Of a stretch of 64,000 nt of DNA, positions 1 through 64,000 are shown piece by piece; the first letter of the stretch is position 1, and the number at the start of each line of letters is the position of its first letter. Where the stretch lies: positions 5,724,067 to 5,788,066 of the forward strand of contig NZ_KK073874.1 of assembly GCF_000585375.1 (NCBI RefSeq), given 5' to 3'. The notes under the pieces were generated by a model, which was not told the origin of the DNA, made no database searches, and saw only the letters and a list, made by a program, of their open reading frames with translations. Made by a program: the position numbers and the translations under genes. The DNA comes from Cryptosporangium arvum DSM 44712. GTDB taxonomy: Bacteria > Actinomycetota > Actinomycetes > Mycobacteriales > Cryptosporangiaceae.

Positions 1-1
1 G

Positions 2-205
2 CCGAACTCCTCCGACCACCCCGGCGGCGCCGGGGAACTCGGGGTGGCCACCGCGTTCGCCGCCGTGGCCTGCGCGTACGGGCGCGCGACGGGGCGGATG
101 CCGACCAGTTTCCCGATCAACCACGGCACGATTTCGTTCCCGGTCAAGCCGACGATCCCCCCGGTGCCGCCGTCGCCGACCGATGGCCGTTCCTTCGCTG
201 AGTAG
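2..205 (+). CDS. Molybdenum hydroxylase large subunit, C-terminal fragment (cut by window start)
   Basis: The open frame enters from the left edge and stops at TAG 203-205; 67 residues are visible. The piece GGAGELG followed by an Ala-rich helix matches the end of the molybdopterin-binding subunit of xanthine-dehydrogenase-type hydroxylases, where the Glu of GxGE near the C terminus is the catalytic base at the Mo centre. The Pro-rich tail is not diagnostic. The next gene encodes the matching 2Fe-2S subunit 7 nt downstream, which supports the call. The order large subunit then iron-sulfur subunit resembles isoquinoline 1-oxidoreductase or aldehyde oxidase operons. The substrate cannot be told from this fragment. 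Confidence 0.75.
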   Translation, partial: PNSSDHPGGAGELGVATAFAAVACAYGRATGRMPTSFPINHGTISFPVKPTIPPVPPSPTDGRSFAE

Positions 206-212
206 GAGTGCT

Positions 213-683
213 GTGCGTACTTTCCGCGTCAACGGCAAGCAGGTGTCGGTCGACGTGCCCGACGACGTCCGTCTGCTCTGGGTGCTCCGGGACGTCCTGG
301 GCATCACCGGCCCGAAGTACGGGTGCGGGATCAACGTCTGCAAAGCCTGCACCAGCCACCTGAACGGCAAGGCCGTGAACCCGTGCGCGATCCCGGTCGG
401 TGACGTGCGGCCGACCGACGAGGTCACGACGATCGAGGGCCTGCCGGCCACCGTCGGCAAGGAGCTGCACCCGATGCAGGAGGCGTGGCTGGACGTCGAC
501 GTCGCGCAGTGCGGCTACTGCCAGCCGGGGCAGATCATGGCCGCGGTGGCGCTGGTCGAGCGGGTGAAGGCCGAGGGGCGCGAGATCACCGACGCCGACC
601 TCGACGGGCTGCGCAACATCTGCCGGTGCGGCACGTACGCCCGCATCCGCGAGGCGGTCCGCGCCGGCGCGGAGAAGATGTAG
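213..683 (+). CDS. 2Fe-2S subunit of a molybdenum hydroxylase (IorA/CoxS type)
   Basis: 156 residues, the usual size for the small electron-transfer subunit that carries electrons from the Mo site through two [2Fe-2S] clusters. Plant-ferredoxin-type Cys lie at about 38, 43, 46 and 58. The helical second domain has CGYC at 100-103 and CRC at 137-139 (CGYCQPG and NICRCGTY motifs). I chose GTG 213 because AGGAG at 204-208 lies 4 nt upstream and families start just before the FRVNG strand. An ATG at 183 would add ten residues and overlap the upstream gene. It is cotranscribed with the large subunit. No FAD-binding subunit follows, so electrons may go to a cytochrome or quinone, as in IorAB-type enzymes (inference). 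Confidence 0.85.
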   Translation: MRTFRVNGKQVSVDVPDDVRLLWVLRDVLGITGPKYGCGINVCKACTSHLNGKAVNPCAIPVGDVRPTDEVTTIEGLPATVGKELHPMQEAWLDVDVAQCGYCQPGQIMAAVALVERVKAEGREITDADLDGLRNICRCGTYARIREAVRAGAEKM

Positions 684-686
684 CTC

Positions 687-1067
687 TCAGCGGGTCGCGG
701 CGAGGGCCAGGAAGACGATCAGGACGAGGGTGATGGCGCCGCAGATCAGCGTGTTCTTGCGGCCCACCACCACGCGCTCCGGGTTGCTCAGGTCGTAGCG
801 GACCGTGACCTCGGCCCCGGTCCGGTAGGACGGCCGGCCGCTCCAGCTGCGGTCGCTGGACCGGACGACGCGGCCGTCCGCGGTGCGGAACTCCACGATC
901 GACTGGTACATGCCGCCGCCGTTCTCCCCCCGGTGCGGGTCGTACACGTTGTCGACGACGGTCGCGCTCGTCGCCGGCCAGCCCCGCATCCGCGCGAGAT
1001 CGCGCACCGTCAGCCCGCCGAACAAGGCGATGAACAGCACGATCACGAGAACGACGACGACGCCCAT
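687..1067 (-). CDS. Small membrane protein, DUF3592-like
   Basis: 126 residues with a hydrophobic helix at 1-20 and another at about 107-125. Between them is a beta-rich segment (ATSATVVDN, VRYDLSNPERVV) that resembles DUF3592 proteins, which have two transmembrane helices around an extracytoplasmic beta domain. Function is unknown. ATG 1067 is preferred over an in-frame TTG at 1076 because TATCTT sits 7 nt before the ATG, the usual layout of a leaderless actinobacterial promoter. It converges with the 2Fe-2S gene with only 3 nt between stops. Confidence 0.6.
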   Translation of the reverse strand: MGVVVVLVIVLFIALFGGLTVRDLARMRGWPATSATVVDNVYDPHRGENGGGMYQSIVEFRTADGRVVRSSDRSWSGRPSYRTGAEVTVRYDLSNPERVVVGRKNTLICGAITLVLIVFLALAATR

Positions 1068-1167
1068 GCCCCGCAAGATAGCCGGGGTCTTCCTCCGTGC
1101 TCCGACCGATGTCGGAAAGCCGTCGTCCGCCGACTGTGGAGCTCTCCGGACCGACCGCGATGTCGGG

Positions 1168-1220
1168 AAGTACTTGCTCCTACGGAAAGTGCGAAGTACT
1201 TTCTAGTGGAGAAAGTACTT
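1168..1220. promoter_or_regulatory. Operator array of three AAGTACTT palindromes
   Basis: AAGTACTT occurs at 1168-1175, 1194-1201 and 1213-1220. The last two copies form a perfect 11-bp inverted repeat, AAGTACTTTCT (1194-1204) and AGAAAGTACTT (1210-1220), with spacer AGTGG. The array ends about 20 bp before the ATG of the membrane-protein gene at 1242, which is cotranscribed with a small winged-helix regulator. Autoregulation by that regulator is inferred from position and symmetry. Confidence 0.7.
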
Positions 1221-1241
1221 CCCGAGAAGCTGGAGGACATC

Positions 1242-1691
1242 ATGTCGGTACCGACCCCCGAAGAAGCCCAGCACGCCCTGCGTGACGTCGACGCGCGGAA
1301 GCAGCAGTCGGTGGACGGTTCGCGCTCGTCGCGGTGGTGGTGGATCGGCGGCGGCGTCGCCGTGATCGCCTACGGGTTCGTCGGTGAATTCGCGCCCGGC
1401 TTCCTCGACGACTGGGGCACGACGATCGTCGGCTTACTGATCGTCCTGGCGGTCCTCTCGACCACCCGGTGGGGCACCCGGATGCTCGGCCGGCGCACCC
1501 AGCCGCGGCGTCAGAGCACGTCGCGTCAGGTGCGCCTGGGCCTGATCGGCGCGCTGGGGTCGCTCGCGGTGATGCTCGTCCTGATGCGGCTCGACGTTCC
1601 GCACCTGGCGCTCGTCGTGTCCATCGTGGGCGGTCTGCTGCTCGCGTTCGCCGGGCCGTGGTGGGAACACCGCATGCTGGTCCGGCGATGA
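1242..1691 (+). CDS. Four-helix membrane protein of unknown function
   Basis: 149 residues. A charged N-terminal 28 residues (PTPEEAQHALRDVDARKQQ) precede four hydrophobic segments at about 31-51, 57-76, 98-118 and 122-142, with an Arg-rich loop between the second and third pairs. TGGAGG at 1231-1236 gives a good ribosome binding site. The gene lies directly behind the AAGTACTT operator and its stop overlaps the start of the next gene (ATGA), so it is translationally coupled to a winged-helix regulator. Pairs of a small membrane protein and a regulator of this kind are frequent in actinomycetes; the signal sensed is unknown. Confidence 0.75.
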   Translation: MSVPTPEEAQHALRDVDARKQQSVDGSRSSRWWWIGGGVAVIAYGFVGEFAPGFLDDWGTTIVGLLIVLAVLSTTRWGTRMLGRRTQPRRQSTSRQVRLGLIGALGSLAVMLVLMRLDVPHLALVVSIVGGLLLAFAGPWWEHRMLVRR

Positions 1692-2002
1692 CCGAGCCGC
1701 AGCTGGACCAGCAGCTCCTGGAGCCGGTGCGGCTGTCGATCGTGGCGCTGCTGGCCGCCACCGAGTGGGCGGAGTTCGCGTTCGTGCGCGACTCGGTGCA
1801 GCTCACCGACTCGGCGCTGTCGAAGCGGATCTCGAGCTTGAGCGAGACCGGGCACGTCGAGGTGCGCAAGGGCTACGTCGGCAAGCGTCCCCGCACCTGG
1901 ATCCGGCTGTCCGACGCCGGCCGCGACGCGCTCAGCGCCCACGTCGCCAAGCTGCAGGAGATCGCCGCTCGGGCCGGGCGGACGACCACCCGGCCCGAGT
2001 AG
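1688..2002 (+). CDS. Small winged-helix transcriptional regulator (MarR/HTH_34-like)
   Basis: 104 residues and essentially one winged helix. LEPVRLSIVALLAA forms helix 1. The segment VQLTDSALSKRISSLSETGHVEVRKG is the recognition helix and wing, and RPRTWIRLSDAGRDALSAH is the second wing and C-terminal helix. This is the pattern of the small HTH_34 winged-helix regulators. The ATG overlaps the upstream stop, so both proteins come from the same transcript. The likely target is the AAGTACTT array at 1168-1220. It ends 3 nt before the convergent pyc stop. Confidence 0.8.
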   Translation: MTEPQLDQQLLEPVRLSIVALLAATEWAEFAFVRDSVQLTDSALSKRISSLSETGHVEVRKGYVGKRPRTWIRLSDAGRDALSAHVAKLQEIAARAGRTTTRPE

Positions 2003-2005
2003 CGC

Positions 2006-5000
2006 TCAGCTCAGCTCGATCAGCAGGTCGCCGCCCTCCACCTGCTGCACCGCGCCGATCGCCCGGCGCCGTACCGTGCCCGCGCGGCCCGCGGTGATCG
2101 AGGCCTCCATCTTCATCGCCTCGATCGTCGCGACGACCTGTCCGGCCGCCACCTCGTCGCCCTCGTCGGCCTGCAGCGTGACGACGCCCGCGAACGGAGC
2201 GGCCACGTGCCCGTCGTTCGCCCGGTCGGCCTTCTCGGCCGCCTTCACCTCGGACGCGACCGACCGGTCGCGCACCGACACCGGGCGCAGCTGCCCGTTC
2301 AGCGTCGTGAGCAGCGTGCGGTACCCGCGCTCGTCCGGCCCGGACACCGCCTCCAGCTCGATCAGCAGCGTGACGCCGGGTTCGAGCTCGACCGTGTGCT
2401 CCTTCGCCTCCTCCAGGCCGTAGAAGAAGTCCTTCGAGCTGAGCACCGACGTGTCGCCGTACTGCTCCCGGTGGGCGTCGAACTCGCGGGTCGGACCGGG
2501 GAACAGCAGCCGGTTGAGCGTGTGGCGCCGGTCGGTGCGCAGACCGTCGCGGTCGTCGTCGGTCAGGGAGGCCTTCGGTGACGCGGGGGCCCGGCCCTCC
2601 AGCGCCCGGGTGCGGAACGGCTCCGGCCAGCCCCCGGGCGGCACGCCGAGTTCGCCGCGCAGGAAGCCGACCACCGAGTCCGGCACGTCGAAGCTCGCCG
2701 GGTCCTTCTCGAAGTCCGCGGCGCTCACGCCCGCTCCGACCAGGTGCAGCGCCAGGTCACCGACGACCTTCGACGAGGGCGTGACCTTCACCAGCCGGCC
2801 GAGCATCCGGTCGGCGGCGGCGTAGCAGTCCTCGATCAGCTCGAACCGGTCGCCGAGGCCGAGCGCGATCGCCTGCTGACGCAGGTTCGACAGCTGGCCA
2901 CCGGGGATCTCGTGGGTGTAGACGCGCCCGGTCGGCGACGCGAGCCCGGACTCGAACGGCGCGTACACCTTGCGCACGGCCTCCCAGTACGGCTCCAGGT
3001 CGCTGACCGCGGCCAGCGAGAGCCCGGTGGCGCGCCCGGTGTGGTCGGTGGCCGCGACCAGCGCGGAGAGCGACGGCTGGGAGGTGGTCCCGGCCATCGA
3101 CGCGACGGCGGCGTCGACCGCGTCGACCCCGGCGTCGATCGCCGCGATCAGCGTGGCGAGCTGACCGCCCGCGGTGTCGTGGGTGTGCAGGTGCACCGGC
3201 AGGTCGAAACGGTCGCGCAACGCGGTGACCAGCGTCCGCGCGGCCGGCGGGCGGAGCAGCCCGGCCATGTCCTTGATCGCCAGCACGTGCGCACCGGCGT
3301 CGACGATCTGCTCGGCCAGCCGCAGGTAGTAGTCGAGCGTATAGAGGCTCTCACCGGGGTCGGACAGGTCGGCGGTGTAACAGAGCGCCACCTCGGCCAG
3401 CATCGTGCCGGTGCCGCGCACCGCGTCGATCGCCGGCCGCATCTCGCCGATGTCGTTGAGGGCGTCGAAGATGCGGACGATGTCCATGCCGGTGGCCGCG
3501 GCCTCCTGGACGAACGCGTCGGTCACCTCGGTCGGGTACGGCGTGTAGCCGACGGTGTTGCGCCCGCGCAGCAGCATCTGCGTGCAGATGTTGGGGGCGG
3601 CGGCCTTGATCGCGGCCAGCCGCTCCCACGGGTCCTCGGCGAGGAAGCGCAGCGCGACGTCGTAGGTCGCGCCGCCCCAGCACTCCAGCGACAGCAGCTC
3701 GGGCACGGTGCGGGCCACGTAGGGGGCGATCGCGACCAGGTCCTTCGTGCGGACCCGGGTGGCCAGCAGGGACTGGTGTGCGTCCCGGAACGTGGTGTCG
3801 GTGACCGCGACCGCGGTCTGCTCGCGGAGCCTCCGCGCGAAACGTTCGGGGCCGAGTTCCCGGAGCAGCTGCGCGGATCCGGCCGGCGCCTCGGCGTCCG
3901 GATCGACGTAGTGGGGCAGTTTCGCCGACGGTTCGACGACGACGGGCCGGGGGCCGTTGGGCCTGTTGACCGTGACCTCGCCGAGGTACTGGAGCGCACG
4001 CGAGCCGCGGTCGGCCGACGGGCGGGCACGCAGCAGGTGCGGGCGGTCCTCGATGAAGGCGGTGGTGACCCGGCCGGACTGGAAGTCCTCGTCCTCGAGC
4101 ACCGCGGCCAGGAACGGCAGGTTCGTGGCGACGCCGCGGATGCGGAACTCGGCGATCGCGCGCCGGGCCCGGCGGGCGGCGTTGGCGAAGTCGTGACCGT
4201 GGCAGGTCAGCTTGACCAGCATCGAGTCGAAGTGCGCCGAGACCTCGGCGCCCACGTGCACGGTGCCGCCGTCGAGCCGCACGCCCGGCCCGCCCGGCGA
4301 CCGGTAGACCGAGATCGTGCCGACGTCGGGCCGGAACCCGTTGGCCGGGTCCTCGGTGGTGATGCGGGTCTGCATCGCCGCGCCGTTGAGCGTGATGTCG
4401 TCCTGGGTGAGGCGCAGTTCCGGCAACGTCATCCCGGACGCGATCCGCAGCTGGGCGATGACCAGGTCCCGGTCGGTGACCTGCTCGGTGACCGTGTGCT
4501 CGACCTGGATGCGCGGGTTCATCTCGATGAAGTGGTGGTTGCCGCGCTCGTCGAGCAGGAACTCCACGGTGCCGGCGTTGACGTAGCCGATGCGCCGGGC
4601 GAAGTTCACCGCGTCGGCGCAGATGCGGTCGCGGAGCACCGGGTCGAGGTTCGGCGCCGGGGCGATCTCGACGACCTTCTGATGGCGGCGTTGCACCGAG
4701 CAGTCGCGCTCGTAGAGGTGGACGACGTTGCCGTCGCCGTCGGCGAGGATCTGCACCTCGATGTGGCGCGGGTTGACCACGGCCTGTTCGAGGAAGACGG
4801 TCGGGTCGCCGAACGCGGACTCCGCCTCGCGCATCGCGACCTCGATCGCCTCGCGCAGGCCGTCGCGGTCCTGGACCCGGCGCATACCGCGCCCGCCACC
4901 GCCGGCGACGGCTTTGACGAAGACCGGGAACTCGAGATCCGTGGTCAGCAGTTCCTCGACGTCGGCCGACGGGGCGGACGACCGGAGCACCGGCACCCCG

Positions 5001-5380
5001 GCCTCCCGGGCGGCCGCGACCGCGCGCGCCTTGTTGCCGGTCAGGTGCAGCACCTCGGCCGGCGGCCCGACGAACGTGATGCCGGCCTCGCGGCACGCGT
5101 GCGCGAGCTCCGGGTTCTCCGAGAGGAACCCGTAGCCGGGGTAGACCGCGTCCGCGCCGGCCTTCTTCGCGGCCCGGATGATCTCGTCCACCGACAGGTA
5201 CGCGCGGACCGGGTGCCCCGGCTCGCCGATCTGGTAAGACTCGTCGGCTTTCGCCCGGTGCAACGAGTTGCGGTCCTCGTGCGGGAACACCGCGACCGTC
5301 GCGACGTCGAGCTCGTACGCCGCCCGGAACGCCCGGATCGCGATCTCGCCCCGGTTGGCCACCAGCATCTTGCGGAACAT
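2006..5380 (-). CDS. pyc: Pyruvate carboxylase
   Basis: 1124 residues, the normal length for the single-chain alpha4 enzyme. It carboxylates pyruvate to oxaloacetate with ATP and bicarbonate (anaplerosis, cytosol). Domain order: biotin carboxylase N-domain (1-120, starting MFRKMLVANRGEIA), ATP-grasp with Gly-rich GGGGRGMR (about 160-170), BC C-domain to about 450, carboxyltransferase TIM barrel (about 520-800, TTFRDAHQSLLATR) with the LAIKDMAGL stretch that should hold the carbamylated or metal-site lysine, a conserved linker domain, and a C-terminal biotinyl domain with EAMKMEA (biotinyl Lys near 1090). The start at 5380 has a GGGGGAAG ribosome binding site. A further 23 in-frame codons upstream look like untranslated leader. 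The gene is monocistronic. Confidence 0.97.
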   Translation of the reverse strand: MFRKMLVANRGEIAIRAFRAAYELDVATVAVFPHEDRNSLHRAKADESYQIGEPGHPVRAYLSVDEIIRAAKKAGADAVYPGYGFLSENPELAHACREAGITFVGPPAEVLHLTGNKARAVAAAREAGVPVLRSSAPSADVEELLTTDLEFPVFVKAVAGGGGRGMRRVQDRDGLREAIEVAMREAESAFGDPTVFLEQAVVNPRHIEVQILADGDGNVVHLYERDCSVQRRHQKVVEIAPAPNLDPVLRDRICADAVNFARRIGYVNAGTVEFLLDERGNHHFIEMNPRIQVEHTVTEQVTDRDLVIAQLRIASGMTLPELRLTQDDITLNGAAMQTRITTEDPANGFRPDVGTISVYRSPGGPGVRLDGGTVHVGAEVSAHFDSMLVKLTCHGHDFANAARRARRAIAEFRIRGVATNLPFLAAVLEDEDFQSGRVTTAFIEDRPHLLRARPSADRGSRALQYLGEVTVNRPNGPRPVVVEPSAKLPHYVDPDAEAPAGSAQLLRELGPERFARRLREQTAVAVTDTTFRDAHQSLLATRVRTKDLVAIAPYVARTVPELLSLECWGGATYDVALRFLAEDPWERLAAIKAAAPNICTQMLLRGRNTVGYTPYPTEVTDAFVQEAAATGMDIVRIFDALNDIGEMRPAIDAVRGTGTMLAEVALCYTADLSDPGESLYTLDYYLRLAEQIVDAGAHVLAIKDMAGLLRPPAARTLVTALRDRFDLPVHLHTHDTAGGQLATLIAAIDAGVDAVDAAVASMAGTTSQPSLSALVAATDHTGRATGLSLAAVSDLEPYWEAVRKVYAPFESGLASPTGRVYTHEIPGGQLSNLRQQAIALGLGDRFELIEDCYAAADRMLGRLVKVTPSSKVVGDLALHLVGAGVSAADFEKDPASFDVPDSVVGFLRGELGVPPGGWPEPFRTRALEGRAPASPKASLTDDDRDGLRTDRRHTLNRLLFPGPTREFDAHREQYGDTSVLSSKDFFYGLEEAKEHTVELEPGVTLLIELEAVSGPDERGYRTLLTTLNGQLRPVSVRDRSVASEVKAAEKADRANDGHVAAPFAGVVTLQADEGDEVAAGQVVATIEAMKMEASITAGRAGTVRRRAIGAVQQVEGGDLLIELS

Positions 5381-5560
5381 CAGCTTCCCCCGGAGCTCGG
5401 GAACTCCCCACGTCACCGCGAGTCTTGTCCAGTTCAGCACCGCTGACAACGCCGAACGGCCTATGTGACCAGAGATCTATGAGCGGACGTAGGCACCTTC
5501 GGGCCCGGATCGGAGACCTGGACACCATGGCCGTCCACGCCCATACGGAAGGACCCGGAC

Positions 5561-5836
5561 ATGACGCCGTCCGACCCGCCCCTCGACCCCCACGCGCTCG
5601 CCTCGCTGGACACGATCGACGCCCTCCTCCCCACCCGGTCCGAGCTCCGCGTCCAGCGCGCGCACGATGCCGTGGTCGCGTACTCGAAGGGTGCCCGCGA
5701 CCAGCGGAACGCCCGGGAGGCGATCAGCGCGCTCTCCGACCTGGTCGGGGACCACGGCACCCGCGCCGCGGCCGAACTGCTGAAGTTCTACCGCGTCACC
5801 ACCGACGACCTGCGCCGATCGGCCACCGCCGGCTGA
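5561..5836 (+). CDS. Small soluble protein of unknown function
   Basis: 91 residues, no transmembrane segment, probably all-helical (PHALASLDTIDALLPTRSEL and REAISALSDLVGDHGTRAAAELLKFYRVTTDDL). I recognise no family. A GGAAGGA purine stretch 5-12 nt upstream fits a ribosome binding site. It is divergent from pyc and followed directly by a terminator-like hairpin, so it is probably a single-gene transcript. Codon use looks like that of its neighbours. Confidence 0.55.
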   Translation: MTPSDPPLDPHALASLDTIDALLPTRSELRVQRAHDAVVAYSKGARDQRNAREAISALSDLVGDHGTRAAAELLKFYRVTTDDLRRSATAG

Positions 5837-5843
5837 CCCACCC

Positions 5844-5905
5844 GCCGGAGGGCGACGCACCGCCCTCCGGCCCCACCGCCCTCCGGCCGCACCGCTCTCC
5901 GGCCT
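5844..5905 (+). terminator. Hairpin terminator with a triplicated 3' arm
   Basis: GCCGGAGGGCG (5844-5854) can pair perfectly with CGCCCTCCGGC (5861-5871) across a 6-nt loop, just after the stop at 5836. The downstream arm belongs to a 16-bp unit present three times in tandem (5858-5873, 5874-5889, 5890-5905; the last has one mismatch), so the same 5' arm has three alternative partners. No U tract follows, as is common in high-GC actinobacteria. Confidence 0.6.
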
Positions 5906-5967
5906 CGACCGCCAGTGATGTAACCCCGGTCACTTCCCCCTTGCCGCACGCCGTCCGGGCCGTATTG

Positions 5968-6000
5968 TTGGCACTGCCAAGAGATACTTGGCAGTGCCAA
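5968..6000. promoter_or_regulatory. Paired palindromic operator upstream of the AhpD-like gene
   Basis: TTGGCACTGCCAAG (5968-5981) and CTTGGCAGTGCCAA (5987-6000) are perfect inverted repeats around the spacer AGATA. Each arm is itself a 13-bp palindrome of the form TTGGCA-S-TGCCAA. The element ends 16 bp before the ATG at 6017. Two adjacent dimer sites for a repressor, probably the MarR encoded at 6588, is the simplest reading. Confidence 0.7.
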
Positions 6001-6016
6001 ATGAAGGACGTGCGCC

Positions 6017-6565
6017 ATGCCTCGCCTCGCTACCGTTGACCCCGCCGTCGCCGAGCCGCCGGCCCGCGCCCTGCTCGGCAAGGTCGAGCGTGCCCTCGGC
6101 ACCACGCCGAACATGATGCGGGCGATGGCCTCCTCGCCGGCCGTGCTCGACGCGTACCTGCAGTTCAGCGGCGCCCTCTCGAAGGGCAAGCTGCCCGGCC
6201 GGGTGCAGGAGCAGATCGCGCTCGTCGCCGCGGTCGAGAACGACTGCGGTTACTGCCTGGCCGCGCACACCGTGCTCGGCGCGAAGGCCGGGGTCAGTGA
6301 GGACGACCTCGCCGCCGGACGCAGCGCCCGGGCGTCGGACCCCAAGACCGAGGCCGCGCTCACGTTCGCGAAGGCGGTCATCACCGCGAAGGGCTTCGTG
6401 AGCGACGACGACCTCGACGCGGTGCGCCGCGCCGGGTACAGCGACGGGGAGATCGGCGAGATCGTCGCCGCGGTCGCGCTCAACACGTTCACGAACTACT
6501 TCAACTCGGTCGGCCAGACGACGCTGGACTTCCCCGAGGTCCCCGGCGTCATCATCAGCCACTGA
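6017..6565 (+). CDS. AhpD-like carboxymuconolactone-decarboxylase-family protein (probable peroxidase)
   Basis: 182 residues. The AhpD-fold active-site signature is present as NDCGYCLAAHT, with Cys77, Cys80 and His84. In AhpD-like proteins this CxxC reduces peroxides or acts as a disulfide reductase. The family name comes from a relative without the Cys pair, so true decarboxylase activity is unlikely. The C-terminal half keeps the all-helical AhpD repeat (NTFTNYFNSVGQTTLDFP). It is preceded by a paired palindromic operator and followed 22 nt later by a MarR regulator with extra cysteines, which suggests a redox or electrophile-responsive unit. Confidence 0.85.
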   Translation: MPRLATVDPAVAEPPARALLGKVERALGTTPNMMRAMASSPAVLDAYLQFSGALSKGKLPGRVQEQIALVAAVENDCGYCLAAHTVLGAKAGVSEDDLAAGRSARASDPKTEAALTFAKAVITAKGFVSDDDLDAVRRAGYSDGEIGEIVAAVALNTFTNYFNSVGQTTLDFPEVPGVIISH

Positions 6566-6587
6566 CCGCCCCGCTAGGTTGAATCCC

Positions 6588-7187
6588 ATGTCGGACGTGC
6601 CCGGACCACCGCCGGCCAGCCAGCTCCTGGTGGGGCTGGCCCGGCTGGGCCAGGCCGTCCGCATGGAGGCCTGGCGCAACGCCGGGCCGCACAACCTCTC
6701 CCCGCTGCAGGCCGACATCCTCACGCTGCTGCACGGCGGCCGCGGTGCGCTGCGCCAGGGCGACATCGTCACCGCGCTCGCGTCGACGCCGCCCACTGTC
6801 TCCGACGCGGTGAAGGTCCTGCGCCGCAAGGAACTCCTGGACGCGACGAAGAGCCCCGGCGACGCCCGGGTCATCCTGCTGAGCCTCACGCCGGCCGGCG
6901 AGGCCGAGGCCGCCCGGGTGAACGTCGCCTCCGAGGAGCTGAGCGGCGCGGTGGAGACGCTCGACGAGGCCGACTTCGCGACGATGCTCAAGAGCACGGT
7001 CACGTTGATGCGCGAACTGCAGGACCGCCGGCTCATCCCCGTGTCCCAGATGTGCCTGACCTGCCGCTTCTACGTGCCCGACGCGCACCGGGGCACCGAT
7101 CGCCCGCACCACTGCGACTTCGTCGACCAGCCGTTCGGCGACGCCGAGCTGCGGGTGACCTGCCCGGATCACGAGCTACCGAGATAA
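6588..7187 (+). CDS. MarR-family regulator with Cys-rich C-terminal tail
   Basis: 199 residues. The winged helix runs from about 30 to 115 (LSPLQADILTLLHGG, PPTVSDAVKVLRRKELLD, ARVILLSLTPAGE). A C-terminal extension carries Cys156, Cys159, His174-His175-Cys176 and Cys192, an arrangement able to bind zinc or form redox-sensitive thiols. Ordinary MarR proteins are about 150 residues and lack it. ATG 6588 is preferred over TTG 6579; TAGGTT lies 7 nt before it, a leaderless-type promoter. Likely target: the operator at 5968-6000 (inference). Confidence 0.85.
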   Translation: MSDVPGPPPASQLLVGLARLGQAVRMEAWRNAGPHNLSPLQADILTLLHGGRGALRQGDIVTALASTPPTVSDAVKVLRRKELLDATKSPGDARVILLSLTPAGEAEAARVNVASEELSGAVETLDEADFATMLKSTVTLMRELQDRRLIPVSQMCLTCRFYVPDAHRGTDRPHHCDFVDQPFGDAELRVTCPDHELPR

Positions 7188-7188
7188 A

Positions 7189-7217
7189 AAGGACCGTGCA
7201 CAGTTCTCTCGGTCCTT
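7189..7217 (+). promoter_or_regulatory. Hairpin covering the ribosome binding site and start codon of the aminotransferase
   Basis: AAGGACCG (7189-7196) and CGGTCCTT (7210-7217) are perfectly complementary across a 13-nt loop. The left arm contains the AAGGA ribosome binding site and the first base of the GTG start (7196). In RNA the hairpin could mask translation initiation. In DNA it could equally be a repressor site or a read-through attenuator after the MarR gene. Confidence 0.5.
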
Positions 7218-8383
7218 CCGGCCGCTCCGGCGTCGAACCGTTCCACGTCATGGACGTCTGGGCCGCCGCGGCCGAGCGCTCGCGCACGCGGGGCGACCTG
7301 ATCAACCTCTCGGCCGGCCAGCCCTCCACGCCCGCACCCGCGCCGGTACGGGCGGCCGCCGCGGCCGCGCTCGAGACCGAGGTGCTCGGGTACACGGTCG
7401 CGCTCGGCATCCCGGAGCTGCGCGAGGGCATCGCGTCGCACTACGGCCGCGTGTACGGCCTCGACGTGGCCCCCGACGACGTCGTGGTCACCACCGCCGG
7501 GTCCGGCGGGTTCCAGCTCGCGTTCCTGGCCGCGTTCGACGCCGGCGACCGGGTGGCCATGGCCCGCCCCGGCTACCCGTGTTACCGCAACATCCTCACC
7601 GCGCTGGGCTGCGAGGTCGTCGAGCTGCCGTGCGGTCCGGAGACCCGTTTCCAGCCCACGGTCGCGATGCTCGAGGAGCTGGACGAGCCGGTGCGCGGCC
7701 TGGTCGTGGCCAGCCCGGCCAACCCCACCGGCACCGTGCTCGACGCCGCCGAGCTCGCCGCGCTCGCGACCTACTGCCGGGAGCGGGGCATCTGGCTGAT
7801 CAGCGACGAGATCTACCACGGCCTGAGCTACCTCGGCTCCCCCGCGACCGCGTGCGCCTGGGAGACCTCCCGCGAGACGATCGTCGTCAACTCGTTCTCG
7901 AAGTACTTCTCGATGACCGGCTGGCGGCTCGGGTGGCTGCTCGTGCCGGAGGCGTTGCGTCGCGCGGTGGACCGGCTCACCGGCAACCTCACGATCTGCC
8001 CGCCCGCGCTGCCGCAGTACGCGGCCGTCGCCGCGTTCACCCCCGAGTCGTACGCCGAGGCCGACTCGCACGTCGAACGGTACGCGCGTAACCGCGCGCT
8101 GCTGCTCGAGGGCCTGCCGGCGCTCGGGATCGACCGGCTCGCGCCGGCCGACGGTGCGTTCTACGTCTACGCCGACGTGGGACACCTCACCGACGACTCG
8201 ATGCGGTTCACCTACGAACTGCTCGGCGAGACCGGCGTGGCCGTGGCCCCGGGCATCGACTTCGACCCGGTCGAAGGCGGGCGCTACCTGCGCATCTCGT
8301 TCGCCGGCGCCACCGCGGGCATCGAGGAGGCGCTGGCGCGTCTGGCCCCGTTCATCGAGAAGCGGCTACCAGCCGCGCGGTGA
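7196..8383 (+). CDS. PLP-dependent class I/II aminotransferase
   Basis: 395 residues, fold type I like aspartate or alanine aminotransferases. Visible landmarks are the substrate-loop start LSAGQPSTP (39-46), PANPTGT (174-180) with the Asn that contacts PLP O3', SDEIYHGL (203-210) with Asp204 and Tyr207, and the Schiff-base lysine in NSFSKYFSMTGWR (Lys236). The GTG start at 7196 sits just after AAAAAGGA. The next downstream ATG would remove the conserved PFHVMDV entry helix. Substrate is unknown. It lies 8 nt after the MarR gene and may be read through from it. Confidence 0.85.
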   Translation: MHSSLGPSGRSGVEPFHVMDVWAAAAERSRTRGDLINLSAGQPSTPAPAPVRAAAAAALETEVLGYTVALGIPELREGIASHYGRVYGLDVAPDDVVVTTAGSGGFQLAFLAAFDAGDRVAMARPGYPCYRNILTALGCEVVELPCGPETRFQPTVAMLEELDEPVRGLVVASPANPTGTVLDAAELAALATYCRERGIWLISDEIYHGLSYLGSPATACAWETSRETIVVNSFSKYFSMTGWRLGWLLVPEALRRAVDRLTGNLTICPPALPQYAAVAAFTPESYAEADSHVERYARNRALLLEGLPALGIDRLAPADGAFYVYADVGHLTDDSMRFTYELLGETGVAVAPGIDFDPVEGGRYLRISFAGATAGIEEALARLAPFIEKRLPAAR

Positions 8384-9170
8384 TCGGTTCGAGCCCGGCG
8401 ATCAGCTCGTCGAGCTCGGCCGGGGACAGCGCCCGGTACGGCGGGGCGGCGAGTTCGTCGGTGAGCACCTCGACGCGTCGCTTCGTCTCCCGGCCGGCAT
8501 CGGTGAGCCGGCCGTCGGCGTCGACCAGGCCCCGCTCACGTAGCCCGGCCATGACCGCGGCGAGCCGTGCCTTCGGCAGGTGGTGCACGCGCCCGAACGA
8601 CTCGGCCGGATAGATGCCCAGGTCGAGCGCGGAGAGGATGTGGGCCTCGGTGCCGCCGACGCCCGCCCCGACCAGCGCGGCGACGTGCCCGTCACCGCGG
8701 TGTTCACGCAGCACGGTCGCGGAGTGCCACAGCCGGGCCACCGGGTCGCCCGGCACCGGGAGCGTGCGCATCCCGGCGTACATCACCCGGCCCGCGGTGG
8801 GGGCACCGAACGCCGCTTTCGTCGTGAGGTCGGCGGCGCGCTCCAGGCCCGGGGAGCCGGCCAGTTCGTCGCCGAGGATGCGCCGCAGGGACGCCGCGCT
8901 GCCCCGCTCGCGCGCGGCGACCGACGCCTCGGGCGGGATCGTCTCCCACGCGCTCGGGATGTGCCGGGCGGCCTCGCCGTCGGCGAAGCTGTAGAAGGCC
9001 GCGTGCACGACCTCCGCCGGCACCCGCCCGAGCGCACCGGCCCGGCTGGCGAAGTAGCCGTCCCAGTAGGTGCGGTGGCCGAGCGCGGCGAGCTCCTCGT
9101 TGCACTCGTCCTCGAAGTAGGTGACCAGGCAGATCGGCTCGAGCAGGTCGTAGAGGCGGCGGGCGATCAT
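8352..9170 (-). CDS. SCO6745-family protein (SalK-like helical protein)
   Basis: 272 residues, all-helical, with the family-typical opening ARRLYDLLEPICLVTYFEDE, then GHRTYWDGYFASRAGALG and a C-terminal winged-helix-like segment (VMAGLRERGLVDADGRLTDAGRE). These actinobacterial proteins resemble SalK/SCO6745; biochemical function is not established to my knowledge. AAGGAG lies 9 nt before the ATG. The 3' end overlaps the convergent aminotransferase by 32 bp. Its 5' end is divergent from the acyl-CoA dehydrogenase, with an 81-bp shared promoter region. Confidence 0.8.
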   Translation of the reverse strand: MIARRLYDLLEPICLVTYFEDECNEELAALGHRTYWDGYFASRAGALGRVPAEVVHAAFYSFADGEAARHIPSAWETIPPEASVAARERGSAASLRRILGDELAGSPGLERAADLTTKAAFGAPTAGRVMYAGMRTLPVPGDPVARLWHSATVLREHRGDGHVAALVGAGVGGTEAHILSALDLGIYPAESFGRVHHLPKARLAAVMAGLRERGLVDADGRLTDAGRETKRRVEVLTDELAAPPYRALSPAELDELIAGLEPITARLVAASR

Positions 9171-9251
9171 GAGGGGCGACTCCTTCGGCGGTTAACCTTT
9201 CATCCCCGCTACGAACGAGGCCACCCCGATCGGACACCCCCGGAGAACATT

Positions 9252-10400
9252 GTGCTGAGCGCGGAAGAGCACGAGGTCGTCGCGACCGTCCGGGAGTTCG
9301 TCGACCGCGACGTCAAGCCGGTCGTCCGCGACCTGGAGCACGCCGACACCTACCCGGAAGCACTCATCGAGCAGATGAAACAGCTCGGCGTCTTCGGGCT
9401 CGCGATCCCGGAGCCGTGGGGCGAGGCGCCCGTGACGATGCCGTGTTACGCGCTCGTCACCGCGGAGCTCGCGCGGGGCTGGATGTCGCTGGCCGGGGCG
9501 ATGGGCGGGCACACCGTCGTCGCGAAGCTGCTGCTCACGTACGGCACGGCGGAGCAGAAGGACCGGTATCTGCCCCGGATGGCCACCGGCGAGCTGCGGG
9601 CGACGATGGCGCTCACCGAGCCGGGCGGCGGCTCGGACCTGCAGAACCTGGCCACGCTCGCTCGGCGCTCCCCGGACGGCTGGACGATCAACGGCACCAA
9701 GACCTGGATCTCCAACGCCCGCCGCTCCGGTCTGATCGCGCTGCTGTGCAAGACCGACCCGGAGGCCGAGCCGAAGCACCGGGGCATCTCGGTTCTCCTC
9801 GTCGAACCCGGCCCCGGCCTCACCGTCTCGAAGGACCTGCCGAAACTCGGCTACAAAGGCGTCGAGGCGTGCGAGCTCCTCTTCGACGACAAGCGCGTTC
9901 CGGCCGACGCGGTGCTGGGCGGCGAGCCGGGCCGCGGGTTCGCCCAGATGATGAAAGGCCTGGAGACCGGTCGCATCCAGGTCGCGGCGCGTGCGCTCGG
10001 CGTCGGACAGGCGGCTTTCGACGACGCGCTGCGCTACGCGCAGGAGCGGGAGTCGTTCGGCAAGCCGATCTGGCAGCACCAGTCGATCGGCAACTACCTG
10101 GCCGACATGGCCACCAAGCTCACCGCCGCCCGGCAGCTGATCCTGTTCGCGGCGGAGAAGTTCGAGTCCGGCGAGCGCTGCGACCTGGAGGCCGGCATGG
10201 CGAAGCTGTTCGCCTCCGAGACCGCGATGCAGGTCGCGCTCGACGCGGTGCGCATCCACGGGGGATACGGCTACTCCCGCGAGTTCGACGTCGAGCGCTA
10301 CTTCCGGGACGCGCCGCTGATGATCGTCGGCGAGGGCACCAACGAGATCCAGCGCAACGTCATCGCCGCGCAGCTGGTCAAGCGGGGCGGTCTGGGGTGA
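9252..10400 (+). CDS. Acyl-CoA dehydrogenase
   Basis: 382 residues. It should catalyse FAD-dependent alpha,beta-desaturation of an acyl-CoA, passing electrons to ETF. Landmarks are MALTEPGGGSDLQNL (FAD and substrate loop), TWISNA, the RESFGKPI helix, and MIVGEGTNEIQRNVIA near the C terminus. Glu361 is at the catalytic-base position of short and medium-chain enzymes. GGAG at 9242-9245 supports GTG 9252. The chain length used is not readable. The 3' end overlaps the convergent cupin gene by 23 bp. Confidence 0.92.
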   Translation: MLSAEEHEVVATVREFVDRDVKPVVRDLEHADTYPEALIEQMKQLGVFGLAIPEPWGEAPVTMPCYALVTAELARGWMSLAGAMGGHTVVAKLLLTYGTAEQKDRYLPRMATGELRATMALTEPGGGSDLQNLATLARRSPDGWTINGTKTWISNARRSGLIALLCKTDPEAEPKHRGISVLLVEPGPGLTVSKDLPKLGYKGVEACELLFDDKRVPADAVLGGEPGRGFAQMMKGLETGRIQVAARALGVGQAAFDDALRYAQERESFGKPIWQHQSIGNYLADMATKLTAARQLILFAAEKFESGERCDLEAGMAKLFASETAMQVALDAVRIHGGYGYSREFDVERYFRDAPLMIVGEGTNEIQRNVIAAQLVKRGGLG

Positions 10401-10890
10401 CGCCGGTCCAGCTCAGCTCGTCGAGGTTGACCACGATCGCCTCCTGGGTGGTGCGGGCGATCACCACGACGGCTTCGGCGTCCGGGTCGGGGTTCTCCTC
10501 GCGGTGCGGAACCCACGGCGGCACGAACACGTAGTCGCCCGGCGCGGTCTGCACCCGCGTCTCCACCGGTTCCTCGCCCTCGAGGTCGAGGAACACGAAC
10601 GCCGGGTGGCCGGACACGACGTAGATCGCGGTCTCCGACGCGCCGTGGTGGTGGTTGGCCGAGTTCGTCGACGCCGGGACGTGCGTCTGCCCCATCCAGA
10701 GGTTCCGCGCGCCCACGGTCTTGCCGCTGATCGCCTCGCGCCGGCGCATCCCCGTGGTCTGGGTGGTGTCGCCGACGAGGCCGGCCGGGGCGATGCGGTG
10801 CAGCCGGCGGTGGAACGGGTCGATGTCGGCCGGGAGCACGACCCCGCTGGGCGTCCGGGAACCGGCGGGAACGTGGAACGGGTGGCTCAT
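10378..10890 (-). CDS. Cupin-domain protein
   Basis: 170 residues with one cupin barrel. Metal-ligand motif 1 is NHHHGASETAIYVVSG and motif 2 is GDYVFVPPWVPHREENP, so a mononuclear metal site looks intact. Such proteins can be dioxygenases, isomerases or ligand-sensing accessory proteins. The ATG overlaps the stop of the upstream LysR gene (TGATG) and AAAGGTG precedes it, so the two are coupled. As it travels with the regulator of the monooxygenase/transport operon, a role in the same pathway is likely but unproven. Confidence 0.8.
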   Translation of the reverse strand: MSHPFHVPAGSRTPSGVVLPADIDPFHRRLHRIAPAGLVGDTTQTTGMRRREAISGKTVGARNLWMGQTHVPASTNSANHHHGASETAIYVVSGHPAFVFLDLEGEEPVETRVQTAPGDYVFVPPWVPHREENPDPDAEAVVVIARTTQEAIVVNLDELSWTGVTPDRPA

Positions 10891-11738
10891 CAGGCACCTT
10901 TCGCGAGAACGTCGACGTCGATCAGGCGCGCGACCGCGCTCGCGGCCGCTCGCACGAGCTCGGCTGCGAGGCCCGGCCGGAACCCGAGGTGCAGCGGGAT
11001 CGGCCGCGCCTGCGGGAGGTCGAAACGCGGCGCGAGACCTTCCGGGGTCTGACCGAGCGTGGCCAGCAGTGCCACGCCCAGGCCGGCGCCGACCGTGGCG
11101 TGCACCCCGGCCAGCTGCGCGGACTCGGCGCTGATCACGGCCGGCACCCCGGCCTCGGCGAGCGTCTCGAGCGCACGGGTGCGCAGCGCGCAGGGGTCGT
11201 CGAACGCGGCCAGGGGAATCGGCCGGCCGGGCGCGGGCGGCGTCCAGGTGGGGGCGGCGTACCAGGTGAGCTCCAGCTCGCCGACCGGCACCGAGCGGGG
11301 TTCGTCGGCCGGGCCCAGCAGCAGCGCGAGGTCGATCGCCCCGGCCGCCAGCGCGGCACGCAGCCGGGTGCCCCGGTCGATCCGGAACCGGGTGCTCGCG
11401 CCCAACGCCCCGCTCAGGCACGGGAGCAGCTGGGTGGCCGCGTGTTCGGTGGACCCGATCACCAGGACCCGTTCCGCCTCGACGCCGAACGCGTGCAGGG
11501 CCTCGTCGTGCACGGCGAGGATCCGCCGGGCGTGGGTCAGCAGCCGCTCACCGTCGGGCGTGAACCGCGAGCCGCGCCCGTGGCGCACGACGAGCGGCCG
11601 GTCGACCGCCGCCTCCAGCCGGCGGACGTGCTGGCTGATCGCGCTCTGGCTCAGCTGGAGCGACCGCGCGGCCCGCTGGAAACCGCCGCAGTCGTCGATC
11701 GCGACGAAACTGCGCAACGGCCCGATGTCCAGGCTCAT
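10890..11738 (-). CDS. LysR-family transcriptional regulator
   Basis: 282 residues. An N-terminal winged helix (LRSFVAIDDCGGFQRAARSLQLSQSAISQHVRRLE, residues 7-41, quoted in part from a longer helix-turn-helix) is followed by a periplasmic-binding-protein-like effector domain. ATG 11738 is chosen because GAGG lies 5 nt upstream; a GTG two codons earlier lacks a good site. It is divergent from the FMN monooxygenase operon (88-bp gap), the classical LysR arrangement, so it probably controls both itself and that operon in response to the imported substrate. Confidence 0.88.
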   Translation of the reverse strand: MSLDIGPLRSFVAIDDCGGFQRAARSLQLSQSAISQHVRRLEAAVDRPLVVRHGRGSRFTPDGERLLTHARRILAVHDEALHAFGVEAERVLVIGSTEHAATQLLPCLSGALGASTRFRIDRGTRLRAALAAGAIDLALLLGPADEPRSVPVGELELTWYAAPTWTPPAPGRPIPLAAFDDPCALRTRALETLAEAGVPAVISAESAQLAGVHATVGAGLGVALLATLGQTPEGLAPRFDLPQARPIPLHLGFRPGLAAELVRAAASAVARLIDVDVLAKGA

Positions 11739-11749
11739 CTCCACCTCGA

Positions 11750-11819
11750 TTGATCAGCATCCGTGATGAGTCGCGATCACGATCCGTCGTTGGACATTCC
11801 CTACTTACTTGATCAGGAT
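11750..11819. promoter_or_regulatory. Repeated TTGATCAGSAT boxes in the LysR/monooxygenase divergent promoter
   Basis: TTGATCAGCAT (11750-11760) and TTGATCAGGAT (11809-11819) are direct repeats 59 bp apart, each holding the TGATCA palindrome. One abuts the LysR start and the other the monooxygenase start. They are candidates for LysR contact sites. The span between them should hold both promoters. Confidence 0.5.
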
Positions 11820-11826
11820 ACTCGAC

Positions 11827-13161
11827 ATGAAGACCTTGAAGCTCGGGGCCATCCTCCTCGGCGTCGGCGGCCCTGGTCAGCACAACGCCTGGCTGGAGCC
11901 GGACGTCGCCGCCGACGCCAGCGTCGACATCCGCTGGTACATCGCCCGCGCCCAGGAGGCCGAGGCGGCGAAGTTCGACCTCGTCTTCATCGTCGACAGC
12001 CAGTTCATCACCAAGGACTCGCCGAACCACTACCTGAGCCGGCTCGAGCCGCTGACCCTGCTCTCGGCGGTGGCCGTGCACACCAGCCACGTCGGCCTGG
12101 TCGGCACGATCACGACCTCGTACAACGAGCCGTTCAACGTCGCCAGGCGCCTCTACTCGCTGGACCACATCAGCGGCGGGCGGGCCGGGTGGAACGTCGT
12201 GGCCACCGGCGACGCGGGCACGGCCGGCAACTACAGCCGCGCGCAGCACTTCGACTACGCGACCCGCTACGGCCGCGCGCTCGAACACGTGCGGGTGGCC
12301 CAGGGCCTGTGGGACTCCTACGAGGCCGACGCGTTCCCGCGCGACAAGGAACGCGGCGTGTTCTTCGATCCCTCGAAGCAGCACACGCTCGACCACCGCG
12401 GGGAGCACTTCGCGGTGGTCGGGCCGCTCAACCTCGAGCGCTCCCCGCAGGGTCAGCCGGTGATCTTCCAGGCCGGGGACTCCGAGGAGGGCCGCGACCT
12501 CGGCGCGAGCATCGCCGACGCGATCTTCACCCACGCGGCGACGCTGGAGCAGGCGGCCGCGTTCCGCACCGAGCTGCGGGAACGCGCCGCGGCGAAGGGC
12601 CGCGACCCGGAGCACGTGCTGATCATGCCGGGCATCTTCCCGATCATCGCCGACACCGACGAGGAAGCCCGCGCCCGCGAGACCGCGATCCTGACCGCGA
12701 AGTCGTTCGACCGCGCGCTGGCCGAACTCGGGCGCCCGTTCGGGTGGCACGACTTCGGCCGGTACGACCTCGACGCCCCGTTCCCCGAGGTCGACGCGGA
12801 CGCGGCGAACAGCTTCCGCACGCAGGCCGAGGCGATCACCCGGCACGCCCGCGAGAACGGCCTCACGCTCCGCCAGGTCGTCGAGCACCAGCTGTCCGCC
12901 CACCGCTCCCCGTTCGTCGGCTCGCCGCGGACCGTCGCCGACGAGATCCAGCGCTGGTTCGACGGCGGGGGCTTCGACGGGATCAGCATCAGCGTGAACT
13001 CGCCCCGGGAGTTCGCCCGCTTCACCGGCCAGGTGCTGCCGATCCTGCGCGAGCGCGGGGTCGTGCGCAGCGACTACGAGGCCAGCACGCTGCGCGGCAA
13101 CCTCGGGCTCCCCATCCCCGCCAACCGTCACACCGCCGTGCCGGCGTCCGCCGTCTCATGA
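11827..13161 (+). CDS. FMN-dependent monooxygenase, NtaA/SnaA/DszA family
   Basis: 444 residues of the bacterial-luciferase-like TIM-barrel type. Family marks are LLGVGGPGQHNAW at the start, SLDHISGGRAGWNVV in the middle, SPQGQPVIFQAGDSEEGRDL (flavin phosphate region) and the terminal RGNLGLPIPANRH. These enzymes use FMNH2 made by a separate NAD(P)H:flavin reductase to oxidise nitrilotriacetate, EDTA, sulfone or pristinamycin-type substrates. No flavin reductase gene is seen nearby. First gene of a long operon with ABC importer genes; the next gene starts within its stop codon (ATGA). Confidence 0.9.
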   Translation: MKTLKLGAILLGVGGPGQHNAWLEPDVAADASVDIRWYIARAQEAEAAKFDLVFIVDSQFITKDSPNHYLSRLEPLTLLSAVAVHTSHVGLVGTITTSYNEPFNVARRLYSLDHISGGRAGWNVVATGDAGTAGNYSRAQHFDYATRYGRALEHVRVAQGLWDSYEADAFPRDKERGVFFDPSKQHTLDHRGEHFAVVGPLNLERSPQGQPVIFQAGDSEEGRDLGASIADAIFTHAATLEQAAAFRTELRERAAAKGRDPEHVLIMPGIFPIIADTDEEARARETAILTAKSFDRALAELGRPFGWHDFGRYDLDAPFPEVDADAANSFRTQAEAITRHARENGLTLRQVVEHQLSAHRSPFVGSPRTVADEIQRWFDGGGFDGISISVNSPREFARFTGQVLPILRERGVVRSDYEASTLRGNLGLPIPANRHTAVPASAVS

Positions 13162-14660
13162 ACAGAAAGAGCACCTCGATGCGCCGCTTCACGGTTGCCT
13201 TAGCCGCACTGGCCCTGGCCGTGTCCGCCTGCGCCGGCAACGGATCCGCCGCCTCCGGCGACGGCACGTCCACGTTGCGGTGGGCCACGTCCTACTTCCC
13301 GACGCACTGGGACCCGGTGGTCTCCGGCAGCGGCGCCCAGTTCCGGGAACTCGCGCTGGTCTACGCGTCGCTGACCAAGACCGACGAGAAGGGCAACGCG
13401 GTACCCGACCTCGCCGAGAGCTGGAAGTACAACGACACCGGCGACCAGGTGACCTTCCACCTGCGGCCGAAGCTGAAGTTCAGCGACGGCACCCCGGTGA
13501 ACGCCGCCGCGGTCAAGGCCGCGATCGAACGCGCCAAGACCCAGAAGAACTCCGCGCTCTTCGGTGACCTGACGTCGATCAAGGCGGTCACGACGAGCGG
13601 CGATCTCGACGTCGTCGTGCAGCTGACGCAGACCGACTACCAGATCCCGCTGCTCTTCGGCGAGCGGGTGCTCCAGGTGGCCAGCCCCGCGGCCGACCCC
13701 ACCGCGCTCGACCAGAAGCCGGTCGGGGCCGGGCCGTTCATCGTCACCCAGCTGACCCCGGGCACCAAGGCCGTCCTGAAGAAGAACCCCGAGTACTGGG
13801 ACGCCGAGAACATCCACATCGAGAACGTGGAGCTGGTGTCCGCGCCGGACGCCGCGACCGTGGTCTCGGGCCTGCAGACCGGCGTCTACAACTTCGCCGA
13901 CATCACGCCGAACAACGCCGAAGCCGCCAAGGCCGCCGGTCTGGACGTGTTCGTGCAGCCGGGCTTCAACGCCAACAACATCAGCATCAACGTGAACAAG
14001 GCGCCGTTCACCAACCCCAAGGTCGTCGACGCCGTGCGCCACGCGATCAACCGGCGGGAGTTCGTCGACAAGCTCGGATTCGGCTACGGCGAGTCCACCG
14101 ACCAGCCGTTCCCGACGAAGTACGTGGCCTACGACCCGCAGTCGGCCGACAAGTACGCCTACGACCCGGCCAAGGCCAAGGAGCTGCTGAAGGGCATCCC
14201 GCCGATCAAGCTCACGCTCGTCATCCCGAGCGCCGACCCGCAGGCCGAGATCGTCCAGTCGCAGCTGGCCGCGGTCGGGATCACGATCGACATCAAGGTC
14301 GACAAGAACTGGGCGACGCCGTTCTTCGCCAAGGACCTGACGCTGTCGCTCTACGGGACGACCGGGCGCGACTCGGCCGTGCAGACGCTCACCGCGCACT
14401 TCGGACCGAACGGCCCGCTTAACCTGAGCTCGCCGTACCAGCCGGCCGGGTTCGAGGCCGCGGTCGCGAAGGTCAGGCAGACGCCGCTGGAGGCACCGGA
14501 CTACGCCTCGGTGCTGCAGGCCGCCACCCGCGCCGGCCTGGAGAGCAAGGCGCTGGTGTTCACGTACTCCTCGCCGAACCTGCTGGCCAAGAGCAAGTCG
14601 GTCTCGGCCCTGCCGGCCAATCCGGGGCACATCGACTGGACCGGGGTCACGATCGGATGA
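13158..14660 (+). CDS. ABC transporter substrate-binding lipoprotein, family 5 (peptide/nickel type)
   Basis: 500 residues. The signal peptide ends in LAVSAC with Cys25 as lipidation site, so the mature protein is tethered outside the membrane. The SBP_bac_5 fold is shown by the start of lobe I (LRWATSYFPTHWDPVVSG), KFSDGTPVNAAAVKAAI, and GAGPFIV near mid-protein. It should capture the substrate for the permeases at 14657 and 15673. Start and stop both overlap neighbours by 4 nt (ATGA). Ligand is unknown; family 5 proteins bind peptides, opines, metal chelates and similar amphoteric compounds. Confidence 0.92.
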   Translation: MNRKSTSMRRFTVALAALALAVSACAGNGSAASGDGTSTLRWATSYFPTHWDPVVSGSGAQFRELALVYASLTKTDEKGNAVPDLAESWKYNDTGDQVTFHLRPKLKFSDGTPVNAAAVKAAIERAKTQKNSALFGDLTSIKAVTTSGDLDVVVQLTQTDYQIPLLFGERVLQVASPAADPTALDQKPVGAGPFIVTQLTPGTKAVLKKNPEYWDAENIHIENVELVSAPDAATVVSGLQTGVYNFADITPNNAEAAKAAGLDVFVQPGFNANNISINVNKAPFTNPKVVDAVRHAINRREFVDKLGFGYGESTDQPFPTKYVAYDPQSADKYAYDPAKAKELLKGIPPIKLTLVIPSADPQAEIVQSQLAAVGITIDIKVDKNWATPFFAKDLTLSLYGTTGRDSAVQTLTAHFGPNGPLNLSSPYQPAGFEAAVAKVRQTPLEAPDYASVLQAATRAGLESKALVFTYSSPNLLAKSKSVSALPANPGHIDWTGVTIG

Positions 14661-15670
14661 CGATCGCGGTGAATGCCCCGCTCGTTCTGTCGGGGGTCAG
14701 GGCGCGACGGGCGGCCGGCCGCGTCCTGGTCACCGTCGCCCGCTCGCTCGCGATCTTCGCACCCGTCTTCCTGGTCGCGACGTTCGTGACGTTCACGCTC
14801 CGGGCCCTGAGCGGCCTGAGCCCGGCGCACACCCAGCTGGGCGAGGACGCCACCCCGGAGGCGGTGGCCCGGATCGAGCACGAGTGGGGCCTCGACCAGC
14901 CGTTCCTGGTGCAGTACTGGAACTGGCTCGGCGACGTCCTGCGCGGTGACCTCGGCCGCAGCTGGTCGAACGGGGTGAGCGTCTCGCAGCTGATCGCCGA
15001 GGGGCTCGCGATCAGCCTGTCGGTGGCCGTGCTCGCGATGCTCATCGGCGTGGTCTTCGGCTTCGGTTTCGGCGCCCTGGCCGCGCTCCGCCGCGGAACC
15101 TGGATCGACCGGGCGATCACCGGCGTGCTCACCGTCTTCTCGATCGCGCCGCCGTTCGTGATCGGCATCCTGCTCGTCGAGATCTTCGCGGTCGGGCTGG
15201 GGTGGTTCCCCTCCGGCGGGTACATCCCGCTCGAGGTCGGCTTCTCCCCCTGGCTCGGGCACCTGATGCTGCCCGCGCTCGCGCTGAGCTTCGACGCGAT
15301 CGCCGACGTGGCCCGGCAGCTACGGGCCGGGCTGGTCGGCGCGTACTCGGAGAACTACGTCACCGGCGCGGTCGTGCGCGGGTTGGGCCACCGGCGGATC
15401 TTCGTCCGCCACGTGCTGCCCAACGGCGTCGGTCCGGCGCTGGCCGTGCTCGGGTTGAAGTTCCCGGTGATCATCGGCGCCTCCGTCGTCACCGAATGGA
15501 TCTTCGGCCTGCAGGGCTTCGGGCGCTTCGCCAACGACGCCGCCCAGGCCGGTGACGTGCCCGAGGTGCAGGGCGTGCTGGTCGTCTCGATCGTGCTCGT
15601 CGTGAGCTTCAACCTGATCGTCAACCTGGTGCTCGGCAAGATCACGCCGGCCTCGCATCGAGGGGTCTAG
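14657..15670 (+). CDS. ABC transporter permease, DppB type
   Basis: 337 residues with an N-terminal membrane anchor (about 28-50), an extracytoplasmic loop (WGLDQPFLVQYWNWLGDVLRGDLG, partial), and a binding-protein-dependent permease core. The EAA loop is recognisable near 235-255 (YSENYVTGAVVRGLGHRRIF), followed by VLPNGVGPAL. It overlaps the binding-protein gene by ATGA and pairs with the next permease 2 nt downstream. Length and topology match the B subunit of peptide importers. Confidence 0.92.
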   Translation: MTIAVNAPLVLSGVRARRAAGRVLVTVARSLAIFAPVFLVATFVTFTLRALSGLSPAHTQLGEDATPEAVARIEHEWGLDQPFLVQYWNWLGDVLRGDLGRSWSNGVSVSQLIAEGLAISLSVAVLAMLIGVVFGFGFGALAALRRGTWIDRAITGVLTVFSIAPPFVIGILLVEIFAVGLGWFPSGGYIPLEVGFSPWLGHLMLPALALSFDAIADVARQLRAGLVGAYSENYVTGAVVRGLGHRRIFVRHVLPNGVGPALAVLGLKFPVIIGASVVTEWIFGLQGFGRFANDAAQAGDVPEVQGVLVVSIVLVVSFNLIVNLVLGKITPASHRGV

Positions 15671-15672
15671 AG

Positions 15673-16512
15673 ATGCTCCGACGAATCCTCACGCTCCGGG
15701 CCGGCCGGCTGGCCGTCGGCATCCTGCTCGTGGTGGCGCTGCTGGCGATCCTCGGACCGTGGGTCGCCCCCGACGTCCCGACCGCGAAGCCGCTCCAGGG
15801 CGTCTCCGGTGCGCACTGGCTCGGTACCGACTACCTCGGCCGGGACGTGTTCAGCCGGCTGCTCGTCGGTTCCCGCGACAGCGTCCTCGGTTCGGTGCTC
15901 GTCGCGCTGGTGGCGCTCGTCGTCGGGGTGGTCCCCGGCCTGCTCTCGGTGCTGCTCGGGCGGGTGTTCGAGTGGACGACGCTGCGCCTGGTCGACACGC
16001 TCGTCGCGTTGCCGTTCCTGGTGTTCGCGGTCGCGGTCACGGCGCTGCTGGGCAACGGGCTCACCCAGGCCATGCTGGTCACCGGCGTGCTGGTGTCCCC
16101 GCTGTTCTACCGGGTGACGCGCGCGGCGACCCTCGCCGTCGCGCACTCCCAGTACGTGGAGGCGGCCCGGATCTCCGGCGCCTCGATCGGGTGGATCATC
16201 CGCCGCCACGTCTGGGCCAAGGTGCTCCCGCCGATCGCGGTCGCGCTCGCGCAGACGATCGGCGTCGGGTTCATCATCGTCTCCAGCCTGACGTTCCTCG
16301 GCATCGGCGTGCAGCCACCCGCGCCGACCTGGGGCGGGCTGCTGGCCTCGGACCTGAACTACCTGCACTACCGGCCGTTCGCGCCGCTCGCGCCCGCGCT
16401 GCTGATCATGGCGACGGTCTGGGCGTCCAACCTCCTGGCCGACGCCATCCGCGACGTCTCCGGCGCGGCCGGGCGGGCCCTGATCGACGCTCGGAAGGTG
16501 GCCGCCCGATGA
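15673..16512 (+). CDS. ABC transporter permease, DppC type
   Basis: 279 residues. The segment HWLGTDYLGRDVFSRLLVGSR is the DppC-type entry motif. The EAA loop is YVEAARISGASIGWIIRRH, followed by VLPPIAVALAQTIGVGFI. About six membrane helices are predicted. It is encoded 2 nt after the B-type permease and overlaps the first ATPase gene by ATGA, so the heterodimeric channel and ATPases are made from one message. Confidence 0.92.
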   Translation: MLRRILTLRAGRLAVGILLVVALLAILGPWVAPDVPTAKPLQGVSGAHWLGTDYLGRDVFSRLLVGSRDSVLGSVLVALVALVVGVVPGLLSVLLGRVFEWTTLRLVDTLVALPFLVFAVAVTALLGNGLTQAMLVTGVLVSPLFYRVTRAATLAVAHSQYVEAARISGASIGWIIRRHVWAKVLPPIAVALAQTIGVGFIIVSSLTFLGIGVQPPAPTWGGLLASDLNYLHYRPFAPLAPALLIMATVWASNLLADAIRDVSGAAGRALIDARKVAAR

Positions 16513-17318
16513 CCGCTCTCGCCGTACGTGACCTGCACATCCGCGACCTGGTCGGAGACCGCGAGATCGTCCGGGGCGTCTCGTTCGAGCTCACGCCCGG
16601 CCGGGTCGTCGGCATCGTCGGCGAGTCCGGCAGCGGCAAGACGCTGACGTGCCGGGCGGCGCTGGGCATCCTGCCCGAACACTTCGTCGTCTCCGCGGGG
16701 TCGATCGAGATCGGCGGACGGGACATCGCCGGGTTGTCGGACGCCGAGTGGACAGGTCTGCGTGGTTCGACGATCAGCGCGGTGTTCCAGGACCCGGCGT
16801 CCTATCTCAACCCGTCGATGAAGGTCGGAGCGCAGATCGCCGAGGTGGTCCGGGTCAAGAAGCGGGCGTCGCGGCGGGACGCCCGGCGTCGCGCCGTGGA
16901 GTTGCTCGACGCCGTCCACCTGCGCAACCCCGCGCTGGTCTTCGAGCAGTACCCCTACGAGTTGTCCGGCGGCATGCTCCAGCGGGTGCTGATCGCCGCG
17001 GCGATCGCGGCCGACCCGGCCGTGCTCATCGCCGACGAGGCCACCACCGCGCTCGACGTCATCGTGCAGGCCGAGATCCTCGACCTGCTGGCCGACCTGC
17101 GTGAACGCACCGGCCTGGCGCTGCTCGTGGTGTCCCACGACCTGGCCGTGATCGCCCAGCTGTGCGACGAGGTGCTCGTGCTGCGCGACGGCGAGGTCGT
17201 CGAGCGCGGAACGACCGCCGACGTGCTGCACGACCCGCGGCACGAGTACACCCGCCTGCTGATCTCCGAACACGAGCAGTACGGCCTGGACAAGTACCTG
17301 GAGGCCGTCGATGTCTGA
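16509..17318 (+). CDS. ABC transporter ATP-binding protein, DppD type
   Basis: 269 residues. Walker A GESGSGKT (38-45), Q loop in VFQDPASYLNP, signature LSGGM (152-156), Walker B VLIADEATT (172-180) and the switch His in VVSHDLAV are all intact. The C-terminal region is short compared with DppD proteins that carry an oligopeptide-transporter Cys cluster; I see no such Cys cluster. It overlaps the second ATPase gene by 8 nt. It energises import by the two permeases. Confidence 0.92.
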   Translation: MTALAVRDLHIRDLVGDREIVRGVSFELTPGRVVGIVGESGSGKTLTCRAALGILPEHFVVSAGSIEIGGRDIAGLSDAEWTGLRGSTISAVFQDPASYLNPSMKVGAQIAEVVRVKKRASRRDARRRAVELLDAVHLRNPALVFEQYPYELSGGMLQRVLIAAAIAADPAVLIADEATTALDVIVQAEILDLLADLRERTGLALLVVSHDLAVIAQLCDEVLVLRDGEVVERGTTADVLHDPRHEYTRLLISEHEQYGLDKYLEAVDV

Positions 17319-18114
17319 GCCGATCCTGAAGGTCGCGGACCTCTCCGTCTCCTACGGCCGGCACCAGGTGCTGCACGGCGTCTCGCTGGACGTGCGTCCG
17401 GGCGAGACCGTCGGCATCATCGGTGAGACGGGGTCGGGCAAGTCGACGCTGGCCCGCGCGGTGCTCGGCCTGGTGCCGGCGTCGGCGGGGAGCATCTCGG
17501 TCGACGGCTCCGACGTCACCCGCTTCTCGACGCGCAAGTGGCGGGCGTTCCGCCGCCGGGGCGTCGTCCAGTACGTCTTCCAGGACCCGCTGCGCAGCCT
17601 CGACCCGGACCTGACGATCGCCGACTCGCTGATCGAGCCGCTGCTGGTGCGGGGCGTGCCGCGGGCCGAGGCGCTGGCCGGGGCCGCCGCGCTGCTGGAG
17701 CGGGTGAAGCTCTCCGCGGAGCTGCTCGACCGGCTGCCCAGCGCGATCTCGGGCGGGCAGCGCCAGCGGGTGGCGGTGGCCCGCGCGCTGATCACCGACC
17801 CCGCGCTGGTCATCCTCGACGAGCCGGTCAGCGCGCTGGACTCGGCGAACCGCGTGCTCGTGCTCGAGATCCTCAAGTCGTTGGAGGCCGCGCTGGTCTT
17901 CATCTCCCACGACCTGGGGTCGGTGGCCGGGATCGCCGACCGCATCGGCGTGATCTACCAGGGCGAACTGGTCGAGGACCGCCCGACGCGCGACCTGATC
18001 ACCGCGCCGTCGCACGCGTACAGCCGGTTGCTCGTCAGCTCCGTGCCGACGCTGAGGTCCGCGTCCTCCGACCGCACCGAACGAGAAGAGCTCCGCGCGC
18101 TTCTCTCCGTCTGA
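17311..18114 (+). CDS. ABC transporter ATP-binding protein, DppF type
   Basis: 267 residues. Walker A GETGSGKS (38-45), Q loop YVFQDPLRSLDPDL, signature ISGGQRQRVAVARAL, Walker B LVILDEPVSALDSAN and switch His in FISHDLG are complete. Together with the preceding ATPase it forms the usual D/F heterodimer. The GTRDLI-like tail (PTRDLITAPSHAYSRLLVSSVP) is typical for peptide importers. The next gene begins 9 nt later behind GAGGGA. Confidence 0.92.
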   Translation: MSEPILKVADLSVSYGRHQVLHGVSLDVRPGETVGIIGETGSGKSTLARAVLGLVPASAGSISVDGSDVTRFSTRKWRAFRRRGVVQYVFQDPLRSLDPDLTIADSLIEPLLVRGVPRAEALAGAAALLERVKLSAELLDRLPSAISGGQRQRVAVARALITDPALVILDEPVSALDSANRVLVLEILKSLEAALVFISHDLGSVAGIADRIGVIYQGELVEDRPTRDLITAPSHAYSRLLVSSVPTLRSASSDRTEREELRALLSV

Positions 18115-18123
18115 GAGGGAACC

Positions 18124-19430
18124 ATGATCCACCTCGCGCTCCACCCCTACGGGGTCGGCGGGCCCGGCCAGCACGGCCTGTGGAAAGACCCGCGGGTCGC
18201 CAAGAACGCCAGCATCGACATCCAGTACTACATCCGGCAGGCCCAGCTCGCCGAGGACGCCCTGTTCGACGCGCTGTTCATCGTCGACAGCCAGTTCATC
18301 ACCAGCACGTACCCGTCGCACTACCTCAACCGGCTCGAGCCGCTGACCCTGCTCTCCGCGGTCGCGGTGCACACGTCGCGGATCGGCCTGGTCGGCCGGC
18401 GAGCTCGACCTACAACTCGCCGTTCAACCTCGCCCGGCGGTTCGGCTCGCTCGACCACATCAGCGGCGGGCGGGCCGGCTGGAACGTCGTGACCAGTTTC
18501 GACACCGGGACGTCACGCAACTACGGGCTGGAGGAACACCTCGACTACGCCACCCGGTACGGCCGGGCGCTCGAGGCCGTGCAGGTCGTCCGCGGGCTCT
18601 GGGACTCCTACGAGGACGACGCGTTCCCGGCCGACGTGTCGCGGGACGTGTTCCTGGACCCGTCCAAGCTGCACGCGCTGAACCACGTCGGCGAGCACTT
18701 CCGGGTCGACGGGCCGCTGAACCTGTCGCGGTCGCCGCAGGGGCAGCCGGTGATCTTCCAGGCCGGGGTCTCGGAGGAGGGGCGCGACCTGGCCGCGCGG
18801 GTCGCCGAGGGCATCTACGCGCCGGGCAGCTCACTGGAGCAGGCCCACGAGTACTACGCCGACGTCAAGCGCCGCACGGCCGCGGCCGGACGCGACCCCG
18901 ACCACCTCAAGATCTTCATCCACGGCAGCCCGATCGTGGCGTCCACCGACGCGGCGGCGCGGGAACGCGAACGGGAGATCTTCGCCGAGGACAACAGCTT
19001 CACGCAGAACCTGGCACTACTGGGGCGGGGGTTCGGCGCGCACGACTTCAGCGTCTACGACCCGGACGGGCCGTTCCCCGACGTCGCGCACCTGGCCGAG
19101 CGCGGCGGGCGCACCGGGGCGACGAAGATCATCGAGCGGGCCCGCCGCGAGAACCTCACGCTGCGCCAGGTCGTCGAGAGCGCGAACGAATTCCGGCAGT
19201 CGCCGTTCGTGGGCGCGCCGGAGACCGTCACCGACACCATCGAGCGGTGGTTCGCGGCCGGCACGTTCGACGGCATCAACCTCGCGTTCCGCACCGAGGA
19301 GGAGCTGACGGCGTTCGTCGAGGGGGTCGTGCCGCTGCTGCAGAAACGCGGCCTGTTCCGCACCGAGTACCGGGCCGAGACGCTCCGCGGGCACCTCGGC
19401 CTGCCGATCCCGGCGAACCGCCATGCGTGA
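18124..19430 (+). pseudogene. Second NtaA/SnaA-type FMN monooxygenase, disrupted by a one-base deletion
   Basis: The first 91 codons read in frame from ATG 18124 (GVGGPGQHGLW, FIVDSQFITSTYPSHYLNRL). At about 18396 the frame changes: GGC is followed by CGGCGAGC where an intact gene needs one more base to read Gly-x-Ala-Ser-Ser-Thr-Tyr-Asn. The other frame then continues cleanly to TGA 19430 (RRFGSLDHISGGRAGWNVV, SPQGQPVIFQAGVSEEGRDL, GHLGLPIPANRHA). Restored, it would be 435 residues and a paralogue of the 11827 gene. As written, translation stops at 18492. Codon use and motifs downstream look undamaged, so this is either a sequencing error or a very recent mutation. The stop overlaps the next start by 8 nt. 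Confidence 0.85.
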
Positions 19431-21738
19431 GGTCCACGTCGTCCCGTTTCCGTCGGTCGCTCCCCCGGCCGCTGTCGACGTCCTGATCGTCGGGGCCGGG
19501 CCGGTCGGGCTCTCCGCGGCGATCGAGCTGTCCGCGCGGGGCGTCGGCGTGGCCGTCGTGGACCGGGCGCGCGAGGCCACGCTGATCCGGGCCGGCGCGA
19601 TGGGCCACACGCCCCGGGTCGTCGAGCACTTCCGGCGCTGGGGTGTGCTGCAGCGCATCCGCGACGAGTGGACGTTCCCGCCCGAGTGGAACCGCGGGAT
19701 CCGGCTCGTCACCGCCCTGGTCGGCCACGAGCTGGGGCCGGCTCCGGCTCCGGCGTCGTCCGGCGCTCGGCAGACGTCGTCGGAGGAGGCGTTGCGGCGC
19801 CCGCAGTCCGCGCTGCAGAAGGTGTTCCTCGACCATCTCGCGGCCCGGGGCGTCCCCGTCTCCGGTGGCTGGGAGCTGACCGCGCTGACCTCGACCCCCG
19901 ACGGCGTCGAGGCCGAGGTCTCCGGCCGGACCGTCCGGGCGAAGTACGTGCTCGGCGCCGACGGGGGCAGCAGCACGGTGCGCCGCCTGGCCGGCATTCC
20001 CCGCGACGGCGAGCGCGCGACCGAGAAGCGCTACCGGCTGATCGTGCGCACCGGCGACATCTCCGACCGGGTCGGGCCGGCGCCCAGCGGCACGAACATC
20101 GTGGTCAACCAGAAGGCGTCCGGCTTCCTCGCCGCGGTCAGCACCCGCGAATGGCGGGTCTACGCCGGGCCGTTCCCGCTCGATTCCGAACCGTCCGAGG
20201 CGGAACTGCTCGAGACCGCACGCGCCGCGTTCGGCTTCGATCTCGACCTCGAGATCGCGTCGGCGACGACGTTCTACGAGGCCACCCGGATCGCCCGCAC
20301 GTTCCGCTCCGGCCGGGTGCTGCTGGCCGGCGACGCCGCGCACGTCCGCACGCCGGGCGGCAACCTCGGCGAGGGCTTCGGCGACGTGGTGAACCTCGGC
20401 TGGAAGCTCGCCGCCGTGCTCGCCGGGTCCGCCCCCGACACCCTGCTCGACTCCTACGACCAGGAGCGACGGCCCCACAACCGGCGGGTCGCCGATTTCG
20501 CGCTGGCCCGTGCCCGGCGGTCGAGAGCCGCGCTGGCGGACGTCCGCGCGATCGGCGTGCCGGACGACGCGGACCTGAGCCTCTCCGCCCAGCGGAAGCG
20601 CGCCGAGATCACCCGCCGCCTGGGACAGGATCGCGTCGACGCCGCCGGGGTCACGTTCGACGAGCGCTACGACACCTCGCCCGTGATCTGGCCGGGCGAC
20701 CGGCTGGGCGCACCGTGGCGTCCCGACGTCTACGAGGACGACCCCCGGCCGGGCCACCGCGCCCCCGACGGTGTCGTCGACCCCTACGGCACCACGCTCT
20801 ACGACCGCATCGGCGGCAGCTTCGCGCTACTCGTGCTCACGCCCGACCGCAGCGTCGAGAAGGCCTTCGTGGACGCGGTCGGCGACGCCGTCCCGTTCAC
20901 CGTCGTCCACCTCGACGGGGTGCGCGACCGGTACGGCGCCGACAACGTGCTCGTCCGCCCCGACCAGCACGTCGCCTGGCGCGGCGACGCCCTTCCCGCC
21001 GGCGGCGCCCCCGCCGTGCTCGACCGGATCCTCGACAGGAGCCCACACATGACCGACCACTTCCCCCCGCCGGGCCTGAACACCCGCGGCACGGTGCTCG
21101 TCGTCCCCGGCCGGGGCGAGAACCCGCGCACCTACGCCCGCCTCGGCGCCCGCCTGGCCGCCGACGCCTACCACGTGCGTGTCCTGACGCACGTCGACGA
21201 GGTCGCCGGCGCCGCCGCCGACCCCGACCTGGTGCGCCCGCTCGTGCTGATCGGCGCGGACACCGGAGCGGCGTCGGTGGGCGCCCTGGTGGCCGGCGAC
21301 GACGCCGCCGCCGACGCGGTCGTCCTGGCCGGCCTACCCGGGTACGGAGCCCGGACCGCGCAGGACTGGGACGACGAACTCGACACCCGGACGCACTGTC
21401 CCACCCACCGCGGGGTGCTCAACGCCGAGCCGACGCCCGGAGCGCTGAGCACCGAGGTCGACAGCGCGCTGCTCGACGCCGCCTACGGCAGCACGGCCGA
21501 CCTCCCCCACCTGCTGCTCGTCGGTGACGCCGACCCGTACGCCGACCGGGCCGCGCTCACCCGGGTCGCCAAGGCTCTGCCCAGGGCACGGCTCGCGGTG
21601 GTGCGCGAGGGCCACCACGACGTCCTCAACGACCTCCAGCACCGGTCGGTGGCGGCGGAGATCGTCACGTTCCTGGAGGCACTGCGCAGTTCCGATCCGC
21701 TGGTGCCGTTCGTCGGCATCGAGTCGAGCGCGTGGTGA
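19423..21738 (+). CDS. FAD-dependent aromatic hydroxylase fused to an alpha/beta hydrolase
   Basis: 771 residues. Residues 1-542 are a class A flavoprotein monooxygenase: Rossmann GAGPVG (24-29), ADGGSSTVR, GDAAHVRTPGGNLGEG FAD motif, and a thioredoxin-like C-terminal lobe ending RPDQHVAWRG. Residues 543-771 form an alpha/beta hydrolase (GTVLVVPGRGENPRTYARLG, VGDADPYADR, EGHHDVLND) whose elbow reads GADTG, placing Asp613 where Ser is usual. ATG 21049 at the junction has AGGAG 7 nt upstream, so the hydrolase may also be made separately. Last gene of the importer operon; probable role is ring hydroxylation followed by hydrolysis of the substrate. Confidence 0.8.
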   Translation: MREVHVVPFPSVAPPAAVDVLIVGAGPVGLSAAIELSARGVGVAVVDRAREATLIRAGAMGHTPRVVEHFRRWGVLQRIRDEWTFPPEWNRGIRLVTALVGHELGPAPAPASSGARQTSSEEALRRPQSALQKVFLDHLAARGVPVSGGWELTALTSTPDGVEAEVSGRTVRAKYVLGADGGSSTVRRLAGIPRDGERATEKRYRLIVRTGDISDRVGPAPSGTNIVVNQKASGFLAAVSTREWRVYAGPFPLDSEPSEAELLETARAAFGFDLDLEIASATTFYEATRIARTFRSGRVLLAGDAAHVRTPGGNLGEGFGDVVNLGWKLAAVLAGSAPDTLLDSYDQERRPHNRRVADFALARARRSRAALADVRAIGVPDDADLSLSAQRKRAEITRRLGQDRVDAAGVTFDERYDTSPVIWPGDRLGAPWRPDVYEDDPRPGHRAPDGVVDPYGTTLYDRIGGSFALLVLTPDRSVEKAFVDAVGDAVPFTVVHLDGVRDRYGADNVLVRPDQHVAWRGDALPAGGAPAVLDRILDRSPHMTDHFPPPGLNTRGTVLVVPGRGENPRTYARLGARLAADAYHVRVLTHVDEVAGAAADPDLVRPLVLIGADTGAASVGALVAGDDAAADAVVLAGLPGYGARTAQDWDDELDTRTHCPTHRGVLNAEPTPGALSTEVDSALLDAAYGSTADLPHLLLVGDADPYADRAALTRVAKALPRARLAVVREGHHDVLNDLQHRSVAAEIVTFLEALRSSDPLVPFVGIESSAW

Positions 21739-21846
21739 CTCCGGGCTGACCCCGAGGAGGAATCGGGAGTTTCCCCGGAGGCGGCCGGGCGGTAACGGGT
21801 CCATCCTGGATCGGCAGCGCCCACCACGATCCCGGAGTTGATCGAG

Positions 21847-22089
21847 ATGCGAAGCCAGCTCCTCTCCGCCCGCGCCGCCGCCCTGTTCGCCAGCGACCTC
21901 CCCACCGGCTCCCGGCCCGGTCACGCCGCCGTGCGCGCCGCCATCGCGGCCTCCGTGCGCACGTGCGGCGGCACCCGCGGCTGCGTGGCCGCGCTCGCCA
22001 CCGCCTACGGTGACTGCCCCGAGGTGGCCGCCCCGCGCATGCGGTGGGCGCTCGGGGTTCTCGCCGAGCCGGTCGCGCTCGCCGCGTGA
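21847..22089 (+). CDS. Small conserved-looking protein, function unknown
   Basis: 80 residues; helical, with a Cys-containing central turn (VRTCGGTRGCVAAL and YGDCPEVAAPRMRW). The pattern of an Ala-rich N-terminal part and a MRWA end looks like small actinobacterial hypothetical proteins, but I cannot name a family. GGAG at 21834-21837 is 9 nt before ATG 21847. It is separated from the hydroxylase-hydrolase stop by 108 nt, so it probably has its own promoter. Confidence 0.5.
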   Translation: MRSQLLSARAAALFASDLPTGSRPGHAAVRAAIAASVRTCGGTRGCVAALATAYGDCPEVAAPRMRWALGVLAEPVALAA

Positions 22090-22099
22090 CCCGCGCGCC

Positions 22100-23587
22100 T
22101 CAGCCGCGGGTGCAGTCCCGGTCGGCCGGGGGAAGCGTCTTGTTCAGCAGGTAGTCGTCGACGAGCCGGTCGACGCACGTGTTGCCGTCGTAGAGGTAGA
22201 CGCGGTGGCGGAACGCGCCGCGCAGGGTCACCTCGACCGACCGCGAGAGGCCCGCGTGCAGGGCGCGCCGGCTCGCGGGCGGTGCGACCGGGTCACCGTC
22301 GGCTCCGATCAGCAGCGCGGGGACGTCGCTGGTGATCTCCACCGGCCGATCGGTCGGTTCGACCGGCCAGAACGCGCACGGCGTGACGTTGCGCGCGAGC
22401 GGTCCGAAGAGCGGCTCGTCGCGTCGGTGGGCCTGGACGTCCCGGAAGTAGGACTCCGGGTCGCGGACCGCCGGCCGGTCCGCGCACCGGGTCGCGGTCT
22501 CCCCGTCGGTCGGGCCGGGAACCGGTTCGACTGGCCCCGAGCGTCCGTCGAGCGCCCGCACCACGGCGCTGAACCGCGCGTACGCCGCCTCGGTGTCGGC
22601 GGAAGGGCGCAGCAGGCCGGGCAGGGTCGCCGCGTCGACGCGGCGCCCGGCCACCGCGATCCCGGCACCGGCCGCGCGCCGCCGGATCCGCTCCACGGTG
22701 GCGAGCACCTGGTCCGGGCTCGCACCGAGGCCGGCGGTCGCGTCGCGCTCCGCGGCCCAGCCGGCCCAGTGCGCCAGCACGGCCTCGTCCGCCGCGCCGC
22801 CGATCGGCGGGGACACCGGGGTGCTGTCGAGCACCACGCGCCGCACGTGCGTCGGGAACAGCTGCGCGTAGACGGCGCCCAGATACCCGCCGGACGACCA
22901 GCCGAGGTAGGAGACGCGCTCGGTGGTGAGGGCGCTGCGCACGACGTCCAGATCACGGGCGAGCGTGCGTGTCGACGCGTGCGGCAGCAGGTCGTCGGCC
23001 TTCGCGCACCGCGCGGCCAGGTCTTTCGCGGCGGCGACGCTCGCGTCGAACGCGCGCCGGTCGGGGGCGGCACGCACCGCGCCGCGCCCGCCCGGCCAGC
23101 CGCACCCGAGCCGCGTGCTGCGGCCGGTGAACCGCGAGTCGACGCCCACCAGGTCGTAGCGGGCCGCGACGTCCGGCGAGCCGTGCACCATGTCCGGCCG
23201 CAGCCCCTGCAGCACGGCCAGGACGCCGTCGCGTGACCCGCCGGGGTTTCCGGTGTGGACGACGAGCGTTCCCAGGTGGTGGTCGGTGTCGGTGCCGAGG
23301 CGGCGGGCGACGGCCAGCGTGAGCGTGCGCCCCGCGGGCTCGTCGTAGTCCACCGGCACGGTGATCTCCGTGCAGCGGGCGCCGGCGTCGTCGAGCGACC
23401 GGCCGGTGGGATCGTCCGCCCCCGCCCGGCAGCCGTGCCAGGTCACGTCCTGGCGGTAGTAGCGGTCCAGCGCGAACGGGTGGCTCCCGCTGATCGCCAG
23501 CCGGATCACGAGGCCCGGCCCCCACACGACGCCGGCGATCACCACCGCGACGAGACCGACGGCGAGGGCGACGCGCGATTTCACCAC
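22100..23587 (-). CDS. Alpha/beta hydrolase with TAP-like C-terminal domain, membrane-anchored or secreted
   Basis: 495 residues. One N-terminal hydrophobic segment (VALAVGLVAVVIAGVVWGPGLVI, partial) acts as signal anchor. The segment YLGWSSGGYLGAVYAQLFP supplies the nucleophile Ser in GxSxG. The C-terminal part (VPALLIGADGDPVAPPASRRAL, HRVYLYDGNTCVDRLVDDYLL) matches the TAP-like region of Streptomyces tripeptidyl aminopeptidase relatives. Probably an extracytoplasmic peptidase or esterase. I place the start at GTG 23587 because TACATT lies 7 nt before it (leaderless layout); TTG 23596 is an alternative. Confidence 0.8.
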   Translation of the reverse strand: MVKSRVALAVGLVAVVIAGVVWGPGLVIRLAISGSHPFALDRYYRQDVTWHGCRAGADDPTGRSLDDAGARCTEITVPVDYDEPAGRTLTLAVARRLGTDTDHHLGTLVVHTGNPGGSRDGVLAVLQGLRPDMVHGSPDVAARYDLVGVDSRFTGRSTRLGCGWPGGRGAVRAAPDRRAFDASVAAAKDLAARCAKADDLLPHASTRTLARDLDVVRSALTTERVSYLGWSSGGYLGAVYAQLFPTHVRRVVLDSTPVSPPIGGAADEAVLAHWAGWAAERDATAGLGASPDQVLATVERIRRRAAGAGIAVAGRRVDAATLPGLLRPSADTEAAYARFSAVVRALDGRSGPVEPVPGPTDGETATRCADRPAVRDPESYFRDVQAHRRDEPLFGPLARNVTPCAFWPVEPTDRPVEITSDVPALLIGADGDPVAPPASRRALHAGLSRSVEVTLRGAFRHRVYLYDGNTCVDRLVDDYLLNKTLPPADRDCTRG

Positions 23588-23634
23588 GCACCGCAATGTA
23601 CGGGCCGGTCAAAACAGCCACGGCCCGGTCTACC

Positions 23635-24405
23635 TCAGCGCGGCGCCAGACGCAGCACGCTCAGGTAGCGGCGGACGACGCGGTCGTCCAGATCCGTGCG
23701 GACGCGCTCGGCGATCGCGTCGAGGAGGGGTTCGCGGACGCCGGGCTCGAGCCGCCGGTAGAGCGACGTCGTGCGGAGCAGGTCGGCGAGGCCCGCCCCG
23801 TCGAGTTCCTGGACGGTCGGGTACCAGCGTGTGGTCACCGGGCCGAACCCCGGCCACTCGACGTCCGCCGCGGCGCGGGCCTCGTCCTCCGCCGGCGGGT
23901 TGCCCCAGCCGGGGTTCCCCGGCGCGAACCGCTCGTGCAGGTCGGCGGTGGCGGCGTACATCTCCGGCTCCTCCGGCCGCCGCACCACGACGTGCCCGAG
24001 CAGCGCCATCCAGCCGCCCGGCCGGAGCACGTCGTGCGCCCGCGGCCAGCCGACCACGGGATCCACCCAGTGCCACGACGACGCGGCCACCAGCAGATCG
24101 AACCGCAGGCCCCGATCGTCCCACCGCTCGAACGTCGTCGGCACGACGTCGACCGCGGGGTACCGAACCAACCGGCGACGCGCCCGCGCGGCCAGCGCGT
24201 GGCCCGGCTCCAGCGCCGTGACCGTGTACCCGAGCCCGGCCAGCGACCGGGTCGCCTGGCCCGTGCCGCACCCGATTTCGAGCACGGACGACCCGCTCCC
24301 GACCCCGGTGAGCGAGCCCAGGTCGGCGAAGGCCTGGTCGGGGTAGCCCGGCCGGATCCGGTCGTAGAGCTCCGCCACCTCGTCGAACACCAGGCCCAGG
24401 GTCAT
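23635..24405 (-). CDS. Class I SAM-dependent methyltransferase
   Basis: 256 residues. It opens FDEVAELYDRIRPGYPDQAF. SAM motif I is VLEIGCGTGQATRSLA, motif II is VTALEPGHALAARAR, and SSWHWVDPVVGW is the aromatic motif of this subgroup. The related protein at 48610 shares the WHWVDP element. The acceptor is unknown. It is divergent from a TetR gene (24522), which may control it. Start ATG 24405 follows GGGACGTGACG. Confidence 0.85.
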   Translation of the reverse strand: MTLGLVFDEVAELYDRIRPGYPDQAFADLGSLTGVGSGSSVLEIGCGTGQATRSLAGLGYTVTALEPGHALAARARRRLVRYPAVDVVPTTFERWDDRGLRFDLLVAASSWHWVDPVVGWPRAHDVLRPGGWMALLGHVVVRRPEEPEMYAATADLHERFAPGNPGWGNPPAEDEARAAADVEWPGFGPVTTRWYPTVQELDGAGLADLLRTTSLYRRLEPGVREPLLDAIAERVRTDLDDRVVRRYLSVLRLAPR

Positions 24406-24491
24406 CGTCACGTCCCGTCGTAGTAGGTCGGCCGCCGGGGCGGGTACCGCGGAACATCGTGCCGGGCGAATCGGCCCGATCGCCTTCAAGA

Positions 24492-24505
24492 CCGAACGTT
24501 CTATC
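24492..24505. promoter_or_regulatory. Candidate TetR operator
   Basis: The segment CCGAACGTTCTATC contains the 8-bp palindrome GAACGTTC at 24494-24501. It lies between the divergent methyltransferase (24405) and TetR (24522) starts, immediately upstream of the TACGCT -10 box (24509-24514) of the TetR gene. Position and symmetry suit autorepression. Confidence 0.55.
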
Positions 24506-24521
24506 TAGTACGCTGTGAGCC

Positions 24522-25082
24522 GTGAAGACCTCGGAAGCCCGGGCTCGGCTGCTCGCCACCGCGACCCGGATCTTCTACGCCGACGGTATCCATTCGGTCG
24601 GCGTCGACCGCATCGTCAGCGAGGCGCAGGTCACCCGGGCCACGCTCTACCGGCACTTCCCCGGCAAGGAAGACCTCGTCGTCGCCTACCTCACCGAGGT
24701 CGACCGGGCCATCCGCGCGAAGGCCGGCGAGCTGCTCGCGGAGGACCGGCCGGCCGCCGACACGCTCCGGACCCTGGCCCGGGCCATCGCCGACGACATC
24801 CGGTCCCCCGGCTTCCGCGGGTGCGCGTTCCTCAACGCGGTCGCCGAGTACCCCGACGTCGAACACCCGGTCCACCAGGTGGTGCTCGCCCACCGGCAGT
24901 GGTTCCTCGACACGGTCACCGGCCTGTTCGCGCGCACGGCGGACCTCCCCGCCGAGCCCGCCGCGCAGCACTTCGTCATGCTGCGCGACGGCGCGATGGC
25001 CGCGGGCTGCCTGTTCGACCCGGCGTTGATCTGCGAAACCTTCCTCCGCGGCGTCGACGGCCTCCTCCGCGCCCGAGCCTGA
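24522..25082 (+). CDS. TetR-family transcriptional regulator
   Basis: 186 residues. N-terminal HTH: ARLLATATRIFYADGIHSVGVDRIVSEAQVTRATLYRHFPGKEDLV (about 7-52, shown by the GVDRIV and TLYRHF marks). The ligand-binding domain has the GCAFLNAVAEYP motif seen in a common TetR subgroup. GTG start with TACGCT 7 nt upstream, so probably leaderless. It likely represses itself and the divergent methyltransferase. Confidence 0.87.
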   Translation: MKTSEARARLLATATRIFYADGIHSVGVDRIVSEAQVTRATLYRHFPGKEDLVVAYLTEVDRAIRAKAGELLAEDRPAADTLRTLARAIADDIRSPGFRGCAFLNAVAEYPDVEHPVHQVVLAHRQWFLDTVTGLFARTADLPAEPAAQHFVMLRDGAMAAGCLFDPALICETFLRGVDGLLRARA

Positions 25083-25136
25083 CGATCCGCGCCTCACCAC
25101 CGCGCCCGACCACCGTGCCTGGCCTACGATCGAAAG

Positions 25137-25847
25137 GTGTTCACGCGCCAAGGGCCGACGCTGGGTGAACTGACCGTGCAGGCACTGTCCTCAGTCGAAC
25201 GTGGTTACGACCTGCTCGCCCCGAAGTTCGACCACACGCCGTTCCGCACGCCGGCGATCGTGCTCGACGCGACCGCCGACGCGCTGGCCGGGCACGGCCC
25301 GTTCACCGACGGTCTCGACGTGTGCTGCGGGACCGGCGCCGGGCTCACCGTCGTGGAGACGCTCTGCCCCGGGCGCGCCACCGGCGTCGACTTCAGCGCG
25401 GGCATGCTCGCGCGGGCACGGGAAGCGCACCCGGGCGCCACCTGGGTCCGCGCCGACGCCCGCGCGCTGCCGTTCGCCGGGGCGTTCGACCTCGCGGTCA
25501 GCTTCGGCGCCCTCGGGCACTTCCTGCCCGCCGACCGGCCCGCGCTGTTCGCGGGGGTGTTCCGCGCGCTGCGCCCGGGCGGCCTGTTCGCGTTCCCGAT
25601 CGAGGCGCCGCCACCGGTCGCGTCGGGCTGGTACTGGTTCACCCGCGGGTTCGACCTGACGATGCGTGTGCGCAACGCGGTGTGGCGCCCGCCGTTCGTC
25701 ATGTACTACCGCACCAGCGCCCTGCCGGCCGTCCGCGCCGACCTGTCGGCCGCCGGTTTCACCCCGACGTCGGTCGAGCTCACCGCGGCCGGCGAATACC
25801 GTCCCGGCAGCCCGCGGTGCCTGCTGGTGCTCGCCCGCAAACCCTGA
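25137..25847 (+). CDS. Class I SAM-dependent methyltransferase
   Basis: 236 residues. SAM motif I appears as LDVCCGTGAGLTVVE, motif II as TGVDFSAGMLARARE, motif III as WVRADARALPFAGAFDLAVS; RALRPGGLFAFPIE follows. This is the ubiquinone/menaquinone-type methyltransferase fold with unknown acceptor. GTG 25137 follows TACGAT by 6 nt, a leaderless layout. No partner gene is obvious. Confidence 0.83.
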   Translation: MFTRQGPTLGELTVQALSSVERGYDLLAPKFDHTPFRTPAIVLDATADALAGHGPFTDGLDVCCGTGAGLTVVETLCPGRATGVDFSAGMLARAREAHPGATWVRADARALPFAGAFDLAVSFGALGHFLPADRPALFAGVFRALRPGGLFAFPIEAPPPVASGWYWFTRGFDLTMRVRNAVWRPPFVMYYRTSALPAVRADLSAAGFTPTSVELTAAGEYRPGSPRCLLVLARKP

Positions 25848-25879
25848 GCCGCCCCGGTCACGCGTCTCCGCGCAGGCGG

Positions 25880-26090
25880 CGGAGGGCTCCCGGATACCGC
25901 CGTCGCCGATGACGTTGACGTTGACGTTGACGTTGACGAAGCCGACCAGCTCGCCGCCGCGGCGGGCCGTGACACCCACAGCAGGCTGTGCCGGGCGAGC
26001 CGGGCGTTCCACGGCTCGCCCGGTGGTGGCCGAACGCCGCACCGTGCAGCCTCGTGATCGGCGACGGAATCGCGCACCTGGTACTCGATG
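25880..26090 (-). pseudogene. Remnant of a GNAT acetyltransferase gene
   Basis: Read on the minus strand, three frames together give the N-terminal half of a GNAT protein: IEYQVRDSVADHE, then LHGAAFGHH, then GEPWNARLARHSLLWV, then TARRGGELVGFVNV. At least three frame changes separate these pieces. The reading breaks off after GFVNV in a hexanucleotide run (25911-25938), and no acetyl-CoA loop (R/QxxGxG/A) follows. The order and spacing match small GNAT proteins, so I read this as a decayed, truncated gene. Confidence 0.55.
25911..25938. repeat. Hexanucleotide tandem repeat (GACGTT)4.7
   Basis: Four full GACGTT units and a partial fifth. On the minus strand it encodes repeating Asn-Val inside the GNAT remnant. 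Slippage at this repeat could have helped inactivate the gene. Confidence 0.9.
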
Positions 26091-26118
26091 CCGGAACCGT
26101 AGCGCCGGGGTCCGACAG

Positions 26119-26448
26119 TTACGTGAGATCGGCCAGTCCGGTCTCCCACCGGCGGCGACGCTCCTCGGGCGTCTGCTCCCACCAGGGCACGCCCCGCTCG
26201 CCGAGCGCCACCTTCGCCCGCTGCACGCGGGCCCGCGCCGGCGCCGGGTCCTTCTCGGCGCGCAGCAGCACCCCCACCTCGCGCCGCGCGGCCATCAGCG
26301 CGCGCCGCAGCTCCGCGGCGACGTCCTCGGGGATGGCCGGGTCGGTGGCCCGCCACCGCCGGCCGGAGATGACGACGTAGTGCCCGTCCTCGGTGTGCTC
26401 CACCGGCCACTCGTACCCAATTACACCCGATTTGTACCTGACCAGCAC
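26119..26448 (-). CDS. Conserved actinobacterial protein of unknown function
   Basis: 109 residues from GTG 26448, or 122 from ATG 26487. The conserved part is YVVISGRRWRATDPAIPEDVAAELRRALMAARREVG followed by ARARVQRAKVALGERGVPWWE (first segment quoted in two halves by motif: GRRWRATDPAIPE and ELRRALMAARR). I recall the same block at the C terminus of actinobacterial proteins loosely labelled biopolymer transporter Tol; function there is unproven. The ATG at 26487 would overlap the divergent kinase start and has no ribosome binding site, so I prefer 26448 with upstream GGGGG. Confidence 0.6.
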   Translation of the reverse strand: MLVRYKSGVIGYEWPVEHTEDGHYVVISGRRWRATDPAIPEDVAAELRRALMAARREVGVLLRAEKDPAPARARVQRAKVALGERGVPWWEQTPEERRRRWETGLADLT

Positions 26449-26485
26449 CCTTTCGTGCCCCCGGAGGCGGAAAGAATCAACTGTC

Positions 26486-27703
26486 ATGGACTCGGACGCC
26501 GAAGAGGCTCGTCTCGCGGCCTTGCGTAGCTACCAGGTACTCGACCGGCCCCGCCCGGCGACGCTCGACGCGCTGACCGGGCTGGCCGCGGTCCTCTTCG
26601 AGACCCCGCTGTCCGCGGTGTCGCTGATCGACCGGGACCGGCAGTGGTTCGCCGGCAGCACCGGCCTGGCCGACCGCCAGACCCCGCTGTCGGTGTCGTT
26701 CTGCGTCCACACGCTGACGGACAAGCAGCTGCTCGTCGTCCCGGACGCCCGGCTCGACCACCGGTTCAGCGCCTACCCGAACGTGCGCGAGGGCCCGCGC
26801 ATCCGCTTCTACGCGGGCGCGCCGATCGTCGACGAGGACGGTTTTGCGCTCGGCGCGCTGTGCGTCGTCGACGACCGCCCCCGGGACCCCTCCGACCGGC
26901 TCCTCGATCAGCTGACCGCGCTCGCGGGCCAGGCCGCCGGGCACCTCGCGCTGATCCGCAGCCGCCTGCGCCTGGCCGACCTGGGCGACGAACTGGCGCG
27001 CGCCGAGCAGCGCGAGGAGGACCTGGTCGCGTCGATCACGCACGAGCTCCGCACCCCGGTCACGTCCATCCAGGGCTATCTGGAGCTGCTCGCCGACAGC
27101 GGCGACCCGGGCCTCGCGGCCGAATTCATGGAGCCGATCCAGCGCAACGGGGATCGCCTGGTGGCGGTGGTCAACCACCTCATCGCCGGTACCCGGTCGG
27201 ACGCGACGGCGCTGCCCGTCGTGCTCGCGCCGATGGACCTGGGCGCGATCGCGGACGCCGCCACCAGGGCCTGCGCGAGCCTGGCCGAGGCCCACGGGGT
27301 GACGCTGCGGCTCACCGACGGCGAGCCGGTGCCGCTGGAGGCCGACGCCGCCCTGCTCACGCGGGCCGTCGAGCAGCTCGTGCGCAACGCCGTGCTGTTC
27401 ACCCCGCCCGGCGGTCACGTCACCGTCGACGTACCCGGCGGACCGGTCGCGGGCGTCACGGTCACCGACGACGGCGTCGGCGTGCCGCCGGACGAACTGC
27501 CGTACGTCTTCGACCGCTTCTACCGGGGCCGTTACGCACGCGAGCAGGCCGTGCCCGGCGTCGGCCTGGGCCTGGCGCTGGCGCGGCAACTGGTCGGCGC
27601 GCACGGCGGCGAACTGCACCTGACCTCGTCCGGCGGGGTGACCACCGCCGGACTGGTGCTCCCCGCGGCTACGCCGGACGGATCCCGACGACCCCGTCGA
27701 TGA
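26486..27703 (+). CDS. GAF-domain sensor histidine kinase
   Basis: 405 residues, soluble. The GAF domain spans about 20-160 (QVLDRPRPATLDALTGLAA, VSFCVHTLT, FYAGAPIVDEDGFALGALCVVD). The dimerisation helix has phospho-acceptor His186 in ASITHELRTPVTSIQGYLE. The ATPase domain has the N box VRNAVLFTPP, G1 DDGVGVPPDEL, F box VFDRFYRG and G2 VGLGLALARQL. No partner receiver in cis; the hybrid kinase and lone receiver next door are candidates. Its 3' end overlaps the convergent hybrid kinase by 35 bp. Confidence 0.9.
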   Translation: MDSDAEEARLAALRSYQVLDRPRPATLDALTGLAAVLFETPLSAVSLIDRDRQWFAGSTGLADRQTPLSVSFCVHTLTDKQLLVVPDARLDHRFSAYPNVREGPRIRFYAGAPIVDEDGFALGALCVVDDRPRDPSDRLLDQLTALAGQAAGHLALIRSRLRLADLGDELARAEQREEDLVASITHELRTPVTSIQGYLELLADSGDPGLAAEFMEPIQRNGDRLVAVVNHLIAGTRSDATALPVVLAPMDLGAIADAATRACASLAEAHGVTLRLTDGEPVPLEADAALLTRAVEQLVRNAVLFTPPGGHVTVDVPGGPVAGVTVTDDGVGVPPDELPYVFDRFYRGRYAREQAVPGVGLGLALARQLVGAHGGELHLTSSGGVTTAGLVLPAATPDGSRRPRR

Positions 27704-29237
27704 GCTTGAGCAGGGCCGCCTTGGTGATCGGCTTCTCGATGAACACCACGTCCTCACCGGTGGCCAGCGCCCGCGCGTACCCGGACATGTAGACGACCTG
27801 GACCGAGGGCCGGACCGCCCGGACCGCGTCGGCGGTCTGCGGACCGGACATCCCCGGCATCGAGACGTCGGTGAGCAGCACGTCGATGTCGGTGGTGCGG
27901 GCCTGCTCGACCGCGTCCTCGCCGGAGGTCGCGATCTGGGACTGGTAGCCGCTGCGACGCAGCAGCTGAGCGGCGAGGTCGCGCAGCTCGACCTCGTCGT
28001 CGAGGACGAGGATCCGGTAGGCGGCCCGGCGCGCGGACAGGTCCTCCGGCGCGTTCGGGGACGGCGGCGGCGGAGCCGGGCGGGGCTTGAGGGCGGGCAG
28101 CAGGATCGTGAAGACCGTGCCTTCGCCGACCCGCGAGTCCAGCAGCACGGTGCCGCCGGCCTGCTGCACGGTGCCGTGCACGGTCGCCAGCCCGAGCCCG
28201 GTGCCCTGCCCCTCGGACTTGGTCGTGAAGAACGGCTCGAACACCCGCTCGGCGATCTCCGCCGGGATGCCGGTGCCGGTGTCGCGCACCCGCAGCGACA
28301 GGTACGGCCCGGGCGGCAGCCCGACGTTGTGCGCGTCCTCGTCGGCCAGCGGAACGGCCTCGGTGCTGACCGTGATCCGTCCGCCCTGCGGCATCGCGTC
28401 CCGGGCGTTGATGACGAGGTTGAACAGCACCTGCTCGAGCTTGCCGCGGTCGGCCAGCACCCGGCGGCCGGTCGTGTTCAGCTCGGTGGTGAGCGTGACG
28501 CGTCCGCCGAGGCTGTGCGAGAGCATGCGTGCCGCTTCGGTGGCGATCTGGTCCAGCTCGACCGGTTCGGCGTGCAGCACCTGCCGCTGGCCGAAGGCGA
28601 GCAGACCCTGGGTGAGCTGAGCCGCGCGTTTCCCGGCCTCCTGGATGCGCGACAGGCCGGCGCGCAGCTCGTCGCGAGCGTCCTCGGTGTCCAGCGACGG
28701 CAACTCGTCCATGTCGTCGAGGAGGACCTCGACCTGGCCGAACATGATTCCGAGCGTGTTGTTGAAGTCGTGGGCGATGCCGGCCGCGAGCTGCCCGATA
28801 CTCTCCAGCCGCCGAGAGCGGTCCAGCTCCGCCTGCATCCGCTCGCGGTCGCGCTCGGCGGCGACGCGCTCGGTGATGTCGTGCACGGTCGCCGCGACCA
28901 GGATGCCGTCGTCGGTCTCCAACGCGGCCAGCGAGATCTCCGCGGGGAACTCGCTGCCGTCCTGGCGCCGCGCGCTCAGCTTCAGCCCGTGCCCCATCGG
29001 CCGGGTCCGGGGGTCGAGCAGGTACTGGTTGCGGTACGCGATGTGGGCCCGTTCGACGGCCTCGGGCACCAGCACTTCGATGGGGTGGCCGACGAGCGCG
29101 TCGGGCGGATAGCCGAACAGACGATCGGCCTGCCGGTTGGTCATGATGATGTGGCCGGTGTCGTCGACACCGACGATCGCCATCGCCGTCGCGTCCAGCA
29201 ACCACCGGAAACGTTCCGCCGGTGCCGCTACGGACAC
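27669..29237 (-). CDS. PAS-kinase-receiver hybrid sensor
   Basis: 522 residues, cytosolic. PAS domain at about 10-120 (FRWLLDATAMAIVGVDDTG, FGYPPDALVGHPIE), H box AAGIAHDFNNTLGIM with His156, ATPase domain with N box LVINARDAMPQGG and G boxes GTGIP and GTGLGLATVHG, a Pro-rich linker near 375-395, and a C-terminal receiver with VLLTDVSMPGMSG (Asp457) and FIEKP (Lys502). GGAGG 9 nt before GTG 29237 fixes the start. As a hybrid it needs a histidine phosphotransfer step or acts as its own sink. It is divergent from the lone receiver at 29403. Confidence 0.9.
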   Translation of the reverse strand: MSVAAPAERFRWLLDATAMAIVGVDDTGHIIMTNRQADRLFGYPPDALVGHPIEVLVPEAVERAHIAYRNQYLLDPRTRPMGHGLKLSARRQDGSEFPAEISLAALETDDGILVAATVHDITERVAAERDRERMQAELDRSRRLESIGQLAAGIAHDFNNTLGIMFGQVEVLLDDMDELPSLDTEDARDELRAGLSRIQEAGKRAAQLTQGLLAFGQRQVLHAEPVELDQIATEAARMLSHSLGGRVTLTTELNTTGRRVLADRGKLEQVLFNLVINARDAMPQGGRITVSTEAVPLADEDAHNVGLPPGPYLSLRVRDTGTGIPAEIAERVFEPFFTTKSEGQGTGLGLATVHGTVQQAGGTVLLDSRVGEGTVFTILLPALKPRPAPPPPSPNAPEDLSARRAAYRILVLDDEVELRDLAAQLLRRSGYQSQIATSGEDAVEQARTTDIDVLLTDVSMPGMSGPQTADAVRAVRPSVQVVYMSGYARALATGEDVVFIEKPITKAALLKLIDGVVGIRPA

Positions 29238-29305
29238 GCCGGTACACCTCCGCCGCGCGCGCTCACGTCCGCCAGTTCGGCCCGCCGACGCCCGACCTGA
29301 GGGCA

Positions 29306-29361
29306 ATCGGCTCCCGTTCCGCACCCGAACTTCACCTCTCCGGGTGCGGCCGGGAGCCGAT
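29306..29361. other. Long interrupted hairpin in the hybrid kinase/receiver intergenic region
   Basis: Outer arms ATCGGCTCCCG (29306-29316) and CGGGAGCCGAT (29351-29361) and inner arms CCGCACCCG (29319-29327) and CGGGTGCGG (29341-29349) pair perfectly, separated by a 2-nt/1-nt internal bulge, with a 13-nt loop. It lies 68 bp beyond the hybrid kinase start and 41 bp before the receiver start. It may be a structured leader of one gene or a regulator site. Confidence 0.7.
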
Positions 29362-29402
29362 GTGTGCCCCGTACGCCGAACATCAGTCGCCGGAGGATTC
29401 CC

Positions 29403-29852
29403 GTGAACTCACTCGCCGCACCGGTCACCGCCGCCGGGGCGAACCGGACGACGTCGCTGGTGCTCGTGGTCGAGGACGAGCCCGACCTCCTCATGATGTT
29501 CCGGCGGGCCCTGCTGCGTTCCGGCTTCGACGTCGCCACCGCGACGAACGGCCGCGAAGGCCTGGCCGCCGCGAGCGAGCTGCGGCCCGACGTGATCGTG
29601 CTCGACATCGTGATGCCCGGCGAGTCCGGGTTCCGCGTCTGCCAGCTGTTGCGCCGCAGCGAAGCCACCCGGGCCACGCCGGTCCTGCTGCTCAGCGCCG
29701 CCCCCACCGACACGAACGTCGCGCAGGGCCGCCAATCCGGCGCCACCGGGTTCCTCGCCAAGCCCCTGAGCCCCGCGATGCTGGCCGAGCACGTGCGCGC
29801 GATGCTCGACCACGCCGTGCGCCCGTTCTCCCTGGCCCCCGGCCTCGGTTAG
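29403..29852 (+). CDS. Single-domain response regulator
   Basis: 149 residues. The receiver domain starts at about residue 18 with LVLVVEDEPDLLMMF. Asp68 in VIVLDIVMPGESG is the phosphorylation site and Lys120 in FLAKPLSP completes the site. No output domain follows, so it works as a phosphate shuttle or by protein contact (CheY/Spo0F style). GGAGG 6 nt before GTG 29403 fixes the start; an upstream ATG at 29364 lacks support. Probable partner of one or both neighbouring kinases. Confidence 0.88.
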   Translation: MNSLAAPVTAAGANRTTSLVLVVEDEPDLLMMFRRALLRSGFDVATATNGREGLAAASELRPDVIVLDIVMPGESGFRVCQLLRRSEATRATPVLLLSAAPTDTNVAQGRQSGATGFLAKPLSPAMLAEHVRAMLDHAVRPFSLAPGLG

Positions 29853-29875
29853 GCCAGGCGTACTACGCTGACCCG

Positions 29876-30568
29876 GTGGCGCAGCGGACGGTCGATACCG
29901 TGCTCGTGCGCTGGTACGAGCGCCGGGACCGGTCTCCGGACATCGCCGAGCGGTGGCTGCGGGCGGCCGCGGAGCACCTGCCGGAGGCGATGCCCCGCCG
30001 CTACGGCGATACCGAGCCGCTGCGCGGACGGGGTGCCGACGGCTTCGTCGACGCGCACGGACGAGCCACCGACCTGTTCTTCCTGACCGGAACTCCCCCG
30101 GTGTACCACGCCTCCTTCACCGCTCGGGGCGGGCCGACCTCCGTGCACACGCTCCACGCCGAACTCCCGGCCGACGACCAACGCGTGAACGCGTTCGCGC
30201 TCGCGCTCGTACACCCCGGTATGACGTACGTGTCGGCGTCGATCGAGCGAGGGCTGACCCTGGAGCGGGGCACGCTCTGGGGGCCGGCGTCCTCGCCCGG
30301 CGAGCCCTACCTCGCTCCGCACGGCGACTGGCTGGGCCTGCCGCCGGAGCCGCCGGCCTGGTGCTGGTTCGGGCCCGACTACCGCCGGCGGGTCGCGCGT
30401 GACGTCGACGGTGCGGACGTCGCCGGTGGCCTGCTCCGGACCGGCGGGCCGTGGGTGCGCCCGGCGCTGACCGCGCGCCTGTCCGAGGCCGACCCGGCCC
30501 GGCGGCGCGCCGCACGGATGCCGCGGGGCCTGCGCCGTTCGCTGTTGCAACTGCTACGGAAGCCCTGA
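29876..30568 (+). CDS. Hypothetical protein
   Basis: 230 residues, no signal peptide or membrane helix. It is rich in Arg and Pro, with a middle beta-rich part (TDLFFLTGTPPVYHASFTAR, VNAFALALVHPGMTYVSASI) and a basic C terminus (RRRAARMPRGLRRSLLQLLRKP). I recognise no family. GTG 29876 has TACGCT 6 nt upstream, a leaderless layout, and no ATG occurs early in the frame. It ends 4 nt before the kinase gene, so the two may be cotranscribed. Confidence 0.6.
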   Translation: MAQRTVDTVLVRWYERRDRSPDIAERWLRAAAEHLPEAMPRRYGDTEPLRGRGADGFVDAHGRATDLFFLTGTPPVYHASFTARGGPTSVHTLHAELPADDQRVNAFALALVHPGMTYVSASIERGLTLERGTLWGPASSPGEPYLAPHGDWLGLPPEPPAWCWFGPDYRRRVARDVDGADVAGGLLRTGGPWVRPALTARLSEADPARRRAARMPRGLRRSLLQLLRKP

Positions 30569-30572
30569 CGTC

Positions 30573-32648
30573 ATGATGATCGACCGGCGCCAGATCGCGG
30601 CCGCCTTACCGCAGTACGAGATCGGTGAGCCGCTCGGACGCGGCGCGCACGGCCTGGTGTTCGCCGCCCGCCACCGCCGGCTCTCCTCGATGCGGGCGGT
30701 GAAGGCGATGCTCGTCGTCGACCAGGACGTCGCCGAGGCCTCGCAGCGGTTCCTCACCGAGGCGCGGGTGATGACCGCGCTGGACCACCCGCACATCGTG
30801 CGGGTGCACGAGTACGCCGAGGCCGGTCCACTGTTGCTGCTGGTCATGGAGTACATGGCCGGGGGCACGCTCGGTGATCGGATGCGGGGACCGGTGCCGA
30901 CGGAGAAGGCGACGGCGTGGACGGTCGCGGTCGCCGACGCGCTGGAGAGCGCGCACCGGCGCGGGGTCGTGCACCGGGACATCAAACCGGCGAACCTGCT
31001 GTTCACCACCGACGGCGTGGTCAAGGTCGGCGACTTCGGGATCGCGAAACTGTTCGCCGGGTCGGACGCGACGGCGAGCGGCATGATGGTCGGCACCCCG
31101 CGGTACGTCGCTCCGGAGCAGATCAGCGGGCAGCGGGTGGGGCCGCCGTCCGACGTCTACGGGCTGAGCGCGACGCTGTACGAGATGCTCGCCGGGCGGT
31201 CGCTGTTCCCGCGCGAGCTGACCGTGCCCGGGCTGCTGCACCATCACCTGTCGGTGCCGCCGCGACCGCTGGAGGACGTACCCCCCGCGTTGGCCGGGGT
31301 CGTGCTCCGTGCGCTGGCGAAGGACCCGGCGGATCGTCCGGCGACCGCGCGGGAGTTCGCGCGTGCGCTGCTCCAGGCGGCCGACCAGGATCTCGGGCCG
31401 GAGTGGACGAGCCGGTCGGGGGTCCCGATGCGGGTCGACGCGGCGGTGATGCGGTCGGCGGCACCGGTGGACGACGCGGCGACCGTGCCGCTCGCCGACC
31501 GCCGGATCCCCTCGTTCGAGCCGGCCGCGGAGGACGCGCCGACCGTCGCCCGTTCCGACGGCGGCGGCCGCACCGGGGAGAAGGCGTCCGGCCGGCGTGT
31601 GGTCGTGCTCGCGGCCGGCGTCGCCACCGCCGTGCTGGTGGCCGCGGGGGTGGCCGGCGCGGTGGTCCGGAGCGGCGCCGAGGGCGGGCCGGCGAACGCG
31701 GCCGCCTCCTCGACCGCGTCCTCGGCCGCCGCGGCACCGGCGCCGGCGAAGCCGGTGGCCGTGCCGACCCGCACGACGCTCGTCACCAGCTTCGAATCCC
31801 GTTCCCGCACCACACACGAGCTGACGTTCAGCGACGACACGACGAAGCTCATCGAGACCGACCAGTACGGCGTCACCAGCGTCTGGACGCGCGGCCGCAC
31901 CGAGCCCGTCCGGCTGGCCGCCGACCGGCTGACGATCCGTTCGGCGATCTTCAGCGCCGACGGCACCACGGTGATCACCGGCCAGAAAGGCGCACTGCGC
32001 CGGTACGACGCCGCCACCGGCCGGATGAGCAGCACCACCCCGCTGCGGGGCGTGGACGACGTGACCTCGCTCGCGCCCTACTCGGCGGGGCGTGACGTCG
32101 TGCTCGGCGACTGGCTGGGTCAGGTCTGGGACAGCCCGTCGCAAAGCCGGGCGACCTCGGTGGGCACCCAGGGCGACGGGATCCTCGCGATCGCGGTCGA
32201 CCCCCGCGGCGAACGGATCGCGTCCGGCAACAGCGACGAGATCCGGCTCTGGGACCGCCGCAGCCGCAGGGTGATCGCGGCGATCCCGGGCCGGTTCGTC
32301 ACCGACGTGAAGTTCAGCCCGGACGGCACGGCGCTCGCCTCCACCGATCAGAGCGGGGACGTGTCCCTGTGGGACGCCACCACCGGCGCCCAGCGGGGCA
32401 CCACGATCCCGGCGATCAACGGCGGCCCGGACGGCGAGCGGACGTTCTTCGGCTTCACCGCCGGGGGCACCGCGCTGGTGACGAGCAACGGGGGCACGCT
32501 GCGCTGGTGGAGCAGCACGACCGGCGAGCAGCTCGGCGACCCGGTGACGCTGTCCGGTGCCGACGGTGCCGCCGGTTTCAGCCCGGACGGAACCCAGGTG
32601 GCCGTCAGCACACCGGGCGGCAAGATCACGATCTGGAAGCTGAGCTGA
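30573..32648 (+). CDS. Membrane Ser/Thr protein kinase with extracellular propeller-like domain
   Basis: 691 residues. Kinase domain about 10-270: Gly loop GRGAHG, ATP-binding Lys44 in RAVKAML, catalytic HRDIKPANLL (Asp136), DFGIAK (154-159) and an APE-like VAPEQ. A linker leads to one transmembrane helix (about 343-367) and an Ala/Pro spacer. The outer 300 residues hold repeats with WD-like ends (SVWTRG, RRYDAA, IRLWDRRSR, VSLWDATTG, LRWWSSTTG), so a beta-propeller is predicted. Typical of actinobacterial PknB/PknD-like receptors. Substrates are unknown; it follows a hypothetical gene by 4 nt. Confidence 0.92.
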   Translation: MMIDRRQIAAALPQYEIGEPLGRGAHGLVFAARHRRLSSMRAVKAMLVVDQDVAEASQRFLTEARVMTALDHPHIVRVHEYAEAGPLLLLVMEYMAGGTLGDRMRGPVPTEKATAWTVAVADALESAHRRGVVHRDIKPANLLFTTDGVVKVGDFGIAKLFAGSDATASGMMVGTPRYVAPEQISGQRVGPPSDVYGLSATLYEMLAGRSLFPRELTVPGLLHHHLSVPPRPLEDVPPALAGVVLRALAKDPADRPATAREFARALLQAADQDLGPEWTSRSGVPMRVDAAVMRSAAPVDDAATVPLADRRIPSFEPAAEDAPTVARSDGGGRTGEKASGRRVVVLAAGVATAVLVAAGVAGAVVRSGAEGGPANAAASSTASSAAAAPAPAKPVAVPTRTTLVTSFESRSRTTHELTFSDDTTKLIETDQYGVTSVWTRGRTEPVRLAADRLTIRSAIFSADGTTVITGQKGALRRYDAATGRMSSTTPLRGVDDVTSLAPYSAGRDVVLGDWLGQVWDSPSQSRATSVGTQGDGILAIAVDPRGERIASGNSDEIRLWDRRSRRVIAAIPGRFVTDVKFSPDGTALASTDQSGDVSLWDATTGAQRGTTIPAINGGPDGERTFFGFTAGGTALVTSNGGTLRWWSSTTGEQLGDPVTLSGADGAAGFSPDGTQVAVSTPGGKITIWKLS

Positions 32649-32651
32649 GCC

Positions 32652-33374
32652 CTACGGGCGCTGCCGGGTGGGGCGCACGATCACCTCGTTGACGTCGACG
32701 TCGCCGGGCTGATCGATCGCGAACGCGACGGTGGCCGCGATCGCCTCCGGCGGGATCGACGCCGCCCGGTAGGTACGCATCGCGTCCCGGGCGTGCGGGT
32801 CGGTGATGTGTTCGGCCAGTTCGGACTCCACCACTCCGGGCGAGATCGTCGACACCCGGAGGCCCGGATCGGCCTCCTGGCGCAGTCCCTCGGTGATCGC
32901 CCAGACCGCGTGCTTGGTGGCCGAATAGACCGCGGAGGTCGGCACGACCTCGTGCGCGCCGACCGACGCGATGCTGACGAGGTGCCCCGCGCCCTGGTCG
33001 CGGAAGGCCGGTAGCGCCGCCGCGATGCCGTTGAGCAGGCCGCGGACGTTGACGTCGAGCATGCGGTCCCATTCGTCGACGAGCCCGGCGTCCAGACGCG
33101 AGAGCAACATGACCCCGGCGTTGGCCACGAGCACGTCGAGACGGCCGTGGCGGGCACGCACCCGCTCGACGAGCGCGGTGACGGCGGCACGGTCGGCGAC
33201 GTCGAGCCCGGCGACCTCGACCGAGCCGGTGGACGAGGCGGCCAGGGCGTCGAGGCGGTCCGTGCGGCGGGCGGCCGCGACGACGTGGTGGCCGTCAGCG
33301 GCGAGGCGGCGCACGACCGCGGCTCCGATGCCGCTGCTGGCGCCGGTGACGAGGATGATCTTCGACGTAGTCAT
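32652..33374 (-). CDS. Short-chain dehydrogenase/reductase
   Basis: 240 residues, classical SDR. Cofactor motif TGASSGIG (10-17), acidic-free AARRTDRL favouring NADP(H), NAG motif VANAGVM, Ser in SIASVG, and catalytic YSATK. ATG 33374 follows a GGTGG purine run. It is divergent from the XRE regulator at 33478, a frequent pairing in which the regulator controls the SDR. Substrate unknown. It ends 3 nt from the convergent kinase gene. Confidence 0.9.
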   Translation of the reverse strand: MTTSKIILVTGASSGIGAAVVRRLAADGHHVVAAARRTDRLDALAASSTGSVEVAGLDVADRAAVTALVERVRARHGRLDVLVANAGVMLLSRLDAGLVDEWDRMLDVNVRGLLNGIAAALPAFRDQGAGHLVSIASVGAHEVVPTSAVYSATKHAVWAITEGLRQEADPGLRVSTISPGVVESELAEHITDPHARDAMRTYRAASIPPEAIAATVAFAIDQPGDVDVNEVIVRPTRQRP

Positions 33375-33419
33375 GGCTCCACCGTCCGCCCGGGGCCGGG
33401 TTCCGGGGAGAGACACATC

Positions 33420-33432
33420 GCTCCCTGGGAGC
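33420..33432. promoter_or_regulatory. 13-bp palindrome between SDR and XRE genes
   Basis: GCTCCCTGGGAGC is a perfect palindrome around a central T. It sits in the 103-bp divergent promoter region, about 34 bp upstream of the TACGCT -10 box (33466-33471) of the XRE gene. It is a plausible operator for the XRE regulator. Confidence 0.5.
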
Positions 33433-33477
33433 AGCGCACCCAGGCACGATCCGGGCCGGCGTGTCTACGCTCCGGTC

Positions 33478-34296
33478 ATGACCACCACGCCGCTCGGCGA
33501 CTTCCTCCGCAGCCGGCGCGCCGCTGTGCGACCGGCGGAGCTCGGCCTGCCCGACGCCGGCCCGCGCCGCGTGCCGGGGTTGCGTCGCGAGGAGGTCGCG
33601 CAGCTCACCGGCATGAGCGTCGACTACTACGTCCGCCTGGAACAGGGCCGCGAACGCACTCCGTCGGCGTCGTTGCTGGACGCGTTGAGCGCCGCGCTCC
33701 GCCTGGACGACGACGCCCGCGCCCATCTGTTCCGGCTCGCCGGCCTCGCCCCGCGCGACCGCGGCCCGCACGGCACCGAGCGGGTCGACGAAGGGCTCGT
33801 GCGGCTGCTGGGCGCCTGGCCGGACCATCCCGCGCTCGTGTACGGGCGCGCGTACGACGTGCTCGCCGCGAACCCGATCGCCGAGGCGCTGTTCGGCGGG
33901 TTCTCGGTCACCCGCAACCTGATCCTGCTGGTGTTCACCGACCCGCACGCCCGCGAGTTCTATGTCGACTGGCCGGCGGTCGCGGCGAACACCGTCGCCG
34001 GGTTCCGGATGCGGTTCGGCCGGTCACCCGACGATCCGCGGATCACGGCCGTGCTGCGCGAGCTGCTCGCCGGCAGCGCGGAGTTCCGCGCCCTCTGGGC
34101 GCGTCACGACGCGCGGGGCAAGGCGCCCGAGGTGAAGACCTTCCGCCATCCCGAGGTCGGCGAGCTGACCCTGCGCACGCAGATCTTCGACGTCCGGGGC
34201 GCCGCCGGCCAGGAGCTCGTGGTCTACCAGGCCGACCCCGGCTCCCCCAGCGCCGACGCGGTGGCGCTCCTCGGTTCCCTGGCCGCGACCGGCTAG
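33478..34296 (+). CDS. XRE-family regulator with MmyB-like ligand domain
   Basis: 272 residues. The N-terminal HTH has the family mark RRVPGLRREEVAQLTGMSVDYYVRLEQGRER (about 28-60, shown by GLRREEVA and YYVRLEQGR). The C-terminal PAS-like MmyB domain has LLGAWPDHPALVYGRAYDVLAANPIA (partial) and ends with LVVYQADPGSPS. These regulators often bind small hydrophobic ligands and control an adjacent SDR. ATG 33478 lies 6 nt after TACGCT, a leaderless start. Confidence 0.9.
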   Translation: MTTTPLGDFLRSRRAAVRPAELGLPDAGPRRVPGLRREEVAQLTGMSVDYYVRLEQGRERTPSASLLDALSAALRLDDDARAHLFRLAGLAPRDRGPHGTERVDEGLVRLLGAWPDHPALVYGRAYDVLAANPIAEALFGGFSVTRNLILLVFTDPHAREFYVDWPAVAANTVAGFRMRFGRSPDDPRITAVLRELLAGSAEFRALWARHDARGKAPEVKTFRHPEVGELTLRTQIFDVRGAAGQELVVYQADPGSPSADAVALLGSLAATG

Positions 34297-34745
34297 CGCA
34301 GGCGGAACACCGGGAAGCCCGGAGCGATCGCCGCGAGTTCGGCATCGGTGGAGGCCGTGGTGATCCCGTCGAAGAACTGGCCGACCTCCCAGCCCCACTT
34401 CCGCAGGTACTCGCGCAGGATCGGCAGCTTCACCTCGTCGGGCAGCTCGTCCGCGGTGAACGCCTCGGTCCGGCGGCCCACCCGCAGCTCGCCCCCGCCA
34501 CCGACGCGGAGGTTGCGCACCCACTGGGTCGCGCCGCGCGGGGCGATCAGGTACCGGACGCCGTCCAGGCCCAGCACGTTGACCGGGTTCTCGCGCCACT
34601 CTCCGCTCGTCCGGCCGCGGACGCGCAGGATCCGCGATCCGGCCACGCTCAGCCCGGCCCGGGTGAGCCCGTGCACGACGCGGTTGAAGATCTTCGTGGT
34701 GAACCAGCCGGGCTCGAGGTACCGGACCTGCTCGACGACACTCAT
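34293..34745 (-). CDS. F420/deazaflavin-dependent nitroreductase-family protein (DDN type)
   Basis: 150 residues, the size of DDN-like F420H2-dependent reductases with a split-barrel fold. Marks are RTSGEWRENPVNVLGLDG and YLIAPRGATQWVRNLRVGGGGELRVG (quoted in part), the latter lining the cofactor pocket. GGAGGGATCAATC before ATG 34745 is a strong ribosome binding site. Its leader contains one of the two TetR palindromes (34769-34781), so it is probably repressed by the divergent TetR at 34868. Confidence 0.87.
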   Translation of the reverse strand: MSVVEQVRYLEPGWFTTKIFNRVVHGLTRAGLSVAGSRILRVRGRTSGEWRENPVNVLGLDGVRYLIAPRGATQWVRNLRVGGGGELRVGRRTEAFTADELPDEVKLPILREYLRKWGWEVGQFFDGITTASTDAELAAIAPGFPVFRLR

Positions 34746-34768
34746 GATTGATCCCTCCGAAAGAAACG

Positions 34769-34825
34769 AGAGCACTGCTCTCAAAGGAGAGCATCATTCG
34801 CAGACGAAAACAAGAGCACTGCTCT
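34769..34825. promoter_or_regulatory. Duplicated TetR operator
   Basis: AGAGCACTGCTCT is present at 34769-34781 and again at 34813-34825, exactly 44 bp apart. Both are perfect palindromes around the central C. A further half-site, GCAGTGCTC, lies at 34835-34843. The first copy abuts the oxidoreductase leader and the second lies in front of the TetR gene, so one repressor can cover both promoters. Confidence 0.8.
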
Positions 34826-34867
34826 CAAAAAGTTGCAGTGCTCGCGCAAGTCGGCCATAGTGGGCTC

Positions 34868-35551
34868 GTGACCGCACCCCGAACCGCCCGCGCCCGGGCC
34901 CGCGAAGAGCTCACCCGGGAGATCAAGGCCGCCGCCGGGCGTCAGCTCACCGAGGTGGGCGCGGCGGCACTGTCCCTGCGTGCGGTCGCCCGCGAGCTCG
35001 GGATGGCCTCCTCGGCGGTGTACCGCTACTTCCCCAGCCGCGACGAACTGCTGACCGCGCTGATCGTCGATGCCTACGACGCGGTCGGCACCGCCGCCGA
35101 ACGGGCCGAGGCCGCGGTCGGGCGCGCCGAGCACGCCCAGCGCTGGCTCGCCACCGCGACCGGCGTCCGGGCCTGGGCCCTGGCCCACCCCGAGGAGTAC
35201 GCGCTGATCTTCGGCAGCCCCGTCCCGGGCTACCGCGCGCCGACGGTCACGATCGACCCGGCCAGCCGGATCCCCCGGCTGCTGCTCCGCATCCTCCAGG
35301 ACGCGGCGAGCCCGATCGGGAACGACGTCCCCGTGCCCGCACCCGTGCACGACGACTTCGACGCGCTGCGCGCACTCGTCGCCCCCGACCTGCGGGATCC
35401 GCAACTCGCGCGCATCCTGATGGCCTGGACCCAGCTGATCGGCAGCATCAGCTTCGAGCTCTTCGGTCACCTGAACAACGTCGTGCGTAACTACGAGACG
35501 TACTTCGTGTTTCAGATGACGACCATCGGGCGTGAACTGGGTCTGCGGTGA
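34868..35551 (+). CDS. TetR-family regulator
   Basis: 227 residues. HTH about 20-65 (REIKAAAGRQLTEVGAAALSL, VARELGMASSAVYRYFPSRDEL). The C-terminal WHG-type domain has RAWALAHPEEYALIFGSPVPGY, the signature of that TetR subgroup. GTG 34868 follows CATAGT by 6 nt (leaderless type). The palindromes at 34769-34825 are its probable binding sites. Confidence 0.9.
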   Translation: MTAPRTARARAREELTREIKAAAGRQLTEVGAAALSLRAVARELGMASSAVYRYFPSRDELLTALIVDAYDAVGTAAERAEAAVGRAEHAQRWLATATGVRAWALAHPEEYALIFGSPVPGYRAPTVTIDPASRIPRLLLRILQDAASPIGNDVPVPAPVHDDFDALRALVAPDLRDPQLARILMAWTQLIGSISFELFGHLNNVVRNYETYFVFQMTTIGRELGLR

Positions 35552-37101
<1,550 letters not shown>

Positions 37102-37105
<4 letters not shown>

Positions 37106-38208
37106 AGCGGTAAGCGTGCCGTCACGCCGAAGCCTCCCTCGTCGCGGGGCCCCGCGGTGAGCACGCCACCGTAGAGCTCGGTCCGTTCGCGCATTCCCTT
37201 GATGCCGTAGCCCGGTACCCCGCCCGCCGCCGGCTGGGCGCCGTCGTCGAGCACCCGCAGCGTCAGTGTGTTCTCGCCGTAGTCGACGGCGATGCGGACG
37301 CCGGCCGAGCCGGCGTGCTTGATGACGTTCGTCAGCGACTCCTGGACGACCCGGTACGCGCACAGATCGGGGCCCGGCGGGAGCGGGCGCACCTCGCCGC
37401 TCACCGCGACCTCGACCGGCACACCGGCGGCCCGGGTGCGTTCGACCAGCCCGTCCAACGAGGCCAGCCCCGGCTGCGGCTCGTAGTCGGCGCCCGGGGA
37501 ATCGGCGGGCCGCAGCACCTCGAGCAGCCGGCGCAGCTCGCTGAGCGCGTCGTGGCTGGCCTCCTCGACGCATGCCAGCGCGGTGCGGGCCGCGGGCCGG
37601 TCGGTGTCGAGCAGGTACCGCGACACCCCGGCCTGCAGCGAGATCACCGACATGTGGTGCGCGACGACGTCGTGCAGCTCGCGGGCGATGCGGACCCGCT
37701 CGTCGGCGGCGGCCCGTTCGGCGCGCGCGGCCAGGCGCTCGGTGTGCTCGGCCCGGCGCTTCACGCTCTCCCCCAGCACACCGGCGACGATGATGCCGAG
37801 CAGCCCTTTCAGTAGCTCGGACCAGAGGACCGGGGTGGGGATGGAGTGCCCGGCCATCGCGACGACCGTGCCGACGACGACCGCGAACGTCGCGCCGAAC
37901 GTCAGCAGCACGACGCGCCGGGAGCACTGCGTCGCCACGGTGAACGTGGCGATCAGCACCGCGAACCCACCCTCGGGGTAGCTGTTGCCGACGAGCACCG
38001 CCAGCGCGAGCTGCGCGGCGAGCACGACGCCCAGCGTGGCGACCGGTGCGACCTGCCGTAACACGATCGGCGCCGAGGTGAGGAGCACCAGCGCGATCGT
38101 GAGCACGCCGGCGTCCGGCCGCTGATAGGCGGTGCTGCTGACCGTCACCGCCGTGAGGACGGCGGCCAGCACCGCATCGACAATGATCGCCCTGGTGTTT
38201 CCGCGCAC
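37102..38208 (-). CDS. Membrane sensor histidine kinase, HisKA_3 type
   Basis: 368 residues. Five or six membrane helices in the first 145 residues, almost no extracytoplasmic domain, so it senses the membrane or within it. The dimerisation helix has RIARELHDVVAHHMSVIS with His179. The ATPase domain has the N box ESLTNVIKHAG and GYGIKGMRER. This is the intramembrane-sensing/NarX-like class common in actinomycetes. GTG 38208 follows TACGGT by 6 nt (leaderless). It is cotranscribed with the regulator. Confidence 0.92.
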
Positions 38209-38261
38209 GGGTCAACCGTAGAGAGAGCCACCGACGATCCGCCTCGCCCGCTCGGAGGGTC

Positions 38262-38289
38262 CTGTCCTACCCCCAGCGGGGTAGGACAG
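38262..38289. promoter_or_regulatory. 12-bp inverted repeat between kinase and serine hydrolase
   Basis: CTGTCCTACCCC (38262-38273) and GGGGTAGGACAG (38278-38289) are perfectly complementary with the 4-nt spacer CAGC. It lies 53 bp upstream of both divergent starts (38208 and 38343), almost at the centre of the region. The best candidate ligand is the neighbouring NarL-type regulator. Confidence 0.65.
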
Positions 38290-38342
38290 ATGCCGTTCTG
38301 GGGCGATGACTCAGCGCGACCACATCTCTAGCGTCAACCGGC

Positions 38343-39521
38343 ATGAAACGAATCTTTGTGATGGTGGCCGCGTCAGCGGCGTTACTCGGTGCGACGGCGA
38401 CCGCGGCGACCGCGACCCCGAAGTCCGACGTCCGCACCACGCTCCAGCAGGACGCGAACGCGATCGTGCGGCAAGGCTCGCCGGGTGTGCTGGCCGAGCT
38501 CTCGACGACGCACGGCAGCACGACCGTGCGCGCCGGGTTCGGCAACACCACGACGAAGGAGCCGGTGCCCCGGAACGCCAAGTTCCGGATCGGCAGCTTC
38601 ACCAAGACGTTCGTCGCGACGACCGTGCTGCAGCTGGTCGGCGAGGGCAAGGTCGCGCTCGACGCCCCGATCGAGAAGTACCTGCCGGGCACGGTGAAGA
38701 ACGGCAAGAACATCACCGTGCGGCAGCTGCTGCAGCACACCAGCGGCCTGGCCGACTACCTCGCGGCCCCGGAGTTCGCGTTCCTGGGCGACCGGGAGGC
38801 GTTCGAGAAGGGCCGGGTCCGGGACTTCACCGCCGAGGAGCTGGTCGCGCTCGGGATGAAGCAGAAGCCGCTGTTCGCGCCGGGCACGAGCTGGCAGTAC
38901 TCGAACACGAACTACGCGCTCGCCGGCCTGCTGATCGAGAAGGTCACCGGCGACGACTGGCGTGACCAGGTGAACGAGCGGATCGTCCGGCGGCTGGGGC
39001 TGACCGACACGACGGCGCCCGGCACCGACCACTCGGTGCCCGACCCGCACGCGGTCGGGTACGAGCGGTTCCCCGGTGCGGGCGCGACCCCGGAGGACCC
39101 GCGGTACGGCGAGCCGATCGACGCGACCGAGCTCAGCTCGACCTGGGGTGACGCGGCCGGCGAGATCATCAGCACGACCAAGGACGGCAACCGGTTCCTG
39201 CGGGCGCTGCTCTCCGGCAAGCTGCTGAAGCCGGCCCAGCTGGCCGAGATGAAGAAGACCGTCGCCGCCAAACCGTTCCAGGCCATCTGGCCGGGTGCCC
39301 GCTACGGGCTCGGCCTGATGTCCAGCACCAGCCCGTGCGGCCTGATCTGGGGCCACGGCGGCGACATCCTCGGGTACAAGACACGCAACGGTGCCAGCGA
39401 GAACGGCACGCGCAGCGTCATCGTCTCGATGAACACCGACTCACTCAAGCCGCTGCCCGGCGCGCCGAAGCTGACGACGGACGTCTCGGTGCCGCTCATC
39501 CAGCACGCGATCTGCTCGTAA
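38343..39521 (+). CDS. Secreted serine hydrolase, beta-lactamase/D-alanyl-D-alanine carboxypeptidase family
   Basis: 392 residues. Sec signal peptide MKRIFVMVAASAALLGATA with cleavage near residue 25. Catalytic SxxK is GSFTKTF (Ser85, Lys88), the YxN element is YSN (186-188), and the third motif is probably WGHGGDILG near the C terminus. These class-C-like enzymes are DD-peptidases, esterases or D-aminopeptidases. It is divergent from a two-component system, suggesting cell-envelope regulation. A strong hairpin follows its stop. Confidence 0.9.
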   Translation: MKRIFVMVAASAALLGATATAATATPKSDVRTTLQQDANAIVRQGSPGVLAELSTTHGSTTVRAGFGNTTTKEPVPRNAKFRIGSFTKTFVATTVLQLVGEGKVALDAPIEKYLPGTVKNGKNITVRQLLQHTSGLADYLAAPEFAFLGDREAFEKGRVRDFTAEELVALGMKQKPLFAPGTSWQYSNTNYALAGLLIEKVTGDDWRDQVNERIVRRLGLTDTTAPGTDHSVPDPHAVGYERFPGAGATPEDPRYGEPIDATELSSTWGDAAGEIISTTKDGNRFLRALLSGKLLKPAQLAEMKKTVAAKPFQAIWPGARYGLGLMSSTSPCGLIWGHGGDILGYKTRNGASENGTRSVIVSMNTDSLKPLPGAPKLTTDVSVPLIQHAICS

Positions 39522-39528
39522 CGTCGAC

Positions 39529-39573
39529 AGCGCGGCGCTCCGGCGGCCCTCCCGGCCACCGGAGCGCCGCGCT
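39529..39573. terminator. Bidirectional hairpin terminator
   Basis: AGCGCGGCGCTCCGG (39529-39543) and CCGGAGCGCCGCGCT (39559-39573) form a 15-bp perfect stem with a 15-nt loop. It lies exactly between the convergent serine hydrolase stop (39521) and the small antitoxin-like gene stop (39579), so it can serve both. Confidence 0.85.
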
Positions 39574-39578
39574 GGGTT

Positions 39579-39758
39579 CTACCGCTGGGTGTCGCCGGAC
39601 CCCGTGTGCTGCTGCGCGGCGTCGACTCCCTTGTCGATGTGGGACGAGTGCTTGTTGCCGGTGCGCTCGTCGACCTGGTCCCCGGCCTTCTCGAGACCCT
39701 GGTCGACCTGCTTGTCGTGCTTGTCGGCGAAGTCTTTCGCCTTGTCCATGAAGCTCAT
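39579..39758 (-). CDS. MT0933/Rv0909-type antitoxin-like small protein
   Basis: 59 residues: MSFMDKAKDFADKHDKQVDQ begins the protein, followed by GLEKAGDQVDERTGNKHSSHI and DKGVDAAQQHTGSGDTQR. The repeated helix pattern KAGDxVDxxTGxKHxxxIDKGVDAA is that of the actinobacterial MT0933 antitoxin family. It is highly charged and soluble. No toxin gene (for example a Rv0910-like partner) lies next to it, so it may be an orphan with another role. No strong ribosome binding site precedes ATG 39758; ATG 39749 is an alternative. Confidence 0.75.
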   Translation of the reverse strand: MSFMDKAKDFADKHDKQVDQGLEKAGDQVDERTGNKHSSHIDKGVDAAQQHTGSGDTQR

Positions 39759-39843
39759 GGACGCCGGGTGCCCTGGTCGCCGACCACCAAACCCGCCGCC
39801 GACGAAGTGACCGACGTGAACATTTCGGACAGCCGGCCTGCGG

Positions 39844-40353
39844 TCAGCTCACCGACCATCCCTCGGCCGGGGTGACCGGCCGGTCGGCCCCGCCCGGTCG
39901 GGCCACCACGGCGTTCTGGTGCTGGGTCGAGAGGACGACCTGGGTGGTCAGCTCCCCGTGCCGTCCGAGCTGTTCGACGACGCCCTCGAGGTGCGCCAGC
40001 GTCGTCACCCGGAGTTTCAGAATCGTGCAGTGCGCGCCGCTGAGCTTGTGCACCTCGACGATCTCCGGGTACTCCTCGGCCCGGCTCGTGCGCAGCAGGC
40101 AACTGCCCAGCGCGCACCGCATCTGGATGAACGCCGTGATCCCGTAGCCGGCGCGCTGGGGGTCGACGACCGCGCGATAGCCGGTGACGACCCCCGCGTC
40201 CTGGAGCCGGCGCACCCGCTCGGCCACCGCGGGCGACGACAGGTGGATCCGGCGACCGAGCTCGTTGAACGACAGCCGGCCGTCCTGCTGAAGTTCGTCG
40301 AGGATGCGCCAGTCGATGTCGTCCAGGGTGTATTCCGTCCGGAAGGCAGTCAC
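39844..40353 (-). CDS. Lrp/AsnC-family regulator
   Basis: 169 residues. N-terminal HTH: TLDDIDWRILDELQQDGRLSFNELGRRIHLSSPAVAERVRRLQDAGVV (about 8-55, shown by DWRILDELQQDGR and AVAERVRRLQ). The C-terminal RAM effector domain has VHKLSGAHCTILKLRV. Lrp proteins sense amino acids and bind as octamers or dimers. GTG 40353 is divergent from an MFS gene at 40444; the 90-bp region between them carries a short inverted repeat (40410-40425). It probably regulates that exporter. Confidence 0.9.
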   Translation of the reverse strand: MTAFRTEYTLDDIDWRILDELQQDGRLSFNELGRRIHLSSPAVAERVRRLQDAGVVTGYRAVVDPQRAGYGITAFIQMRCALGSCLLRTSRAEEYPEIVEVHKLSGAHCTILKLRVTTLAHLEGVVEQLGRHGELTTQVVLSTQHQNAVVARPGGADRPVTPAEGWSVS

Positions 40354-40409
40354 GGGTCGAGCCTGGCGAACGGAAAGCGGAAGCGCCAGGGACCAGGGCG
40401 ACGGCAATG

Positions 40410-40425
40410 GTCGCCGACCGGCGAC
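40410..40425. promoter_or_regulatory. Short inverted repeat in Lrp/MFS divergent promoter
   Basis: GTCGCCG (40410-40416) and CGGCGAC (40419-40425) are perfect inverted repeats with a 2-nt spacer, just upstream of the TAACGT -10 box of the MFS gene. It may be an Lrp contact site, though 7-bp arms are common by chance at this GC content. Confidence 0.35.
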
Positions 40426-40443
40426 GTTCCTAACGTTCCCGGC

Positions 40444-41648
40444 ATGAATCGACTGTGGATAGCGGGGGCGCTGGGTGGCCTGGGCCAGACCGTGGTGGGG
40501 GTCGCGGCGACGCTGCTGGTCGACGCGCTCGCCGGGGGCGTCGCGGCCGGGTTGCCGCAGACCGCCCAGGTGCTCGGGGCGGCCGGGGCCGCGCCGTTGA
40601 TCGCGCGCTCGTCGGCCCGGCACGGCCGGGGGGTCGGCCTCGCGTTCGGGCGCTCGCCGGCGCGGGGGGATGTGTCGCGTTGATCGCGGCGGCTGTCCTC
40701 GGCAGCGTCGCGCTCGTGGGCGTGGGGAGCTTCGCGTCCGGGTTCGGCGCGGCGGCGGTAGCGCTCAGCCGGTACGCGGCGGTCGGGCTCGGCCCGGCCG
40801 GGCGCGAGGCCAGGGCGGTCTCGGGAGTGCTGGCGGCGGTCGCGGTGGGCGCGGTCGCCGGCCCGAACCTGCTGGCGCCCGCGGCCGCGCTCGATCGCGC
40901 GATCGGGCTGCCGGCGTCGACGAGCGCGTTCGCACTGGCCGCGCTCACGTTCCTGGCCGCCGCCGCGACCTGGTCCCCGGTGGCGACCTCTCCGCCCGCG
41001 GCGAACCCGCCCCGGTTGTCCGCCGCGACCCGGTCCGTCGATTCGGGGGCGGCGGCCGGGGTTGCCCGGTCCCCGGGCGTGAAGGCGGCGATCGGCCTGC
41101 TTGCTGTCGCGAACCTCGTCATGGTCGCGACGATGACGATGGCGCCGGTCCAGCTGCACCACATCGGTGGCGGGTTGGCGCTGATCGGCGGCGTCGTCAG
41201 CATCCACATCGCGGCGATGTTCGCGCCGGCCCCGCTGAGCGGGTGGATCGTCGACCGGTACGGCATCGGCGGCGGTGCGGCCGCGGCCGGTGCCACGCTC
41301 CTGTCGGCGACCACGCTGGCGGCGTTCTCCGCGCACTCGGTGGCCGGGCTCACCGTCGCCGTCGGGCTGCTCGGGCTCGGCTGGAGCGCCGCCGTGGTCA
41401 CCGGCAGCACGGCGCTGGTCCGCGCCACCACCCCGGAGCGACGTCCCCGCGCCGAGGCGGCCGGTGAGGTCGGCATGGCGCTCGCCGCGGGCGTCGGCGG
41501 GGCCGCGTCGGGCGTCCTGGTCGGTGCGGGCGGCTACGCGCTGCTGGCGACGACGGCCGCGGCCTGCGTCGCGGCCGGGCTGATCCCGCTCGGCGTCCGG
41601 CTGTCAGGTTTGACCGGAACCCGCTCCGGGGCACACACCAGCGCATGA
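40444..41648 (+). pseudogene. MFS-type transporter, disrupted by a one-base deletion
   Basis: ATG 40444 (leaderless, TAACGT 7 nt upstream) opens MNRLWIAGALGGLGQTVVGV and reads to HGRGVGLAFG. At the G run 40648-40650 one base is missing: TTC-GGG-GCG-CTC is expected but TTCGGGCGCTC is present. The other frame then continues as ALAGAGGCVALIAAAVLGS through further helices to TGA 41648. Restored, it is about 401 residues with 11-12 membrane helices, an MFS permease. As written, translation stops at 40683. The rest is undamaged, so sequencing error or very recent loss are both possible. Confidence 0.8.
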
Positions 41649-41740
41649 GCGCCGCACTGTGGGTCGGAGTCTTCGTCGCCTTGGCCGCCGCGATCGTCGG
41701 CGTGCCGCTGGCCCTCTGGGCGGAGCGCAAGAACGACTAG
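41645..41740 (+). CDS. 31-residue single-span membrane peptide
   Basis: ATG 41645 overlaps the MFS stop (ATGA). The peptide starts MSAALWVGVFVALAAAIVGV and ends PLALWAERKND: one hydrophobic helix, then a charged cytoplasmic tail, the shape of transporter-associated microproteins. Its stop overlaps the convergent methyltransferase stop. Translation would be coupled to the transporter. No homologue is recalled. Confidence 0.5.
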   Translation: MSAALWVGVFVALAAAIVGVPLALWAERKND

Positions 41741-42489
41741 GGCTTGCGCCCCACCGCCCCGTACGACGACACCTCGGCCGGATCGGGCCGGTCGCTCTCG
41801 TCGGCGTGCCAGTCGCTGACCGGCACGATGCCGGGTTCGACCAGGTCCAGGCCGTCGAAGAACCGCCCGAGCTCGGCGGCCGAGCGCCACTCCATCTCGT
41901 GCCCGAGCATCCGGCGGGCGTCGGCCGCGTCGTCGGGGGCGGCGAAGTCGAGCGTCGCGTTGGTGACCGCCAGGTAGCTGCCCGGCGGCAGCGCCTCGAC
42001 GAGCGTCGACACGTGTGTGTGCGGTTGGTCGTGGTCTTTGGCGAAGTGCAGGATCGCGATCAGCAGCAGGCCGATCGGCTGGGTGAAGTCGAGCGTCCCG
42101 CGTGCGCCGGCGAGGATCGGTTCCGGCTCCCGGAGGTCACCGTGCAGGTACGCGGTGGAGCCGCTCAGCAGCTTCCGTGCGTGGGCCAGCACGAGCGGGT
42201 CGTGGTCGGCGTAGACCACCCTCGCGCCGGGAGCGATCTCGTGCACGGTGCCCGCGCTCGGGATCCCGGTGCCGATGTCCAGGAACTGCCGGACACCCAG
42301 GCCGGACAGGTGCCGCACGGCCCGCCCGAGGAACTTGCGGTTCTCCCGGGCCGCCAGCGGCACCGACGGGAAGCGGGCGGCGATCGCGTCGCCGGACTCG
42401 CGGTCGACCGGGTAGTTGTCGGTGCCGCCGAGCCAGTAGTTGTACCGGCGGGCAGAGCTCACCTCGGTGGACGGTACGGAATCGGTCAT
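41737..42489 (-). CDS. SAM-dependent methyltransferase, DUF574/SAV2177 family (Methyltransf_19)
   Basis: 250 residues. Family marks: ARRYNYWLGGTDNYPVDRE at the N terminus, RENRKFLGRAVRHL, SAM motif GVRQFLDIGTGIPSAGTVHE and VVYADHDPLVLAHA, and the end SSYGAVGRKP. These proteins are abundant in actinomycetes and mostly uncharacterised. A paralogue is encoded at 53936. The ATG follows the strong purine run AGGAGG. Confidence 0.92.
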   Translation of the reverse strand: MTDSVPSTEVSSARRYNYWLGGTDNYPVDRESGDAIAARFPSVPLAARENRKFLGRAVRHLSGLGVRQFLDIGTGIPSAGTVHEIAPGARVVYADHDPLVLAHARKLLSGSTAYLHGDLREPEPILAGARGTLDFTQPIGLLLIAILHFAKDHDQPHTHVSTLVEALPPGSYLAVTNATLDFAAPDDAADARRMLGHEMEWRSAAELGRFFDGLDLVEPGIVPVSDWHADESDRPDPAEVSSYGAVGRKP

Positions 42490-42539
42490 CGGTCCTCCTG
42501 CACCACTGTGGACGCGACCACCCTACGAGTCGCGGATCG

Positions 42540-43409
42540 TCAGGCCCTCGCCGCGTTGGCGGCGATCGCGTCGACGATCCGGTCCCAGGCGCCTTCGGGC
42601 AGGTCGTGGCCCAGGCCCGGGACGAGCACCAGCGAGGAGCCGGGGACGGCGGCGGCCGTGGCCCGCCCGCCGCTCACGTCGACCAGGCGGTCGTCCTCGC
42701 CGTGGACGACCACGGTCGGCGTCGTCAGCGCGCGCAGGCCCGGGGTGCGGTCGGCCGCCGTGACGATCGCCGCGAACTGCCGGGCCGTGCCGGCCGGGTG
42801 GTAAGCGCGATCGACCTTCGCGGTCGCGCGGCTGACCAGGACCTCCTCGCTGGTCTCGAAGCCGGGTGAGCCGATCAGACGGTAGAGGGCCACGTCCGCC
42901 GCGATCGCGGCCGCCCGGTCGGCGTCCGGCCGGGGCATCAGCACGGAGACGTCGTCGAGGGTGGCCTGCCCGACCGAGCGATCGCCGGTGGTCGACATAA
43001 TCGAGGCCAGGCTGGCGACCAGGTCGGGACGCTCGATCGCGACCAGCTGGGCGACCATGCCACCCATCGAGACGCCCACCAGGTGCGCCCGGTCCACGCC
43101 GAGCGCCTCGAGCAGACCGGCGGTGTCGGCGGCCAGGTCCCGCAGCCCGTAGCGCACGGACGACAGGTCCCCGGCGAACAACCCGCGCACGTCCACGTCG
43201 CCGAGGTCGTCCAGCCAGGTCGAACGGCCGACGTCGCGGTTGTCGAACCGGATCACGTGGAAGCCGCGGGCGGCGAGAAGCGCGCAGAACCCGTCGGGCC
43301 ACGCGATCATCTGTTCGCCCAGGCCCATGACGAGCAGCGCCGCCGGGTCGGCGGGATCACCGAACGTCTCGTAGCAGAGGTCGACGGCGTTCGATCGGAC
43401 GACAGGCAA
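42540..43409 (-). CDS. Alpha/beta hydrolase
   Basis: 289 residues. ALLVMGLGEQMIAWPDGF is the oxyanion segment, VIRFDNRDVGRST follows, nucleophile elbow VGVSMGGMVAQ, acid in VHGEDDRLVD, base in PGLGHDLPEGAW. The group resembles aclacinomycin methylesterase RdmC and other actinomycete esterases. TTG 43409 is used because GGGAG lies 6 nt upstream. Monocistronic. Confidence 0.87.
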   Translation of the reverse strand: MPVVRSNAVDLCYETFGDPADPAALLVMGLGEQMIAWPDGFCALLAARGFHVIRFDNRDVGRSTWLDDLGDVDVRGLFAGDLSSVRYGLRDLAADTAGLLEALGVDRAHLVGVSMGGMVAQLVAIERPDLVASLASIMSTTGDRSVGQATLDDVSVLMPRPDADRAAAIAADVALYRLIGSPGFETSEEVLVSRATAKVDRAYHPAGTARQFAAIVTAADRTPGLRALTTPTVVVHGEDDRLVDVSGGRATAAAVPGSSLVLVPGLGHDLPEGAWDRIVDAIAANAARA

Positions 43410-43630
43410 GCCCGGCTCCCAACACGTGGCGTGTGTTCCTCTGTGGATAGATTACGGGCGCGACGCGAGCAGGGCCTCGGGCCCCCGGCCGGGCGACGTG
43501 TTGGTCCACGCACTGGTGATACCGCGGCGGATCGGTGCCGATACGCGATGACTAGGCCGGCCGCGGGTGGTGTCGGATCGTGAAGACGTTCCGCGGGGAC
43601 TTCGCAACAACGAGCCACCGGAACACCCCC

Positions 43631-43663
43631 GACGCCCCTCGTGCCATGCCGCCGAGGGGCGTC
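43631..43663. terminator. Hairpin in the hydrolase/Ltp intergenic region
   Basis: GACGCCCCTCG (43631-43641) and CGAGGGGCGTC (43653-43663) form an 11-bp perfect stem with an 11-nt loop. The 285-bp region 43410-43694 around it holds no gene I can support. The hairpin is in front of both divergent genes, so it is either a terminator of an unseen small transcript or a regulatory leader. Confidence 0.5.
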
Positions 43664-43694
43664 GTGATGCGCGAAACCGCAGCGTGACCCCCGA

Positions 43695-44460
43695 ATGGTG
43701 GTTGGCCGTTCGGCGCCGTTACACAGAGGACGGCTGATCCTCACCGATCGGGTCGGCTCGAAGACCGGCCCGCGGCAATCCGGCAACGTCTCTGGCCCGT
43801 CGCAGCACTGGGGCCGGCAGCCGCAGCAGCCCGCGTGGCAGTCAGGACCGCACCAGGCCTACGGGCAACCCCAGCAGCCCGCCTACGGGGCCGGCGTCGG
43901 GCCCGGCGGCTACGGCGCTCCCCCGCCGAAGAAGTCCAGCGCCGGGAAGGTCGTCGGCACTCGTCGCGGCCGTCGTCATCGGCGTCTGTGTCCTGGGCGG
44001 GATCGTGGGCGCGATCGGCGGCGGCACCGACGCCACCTCGGCGGACGCCTCCACCACGAACGCTGCCACCGCCGAGGCCGCCGCCCCGGCCGGCTCCAGC
44101 GCCGCGACGCCCGCCGGGGACGCCCCGGAAGCGTCCCCCACCAAAGCGGAGACCGCGGAACAGCGCAACGCCGTCCGGGCCGCGAAGCAGTACCTCGAAT
44201 TCAGTGCGTTCTCACGCAAGGGCCTGATCCGGCAACTGTCGTCCGACGCCGGCTCCGGTTACACGCTCGACGCTGCGACCTACGCCGTGGACGCCCTGGA
44301 CGTCGACTGGAACGAGCAGGCCGTCAAGGCCGCGAAGTCGTACCTCGACACGATGCCGTTCAGCCGCCAAGGCCTGATCCAGCAGCTGGAATCCGAGGCC
44401 GGATCCGGCTTCACCCACGAACAGGCCGTGCACGGGGCCGACCAGGCACTGAAGGAATGA
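43695..44460 (+). pseudogene. Ltp-family (host-cell-surface lipoprotein-like) protein with a frame change
   Basis: The first part is a Gln/Pro-rich cytoplasmic region (HWGRQPQQPAWQSGPHQAYG) ending PPPKKSSAGKVV. After GTC at 43955 the frame must skip one base to read ALVAAVVIGVCVLGGIVGA, a transmembrane helix, then an Ala/Thr linker and two Ltp repeats (AAKQYLEFSAFSRKGLIRQL and AAKSYLDTMPFSRQGLIQQL) to TGA 44460. Ltp domains occur in actinobacterial surface proteins and phage superinfection-exclusion lipoproteins. The true start is unclear; ATG 43695 is the first in frame. A 17-bp terminator follows. Confidence 0.7.
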
Positions 44461-44499
44461 CGACGAGGCCCCACCCCCGTGTGGGGTGGGGCCTCGTCG
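44461..44499 (+). terminator. Strong hairpin terminator after the Ltp gene
   Basis: A 17-bp perfect stem (44461-44477 with 44483-44499) closes a 5-nt loop CGTGT directly after the stop codon at 44460. The stem is CGACGAGG plus CCCCACCCC on the left. The glyoxalase-fold gene converges from the right, so it may serve both strands. Confidence 0.9.
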
Positions 44500-44531
44500 T
44501 GGTCGTGCGGGAGATCGTGGTCGTCCGGAGA

Positions 44532-44999
44532 TCAGCCCCAGAGTTCGGTGATCGTCGAGAACACCTTCTGGTTGTGGGAGAACTCGATCGTGTTGCCGTC
44601 GGGGTCCTTCACCGCGCAGATGTAGCCGATGTGGGCAGCCATGTCGCGCGGCTCCCACTCCAGCGCACCGACCGCTCGGGCCTTGTCGGCCACCGCGTCG
44701 ACGTCCTCGCGGTTGGGCAGTTCGATGCCGATGTGCGCGAACGGGGCGAGGGTCGTCGCCTTCTTGCCGGGCTCGATGCCGAAGTTCTTGCCGATCTCCG
44801 GCTTGAACTCGGCCAGCACGAGCACGAACGGCGAGTCGACCTGGCCCTTGTTGGAGAGCCACACGCCCTTGCCGTTGTCGTCGACGTTGCGGGTGACGAT
44901 CACCAAGGGGGTGACCGTCGTGTAGAACTCGATCGACGCCTCGAGGTCGGTGACCGGAAGCGCGACGTGCGTCCAGCGCGGTTCAGTGAGTTGTGCCAT
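44532..44999 (-). CDS. VOC (glyoxalase/bleomycin-resistance fold) protein
   Basis: 155 residues, two betaalphabetabetabeta modules: WTHVALPVTDLEASIEFYTT and FAHIGIELPNREDVDAVAD start the modules, and IGYICAVKDPDGNTIEFSHNQ closes the second. Metal ligands are probably His11, His of FAHIG and Glu of IEFS. Members are lyases, dioxygenases or binding proteins. It is the last gene of a four-gene minus-strand operon, 12 nt after the amidohydrolase. Confidence 0.87.
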   Translation of the reverse strand: MAQLTEPRWTHVALPVTDLEASIEFYTTVTPLVIVTRNVDDNGKGVWLSNKGQVDSPFVLVLAEFKPEIGKNFGIEPGKKATTLAPFAHIGIELPNREDVDAVADKARAVGALEWEPRDMAAHIGYICAVKDPDGNTIEFSHNQKVFSTITELWG

Positions 45000-45011
45000 G
45001 ACTGATGCCTT

Positions 45012-46397
45012 TCAGATAGTGGGCCACTTGGCCCGGTCGGGAAGCCCGGAGCGGCGGCGGATTCCTTCGCCGGCCTTCTGGGCCCGCTCGAGCAGGTCGA
45101 ACTCGTCGAGCGTGGTCAAGCGGTAGTTCTCGACGACACGGCGGCCGCCGACGAAGACGGTGTGCACGCCGCGGCCGTCGGCCGACCACACCAGCTGGTT
45201 GGCGATGTTGTGCAGCGGCCGCCACTCCGGGCGGTCGGTGTCGTGCAGCACCAGGTCGGCCTGCTTGCCGACCTCGATCGAGCCGAGCCGGTCGGCCTCC
45301 TGCAGGCCCCGCGCGCCGTTGCGGGTGGCCATCGCGAACGCGTCCTCGGCCGGGAAGATCGTCGCGTCGCGCCGTGCGTCCTTGAACAGGCCCGCCACCA
45401 GGTAGGTGGCGCGCATCAGGTCGTGGTAGTTCGACGCGTTGTTGCCGTCGGTGCCGATCGCCACGTTCACGCCGGCGTTCACCATCTCGGGGAACTTGCC
45501 GATCTGCGTCACGCCGTAGGAAACCTTGAGCGCGGTCGTCGGGCAGTGCGACACGCTCGTCCCCGTCGACGCCAGCAGCGCGATCTCCTCGTCGTCGACG
45601 TGCACGGCGTGGGTGAGGATCACGTTGTCCCCGAGCACGCCGAGCTCGGCCAGGTGCACCATCGGCCGCTGCCCGAACGAGGCCAGGAAGCCCTCGGGGT
45701 CCATCGCCGCCGGCGACATGTGAAAGCTCAGGCCGGTGCCGTGCTGCACCGACAGCGCCTTCGCGGCCTTCCAGAGCTCGTCGCTGCAGCAGGTGTGCCC
45801 GATGATGATCGGCCAGGCCTGGATGCGCCCGTCGTAGGCCGACGCGTGCCGGTTCATCGCGTCCTCGAGCGTCGCGATCGCGGTGTCGGTGTCCATCCGC
45901 AGGGCCTCGTAGTCCTGCACCTGGTCCCAGGCCCACGGCCCGACGCGGGCCCGGATGCCGATCTCGCCGAGCGCCTCGACGACCGGGTCGATGAATCGCA
46001 CCGTGCCGGCCTCGAGGAACGTCGTGGTGCCGGACTTGAGCATCTCCAGCGCGGCGAGCTGCGCGGAGATGTGCTCGTCCTCTTCGGAGTAGTACGTGTG
46101 GATCGGGGTGAGCCACTCGAAGACGTTCTCGATGAACGGGGTGTCGTCCGGGACGAATCCCCGGGTGAGCGGCTCGCCGGTGGCGTGCACGTGGGTGTTG
46201 ATCAGGCCGGGGGTGACCACGAACCGGCGGCCGTCGAGGACGTCGTCGGCGTGCCACTCCTGTTCCACGTCGGCGGTCTTGCCGACGGCGGCGATCAGTC
46301 CGTCCTTGATCGCCACGGCCGCGTCGGTGATGATCTGACGCTCGTCGTTCATGCTGACGACCGTGGTGTGGACGACAAGGGTGTCGGCACTGTTCAT
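45012..46397 (-). CDS. Amidohydrolase, AtzA/TrzN/guanine-deaminase-like subgroup
   Basis: 461 residues. Metal site: HxH at His69/His71 (GLINTHVHATGEP), His in LSFHMSPAAMDPEGF, His in ILTHAVHVDD and Asp in IGTDGNNASNYHDLM. The composite beta domain is built from both ends (VAIKDGLIAAVGK and GKQADLVLHDTDRPEW). This is the mononuclear deaminase/chlorohydrolase layout acting on N-heterocycles such as triazines or purines. Where related deaminases have a Glu after the third His, this protein has HMSP. It overlaps the methyltransferase stop by 4 nt. Confidence 0.9.
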   Translation of the reverse strand: MNSADTLVVHTTVVSMNDERQIITDAAVAIKDGLIAAVGKTADVEQEWHADDVLDGRRFVVTPGLINTHVHATGEPLTRGFVPDDTPFIENVFEWLTPIHTYYSEEDEHISAQLAALEMLKSGTTTFLEAGTVRFIDPVVEALGEIGIRARVGPWAWDQVQDYEALRMDTDTAIATLEDAMNRHASAYDGRIQAWPIIIGHTCCSDELWKAAKALSVQHGTGLSFHMSPAAMDPEGFLASFGQRPMVHLAELGVLGDNVILTHAVHVDDEEIALLASTGTSVSHCPTTALKVSYGVTQIGKFPEMVNAGVNVAIGTDGNNASNYHDLMRATYLVAGLFKDARRDATIFPAEDAFAMATRNGARGLQEADRLGSIEVGKQADLVLHDTDRPEWRPLHNIANQLVWSADGRGVHTVFVGGRRVVENYRLTTLDEFDLLERAQKAGEGIRRRSGLPDRAKWPTI

Positions 46398-47356
46398 TCG
46401 GTACCTCTTTTGATCAGGTGCACGCGTTGGCGGGGTACGGGCTCGACGACCGCGACGGTGTGCGCTCCCCAGGCCGCGAGGGTCTGCTCGGTCAGCCCCC
46501 GGCCGGGGGTGGAGGCGCGCATGGTCAGCGCGAGGGTCAGGTCGTGCACGGCGTCGGCGTAGGCTTCGGTCTTTTCGCCGTTCGGGGGGCGGAAGTAGTC
46601 GGCGACGAGGAGGACGCCGTCGTCGGTGAGCAGGTCCACGGCCCGGCGGTACAGGGCCTCGGCGCGCGCGTCGGACTCCGCGCGGAGCACGTGGGCCAGC
46701 ACCACGACGGAGGCTTCCCCGGTCGGCAGGTCGACGTCGAGGTAGTCGCCGCCGATCAGCGTCGTCCGCTCGCGCGGGGCCGGCAACACGTGCGGCAGGT
46801 CGACGCCGATCCCGGTCGCGTCGTCACCGACCAGGCCGTCGAGCCAGGCGCCGGAGCCACAGCCCAGGTCGACGACCAGACCGGTGCCGTCCCAGAGGCC
46901 GCGGGTGCGCAGCTCGCTCGCGACGCCCCGGGCGACCGCACCCTGGGTGGCGGCGGTGGCGGCCACCAGGGCCGGGTACAGCGCGGTCAGCGCGTCGGTG
47001 ATCGGCTCGGCCGGGTGCCCGGTACGCAGCGTCCCGGCCAGCGCGGGCCACGCCTGCTTCGGGCCGGGCGAGTGCTTGACCAGCCCGACCATCGACGCCG
47101 GCGAGGTCGCGACCAGGAACCGCTCGGCGGCCGCGGAGTTCGTCCAGCGTTCGCCGTCGGTCTCGAGCAGCCCTTTCGCCGCGAGCAGCTGCGCGAGCAG
47201 CTCGACGTCGGCCGGGTCGTGGACACCGGTGGCGGCCGCGAGCTCGGCGCTGGTCGCCGGGAGCTGCTCGAAGAGGCCGAGTTCGACGGCCGCGTGCAGC
47301 GCCCAGTAGGCGGCGTACCCGTTGATCACGTCCCAGACGGGCGCGGGACCAGTCAT
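46394..47356 (-). CDS. SAM-dependent methyltransferase with N-terminal winged helix (O-methyltransferase type)
   Basis: 320 residues. The N-terminal dimerisation winged helix runs about 1-100 (YAAYWALHAAVELGLFEQLPATSAELAAAT, partial, and LLAQLLAAKGLLETDGERW). SAM motif I is VVDLGCGSGAWLDGL and the late motif is LLTDDGVLLVADYFRPP. This is the plant-type or polyketide O-methyltransferase architecture. Start and stop both overlap neighbours by ATGA, so it belongs to the amidohydrolase operon. Confidence 0.88.
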   Translation of the reverse strand: MTGPAPVWDVINGYAAYWALHAAVELGLFEQLPATSAELAAATGVHDPADVELLAQLLAAKGLLETDGERWTNSAAAERFLVATSPASMVGLVKHSPGPKQAWPALAGTLRTGHPAEPITDALTALYPALVAATAATQGAVARGVASELRTRGLWDGTGLVVDLGCGSGAWLDGLVGDDATGIGVDLPHVLPAPRERTTLIGGDYLDVDLPTGEASVVVLAHVLRAESDARAEALYRRAVDLLTDDGVLLVADYFRPPNGEKTEAYADAVHDLTLALTMRASTPGRGLTEQTLAAWGAHTVAVVEPVPRQRVHLIKRGTE

Positions 47357-48378
47357 GGCCGGAGCACGACCTTGCCGGTGGCCCGCCGGGTCTCCAGGAG
47401 CTCCTGGGCCGCGCGGGCGTCGGTGAGCGCGAACTCGCTGTCGATCGGCGTCACGAAGCCGCCGTTCCAGTAGGCGTCCAGCACCGGGGCGAACTCCGCG
47501 CGGTCGTACGGGTCGGAGCCGAGCAGCTGCAGGCCGAAGTGGTAGGCGTACACCAGGTTGGTCTCAGCGACGTCCCCGGTGGTGTTGCCGAAGAAGACCA
47601 GCCGGCCCCGGGCCGCGAGGCTGAAGATCCCGGCCGCCCAGGTCGCCGGGCCGACGTGGTCGAGCACCAGGTCGACGCCGCGGCCGTTCGTCGCCTCCCG
47701 GACGGTGCCGACGATGTCCTGCGTCGACGTGTCGATCACGAGGTCGGCGCCGAGCTTGCGGACGTACTCCGCCTTCTCGGGCCGGCTGACGGTGGAGATG
47801 ACCCGCAGGCCGGCCGCGACCGCGAGCTGGATCGCCGCGGTGCTCACCCCGCTGCCACCGGCGTGGATCAGGACGGTCTCACCGGCGGCGGCGCGCCCGG
47901 TGACGTGCAGCGCGTGGTTGGCGGTCATCCAGACCGTGGGGATGACCGCGGCCTCCACCAGCGACCGGTCGTCGGGCACCGGGTACAGGTTCGCCACCGG
48001 GACGACGGCGTACTCCGCGTAGCCACCGGGGATCGTGCCGCCGATGACCTTGGTCTGCGGGCAGTGCCCGTCGCGGCCGTCCCGGCACGTCGGGCAGTCG
48101 TCACAGGGCACCGCGGGGTTCACGACGACGCGGGTGCCGGTCGCGATCCCGTCGCCGTTCACGGCTTCGACGACGCCGGCGACGTCCATGCCCGCGGTGT
48201 GCGGCAACTGGAAGCCCGGGATCAGCGCCGGGCCGCGGCGCTGCTGGATGTCGAGGAAGTTCACCGAGCACGCGTCGACCCGGATCAGCGCCTCACCGGG
48301 GCCGGGCTCGGGCACGGGAAGGTCGTCGACGACGAGGGTGTCGAGACCGCCGTGGACGTGATGACGAACCGCTTTCAT
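47353..48378 (-). CDS. Zinc-type alcohol dehydrogenase/quinone oxidoreductase-like enzyme
   Basis: 341 residues, MDR superfamily. Structural-zinc Cys cluster CDDCPTCRDGRDGHC is present. The usual catalytic-zinc Cys near residue 40 is replaced (VDACSVNFLDIQ has a Cys but context is quinone-reductase-like), so catalytic zinc is doubtful. NADPH site: VLIHAGGSGVSTAAIQLA. ATG 48378 follows GGAG; 14 more in-frame codons upstream are unlikely to be translated. First gene of the operon running to 44532. Confidence 0.88.
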   Translation of the reverse strand: MKAVRHHVHGGLDTLVVDDLPVPEPGPGEALIRVDACSVNFLDIQQRRGPALIPGFQLPHTAGMDVAGVVEAVNGDGIATGTRVVVNPAVPCDDCPTCRDGRDGHCPQTKVIGGTIPGGYAEYAVVPVANLYPVPDDRSLVEAAVIPTVWMTANHALHVTGRAAAGETVLIHAGGSGVSTAAIQLAVAAGLRVISTVSRPEKAEYVRKLGADLVIDTSTQDIVGTVREATNGRGVDLVLDHVGPATWAAGIFSLAARGRLVFFGNTTGDVAETNLVYAYHFGLQLLGSDPYDRAEFAPVLDAYWNGGFVTPIDSEFALTDARAAQELLETRRATGKVVLRP

Positions 48379-48580
48379 CGTCCGCTCCGTTTCGCTCGGT
48401 TCGATGCCGGGCGGTCGCAAGCCACACCGGCCTGCAACGGGGAGAACGCAGCCACATCGACGTGTGGGCGCCGCGGACGACGGAGTCTGTTGCCTACTCG
48501 CGTCGCGGTGAGACTAAGACGGCGATCGCGCGCCTGTCAACGTCATGCGGGATGGCGTACTGCGATACGCGACGGTTGCC

Positions 48581-48618
48581 AGTGGGCATGCGCCCACTAT
48601 AGTGGGCGCATGCCCACT
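48581..48618. promoter_or_regulatory. Perfect 38-bp palindrome containing a leaderless promoter and start codon
   Basis: Every base from 48581 to 48618 pairs with its mirror. Each half is a near-palindrome GTGGGC-N4-GCCCAC, so it looks like two head-to-head operator copies. TATAGT (48598-48603) at the centre is a -10 box, TTGCCA (48576-48581) is a possible -35, and ATG 48610 follows the -10 by 6 nt. A repressor bound here would block transcription start and cover the first codons. Confidence 0.9.
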
Positions 48619-49392
48619 CCCCCTCACCTCCACCGTCCGGCGGCCGAGTCGTTCGGCGTCGACGTCGCCCGGTACGACCGGACGCGTCCCGCCTACCCGG
48701 ACGCGCTGATCGCCCGGATCGTCGCGTCGAGCCCCGGCGCCGCCGTGCTCGACGTCGGGTGCGGCACCGGGATCCTGGCCCGGCAGTTCGTCGGCGGCCC
48801 GGTGCTCGGCGTCGAGCCGGATCCGCGGATGGCCGCGTTCGCCCGGGCCACCGGGGTCACCGTCGAGGAGGCCCGGTTCGAGGAGTGGGATCCCGCCGGG
48901 CGCCGGTTCGACACACTGGTCTCCGGGCAGGCGTGGCACTGGGTCGATCCGGTGGTGGGCGCGGAACGGGCCGCCGCGGTGCTGCACCCCGGTGGTGTGC
49001 TCGCGCTGTTCTGGCACGTGTTCCAGGCCCCGGCCACGGTCGGCACCGCGTTCGCCGACGCCTACGAGCGCGTCGTCCCCGACTCGCCGATCGACGTGCG
49101 CGGTTCGGCGCCGGACCCGCGGGACCTGTACCGGCCGATCCTCGACCGGGCGGCCGCCGGGCTGGTCGCCACCGGCGCGTTCGAGGGGTTCGACGAGTGG
49201 CGGCACGAGGTCACCCGGACGTACACGACGGCGCAGTGGCTCGATCTGCTGCCGACGCAGGGAACGCTGACCCGCCTGCCCGCCGACGCGATCGCCGAGA
49301 TCAGCACCGAGGTCGGCGCGGCGATCGACGCCCTGGGCGGACGCTTCACGCTGCCGTTCCGGACCGTCGCCCTAGCCGCGCGACGCTCCTGA
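48610..49392 (+). CDS. Class I SAM-dependent methyltransferase
   Basis: 260 residues. ARYDRTRPAYPDALIARIVA leads into SAM motif I VLDVGCGTGILARQF; VLGVEPDPRMAAFARATG and SGQAWHWVDPVVGAERAA follow. It is related to the protein at 23635 by the WHWVDPVVG element. The start codon lies inside the 38-bp palindrome and has no ribosome binding site, so the mRNA should be leaderless. The 3' end overlaps the convergent phosphotransferase by 21 bp. Confidence 0.88.
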   Translation: MPTPPHLHRPAAESFGVDVARYDRTRPAYPDALIARIVASSPGAAVLDVGCGTGILARQFVGGPVLGVEPDPRMAAFARATGVTVEEARFEEWDPAGRRFDTLVSGQAWHWVDPVVGAERAAAVLHPGGVLALFWHVFQAPATVGTAFADAYERVVPDSPIDVRGSAPDPRDLYRPILDRAAAGLVATGAFEGFDEWRHEVTRTYTTAQWLDLLPTQGTLTRLPADAIAEISTEVGAAIDALGGRFTLPFRTVALAARRS

Positions 49393-50193
49393 CCGGCGGT
49401 CGGTCACGAGGCGGGCGAACTTCCCGGCCGCCGGGGGCTGCTCGTCGTCGGGGACGCCGAGCGCCGCGCGGAACACCGCCCGGGGCCCGGCCGCCAGCAG
49501 GTGCCACGCGGCCACCAGGTCCAGCGCCGGGTCGGCCGGCCCCAGACCGCCGACGTCGAGCACCCCGGCCAGCCGTTCCCCGGCCACCAGCACGTTGCCG
49601 GGGATCAGGTCCCGGTGGCTCGTCACGTCCGGCGCCGAGCCCCGGGGCAGTTCCCGGAACGTCTCCCACCGCGACCGCAGTGCGTCCACATCGAGCAGAC
49701 CGACACTGCGCGACAGGCACGTCCGCATCCAGTCGTCGGAGTCGGCCAGGCACCCACCGCGGCCGGCCCCGTCGAAGGTGCGTCCGCGGGCGTCGATGGC
49801 GCGTACGCCGAGCACGAACTCGGCCAGGTCCTCGGCGAACGGCACCGAGTTCCCCGCGTCGACCTCGAACGCGGTCCGCCCCGGCAGCCAGGTCTGCACC
49901 GACCACGGCCACGGGTAGCCCGGCCCCGGCTCCCCGACGGCCACCGGCGCCGGGGTCGGGAACCGGGTCCGACCGAGCAGTTCCCCCGCCGCCCGGGCCT
50001 CGTTCCGCACGGCCGCGGGGTCACCGGGCCGCAGCGGGAACCGCAGGGTGAGCCCGGGGCCCAGCCGGAACAGCGCGTTCACGGTGCCGACGCCGCGCAC
50101 CGGCGTCAGCGGCAGCGTTCTCCACTGCGGGAACTGCGCGTCCACCAGCCGACGCACGACGCCGACGGAGACGTCGAGCTGACCCGGATGCAC
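49372..50193 (-). CDS. Aminoglycoside-phosphotransferase-like kinase (APH family)
   Basis: 273 residues. Catalytic loop TSHRDLIPGNVLV (Asp and Asn in HxDxxxxN) and the metal-binding segment GVLDVGGLGPADPALDLVAAW identify the protein-kinase-like APH fold. The N-lobe contains VNALFRLGPGLTLRFPLR. GTG 50193 begins MHPGQLDVSVGVVRRLVDAQ, the typical family start, after GGAGAG; ten more in-frame codons upstream are unlikely. Substrate may be an antibiotic or an ordinary metabolite. Confidence 0.85.
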   Translation of the reverse strand: MHPGQLDVSVGVVRRLVDAQFPQWRTLPLTPVRGVGTVNALFRLGPGLTLRFPLRPGDPAAVRNEARAAGELLGRTRFPTPAPVAVGEPGPGYPWPWSVQTWLPGRTAFEVDAGNSVPFAEDLAEFVLGVRAIDARGRTFDGAGRGGCLADSDDWMRTCLSRSVGLLDVDALRSRWETFRELPRGSAPDVTSHRDLIPGNVLVAGERLAGVLDVGGLGPADPALDLVAAWHLLAAGPRAVFRAALGVPDDEQPPAAGKFARLVTDRRSGASRG

Positions 50194-50249
50194 ACCACCA
50201 CGCTCTCCGACGGAGCAAACCATTTGTTCGCCGTGGGAGCCTTCCAGCC

Positions 50250-50972
50250 ATGACCGACGTCTTCTGGCGCGCCCACCAGGACCTGCCCCGGGAAGCGCCC
50301 GGCTCCGAGGCGACGACGCAGCTGCTGCTCCAGCTGGCCGGCCCGCTGCCGCCCCGGCCGACCGTGCTCGACGTCGGCAGCGGCACCGGGCCCGCCACCG
50401 TGTTGCTGGCCCGGCTGACCGGGGGGCACGTCACCGCGGTCGACCGGCACGAACCGTTCCTGGCCGCGGTCGCCGACCGGGCGAAGGCGGCGAACGTGCA
50501 CGTCGAGACGCTGGCCGCGTCGATGGACGCGCTGCCGGTCGAGCCGGGTTCGATCGATCTGCTCTGGTCGGAGGGGGCGGCGTACGTCATGGGTTTCGAC
50601 GCCGCGCTGGCCGCGTGGCGCCCGCTGCTCACCCCGTCCGGGGTCGTCGTGCTCACCGAGTGCGAATGGTCGACGCCCGAGCCCGCACCGGGCGCACGCG
50701 CGTTCTGGGACGCCGGGTACCCCGCGATGCGCACGACGGCCGGCAACGTCGCGGCGATCGAGCAGGCCGGCTGGAGCATCCGCGCCGTCTACGCCCTGCC
50801 CGACTCCGACTGGGACAACTACTACGGGCCGCTGGCCGCGCGGATCGAGCAGCTGCGTGCCGAGGGCGTGCCCGACGACGAGCTCGCCGCGGTCCGCGAG
50901 GAGATCGACGTCCGCGAACGGCACGGCCCCGACTACGGCTACACGGCGTACGTGCTACGCCCGCGCCCCTAG
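50250..50972 (+). CDS. SAM-dependent methyltransferase
   Basis: 240 residues. SAM motif I TVLDVGSGTGPATVLLARL, motif II VTAVDRHEPFLAAVADRAK, then MDALPVEPGSIDLLWSEGAAYVMG and LLTPSGVVVLTECEWS. The WSEGAAY motif defines a small-molecule methyltransferase subgroup of unknown acceptor. It is divergent from the APH-like gene, with starts 57 bp apart, and overlaps the convergent MmcQ-type gene by 4 nt. Confidence 0.85.
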   Translation: MTDVFWRAHQDLPREAPGSEATTQLLLQLAGPLPPRPTVLDVGSGTGPATVLLARLTGGHVTAVDRHEPFLAAVADRAKAANVHVETLAASMDALPVEPGSIDLLWSEGAAYVMGFDAALAAWRPLLTPSGVVVLTECEWSTPEPAPGARAFWDAGYPAMRTTAGNVAAIEQAGWSIRAVYALPDSDWDNYYGPLAARIEQLRAEGVPDDELAAVREEIDVRERHGPDYGYTAYVLRPRP

Positions 50973-51388
50973 GGCCTGCGGTTCAGCCAGGCGTCGGCGC
51001 GGCGGCGGGAGGCCTGGGCCAGCCACGCGTCCTGCACCACCTCGGTCAGCGCGGCGAGGGTCAGCTCGCCGATGTGCGCGGCGCGCACGAGCACCGACGG
51101 GTGGCCGTCGAAGTGCTTCGTGGTGAAGAACGGCGTGCTCTCGTCCTGCAGCAACGACTGCTTGTCGCCTTCGGAATCCACCCAGAACACGATGACGTCG
51201 GTGTACCGCTCCCCGGTCGCGGGGTCGAACGCGTCCGGGCGGGGGGTTCGGAAGAACACGAACGAATTACTGCCCACCTGGTAGACGGGGTTGCCGCCGG
51301 ACCCGCGCTCCACGGTGACGTGCGGCATCGCGGACGCCAGCGCGTGCACGTCCTCGACCGTGGCCGGCCGGTTCCCGTCGTCGGTCAC
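50969..51388 (-). CDS. MmcQ/YjbR-type DNA-binding-fold protein (DUF419-like)
   Basis: 139 residues with the CyaY-like fold: TVEDVHALASAMPHVTVERG, FFTTKHFDGHPSVLVRAAHI, and the terminal VQDAWLAQASRRRADAW. Family members lack a known biochemical role. GTG 51388 is placed by TACCGT 6 nt upstream (leaderless); a longer reading from 51424 is possible. Confidence 0.8.
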   Translation of the reverse strand: MTDDGNRPATVEDVHALASAMPHVTVERGSGGNPVYQVGSNSFVFFRTPRPDAFDPATGERYTDVIVFWVDSEGDKQSLLQDESTPFFTTKHFDGHPSVLVRAAHIGELTLAALTEVVQDAWLAQASRRRADAWLNRRP

Positions 51389-51499
51389 CACCTCACGGTA
51401 GCCGTTCGTAGCCCTTGGACACACTCCCTAGACCGAGGACGGACGCGCGGCGTGTCCCGGCGCACGCATCCTGACGGGACCACTCGTCGAGGAGGCATC

Positions 51500-51925
51500 A
51501 TGGCGAACGCGCTGCTCGCGCGGACGGTGTGGACCGCACCGGCCTACCTGTGCGCCACCGGGCTACTGGTCTACGCCGGGCAGAAGGCCTGGTACGCCGC
51601 CCAGGGCCGGCTGGGCCTCCCCGGCGGGGCGCACGTGCCCGCGTCGGCCTACGCGGAGCTCGGCCACGTCGCGGCGCGCCAGTGGACGCTCGCGACGCTC
51701 GGCCTGGTCGGCGCGGCCCTCGCGCTGAGCACGGTGTTCGCTCGCCGCCGGCTGCTCCTGGTGCCGCTGTGGGCGGCGCTGCTGCCGATGCTGGCCGGCG
51801 CGCCCTACCTGGTCGCCGCGGCCGGCCGGGAGAACCTCGGTGGCCTGGCGCGCGGTGCGGCGGTCACGCTGCTGTGGCTGGCGATGACCTGGTCCTACCA
51901 GGTCCGATCCCGGCCCCGACGATGA
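51500..51925 (+). CDS. Four-helix membrane protein
   Basis: 141 residues, GGAGG at 51491-51495 before ATG 51500. Four hydrophobic stretches: WTAPAYLCATGLLVYAGQKA, TLATLGLVGAALALSTVF, LLLVPLWAALLPMLAGAPYL and AAVTLLWLAMTWSYQV. It resembles small DUF3995-like integral proteins. It overlaps the next membrane-protein gene by ATGA, so the two are coproduced and may form a complex. No function known. Confidence 0.75.
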   Translation: MANALLARTVWTAPAYLCATGLLVYAGQKAWYAAQGRLGLPGGAHVPASAYAELGHVAARQWTLATLGLVGAALALSTVFARRRLLLVPLWAALLPMLAGAPYLVAAAGRENLGGLARGAAVTLLWLAMTWSYQVRSRPRR

Positions 51926-52434
51926 ACCGCCCGGCTGTCCTCGCGCTGGGGTGCACCGCGGTCTACGGCGGGCTCAAGCTGTTCTGGGCGCTCGGCGGCA
52001 CGGCCGGCCTGCGTCAGGTGCCGCTCCCGCCGGACGCGATCCGGGATGCGCTGGACCGCACGCCGGGCGCGGTGCTCGGGCACTGGCTCAGCGTCGCCGC
52101 CGCCGCGCTCGGCATCGCCGCCGCACTGCTCCTGATGCGCCCGGTCCCCCGGCGCGGGATGCGGCGCCTGCTCGGCGTCGCCCTCGGGGTGGTGGCGGTG
52201 GGCATGGTGCTGCGGGCGGTGCTCCAGTCGATCGGCGACGTCCAGCGCCTGCTCGCCGGTGTGTCCCCCGAGGCGGCGGCCACGGCCCGCTGGGATCTGT
52301 TCCTCTGGTCGCCGTACTTCCTGCTCTGGGGCGTGTGCTGGGCACTGGCCGTCCGGCACCGTGACGCCGGCCGCGTGTCGGCCACCCTGGTCAGGCCGGT
52401 TCCTCCCGGAGAGCGCGAAGGTAGCGGCGGGTGA
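51922..52434 (+). CDS. Membrane protein, DUF3995-like
   Basis: 170 residues with about four helices (PAVLALGCTAVYGGLKLFWA, VLGHWLSVAAAALGIAAALL, LLGVALGVVAVGMVLRAVL, LFLWSPYFLLWGVCWALAV). The motif GGLKLFWALGG near the N terminus is typical of DUF3995 proteins. It is translationally coupled to the preceding four-helix protein and converges on the DUF1990 gene with a 44-bp overlap. Role unknown. Confidence 0.7.
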   Translation: MNRPAVLALGCTAVYGGLKLFWALGGTAGLRQVPLPPDAIRDALDRTPGAVLGHWLSVAAAALGIAAALLLMRPVPRRGMRRLLGVALGVVAVGMVLRAVLQSIGDVQRLLAGVSPEAAATARWDLFLWSPYFLLWGVCWALAVRHRDAGRVSATLVRPVPPGEREGSGG

Positions 52435-52885
52435 TCAGGCGTTGGTAGAAGTGGCTCACCGGGGCGCCGAGGCGGGCGTACCAGGCGGCCGGCCGGACGA
52501 AGCCGGTGATCGTGAACGTCACCGCCTCGCCGCGTTCGATCAGGAAGCGTTCCTCGCCCTGCTCCGGGTGCCCTCTCAGCGTCCCGTAAGTCATCCAGGC
52601 CCGGTCGTCCTCGCGGACGACCTCGAGCAGGCGCACCGGCGCGACCACCACGATCGGGCCGACGCGTAGGCGCTGCACCAGCACCACCCCGGGCGCGACC
52701 GCCGGGGCGGAGGCCCGCAGCCGGATCCCGGCGCGCGCGTGCATCCGCCCGGTGAACAGGGCGTCGACGGCGGTCGGGAAGTGGTCCGGCCCGCCGAGCC
52801 GCACCCGGTGCGTGAAGTGCCCGTACCCGGGCGGGCGTTCGCCGCGGCCGACCGCGCCGATCTCCGGATAATTCCACTCGTCCAT
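52391..52885 (-). CDS. DUF1990/UPF0548 family protein
   Basis: 164 residues. MDEWNYPEIG near the start (family mark NYPEVG), GYGHFTHRVRLG, then YGTLRGHPEQGEERFLIER and TGFVRPAAWYARLGAPVSHF (partial). No enzymatic function is established for this family. The ATG at 52885 and the TrmO ATG at 52902 diverge with only 16 bp between them, each 6 nt from CAAGCT on its own strand. Confidence 0.88.
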   Translation of the reverse strand: MDEWNYPEIGAVGRGERPPGYGHFTHRVRLGGPDHFPTAVDALFTGRMHARAGIRLRASAPAVAPGVVLVQRLRVGPIVVVAPVRLLEVVREDDRAWMTYGTLRGHPEQGEERFLIERGEAVTFTITGFVRPAAWYARLGAPVSHFYQRLITRRYLRALREEPA

Positions 52886-52901
52886 CGGCCAAGCTTGACC
52901 C
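52886..52901. promoter_or_regulatory. 16-bp divergent start region centred on AAGCTT
   Basis: Both strands read CAAGCT-N6-ATG outward from a shared AAGCTT palindrome. If these are -10 boxes, both mRNAs are leaderless and the two promoters overlap fully. No room exists for ribosome binding sites. Confidence 0.5.
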
Positions 52902-53303
52902 ATGACCTACGAACTGCGGCCCATCGGTGTGGTCGAGTCACCGCTCCACGATCCGGCGAGCGCCCCGAAACAGGGAACGGAGGACGGTCCGCAGGCGTGG
53001 CTGCGGTTCCGGCCCGAGTTCACCGACGGAATCTCCGACCTCGCCGCCGGCGACGACGTCCTCGTCCTCACCTGGCTCCACCTCGCCGACCGTTCGGCGC
53101 TCACCGTCCACCCGCGTGACGACCCGGCGAACCCGCTGACCGGCGTCTTCAGCACCCGCTCGGCCGACCGGCCGAACCCGATCGGCCTGCACCGCGTCCG
53201 TGTGCTCGCGCTCGACGGACCGCGGGTGCTGGTGGCCGACCTCGAGGCCGTCCACGGAACCCCGATCGTCGACGTCAAACCGGCCCTGGACGCGACGCGC
53301 TGA
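52902..53303 (+). CDS. trmO: tRNA (adenine-N6)-methyltransferase TrmO/TsaA
   Basis: 133 residues, the length of the minimal UPF0066 beta-barrel domain. It opens YELRPIGVVESPLHDP; RPEFTDGISDLAAGDDVLVL and the signature STRSADRPNPIGLHRVRVL follow, then HGTPIVDVKP. TrmO uses SAM to methylate t6A37 in tRNA-Thr. The extra C-terminal domain of E. coli TrmO is absent, as in many short homologues, so the tRNA role is likely but not certain. It overlaps the convergent DUF4291 gene. Confidence 0.87.
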   Translation: MTYELRPIGVVESPLHDPASAPKQGTEDGPQAWLRFRPEFTDGISDLAAGDDVLVLTWLHLADRSALTVHPRDDPANPLTGVFSTRSADRPNPIGLHRVRVLALDGPRVLVADLEAVHGTPIVDVKPALDATR

Positions 53304-53862
53304 GCGTCAGCGGACGCTCGGCGGGCAGCAGCGCCGCCGCGGCGGACAGATCGTCGCGCCGCACCAGCTCGTGGATCTCGCGCGCCACCGCGGTGACGTC
53401 CGTGACGGCCACGATCCACTCGTCGGCGTACCGGCGTGCGGCCTCCCCGGCCAGTCCCAGCTGCAACGACCGGTGTCCGAGCGGACGCAGGTGCAGGTCC
53501 CGCTCCGGATCCCACTGCACCCGCGCGGGCGCCCGCTTCAACTCACGCTTCCACGCCGCCGCCGACGGGTGGAGGCGGGAGTCGTACTGCGCCGGGCAGG
53601 CGTGGGTCACCGCCCACTCGAACCCCGCCCGGGTGATCTCGATCGCCAGCACCGTCTCCTGGTCCGGCTTCGTCGCCCACCCGCACCGGTACATCATCCA
53701 GAGGAACGACGGCTTGATCCACGTCATCCGGTCGCGCTTCCACGCCGCCGGGAAACGGCCCGCGGCCGCCGCGGGAACGCCGATCGCCGGCGGGTAGGCC
53801 TGGTAGACGGTGACCGAGGTGGCCGAATGGACCGCCCGGATCTCGTATTTCGGGACTGACAC
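53275..53862 (-). CDS. DUF4291 family protein
   Basis: 195 residues from GTG 53862. Signature: YEIRAVHSATSVTVYQAYPP, then RDRMTWIKPSFLWMMYRCGW and VQWDPERDLHLRPLGHRSLQ; the end AARRYADEWIVAVTDVT follows. The conserved Trp/Met-rich block is diagnostic of DUF4291, whose function is unknown; the pattern of invariant Trp, Arg and Asp suggests an enzyme. An ATG at 53898 with GGGAAAA upstream is an alternative start. Confidence 0.85.
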   Translation of the reverse strand: MSVPKYEIRAVHSATSVTVYQAYPPAIGVPAAAAGRFPAAWKRDRMTWIKPSFLWMMYRCGWATKPDQETVLAIEITRAGFEWAVTHACPAQYDSRLHPSAAAWKRELKRAPARVQWDPERDLHLRPLGHRSLQLGLAGEAARRYADEWIVAVTDVTAVAREIHELVRRDDLSAAAALLPAERPLTLSASRPGPV

Positions 53863-53935
53863 CGCACCAGGGTGGTGGTTCGGGCGGGTCGAGGCCATAG
53901 GTTTTCCCGGGGGATCCACTCTGGAGAAGGCGCCC

Positions 53936-54712
53936 ATGGAGCTCGATCAGCCGTCCGCGGCCCGGATGTACGACTACTTCCTCGGCGGTGCGCACAACTT
54001 CTCCGTCGACCGGCAGGCGGCCGCGCGCATCCTGACGATCTACCCCGACGCGTCGTCGGCCGCGCAGGCCAACCGGGCGTTCCTGCGCCGCGCGGTCACC
54101 GCGCTGCTCGGCCTCGGTGTCCGCCAGTTCGTCGACCTGGGCTCCGGGATCCCGACGGCCGGCAACGTGCACGAGGTCGTCGACGCGGTCGCGCCGGGCG
54201 CGCACGTCCTCTACGTCGACAACGACCCGGTGGCCGTGGCCTACAGCGAGTCGATCCTGGCCGGTCGCACGGATGTCGGCATCCTCCAGGCCGACGTGCG
54301 TGATCCCGCCGCGATCCTCGGCGCACCGGTCACCCGGCGGCTGATCGACCCGGAGCTCCCCGTCGCCGTGCTCGCGGTCGCCGTGCTGCACTTCGTCGCC
54401 GACGACGAGGACCCGGCCGGCATCCTGGGCCAATTCCGGGACGCCGCCGCACCCGGCAGCTACCTGGCGCTCTCGCACGGCACCGTGGACCGGCAACCGG
54501 TGCGGGCCGCGCGTACGGAGGACGTCTACCGGGACACCCGCGATCCGCTCACGCTGCGTACCCGCCCGGCGATCGAGCGGCTCCTGACCGGCTGGGAGCT
54601 CGTCGAACCGGGCCTGGTCTGGCTGCCGGAGTGGCGCCCGGACTGGCCTGACGAGCCCGGATCGGACCCGTCACGCACGGAGATCCTGGGCGCCGTCGGC
54701 CGCAAAGGTTAA
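53936..54712 (+). CDS. SAM-dependent methyltransferase, DUF574/SAV2177 family (second copy)
   Basis: 258 residues. SAARMYDYFLGGAHNFSVDR is the family entry, AQANRAFLRRAVTALLGLGV and RQFVDLGSGIPTAGNVHEVV the SAM site, ILGAVGRKG the end. It shares these marks with the gene at 41737. GGAGAAGG 6 nt before ATG 53936 fixes the start. The 306-bp region after it holds no supported gene. Confidence 0.92.
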   Translation: MELDQPSAARMYDYFLGGAHNFSVDRQAAARILTIYPDASSAAQANRAFLRRAVTALLGLGVRQFVDLGSGIPTAGNVHEVVDAVAPGAHVLYVDNDPVAVAYSESILAGRTDVGILQADVRDPAAILGAPVTRRLIDPELPVAVLAVAVLHFVADDEDPAGILGQFRDAAAPGSYLALSHGTVDRQPVRAARTEDVYRDTRDPLTLRTRPAIERLLTGWELVEPGLVWLPEWRPDWPDEPGSDPSRTEILGAVGRKG

Positions 54713-55018
54713 GTTTTTGACGCCGCCCTTCGCGAACGGTGGCTCACTTCTGCGGATTCCGCACTCACGGTGCGTCGACATCCGGGCCACGTAGTTCGTA
54801 AATCGACCCGGTCCGCCACCCTGCGTCACCACCGGGTCCGACCGGTGTCCACATGGGCGCGTCGGCAAACGCGCAACTCGAACTGCACGATTGCGCGCGG
54901 GATCTTGTCCGGGAATTGCAACTGAGAATAATCCCATCCATCTCAGACACCCCCTGTCCGTCTGACAACTTCTGTCCCCGCCTCCGGCGTTTCCGGGAAC
55001 CCACCAAGAGGTTTAGCA
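54713..55018. other. Intergenic region without a supported gene
   Basis: About 306 bp between a DUF574 methyltransferase and a sugar-binding lipoprotein gene. Base composition drops (ATAATCCC, GTTTTTGAC stretches), as expected for a promoter region. AGAGG lies 8 nt before the ATG at 55019. I found no hairpin, operator or small coding frame worth naming. Confidence 0.6.
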
Positions 55019-56371
55019 ATGTCGCCGCTCCTCCCTGCCCAGCGCAGGTTCACCCGCCGACGCAGACGGATGGTGGTCGGCCTGGCCACCGCCGTCAGCG
55101 CGGCCGTGCTGCTGTCCGCCTGCAACGGAACGATCTCCACCAGCGACCGCAAGAACGCCGCGTCGGGGTACGACAAGAACGCCGACGTCACGCTGACCTG
55201 GTGGACCGGCCAGACCCCCGAGGCTCAGAAGACGGCTGAGCAGCTGGCGCAGCAGTACCACCAGCTCCACCCGAACGTCACGATCAAGACCTCGGCCGGC
55301 GCCGCCACCGCCGACGAACTGCTGCCGAAGATCACGGCCGGCTACAAGAACGGCAGCTACCCCGACATCTCCTACGCGTACGGCAGCTGGGCCGGTCAGC
55401 TGGCCGACGGTGGCCACACCCAGGACCTCACCGACTACGTGGGGCAGCCGGAGTTCGGCTGGGAGGACTTCCCCGGCGCCGCCCAGCGCACCGCCACGGT
55501 CAACGGCATCGTGATCGGCGTTCCGGCGCTCGTCGACAACCTCGCGCTGATCTACAACAAGAAGATCTTCAGCGAGGCCGGGGTGCGCCCGCCGACCGAC
55601 AGCTGGACCTGGGACCAGTTCCGGAGCGCCGCGAAGCAACTCACCGACCCGGAGAAGGGCATCTACGGCACCGCCTACTCGGTGGCCGGAGGCGAGGACA
55701 CGACGTGGCACCTCTGGCCGCTGCTCTGGCAGCGGGGCGGCGCGATCCTGAGCGGCAAGAAGCCGGTCTTCAACAGCCCCGAGGGCGTCGCGGCGCTCGA
55801 GACGTTGCGCGCGATCGCCGTCGACGACAAATCGATGTACCTGGACCCGACCGACGAGAAGTACGGCGCGCTGTTCCGCCAGGGCAAGATCGGCATGATG
55901 ATGTCCGGTCCCTGGGAGCTGCTCGAGCTCGCCCAGACCGACGTCTCCTACGGCGTGGTGCAGCTGCCGGGCTTCAAGGGTGATCACCAGACCGTGTCCG
56001 GCCCGGACCTGTGGGTGCTCTTCGACCACGACGACGCCGACCGCGCCGGCGCGTCCCGGGAGTTCGTCAAGTGGCTGACCAGCAAGGACGTCGACGCGAA
56101 GTGGAACCTCGCGATCGGTAACCTGCCGGTGCGCGACATCGAGCAGTTCACGCCGGCGTTCTTCGCCTACACCCAGGAGTACCCCGGCGGCCGCGAGTTC
56201 TTCCGGAACCTGGAGAACGCCCGGCAGTCCCGCCCGACCGTGTCCGGGTACGACGACATGTCGCGCAACGTCGGTGAGGCGATCGCCTCGGTGCTGCTGG
56301 GCCGGGCCAAGCCGAAACAGGCCCTGGACCTCGCGGCCGCGAAGTCCAAGGCGCCGCTCAGCGGAGGGTAG
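55019..56371 (+). CDS. ABC-type sugar-binding lipoprotein (family 1), orphan
   Basis: 450 residues. Arg-rich N region followed by VGLATAVSAAVLLSACNG with lipobox LLSAC. SBP family 1 fold: VTLTWWTGQTPEAQKTAEQL, YPDISYAYGSWAGQLADGG, IYNKKIFSEAGVRPP, SGPWELLELAQ, and EFVKWLTSKDVDAKW. It should bind an oligosaccharide. No permease or ATPase genes are adjacent, so it must use components encoded elsewhere or act as a sensor. It overlaps the convergent MFS gene by 14 bp. Confidence 0.92.
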   Translation: MSPLLPAQRRFTRRRRRMVVGLATAVSAAVLLSACNGTISTSDRKNAASGYDKNADVTLTWWTGQTPEAQKTAEQLAQQYHQLHPNVTIKTSAGAATADELLPKITAGYKNGSYPDISYAYGSWAGQLADGGHTQDLTDYVGQPEFGWEDFPGAAQRTATVNGIVIGVPALVDNLALIYNKKIFSEAGVRPPTDSWTWDQFRSAAKQLTDPEKGIYGTAYSVAGGEDTTWHLWPLLWQRGGAILSGKKPVFNSPEGVAALETLRAIAVDDKSMYLDPTDEKYGALFRQGKIGMMMSGPWELLELAQTDVSYGVVQLPGFKGDHQTVSGPDLWVLFDHDDADRAGASREFVKWLTSKDVDAKWNLAIGNLPVRDIEQFTPAFFAYTQEYPGGREFFRNLENARQSRPTVSGYDDMSRNVGEAIASVLLGRAKPKQALDLAAAKSKAPLSGG

Positions 56372-57557
56372 CCGAGCGCGGGAGCAGCAGCGGGCTGGCC
56401 AGGACGAGCACGCCCGCCGCTGCGATCGCGACCCGCGGGCTGGTGACGTCGGCGAGCACACCGCCGAGCGCGCTCAGCACCGCGATCGCGGCGCCGGTGC
56501 TGATCGACCAGGCCGCCAGCATCCGGGCCACCCGGCCGGGCGGTGTCCGGTCGAGCCGGTAGGTGGCGACCACCGGGGTGTACAGGCTCATGCTGACGAT
56601 GATCGCCAGCTCGACGAGGATCACCGTGACCAGGCCGACGACGCCCGGCCGCACCGCCGCCAGGCCGATCAGCCAGATCGCCCGCACCGTGCCGACGACC
56701 CGGATCACCCGGACCCGGCCGAAGCGCGCCACGACCCGGGGCGCCAGGCGGGCGCCGAGCAGCCCGCCGACGCAGGGGGCGGCGAACGCGAGCCCGTACT
56801 GCCAAGGCGCGAACCCGAGCTCGGTGAGCAGGAGCACGGCCAGCAGCGGTTCGGTGGCCATGATCAGCCCGGCGACGAGCAGCTGGTTGACCAGCAACGG
56901 GCGCAGGGCCGGGTGGGTCAGCAGGTGCCGCCAGCCGTCGAGCAGCTCGCCCGGCGTCAGGCGCTCCTTCGCCCGGGGCGGACGCGGGTCCGGGTGGCGC
57001 ATCGCGCTCAGCGCCAGCGCCGACGCCAGGTAGCTGACCGCGTCGGCGACGACGGTGACGACCGGACCGAACAGGCCGATCGCGGCGCCACCCAGCGGGG
57101 GTCCGATCGCGATCGAGCCCCACGTCGTCGACTCGAACCGGGAGTTGGCCACGATCAGGTCCTCCGGGCCGACGACCGCGCGCAGGTGGGCGCCACTGGC
57201 CGCGGTGAACGCGATCCGGGCCGCGGCGACGACCACCGACACCACCAGGAGCTGGGCGAAGGCGAGCCGGCCCAGCAGGTAGGCGGCCGGCACGCTGAGC
57301 AGCGCCACGAACCGGACCAGGTCGGCTGCGACCATCACCGGACGCTTCCGGCGGAACTCGACCCACGGGCCGAGCGGCACCGCGACCAGCGCCCCGACCG
57401 CGGGCCCCACCGCGGCCAGCGCCGACACCTGCCCGGGGTCCGCGTCGAGCACGAGGACGGCGAGCAGCCCGAACGCGCCGAAGGCCAGCCCCGAGCCGTA
57501 GGCGCTCACCGCGTACGACGCCCACAACCATCGGAATTCCCGTCCCAGCGACCGCAT
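56358..57557 (-). CDS. MFS transporter, probable drug exporter
   Basis: 399 residues, about 12 membrane helices. It opens MRSLGREFRWLWASYAVSAYGSGL (partial), and PLGPWVEFRRKRPVMVAADL is the cytoplasmic motif A between helices 2 and 3. The group resembles MdfA/Bcr-like or enterobactin exporter-like MFS proteins with unknown cargo. ATG 57557 after AGGGTGG; a 45-codon upstream extension is unlikely. It is divergent from a LysR regulator (57649), which may control it. Confidence 0.9.
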   Translation of the reverse strand: MRSLGREFRWLWASYAVSAYGSGLAFGAFGLLAVLVLDADPGQVSALAAVGPAVGALVAVPLGPWVEFRRKRPVMVAADLVRFVALLSVPAAYLLGRLAFAQLLVVSVVVAAARIAFTAASGAHLRAVVGPEDLIVANSRFESTTWGSIAIGPPLGGAAIGLFGPVVTVVADAVSYLASALALSAMRHPDPRPPRAKERLTPGELLDGWRHLLTHPALRPLLVNQLLVAGLIMATEPLLAVLLLTELGFAPWQYGLAFAAPCVGGLLGARLAPRVVARFGRVRVIRVVGTVRAIWLIGLAAVRPGVVGLVTVILVELAIIVSMSLYTPVVATYRLDRTPPGRVARMLAAWSISTGAAIAVLSALGGVLADVTSPRVAIAAAGVLVLASPLLLPRSATLR

Positions 57558-57614
57558 CCGGCCACCCTGGTCGTGCCCGCGGGGACGGATCAAACAACGC
57601 GATCGTCCGCGAGC

Positions 57615-57631
57615 CACAACCGGATGTTGTG
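57615..57631. promoter_or_regulatory. LysR-type binding site candidate
   Basis: CACAAC (57615-57620) and GTTGTG (57626-57631) are inverted repeats with a 5-nt spacer, immediately upstream of the TATACG box of the LysR gene and within the 91-bp region divergent to the MFS gene. Placement is typical for an autoregulatory LysR box. Confidence 0.6.
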
Positions 57632-57648
57632 CGTATACGGTCGGCGGC

Positions 57649-58587
57649 GTGGACCTCGACGCCGTGCGCACGTTCGTCGCCGCCGCGGACACCGGTCAGT
57701 TCCAGGAGGCGGCCGCGGACCTGTCGATCACGCAGCAGGGCGTCTCGCGGCGCATCGCCGCGCTGGAGAAGAGCCTGGAGGTGCGGCTGTTCGCGCGCAC
57801 CCCGCGCGGGGTGCTGCTCACGGTCGACGGTGAGGCGTTCCTGCCCCATGCCCGCGAGCTGCTCCGGGTGGCCGATCGGGCCGACGCCTCGGTGCGTCCC
57901 GGCCGGCGGGCGCTGCGCGTCGACGTGCACAGCCGACGGATCGCGTCGGCGGTGCGGTTGCAGGAGTTCCACCTCGGCCACCCGCACGTGGGCCTGGAGG
58001 TGATCACGCTGAGCGGCGACGTGCACGCCGCCACCGCCGCCGTCGCGGACGGGACGATCGACGCGACCTTCCACGCCGTGCCCCGCCGCGCGCTCGCGCC
58101 CGGCCTCAGCGCGGTACGCGTGATCGACGACGCCCACCAGCTGCTCGTCGGCCCCCGGCATCCGCTGGCCGACGCGGCCGCGGTGACCCCGGCGCAGCTG
58201 GCCGGGCACCGCCTCTGGATGCCGGGTATGGCCGCGGGCACCGAGTGGTCGGCGTACTACGACGAGCTCGCCGACGCGTTCGGGCTCACGATCGACCAGG
58301 ACGGCCCGGTCTTCGGCTACGAGGCCCAGATCGCCGACATCGCCGGGTCGCCGACGCTGGCCACGCTGGTCGGTGAGGGGTCGCGCTACCTCTGGCCGGA
58401 CCGCTACGACCTGCGCCGGATCCCGATCCGCGACCCGACGCCGGTCTACCCGATGTCGCTGATCTGGCGTGACGACAACCGCCACCCGGCCCTGGCCGAG
58501 CTCCGCGCGTACTTCGACGGCAGGTACCTGACCGCCGCCGGCACGTGGGCCCCGGCCTGGGCCCGGGCGGGTCAGCGTCCGGAGTAG
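57649..58587 (+). CDS. LysR-family regulator
   Basis: 312 residues. HTH: AVRTFVAAADTGQFQEAAAD and LSITQQGVSRRIAALEKSLE (about 5-47). The effector domain begins near 90 (LRVDVHSRRIASAVRLQEFH). GTG 57649 is probably leaderless (TATACG 7 nt upstream). It is divergent from the MFS exporter, its most likely target. The 3' end overlaps a small convergent Cys-rich gene by 16 bp. Confidence 0.9.
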   Translation: MDLDAVRTFVAAADTGQFQEAAADLSITQQGVSRRIAALEKSLEVRLFARTPRGVLLTVDGEAFLPHARELLRVADRADASVRPGRRALRVDVHSRRIASAVRLQEFHLGHPHVGLEVITLSGDVHAATAAVADGTIDATFHAVPRRALAPGLSAVRVIDDAHQLLVGPRHPLADAAAVTPAQLAGHRLWMPGMAAGTEWSAYYDELADAFGLTIDQDGPVFGYEAQIADIAGSPTLATLVGEGSRYLWPDRYDLRRIPIRDPTPVYPMSLIWRDDNRHPALAELRAYFDGRYLTAAGTWAPAWARAGQRPE

Positions 58588-58715
58588 CCGTCCCAGAAGT
58601 CCTTCGAACGACCCTTGTACCCGCGAGCGGAGCGACGGCGCCGTGACTTCTCGCAGCCGTAGTCCCACGTGTTGTCGTAGCGGAATTCGCAGTCGCAGGA
58701 TGCGTGGCAGCTCAT
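58572..58715 (-). CDS. 47-residue basic Cys-rich protein
   Basis: AAGGAG 6 nt before ATG 58715 is one of the best ribosome binding sites in the window. The peptide begins MSCHASCDCEFRYDNTWDYG and contains four Cys (3, 7, 9 and 21), then the basic run CEKSRRRRSARGYKGRSKDF. It could bind a metal or nucleic acid. I know no family. The ATG is preferred over a GTG/ATG 20 codons upstream, which lacks a site. Confidence 0.65.
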   Translation of the reverse strand: MSCHASCDCEFRYDNTWDYGCEKSRRRRSARGYKGRSKDFWDGYSGR

Positions 58716-59044
58716 CGTCGTCTCCTTGTCCGAGTCGGTCGGAGTGGTTCGGTCCGTCCAGTGTTCATGGGTCACCGGACGAGAACCGTCCGGGCCCGAA
58801 CGGAGCGAGTGTTCGCCGGACGACAGTGGAGGATGCTCCGGTCTCCGTCACCCGCCAGTGACGGAGACCGCACGCCCTCTTCCAAGTGGCCGCTTCACGG
58901 AAGCACATCGATCGGCCCCGCACCGCCCCGGGCGCGCGGACTTAGGAACTGCACAGCTAAATACAACCGTTCGGGGCAGAAAGTGCATGATTGTCCGATC
59001 TAGCCTCATTGTCGGAATCAATCATGGACGACAAGAGGATGAAC
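58716..59044. other. Intergenic region with one strong hairpin
   Basis: 329 bp between the divergent Cys-rich protein and secreted-protein genes. It contains a 12-bp stem at 58839-58850 with 58859-58870. The right 100 bp are A/T-richer and should hold the promoter of the secreted protein. No coding frame in it is convincing. Confidence 0.6.
58839..58870. terminator. Hairpin in the 58.7-59.0 kb intergenic region
   Basis: CGGTCTCCGTCA (58839-58850) and TGACGGAGACCG (58859-58870) form a perfect 12-bp stem with an 8-nt loop. It lies upstream of both divergent genes, so it either ends a small unannotated RNA or acts as a protein site. Confidence 0.5.
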
Positions 59045-59422
59045 ATGACTGGGACAGTTCGGCGGACCGCGACGACGGTCGCCGTGTGCGCGCTCGGCGT
59101 CGGTCTGGCGGCGGGCCTGAGCCCGGCCGCGGCGATGGCAGCGGCACCGAGCGGTGCGCAGGCGGCCTCGCTCCAGACCGCCCCGAGCCACGGCGACCGG
59201 GACGACGACTTCGACTGGGACGACTTCAGCCGATTCGACCGCGGCGGCTACTGGGACAACGAGTGGCAGTACGGCCGGTTCGAGCGCCGGCACTTCCGGA
59301 CGATCGGCCGCTACCGCGACTGGCGGGAGTGCCGGGACGCCGCCTGGCGCGGTCAGCGCGGCGGCTACTGGAGCAGCTTCAGCTACCGGGAGGTGGGAGG
59401 CTTCTGGGTTCTTTACGCCTGA
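59045..59422 (+). CDS. Small secreted protein, acidic/aromatic
   Basis: 125 residues. Sec signal peptide MTGTVRRTATTVAVCALGVG continues through an Ala-rich stretch to a cleavage site near AAAMAAAPS. The mature part has an acidic run (DRDDDFDWDDFSRF) and aromatic/Arg-rich repeats (GYWDNEWQYGRFERRHFRTI). AAGAGG 6 nt before ATG 59045 decides the start. No family recognised. A 16-bp terminator hairpin follows the stop. Confidence 0.7.
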   Translation: MTGTVRRTATTVAVCALGVGLAAGLSPAAAMAAAPSGAQAASLQTAPSHGDRDDDFDWDDFSRFDRGGYWDNEWQYGRFERRHFRTIGRYRDWRECRDAAWRGQRGGYWSSFSYREVGGFWVLYA

Positions 59423-59452
59423 CGCGCACGCGTCTCTCCCTCATTCGGGCAC

Positions 59453-59493
59453 CCGCGGCTCCGGACGCTTCCTCTCCGCGTCCGGAGCCGCGG
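59453..59493 (+). terminator. Hairpin terminator after the secreted-protein gene
   Basis: CCGCGGCTCCGGACGC (59453-59468) and GCGTCCGGAGCCGCGG (59478-59493) form a perfect 16-bp stem with a 9-nt pyrimidine loop, 30 bp after the stop and 26 bp before the next start. Confidence 0.88.
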
Positions 59494-59519
59494 TCCGCCC
59501 CGATCGCCGGACCGATTAA

Positions 59520-60452
59520 ATGAGCCTCGTGATCGACACCGCTGCTCACCGCGTGCGTGGCCGGACGACCGGCCGCTACGAGCTGCACTGCCACCTGGAC
59601 GGGTCGGTCCGGCTGTCCACCCTGGCCGAACTCGCGCCGGGCGTGGACGCACGGGCCCGCGCGGTCGCTCCGCCCGACGTCGGCAGCCTGCACGGTTTTC
59701 TGCCGTACATCGACGTCGCGCTCGACGTGCTGCAGACGCCGGAGGCGCTGGAGCGGGTGGCCCGCGAGCTGGTCGAGGACTGGCGCGCCGACGGCGTGGT
59801 GCACGGGGAGGTGCGGTTCGCGCCCCAGCTGCACACCCGCGCGGGCCTGAGCGTCGACGCGGTGTCGGCCGGGCTCGCCGGGGCCGACGGGGTGCGTACC
59901 GCGCTGTTGCTGTGCTGCCTGCGTCACCAGGACCCGGCGGTGAGCCTCGAGGTCGCGGCGACCGCGGCGCGCCGCGGTGACGTCGCCGGCCTCGACCTGG
60001 CCGGTGACGAGCGGCTCCCCGGCGCCCCGCACCGGGAGGCCTTCGACCTGGCCCACGCGGCGGGACTGCCGGTGACCGTGCACGCCGGCGAGGCGGCCGG
60101 GCCGGCCAGCGTGTGGGAGGCGCTCGACGTGCTCGGCGCCCGCCGGATCGGGCACGGTGTGCGGTCGGTGAGGTCCGCGGCCCTCGTCACCCGGCTGCGT
60201 CGGGACGCGATCGCGCTCGAGACGTGCCCGCGGTGCAACGTGCTGACCGGCGCCGTGCCGTCGATGGCCGCGCACCCGGTGGACGAGCTGCTCCGGGCCG
60301 GGCTGCGGGTGACCGTCAGCACCGACACCCGGACGACCGCGGACACGTCGTTGGACGCCGAGTTCGCCGCGCTGCGCGAGACCTTCGGATGGGGCGCGGA
60401 CGAGGAACGGCGGGTTCAGGAGAACGCGGCCGCGGCGGCGTTCGGGCCCTGA
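59520..60452 (+). CDS. Adenosine-deaminase-family protein with altered active site
   Basis: 310 residues, TIM-barrel amidohydrolase. Metal and catalytic marks: ELHCHLDGSV (HxH), TVHAGEAAG (His and catalytic Glu pair HAGE), IGHGVRSV (His), and VSTDTRTT near 262-269. In adenosine deaminase this last motif is STDDP: the first Asp binds zinc and the second contacts purine N7. Here the second Asp is Thr, so adenosine may not be the substrate. ATG 59520 has no ribosome binding site. It overlaps the convergent LysR gene by 37 bp. Confidence 0.82.
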   Translation: MSLVIDTAAHRVRGRTTGRYELHCHLDGSVRLSTLAELAPGVDARARAVAPPDVGSLHGFLPYIDVALDVLQTPEALERVARELVEDWRADGVVHGEVRFAPQLHTRAGLSVDAVSAGLAGADGVRTALLLCCLRHQDPAVSLEVAATAARRGDVAGLDLAGDERLPGAPHREAFDLAHAAGLPVTVHAGEAAGPASVWEALDVLGARRIGHGVRSVRSAALVTRLRRDAIALETCPRCNVLTGAVPSMAAHPVDELLRAGLRVTVSTDTRTTADTSLDAEFAALRETFGWGADEERRVQENAAAAAFGP

Positions 60453-61342
60453 AGCAGCCGCGCCTCGCCGATCAGCGCAGCGCGCGTGGCAGCGGTGGGG
60501 CCGGTGAGCGCCCCCACCCGCGCCAGGGCCATCGAGCGCCCGGTGAAGCCCGGGTCGTCGACCTCGACGCCGACGACGCCGCCCGGCAGGGCCGGAGCCA
60601 GGAGACCGGGCACGGTCGTGACGCCGAGCCCGGCGGCCACGAACCCGAACCGCGCCGACCAGTCGCTGAGTTCGGCGACGATCCGCGGGTTCTCGACCGT
60701 CGGCCAGGCGCCGAACTGCGGCTCGCCACGGGCGCCCCGCCCGGCGACCCAGCCCTCGCCGGCGAGCTCGGCGACCGGCACCCGCTCGGCACCGGCCAGG
60801 CGGTGGCGGCGGCCCACCGCGACCAGGAGCGGCCCGGAGGGCACCGGCTCGACCTCGATGCCGGTCAGATCGTACCCGGGCAGACCCTCCCCCGACGCCA
60901 GCAGCGCCAGGTCCAGGCGACCGGCCCGCAGCCGGCGGATCTGCACCGCCGTGGACGACTCGAGGAAGTCGACCTCGATCGACGGGTGGTCGGCCCGGAC
61001 CCGGGCGATCGCGCGCGGCACGAGCCACAGCGCGGTGGCCGGGAATCCGCCGAGCGCGACCCGGCCGCCGAGCGGCGCCGGCAGGTCGTCGAGGTCGCGC
61101 TGGGCGGCGTCGTACTGGTCGAGGATCGTCGCCGCGCGCGTGGCCAGGCGGTTGCCCGCGGCCGTCGGCTCGACCCCGCGCGGCCCACGATCGAACAACC
61201 GGGTACCGGCGGCCGCCTCCAACGCGGCGATCTGCTTGGACAGCGCCGACTGCGTGAACCCGAGGCGCTCGGAGGCCGCGGTGAGCGAACCGGTCTCGAT
61301 CACCGCACGCAGCGCGCGCAGCAGTTGTGGGTGCACGTCCAT
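60416..61342 (-). CDS. LysR-family regulator
   Basis: 308 residues. HTH: LLRALRAVIETGSLTAASERL and GFTQSALSKQIAALEAAAGT (about 7-47). The effector domain spans about 92-300. It is divergent from the SDR gene at 61413 with a 70-bp gap holding GATCTGAAGATC, so it probably controls that SDR. Start ATG 61342. Confidence 0.9.
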   Translation of the reverse strand: MDVHPQLLRALRAVIETGSLTAASERLGFTQSALSKQIAALEAAAGTRLFDRGPRGVEPTAAGNRLATRAATILDQYDAAQRDLDDLPAPLGGRVALGGFPATALWLVPRAIARVRADHPSIEVDFLESSTAVQIRRLRAGRLDLALLASGEGLPGYDLTGIEVEPVPSGPLLVAVGRRHRLAGAERVPVAELAGEGWVAGRGARGEPQFGAWPTVENPRIVAELSDWSARFGFVAAGLGVTTVPGLLAPALPGGVVGVEVDDPGFTGRSMALARVGALTGPTAATRAALIGEARLLQGPNAAAAAFS

Positions 61343-61358
61343 GCCTCCATGGAATACC

Positions 61359-61370
61359 CGATCTGAAGAT
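61359..61370. promoter_or_regulatory. Palindrome between LysR and SDR genes
   Basis: GATCTGAAGATC has inverted arms GATCT and AGATC separated by GA. It lies 17 bp from the LysR start and 43 bp from the SDR start. LysR control of the SDR through this site is inferred. Confidence 0.4.
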
Positions 61371-61412
61371 CAGTCGCTACCGGAATGATCGAAGGGCGCG
61401 CAGGCTCGACGC

Positions 61413-62219
61413 ATGAGCAAAACCTGGTTCATCACCGGAACGTCCACCGGCTTCGGCCGCCTCTGGGCCGAGGCCGCGCTCGAACGCGGCGACCGCGTCG
61501 TCGCCACCGCACGCGACACCGACACGCTCAAGGACCTGGCCGCGCGCTTCCCCGACACCGTTCTGCCGCTGGAACTCGACGTCACCGACCGGGAGGGCGT
61601 CTTCGCGGCCGTCGACACCGCGGTGCAGCGGTTCGGGCGCCTGGACGTCGTCGTCAACAACGCCGGTTACGGGCACTTCGGCATGGTCGAGGAGCTCACC
61701 GAACGCGAACTGCGTCAGCAGCTCGAGACGAACTTCTTCGGCGCGGTCTGGGTGACCCAGGCCGCCCTGCCCGTACTGCGCCGGCAGGGCGGCGGGCACC
61801 TCCTGCAGGTGACGAGCGAGGGCGGCGTCCGGGCCTTCCCCGGCATCGGCGCCTACCACGCGTCGAAGTGGGCCCTGGAGGGGCTCTCGGAGGCACTGGC
61901 TCCCGAGGTCGCGGGCTTCGGCGTCCACGTGACCTGCGTCGAGCCGGGCCCGTACGCCACCGACTGGCTCTCCCGCGGATCACGACACAGCACGCAGCTG
62001 CCGGACTACGCCCAGACCCACGCCGACACCGCGGCGGAGTTCGAGATCGGCGACGCCACCGCGACGAAGCCGGCGATCCTGGCCCTGGTCGACGCCGCGG
62101 AGCCGCCGCGCCGGCTCCTCCTCGGCCGGAGCTTCCCGGCGATCGAGGCGATCTACCAGGACCGGCTGCAGACCTGGCGCGACTGGCAGCCGGTCTCGCT
62201 GGCCGCATTCGGCGGATAA
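61413..62219 (+). CDS. Short-chain dehydrogenase/reductase
   Basis: 268 residues. TGxxxGxG appears as TGTSTGFG, NADP-type ATARDTDTL, NNAG as VVNNAGYG, catalytic Ser in VTSEGG and YHASKWALEG. The subgroup (GTSTGFGR entry, PGPYATDW exit) comprises uncharacterised NADPH-dependent carbonyl reductases. It is divergent from its probable LysR regulator. Confidence 0.92.
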   Translation: MSKTWFITGTSTGFGRLWAEAALERGDRVVATARDTDTLKDLAARFPDTVLPLELDVTDREGVFAAVDTAVQRFGRLDVVVNNAGYGHFGMVEELTERELRQQLETNFFGAVWVTQAALPVLRRQGGGHLLQVTSEGGVRAFPGIGAYHASKWALEGLSEALAPEVAGFGVHVTCVEPGPYATDWLSRGSRHSTQLPDYAQTHADTAAEFEIGDATATKPAILALVDAAEPPRRLLLGRSFPAIEAIYQDRLQTWRDWQPVSLAAFGG

Positions 62220-62313
62220 GTTCTTCCGCATCGTGGAAGTCACCGCGACCGCCTCGTCGGCGCCCGCTCACACTGACCGGACCCGGCCGGGGCTGACGGT
62301 GAGAGGGCTGACG

Positions 62314-63402
62314 ATGACGTCGATCGTGCAAAACCAGTGGTACGTGGCCGCCTACGGGCGGGAGATCGGACGCGATCTGTTCTCCCGCACGATCTGCGGC
62401 GAATCGATCCTGTTCTGGCGCACCGAGGCCGGTGCGGTGACCGCGATGTCCGATCGGTGCGTGCACCGGCGGTTCCCGCTCTCGGAGAGCCCGAGCCACC
62501 TGCTCGGCGACACCGTCGTCTGCGGCTACCACGGGTTCACCTACGGCGCGGACGGCAAGTGCGTCGCGGTGCCCGGCCAGACCCGGGTCCCCCGCACCGC
62601 GCGGTTACGGTCGTATCCCGTCGTCGAGCAGGACTCGTTCGTCTGGGTGTTCATCGGCGATCCCTCGCTGGCCGAGACGGTCGGCATCCCGCGGGCGCCC
62701 TGGCTGGCACTGGACGGTTGGACCGCGGTCTCCGGCATGGAGCCGCTGGCCGCCCGGGCGAGCCTGCTCGTCGACAACCTGCTCGACCTGTCGCACGAGA
62801 CCTACCTGCACGGCGGGTACATCGGCACCCCGGAGGTCGCCGAGACCCCGATCACCACCGAGGTCGACGAGGACGCCGGCGTCGTCCACGTGTCCCGGCG
62901 CATGGCCGACGCCGCCTGCCCGCCGTTCTACGCGAAGTCCACCGGCATCACCGGGCGGATCACCCGCTGGCAGGACATCGAGTACACCCCGCCGTGCCTG
63001 TACAAGCTGCACTCGCGGATCGCGCCGGCCGGCGTCCTACCGAACTCCGACGGCACCGACCCGGACGCGTTCCACGTCGAGGTCGTCTACGCGATCACCC
63101 CGGAGACCGAGCACTCGACGCACGACTTCTGGGCCGTCGCCCGCGACTTCGCGCTCGACGACCAGGGCGTCTCGGACTTCCTCGCGGAGAGCAACCGCAC
63201 GGTCGTGCTTCAGGACGTCGCCGCGCTCGACGTACTGGAGCGGGTGATCGCGACCGAGCCGGACGGCTACCAGGAGCTGTCGATCAACATCGACACCGGA
63301 GGCCTCGCCGCCCGGCGCATGCTGGCCCGGATGGCCGCGGGCGATCGGGCGGGGGGCGATCGGGCGGCGGGCGATCGGGCCGGCGATCCGGCTGCGGTAT
63401 GA
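62314..63402 (+). CDS. Rieske non-haem iron oxygenase, VanA-type
   Basis: 362 residues. Rieske [2Fe-2S] site: CVHRRFPLSESPSHLLGDTV followed by VCGYHGF, giving CxH-x17-CxxH. Mononuclear iron site: DNLLDLSHETYLHGG (two His, with Asp upstream). This matches vanillate O-demethylase oxygenase and related aryl or ether monooxygenases. GAGAGGG before ATG 62314 is decisive; a longer frame upstream lacks a site. The C terminus has a GDRA repeat encoded by 15-bp tandem units. It is coupled to the next gene by ATGA. Confidence 0.9.
   Translation: MTSIVQNQWYVAAYGREIGRDLFSRTICGESILFWRTEAGAVTAMSDRCVHRRFPLSESPSHLLGDTVVCGYHGFTYGADGKCVAVPGQTRVPRTARLRSYPVVEQDSFVWVFIGDPSLAETVGIPRAPWLALDGWTAVSGMEPLAARASLLVDNLLDLSHETYLHGGYIGTPEVAETPITTEVDEDAGVVHVSRRMADAACPPFYAKSTGITGRITRWQDIEYTPPCLYKLHSRIAPAGVLPNSDGTDPDAFHVEVVYAITPETEHSTHDFWAVARDFALDDQGVSDFLAESNRTVVLQDVAALDVLERVIATEPDGYQELSINIDTGGLAARRMLARMAAGDRAGGDRAAGDRAGDPAAV
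63340..63380 (+). repeat. 15-bp tandem repeat at the 3' end of the Rieske gene
   Basis: Units GGCGATCGGGCGGSG occupy 63340-63354 and 63355-63369, with a partial third at 63370-63380. They encode GDRAG, GDRAA and GDRAG just before the stop, beyond the conserved fold. Length may vary between strains by slippage. Confidence 0.88.
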
Positions 63403-63650
63403 GCGGGCGGATCCTGCGGGTCGAGTGGGTGCCGGGGTCCGACCGGCTCTCCGGGCGGTGTCACTGCGGCGCGTCGGCCGAGGCGGAGGACCCGATCCTG
63501 CTCTGGGAGTGGCTGCTCGCCCACCCGGATCATCCGCCGGGCGGGGACGTCGTTGCGGCCCCGACCCCGTCCCCTTCGCAGTCGTCGTCGCTTTCGCTTT
63601 CGTCAAGGAGTGCTCCGTGGGCCTTCGCCTCCGCGTCGACCGGCGGGTGA
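63399..63650 (+). CDS. Small Cys-containing protein between oxygenase and reductase
   Basis: 83 residues. SGRCHCGASAEAEDPILLWEW and LLAHPDHP form the conserved-looking core, a CxC metal or cluster motif. The last 35 residues are Ser/Pro low complexity. ATG 63399 overlaps the Rieske stop and its end overlaps the reductase gene by 34 nt. Small proteins with this CHCG...HPDHP pattern accompany such oxygenases as far as I recall; role unknown. The Ser-rich tail may reflect weak selection because of the overlap. Confidence 0.65.
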   Translation: MSGRILRVEWVPGSDRLSGRCHCGASAEAEDPILLWEWLLAHPDHPPGGDVVAAPTPSPSQSSSLSLSSRSAPWAFASASTGG

Positions 63651-64000
63651 GCGTCGCCGACGGTGTGATCACCCTGGACCTGCGCGGCCCCGGGGAGCTG
63701 CCGGCCTGGACCCCCGGAGCACACGTCGACCTCGAGCTGGGGCCCGAGCTGACCCGCCAGTACTCGCTCTGCGGCGATCCCGCCGACCGGTCCGTCTGGC
63801 GCATCGCGGTGTCCCGCGAACCCGACAGCCGCGGCGGCTCCCAGTACGTCCACGACAAGCTCCACGAGGGCACGCTCGTCGACGTCGACGGGCCGCGGAA
63901 CAACTTCCCGCTCGAGCCGGCGCCACGCTACGTGTTCGTCGCCGGCGGCATCGGCATCACGCCGATCCTCCCGATGGTCAACGCCGCGGCGGCGGCCGGC
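63617..64000 (+). CDS. VanB-type oxygenase reductase, N-terminal part (cut by window end)
   Basis: 128 residues visible from GTG 63617 (AGGAG 6 nt upstream). The flavin domain has TRQYSLCGDPADRSVWRIAV, with RQYS binding FMN phosphate. The NAD domain begins FVAGGIGITPILPMV. A C-terminal [2Fe-2S] ferredoxin domain is expected beyond the edge. It should pass electrons from NAD(P)H to the Rieske oxygenase at 62314, as in vanillate demethylase or phthalate dioxygenase systems. Confidence 0.9.
   Translation, partial: MGLRLRVDRRVSVADGVITLDLRGPGELPAWTPGAHVDLELGPELTRQYSLCGDPADRSVWRIAVSREPDSRGGSQYVHDKLHEGTLVDVDGPRNNFPLEPAPRYVFVAGGIGITPILPMVNAAAAAG

Follow-up and report, generated by a model that had tools for sequence, protein, structure and literature searches.

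A putative tandem operator spanning the start of a probably leaderless methyltransferase gene in Cryptosporangium arvum, and its candidate TetR-family repressor encoded at a distance

The window, that is, the whole stretch of 64,000 nucleotides of Cryptosporangium arvum DSM 44712 that was analysed, contains a gene for a class I SAM-dependent methyltransferase whose start codon lies inside a palindrome of 38 bp (48581-48618). The preliminary description of this DNA had reported a perfect palindrome, and all of its bases do pair at exactly those coordinates: the two arms, 48581-48599 and 48600-48618, adjoin directly and are 100% complementary. The next-longest perfect palindrome of the 64-kb window reaches only 18 bp, and across 30 first-order Markov simulations the longest one per run measured between 16 and 28 bp. 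The chance expectation for such an element at 72.4% GC was 7.5e-6 per 64 kb, or 0.001 per genome of 9.196 Mb. Each half reads AGTGGGC-N4-GCCCACT and so contains the GTGGGC-N4-GCCCAC motif that had been noted in each arm; an AT separates the two 18-bp sites. The TATAGT at the centre and the ATG 6 nt behind it, within the right arm, were likewise found where they had been described, with GGGCGC standing between them.

The features of the locus are collected in Table 1. The absence of an adjacent regulator gene, also remarked upon earlier, was borne out by the annotation of the neighbours, a zinc-binding alcohol dehydrogenase upstream and an APH-family gene downstream. The latter is convergent with the methyltransferase gene and shares a 21-bp overlap with it (49372-49392). 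The alcohol dehydrogenase is thought to stand outside the regulatory circuit proposed below. Upstream of it, at 48490-48519, a stretch conserved in the sister species was observed that resembles an inverted repeat, TTGCCTACT...AGTAGGCA, clearer in the same-genus genome G002 than in C. arvum, and perhaps the site of another regulator.

Table 1. Features of the methyltransferase locus of C. arvum, in window coordinates.
Feature	Position	Strand	Basis and remarks
Zinc-binding alcohol dehydrogenase, neighbour	47353..48378	-	Pfam; first gene of a block found in three same-genus genomes without the methyltransferase
Putative rearrangement junction	48574..48580	.	blastn against sister loci
-35-like hexamer TTGCCA	48576..48581	+	16 bp 5' of the -10 box; sequence; position of TTG in relatives
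Putative operator site 1, AGTGGGC-ATGC-GCCCACT	48581..48598	.	Fills the -35/-10 spacer; conserved 18-mer, N4 constrained to R..Y
Putative -10 box TATAGT	48598..48603	+	Reaches from the end of site 1 across the 2-bp spacer and 3 bp into site 2; TANNNT here in 64/77 loci
Putative operator site 2, AGTGGGC-GCAT-GCCCACT	48601..48618	.	Holds the start codon; in-frame ATG (75) or GTG (2) in 77/77 paired loci
Start codon ATG, its A the presumed transcription start	48610..48612	+	6 nt past the -10 box; same start codon across paired loci
Candidate regulated gene, class I SAM-dependent methyltransferase, 260 aa	48610..49392	+	Pfam Methyltransf_25/11 above cut-off; operator half-site encodes the N-terminal MPT

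The encoded protein scored 44.9 bits with PF13649 (cut-off 27) and 44.6 bits with PF08241 (cut-off 21.2), and both its domain and its fold are those of a class I SAM-dependent enzyme. Its AlphaFold model (pLDDT 89.5) found HvrF as the best Foldseek match, with trans-aconitate methyltransferases also among the matches. The model thus resembles small-acid methyltransferases, a likeness that does not fix the substrate; with the trans-aconitate 2-methyltransferase equivalog NF010703 the protein scored 37.2 bits against a cut-off of 320.

Both sites conform to an 18-bp consensus, AGTGGGC-RNNY-GCCCACT, and are placed 20 bp apart in C. arvum. Site 1 overlaps the 3' end of the -35-like hexamer, and site 2 extends from the end of the -10 box over the presumed transcription start and through codons 1-3. 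The perfect symmetry of this copy arises because the loop of site 1 is ATGC, site 2 needs CAT for the start codon and the AT spacer lies within the -10 box. No ATG, GTG or TTG was found in frame between the ATG at 48610 and the conserved AESFG motif, so this ATG is the start codon unless translation begins far upstream. The arrangement TATAGT-N6-ATG would place the start codon at the very 5' end of the transcript, and the same offset was observed in 64 of the 77 related loci with paired sites described below. Judged by this layout, the promoter is very probably leaderless. About 21% of the mRNAs of S. coelicolor are reported as leaderless, with the -10 motif TANNNT, in a passage of PMC4895711, and a passage of PMC4633059 states for mycobacteria that a 5'-terminal RTG is enough for translation.

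A pattern search of the complete C. arvum genome located the paired site at this single place. Three further single exact matches to GTGGGC-N4-GCCCAC were present, and none of them carried the flanking A and T together. When up to two mismatches were allowed, 50 matches were obtained, versus 234 per strand for a reversed-pattern control, so that no excess was seen; as the looser matches fall below the control, they are uninformative alone and no wider regulon is claimed in this genome.

The preliminary description had staked its reading on conservation at orthologous loci, and the pair proved to be conserved. A total of 84 methyltransferase loci were compared, consisting of the best 80 of 419 related loci, the C. 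arvum locus and three same-genus genomes (G001, G002 and G003), and a pair was counted when two sites with at most 3 mismatches each were present. Paired sites were found in 77 of these 84 loci, with a period of 20 in 51 and of 21 in 26; since the 80 loci were the top-ranking ones among 419, and one seed peptide had MPT as its first residues, this proportion is not an unbiased rate. The side-by-side sites proposed earlier are supported by this comparison. In all 77 the methyltransferase reading frame opens with a start codon inside site 2, and MPT is encoded in 68. The hexamer whose last base is the third of site 2 was TANNNT in 64 loci and CANNNT in the remaining 13, and at each of 15 shifted positions (-9 to +6) TANNNT was found in 0 of 77. 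In 57 of the 77 loci a TTG precedes site 1 by 2-9 bp, compared with 4.4% of background 8-mers. The comparison thus agrees with the earlier suggestion that promoter and start codon are both enclosed by the element. Three of the loci without a pair, L048, L100 and L102, retain one site with an in-frame ATG, that of L100 with 2 mismatches and that of L102 on a contig that is cut. At the methyltransferase start of the other four (L028, L055, L066 and L101) no site was found, the closest candidates having at least 5 mismatches.

Several of these loci showed peculiarities of their own. In the Planobispora loci L034 and L067, a third, slightly degenerate site lies just 5' of site 1, upstream of the pair. 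In L100 the sequence AGTGGGCGCATGGTCACT occurs twice without any change, at -205 and at -21 as counted from the start of the tblastn match, a distance of 184 bp; one copy holds the start codon, and the TetR gene of this genome lies elsewhere. The contig of L028 is titled as a Rhodococcus MAG and is listed under Cyanobacteriota in the origin list of the tree, so its bin or its label is probably wrong. In L101, a mycobacterial ortholog without the operator, GGAGAG precedes the ATG in the same frame and place and the protein begins with MPT; it is possible that a ribosome-binding site has here taken the operator's stead, with a switch from a leaderless to a leadered start. Beside the methyltransferase gene of L046, a 25-aa TetR-like remnant was found (L046:4706-4780), an intact TetR gene being present elsewhere in that genome.

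A divergent tetR gene adjoins the methyltransferase in 72 of the 77 paired loci, those of the three same-genus genomes included, with start codons separated by 45-141 bp (median 68.5). An Rv1404-like MarR regulator had been considered first and was abandoned when this conserved neighbour proved to be a TetR protein; no MarR gene was found beside the methyltransferase among the six window genes scanned. In the other five paired loci (C. arvum, L032, L046, L053 and L057) an unlinked TetR ortholog is encoded in the genome. A whole-genome search for 11 loci without an adjacent tetR gave a TetR match in six genomes (L032, L046, L053, L057, L100 and L102) and, at E <= 1e-8, no match in the genomes of L028, L048, L055, L066 and L101, of which L028, L048 and L101 are MAGs. 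The TetR gene was hence present in the genome for 77 of 77 loci with the pair versus 2 of 7 without it (Fisher p 6.8e-7, which is indicative only since the loci are related). L028, L055, L066 and L101, which lack a site at the start codon, all belong to genomes without a TetR match. The exceptions to the correlation are L048, with one site and no TetR match in a MAG of 4.7 Mb, and L100 and L102, with a TetR gene in the genome and no complete pair.

Furthermore, 197 genomes of the class were scanned with the pattern alone. The pair was detected in 16 of them, at one exact place per genome, and the reversed-pattern control gave 0 matches in the same 197 genomes. All 16 pairs adjoin this methyltransferase and 15 have the divergent tetR, the exception being C. 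arvum. In the 72 linked loci, the tetR gene is preceded by a ribosome-binding-site-like motif in 64, and its start lies 16-112 bp from site 1, so that one operator can control both genes. Four of the seven tetR genes situated away from the methyltransferase (L122, L123, L124 and L127) are preceded at 61-88 bp by a site with no more than 2 mismatches; none was found upstream of L125, L126 or the C. arvum gene (L108), the best candidate of the latter having 5 mismatches. Taken together, these sequence comparisons suggest that the likely regulator is the TetR-family protein encoded beside the methyltransferase in most relatives.

The preliminary description had placed the regulator elsewhere in the genome, and a single TetR ortholog was indeed found there. 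At E <= 1e-15 the only match in C. arvum is G000:C1:5146875-5147462, approximately 625 kb from the operator; the divergent short-distance module seen in most relatives is thus absent from this genome. The protein is 72-79% identical to the TetR of the sister species, and the next paralog in the genome reaches 29% identity (E 3.4e-11). An N-terminal helix-turn-helix (TetR_N, PF00440) was recognised with 34.6 bits against a cut-off of 24, and the confident structural model displays the all-helical TetR fold with a C-terminal ligand/dimer domain. Within the helix-turn-helix the protein keeps the TSR and AKGVLH motifs, which are invariant in 78 of 78 relatives. The C. arvum tetR gene retains a TACTAT-N6-GTG arrangement without an operator, and its autoregulation has probably been lost.

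The genes flanking the C. arvum tetR match those of the TetR-methyltransferase locus of G001 on both sides and of G002 on one side. No methyltransferase was found near it in those 20 kb, and the corresponding locus of G003 showed no synteny with it in 20 kb. Conversely, the block formed by the alcohol dehydrogenase, an O-methyltransferase-like gene, an amidohydrolase and a small gene is present in all three sisters without the methyltransferase (in G002, coverage extends 2 kb upstream of the dehydrogenase). By blastn, similarity to the region upstream of the sisters' dehydrogenase stops at 48573 (G002), 48574 (G003) and 48580 (G001), and in each comparison the match to their methyltransferase loci sets in at 48581, which places the breakpoint at the left edge of the operator, within 7 bp. 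The -35-like GTTGCC stands inside this junction. By this synteny the C. arvum tetR occupies the ancestral locus, and the methyltransferase with its complete putative promoter-operator lies beside the alcohol dehydrogenase operon. The C. arvum methyltransferase has the longest branch of the ingroup and was unplaced in the tree; a clade with G001 and G002 was not rejected (p-AU 0.645), and the constrained tree had the higher likelihood. The gene may have moved within the genome, or a copy from outside may have taken its place.

On this comparative basis, we consider it quite probable that a TetR-family repressor of the leaderless methyltransferase gene, released by a ligand and acting in trans, has its tandem operator at 48581-48618. 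The comparison establishes the conserved sites, their position relative to the -10 box and start codon, and the co-occurrence of tetR; from these we infer binding, two dimers, repression, the leaderless start and the ligand. Two TetR dimers would bind, one per 18-bp site, 20 bp or about two helical turns apart. So bound, they would occupy the -35/-10 spacer and -10 box together with the transcription start and start codon, exclude RNA polymerase and thereby block transcription, and a small ligand of the repressor would relieve the repression. In C. arvum the circuit would operate in trans from the tetR gene about 625 kb away, with no autoregulation; as this repressor is unlinked and no site lies upstream of its gene, its continued control of the methyltransferase is presumed.

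The same facts could mean that the operator is a relic which functioned when the two genes were linked, the methyltransferase having become unregulated or subject to another regulator after the rearrangement. The unlinked repressor without a site of its own and the long branch of the methyltransferase fit this reading; nevertheless, we regard it as unlikely, since neither 18-bp site has departed from its perfect form and both match exactly those of two sister species, whose whole methyltransferases are only 57-58% identical to that of C. arvum, and the helix-turn-helix of the repressor is intact. It is much less probable that the operator is as proposed and the TetR protein is mainly an activator or a dual regulator. 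TetR-family activators exist, AtrA being one named in a passage of PMC3511530, but a dimer bound over spacer, -10 box and start should exclude RNA polymerase, and a passage of the same source associates short divergent spacing with repression, most TetR regulators that diverge from a neighbour closer than 200 bp being its repressors.

We give scarcely any credence to the idea that the 38-bp palindrome works as a DNA structure, that is, a cruciform or hairpin recognised as such. The full symmetry of the C. arvum locus, shared by L079, had led to the earlier suggestion of a cruciform, which did not stand up to the comparison: the perfect 38-bp symmetry is confined to these 2 of 77 loci, the arms are exactly mirrored around any centre in 7 of 77, and loop complementarity within loci averaged 1.87 of 4, as against 1.83 in shuffles (p 0.254). 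Moreover, the spacer is 2 or 3 bp, and the conserved unit is each 18-bp site. An RNA element, in which a transcript started upstream folds into hairpins that control translation, is just as implausible, for although a 7-bp RNA stem could form from each site, the -10 box stands at a fixed place inside and its transcript would include just one half of site 2, the N4 loops are variable, no Rfam family matched 48300-48900 at E <= 1, and the presence of the element tracks a DNA-binding protein.

Should the tandem operator be confirmed in its proposed role, a methyltransferase family of several actinobacterial families gains a candidate regulator and a sharply defined putative operator. It would be a natural case of an operator under coding, promoter and repressor constraint simultaneously, and a testable example of a repressor-target pair surviving genomic separation. 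A more tentative extension, about which we are slightly more doubtful than confident, is that the segment from the -35 box to the start codon forms a self-contained 37-bp cassette that can be transplanted and still obeys a distant repressor, the C. arvum tetR having become a constitutive repressor on losing its operator. In such a cassette the right half-site of the repressor would double as codons 1-3; it would need no leader or ribosome-binding site, so the gene could be moved anywhere. If this were true, the C. arvum genome would represent such a move, cut at the cassette edge, and an autoregulated switch would have turned into one whose repressor is constitutive.

The operator site strings had no match in the literature searched, and nothing on this TetR-methyltransferase pair was found there. 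In the passages of the Streptomyces regulator literature that were checked, AGTGGGC occurred in an AcrR probe, a primer and a KstR site, none of which is this operator. The closest general likeness is to divergent systems of the tetR/tetA type (PF00440), which share a TetR-fold regulator, a short divergent region, two palindromic operators and an enzyme or pump as target (a passage of PMC3511530). Here, in contrast, the putative operators are only 2-3 bp apart, one in the -35/-10 spacer and the other around a leaderless start codon, and in C. arvum regulator and target are unlinked. One-component repressors of SAM-dependent methyltransferases are described for M. tuberculosis in a passage of PMC5526998, namely the pairs Rv1404-Rv1405c and Rv2887-Rv0560c, in which the regulator is a MarR protein instead of a TetR protein. 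In the QacR-DNA complex (PDB 1jt0) two dimers occupy one operator, an arrangement that is deduced here from the DNA only; the C. arvum TetR is about 9% identical to QacR, and other TetR structures score alike. The top Foldseek matches of the C. arvum protein were EthR2/Rv0078 and other actinobacterial TetR regulators, which share about 20% identity with it and are not orthologs. Paired operators are already known for TetR repressors, and what is distinctive of the present system is the start codon within the operator and the relocated promoter-operator.
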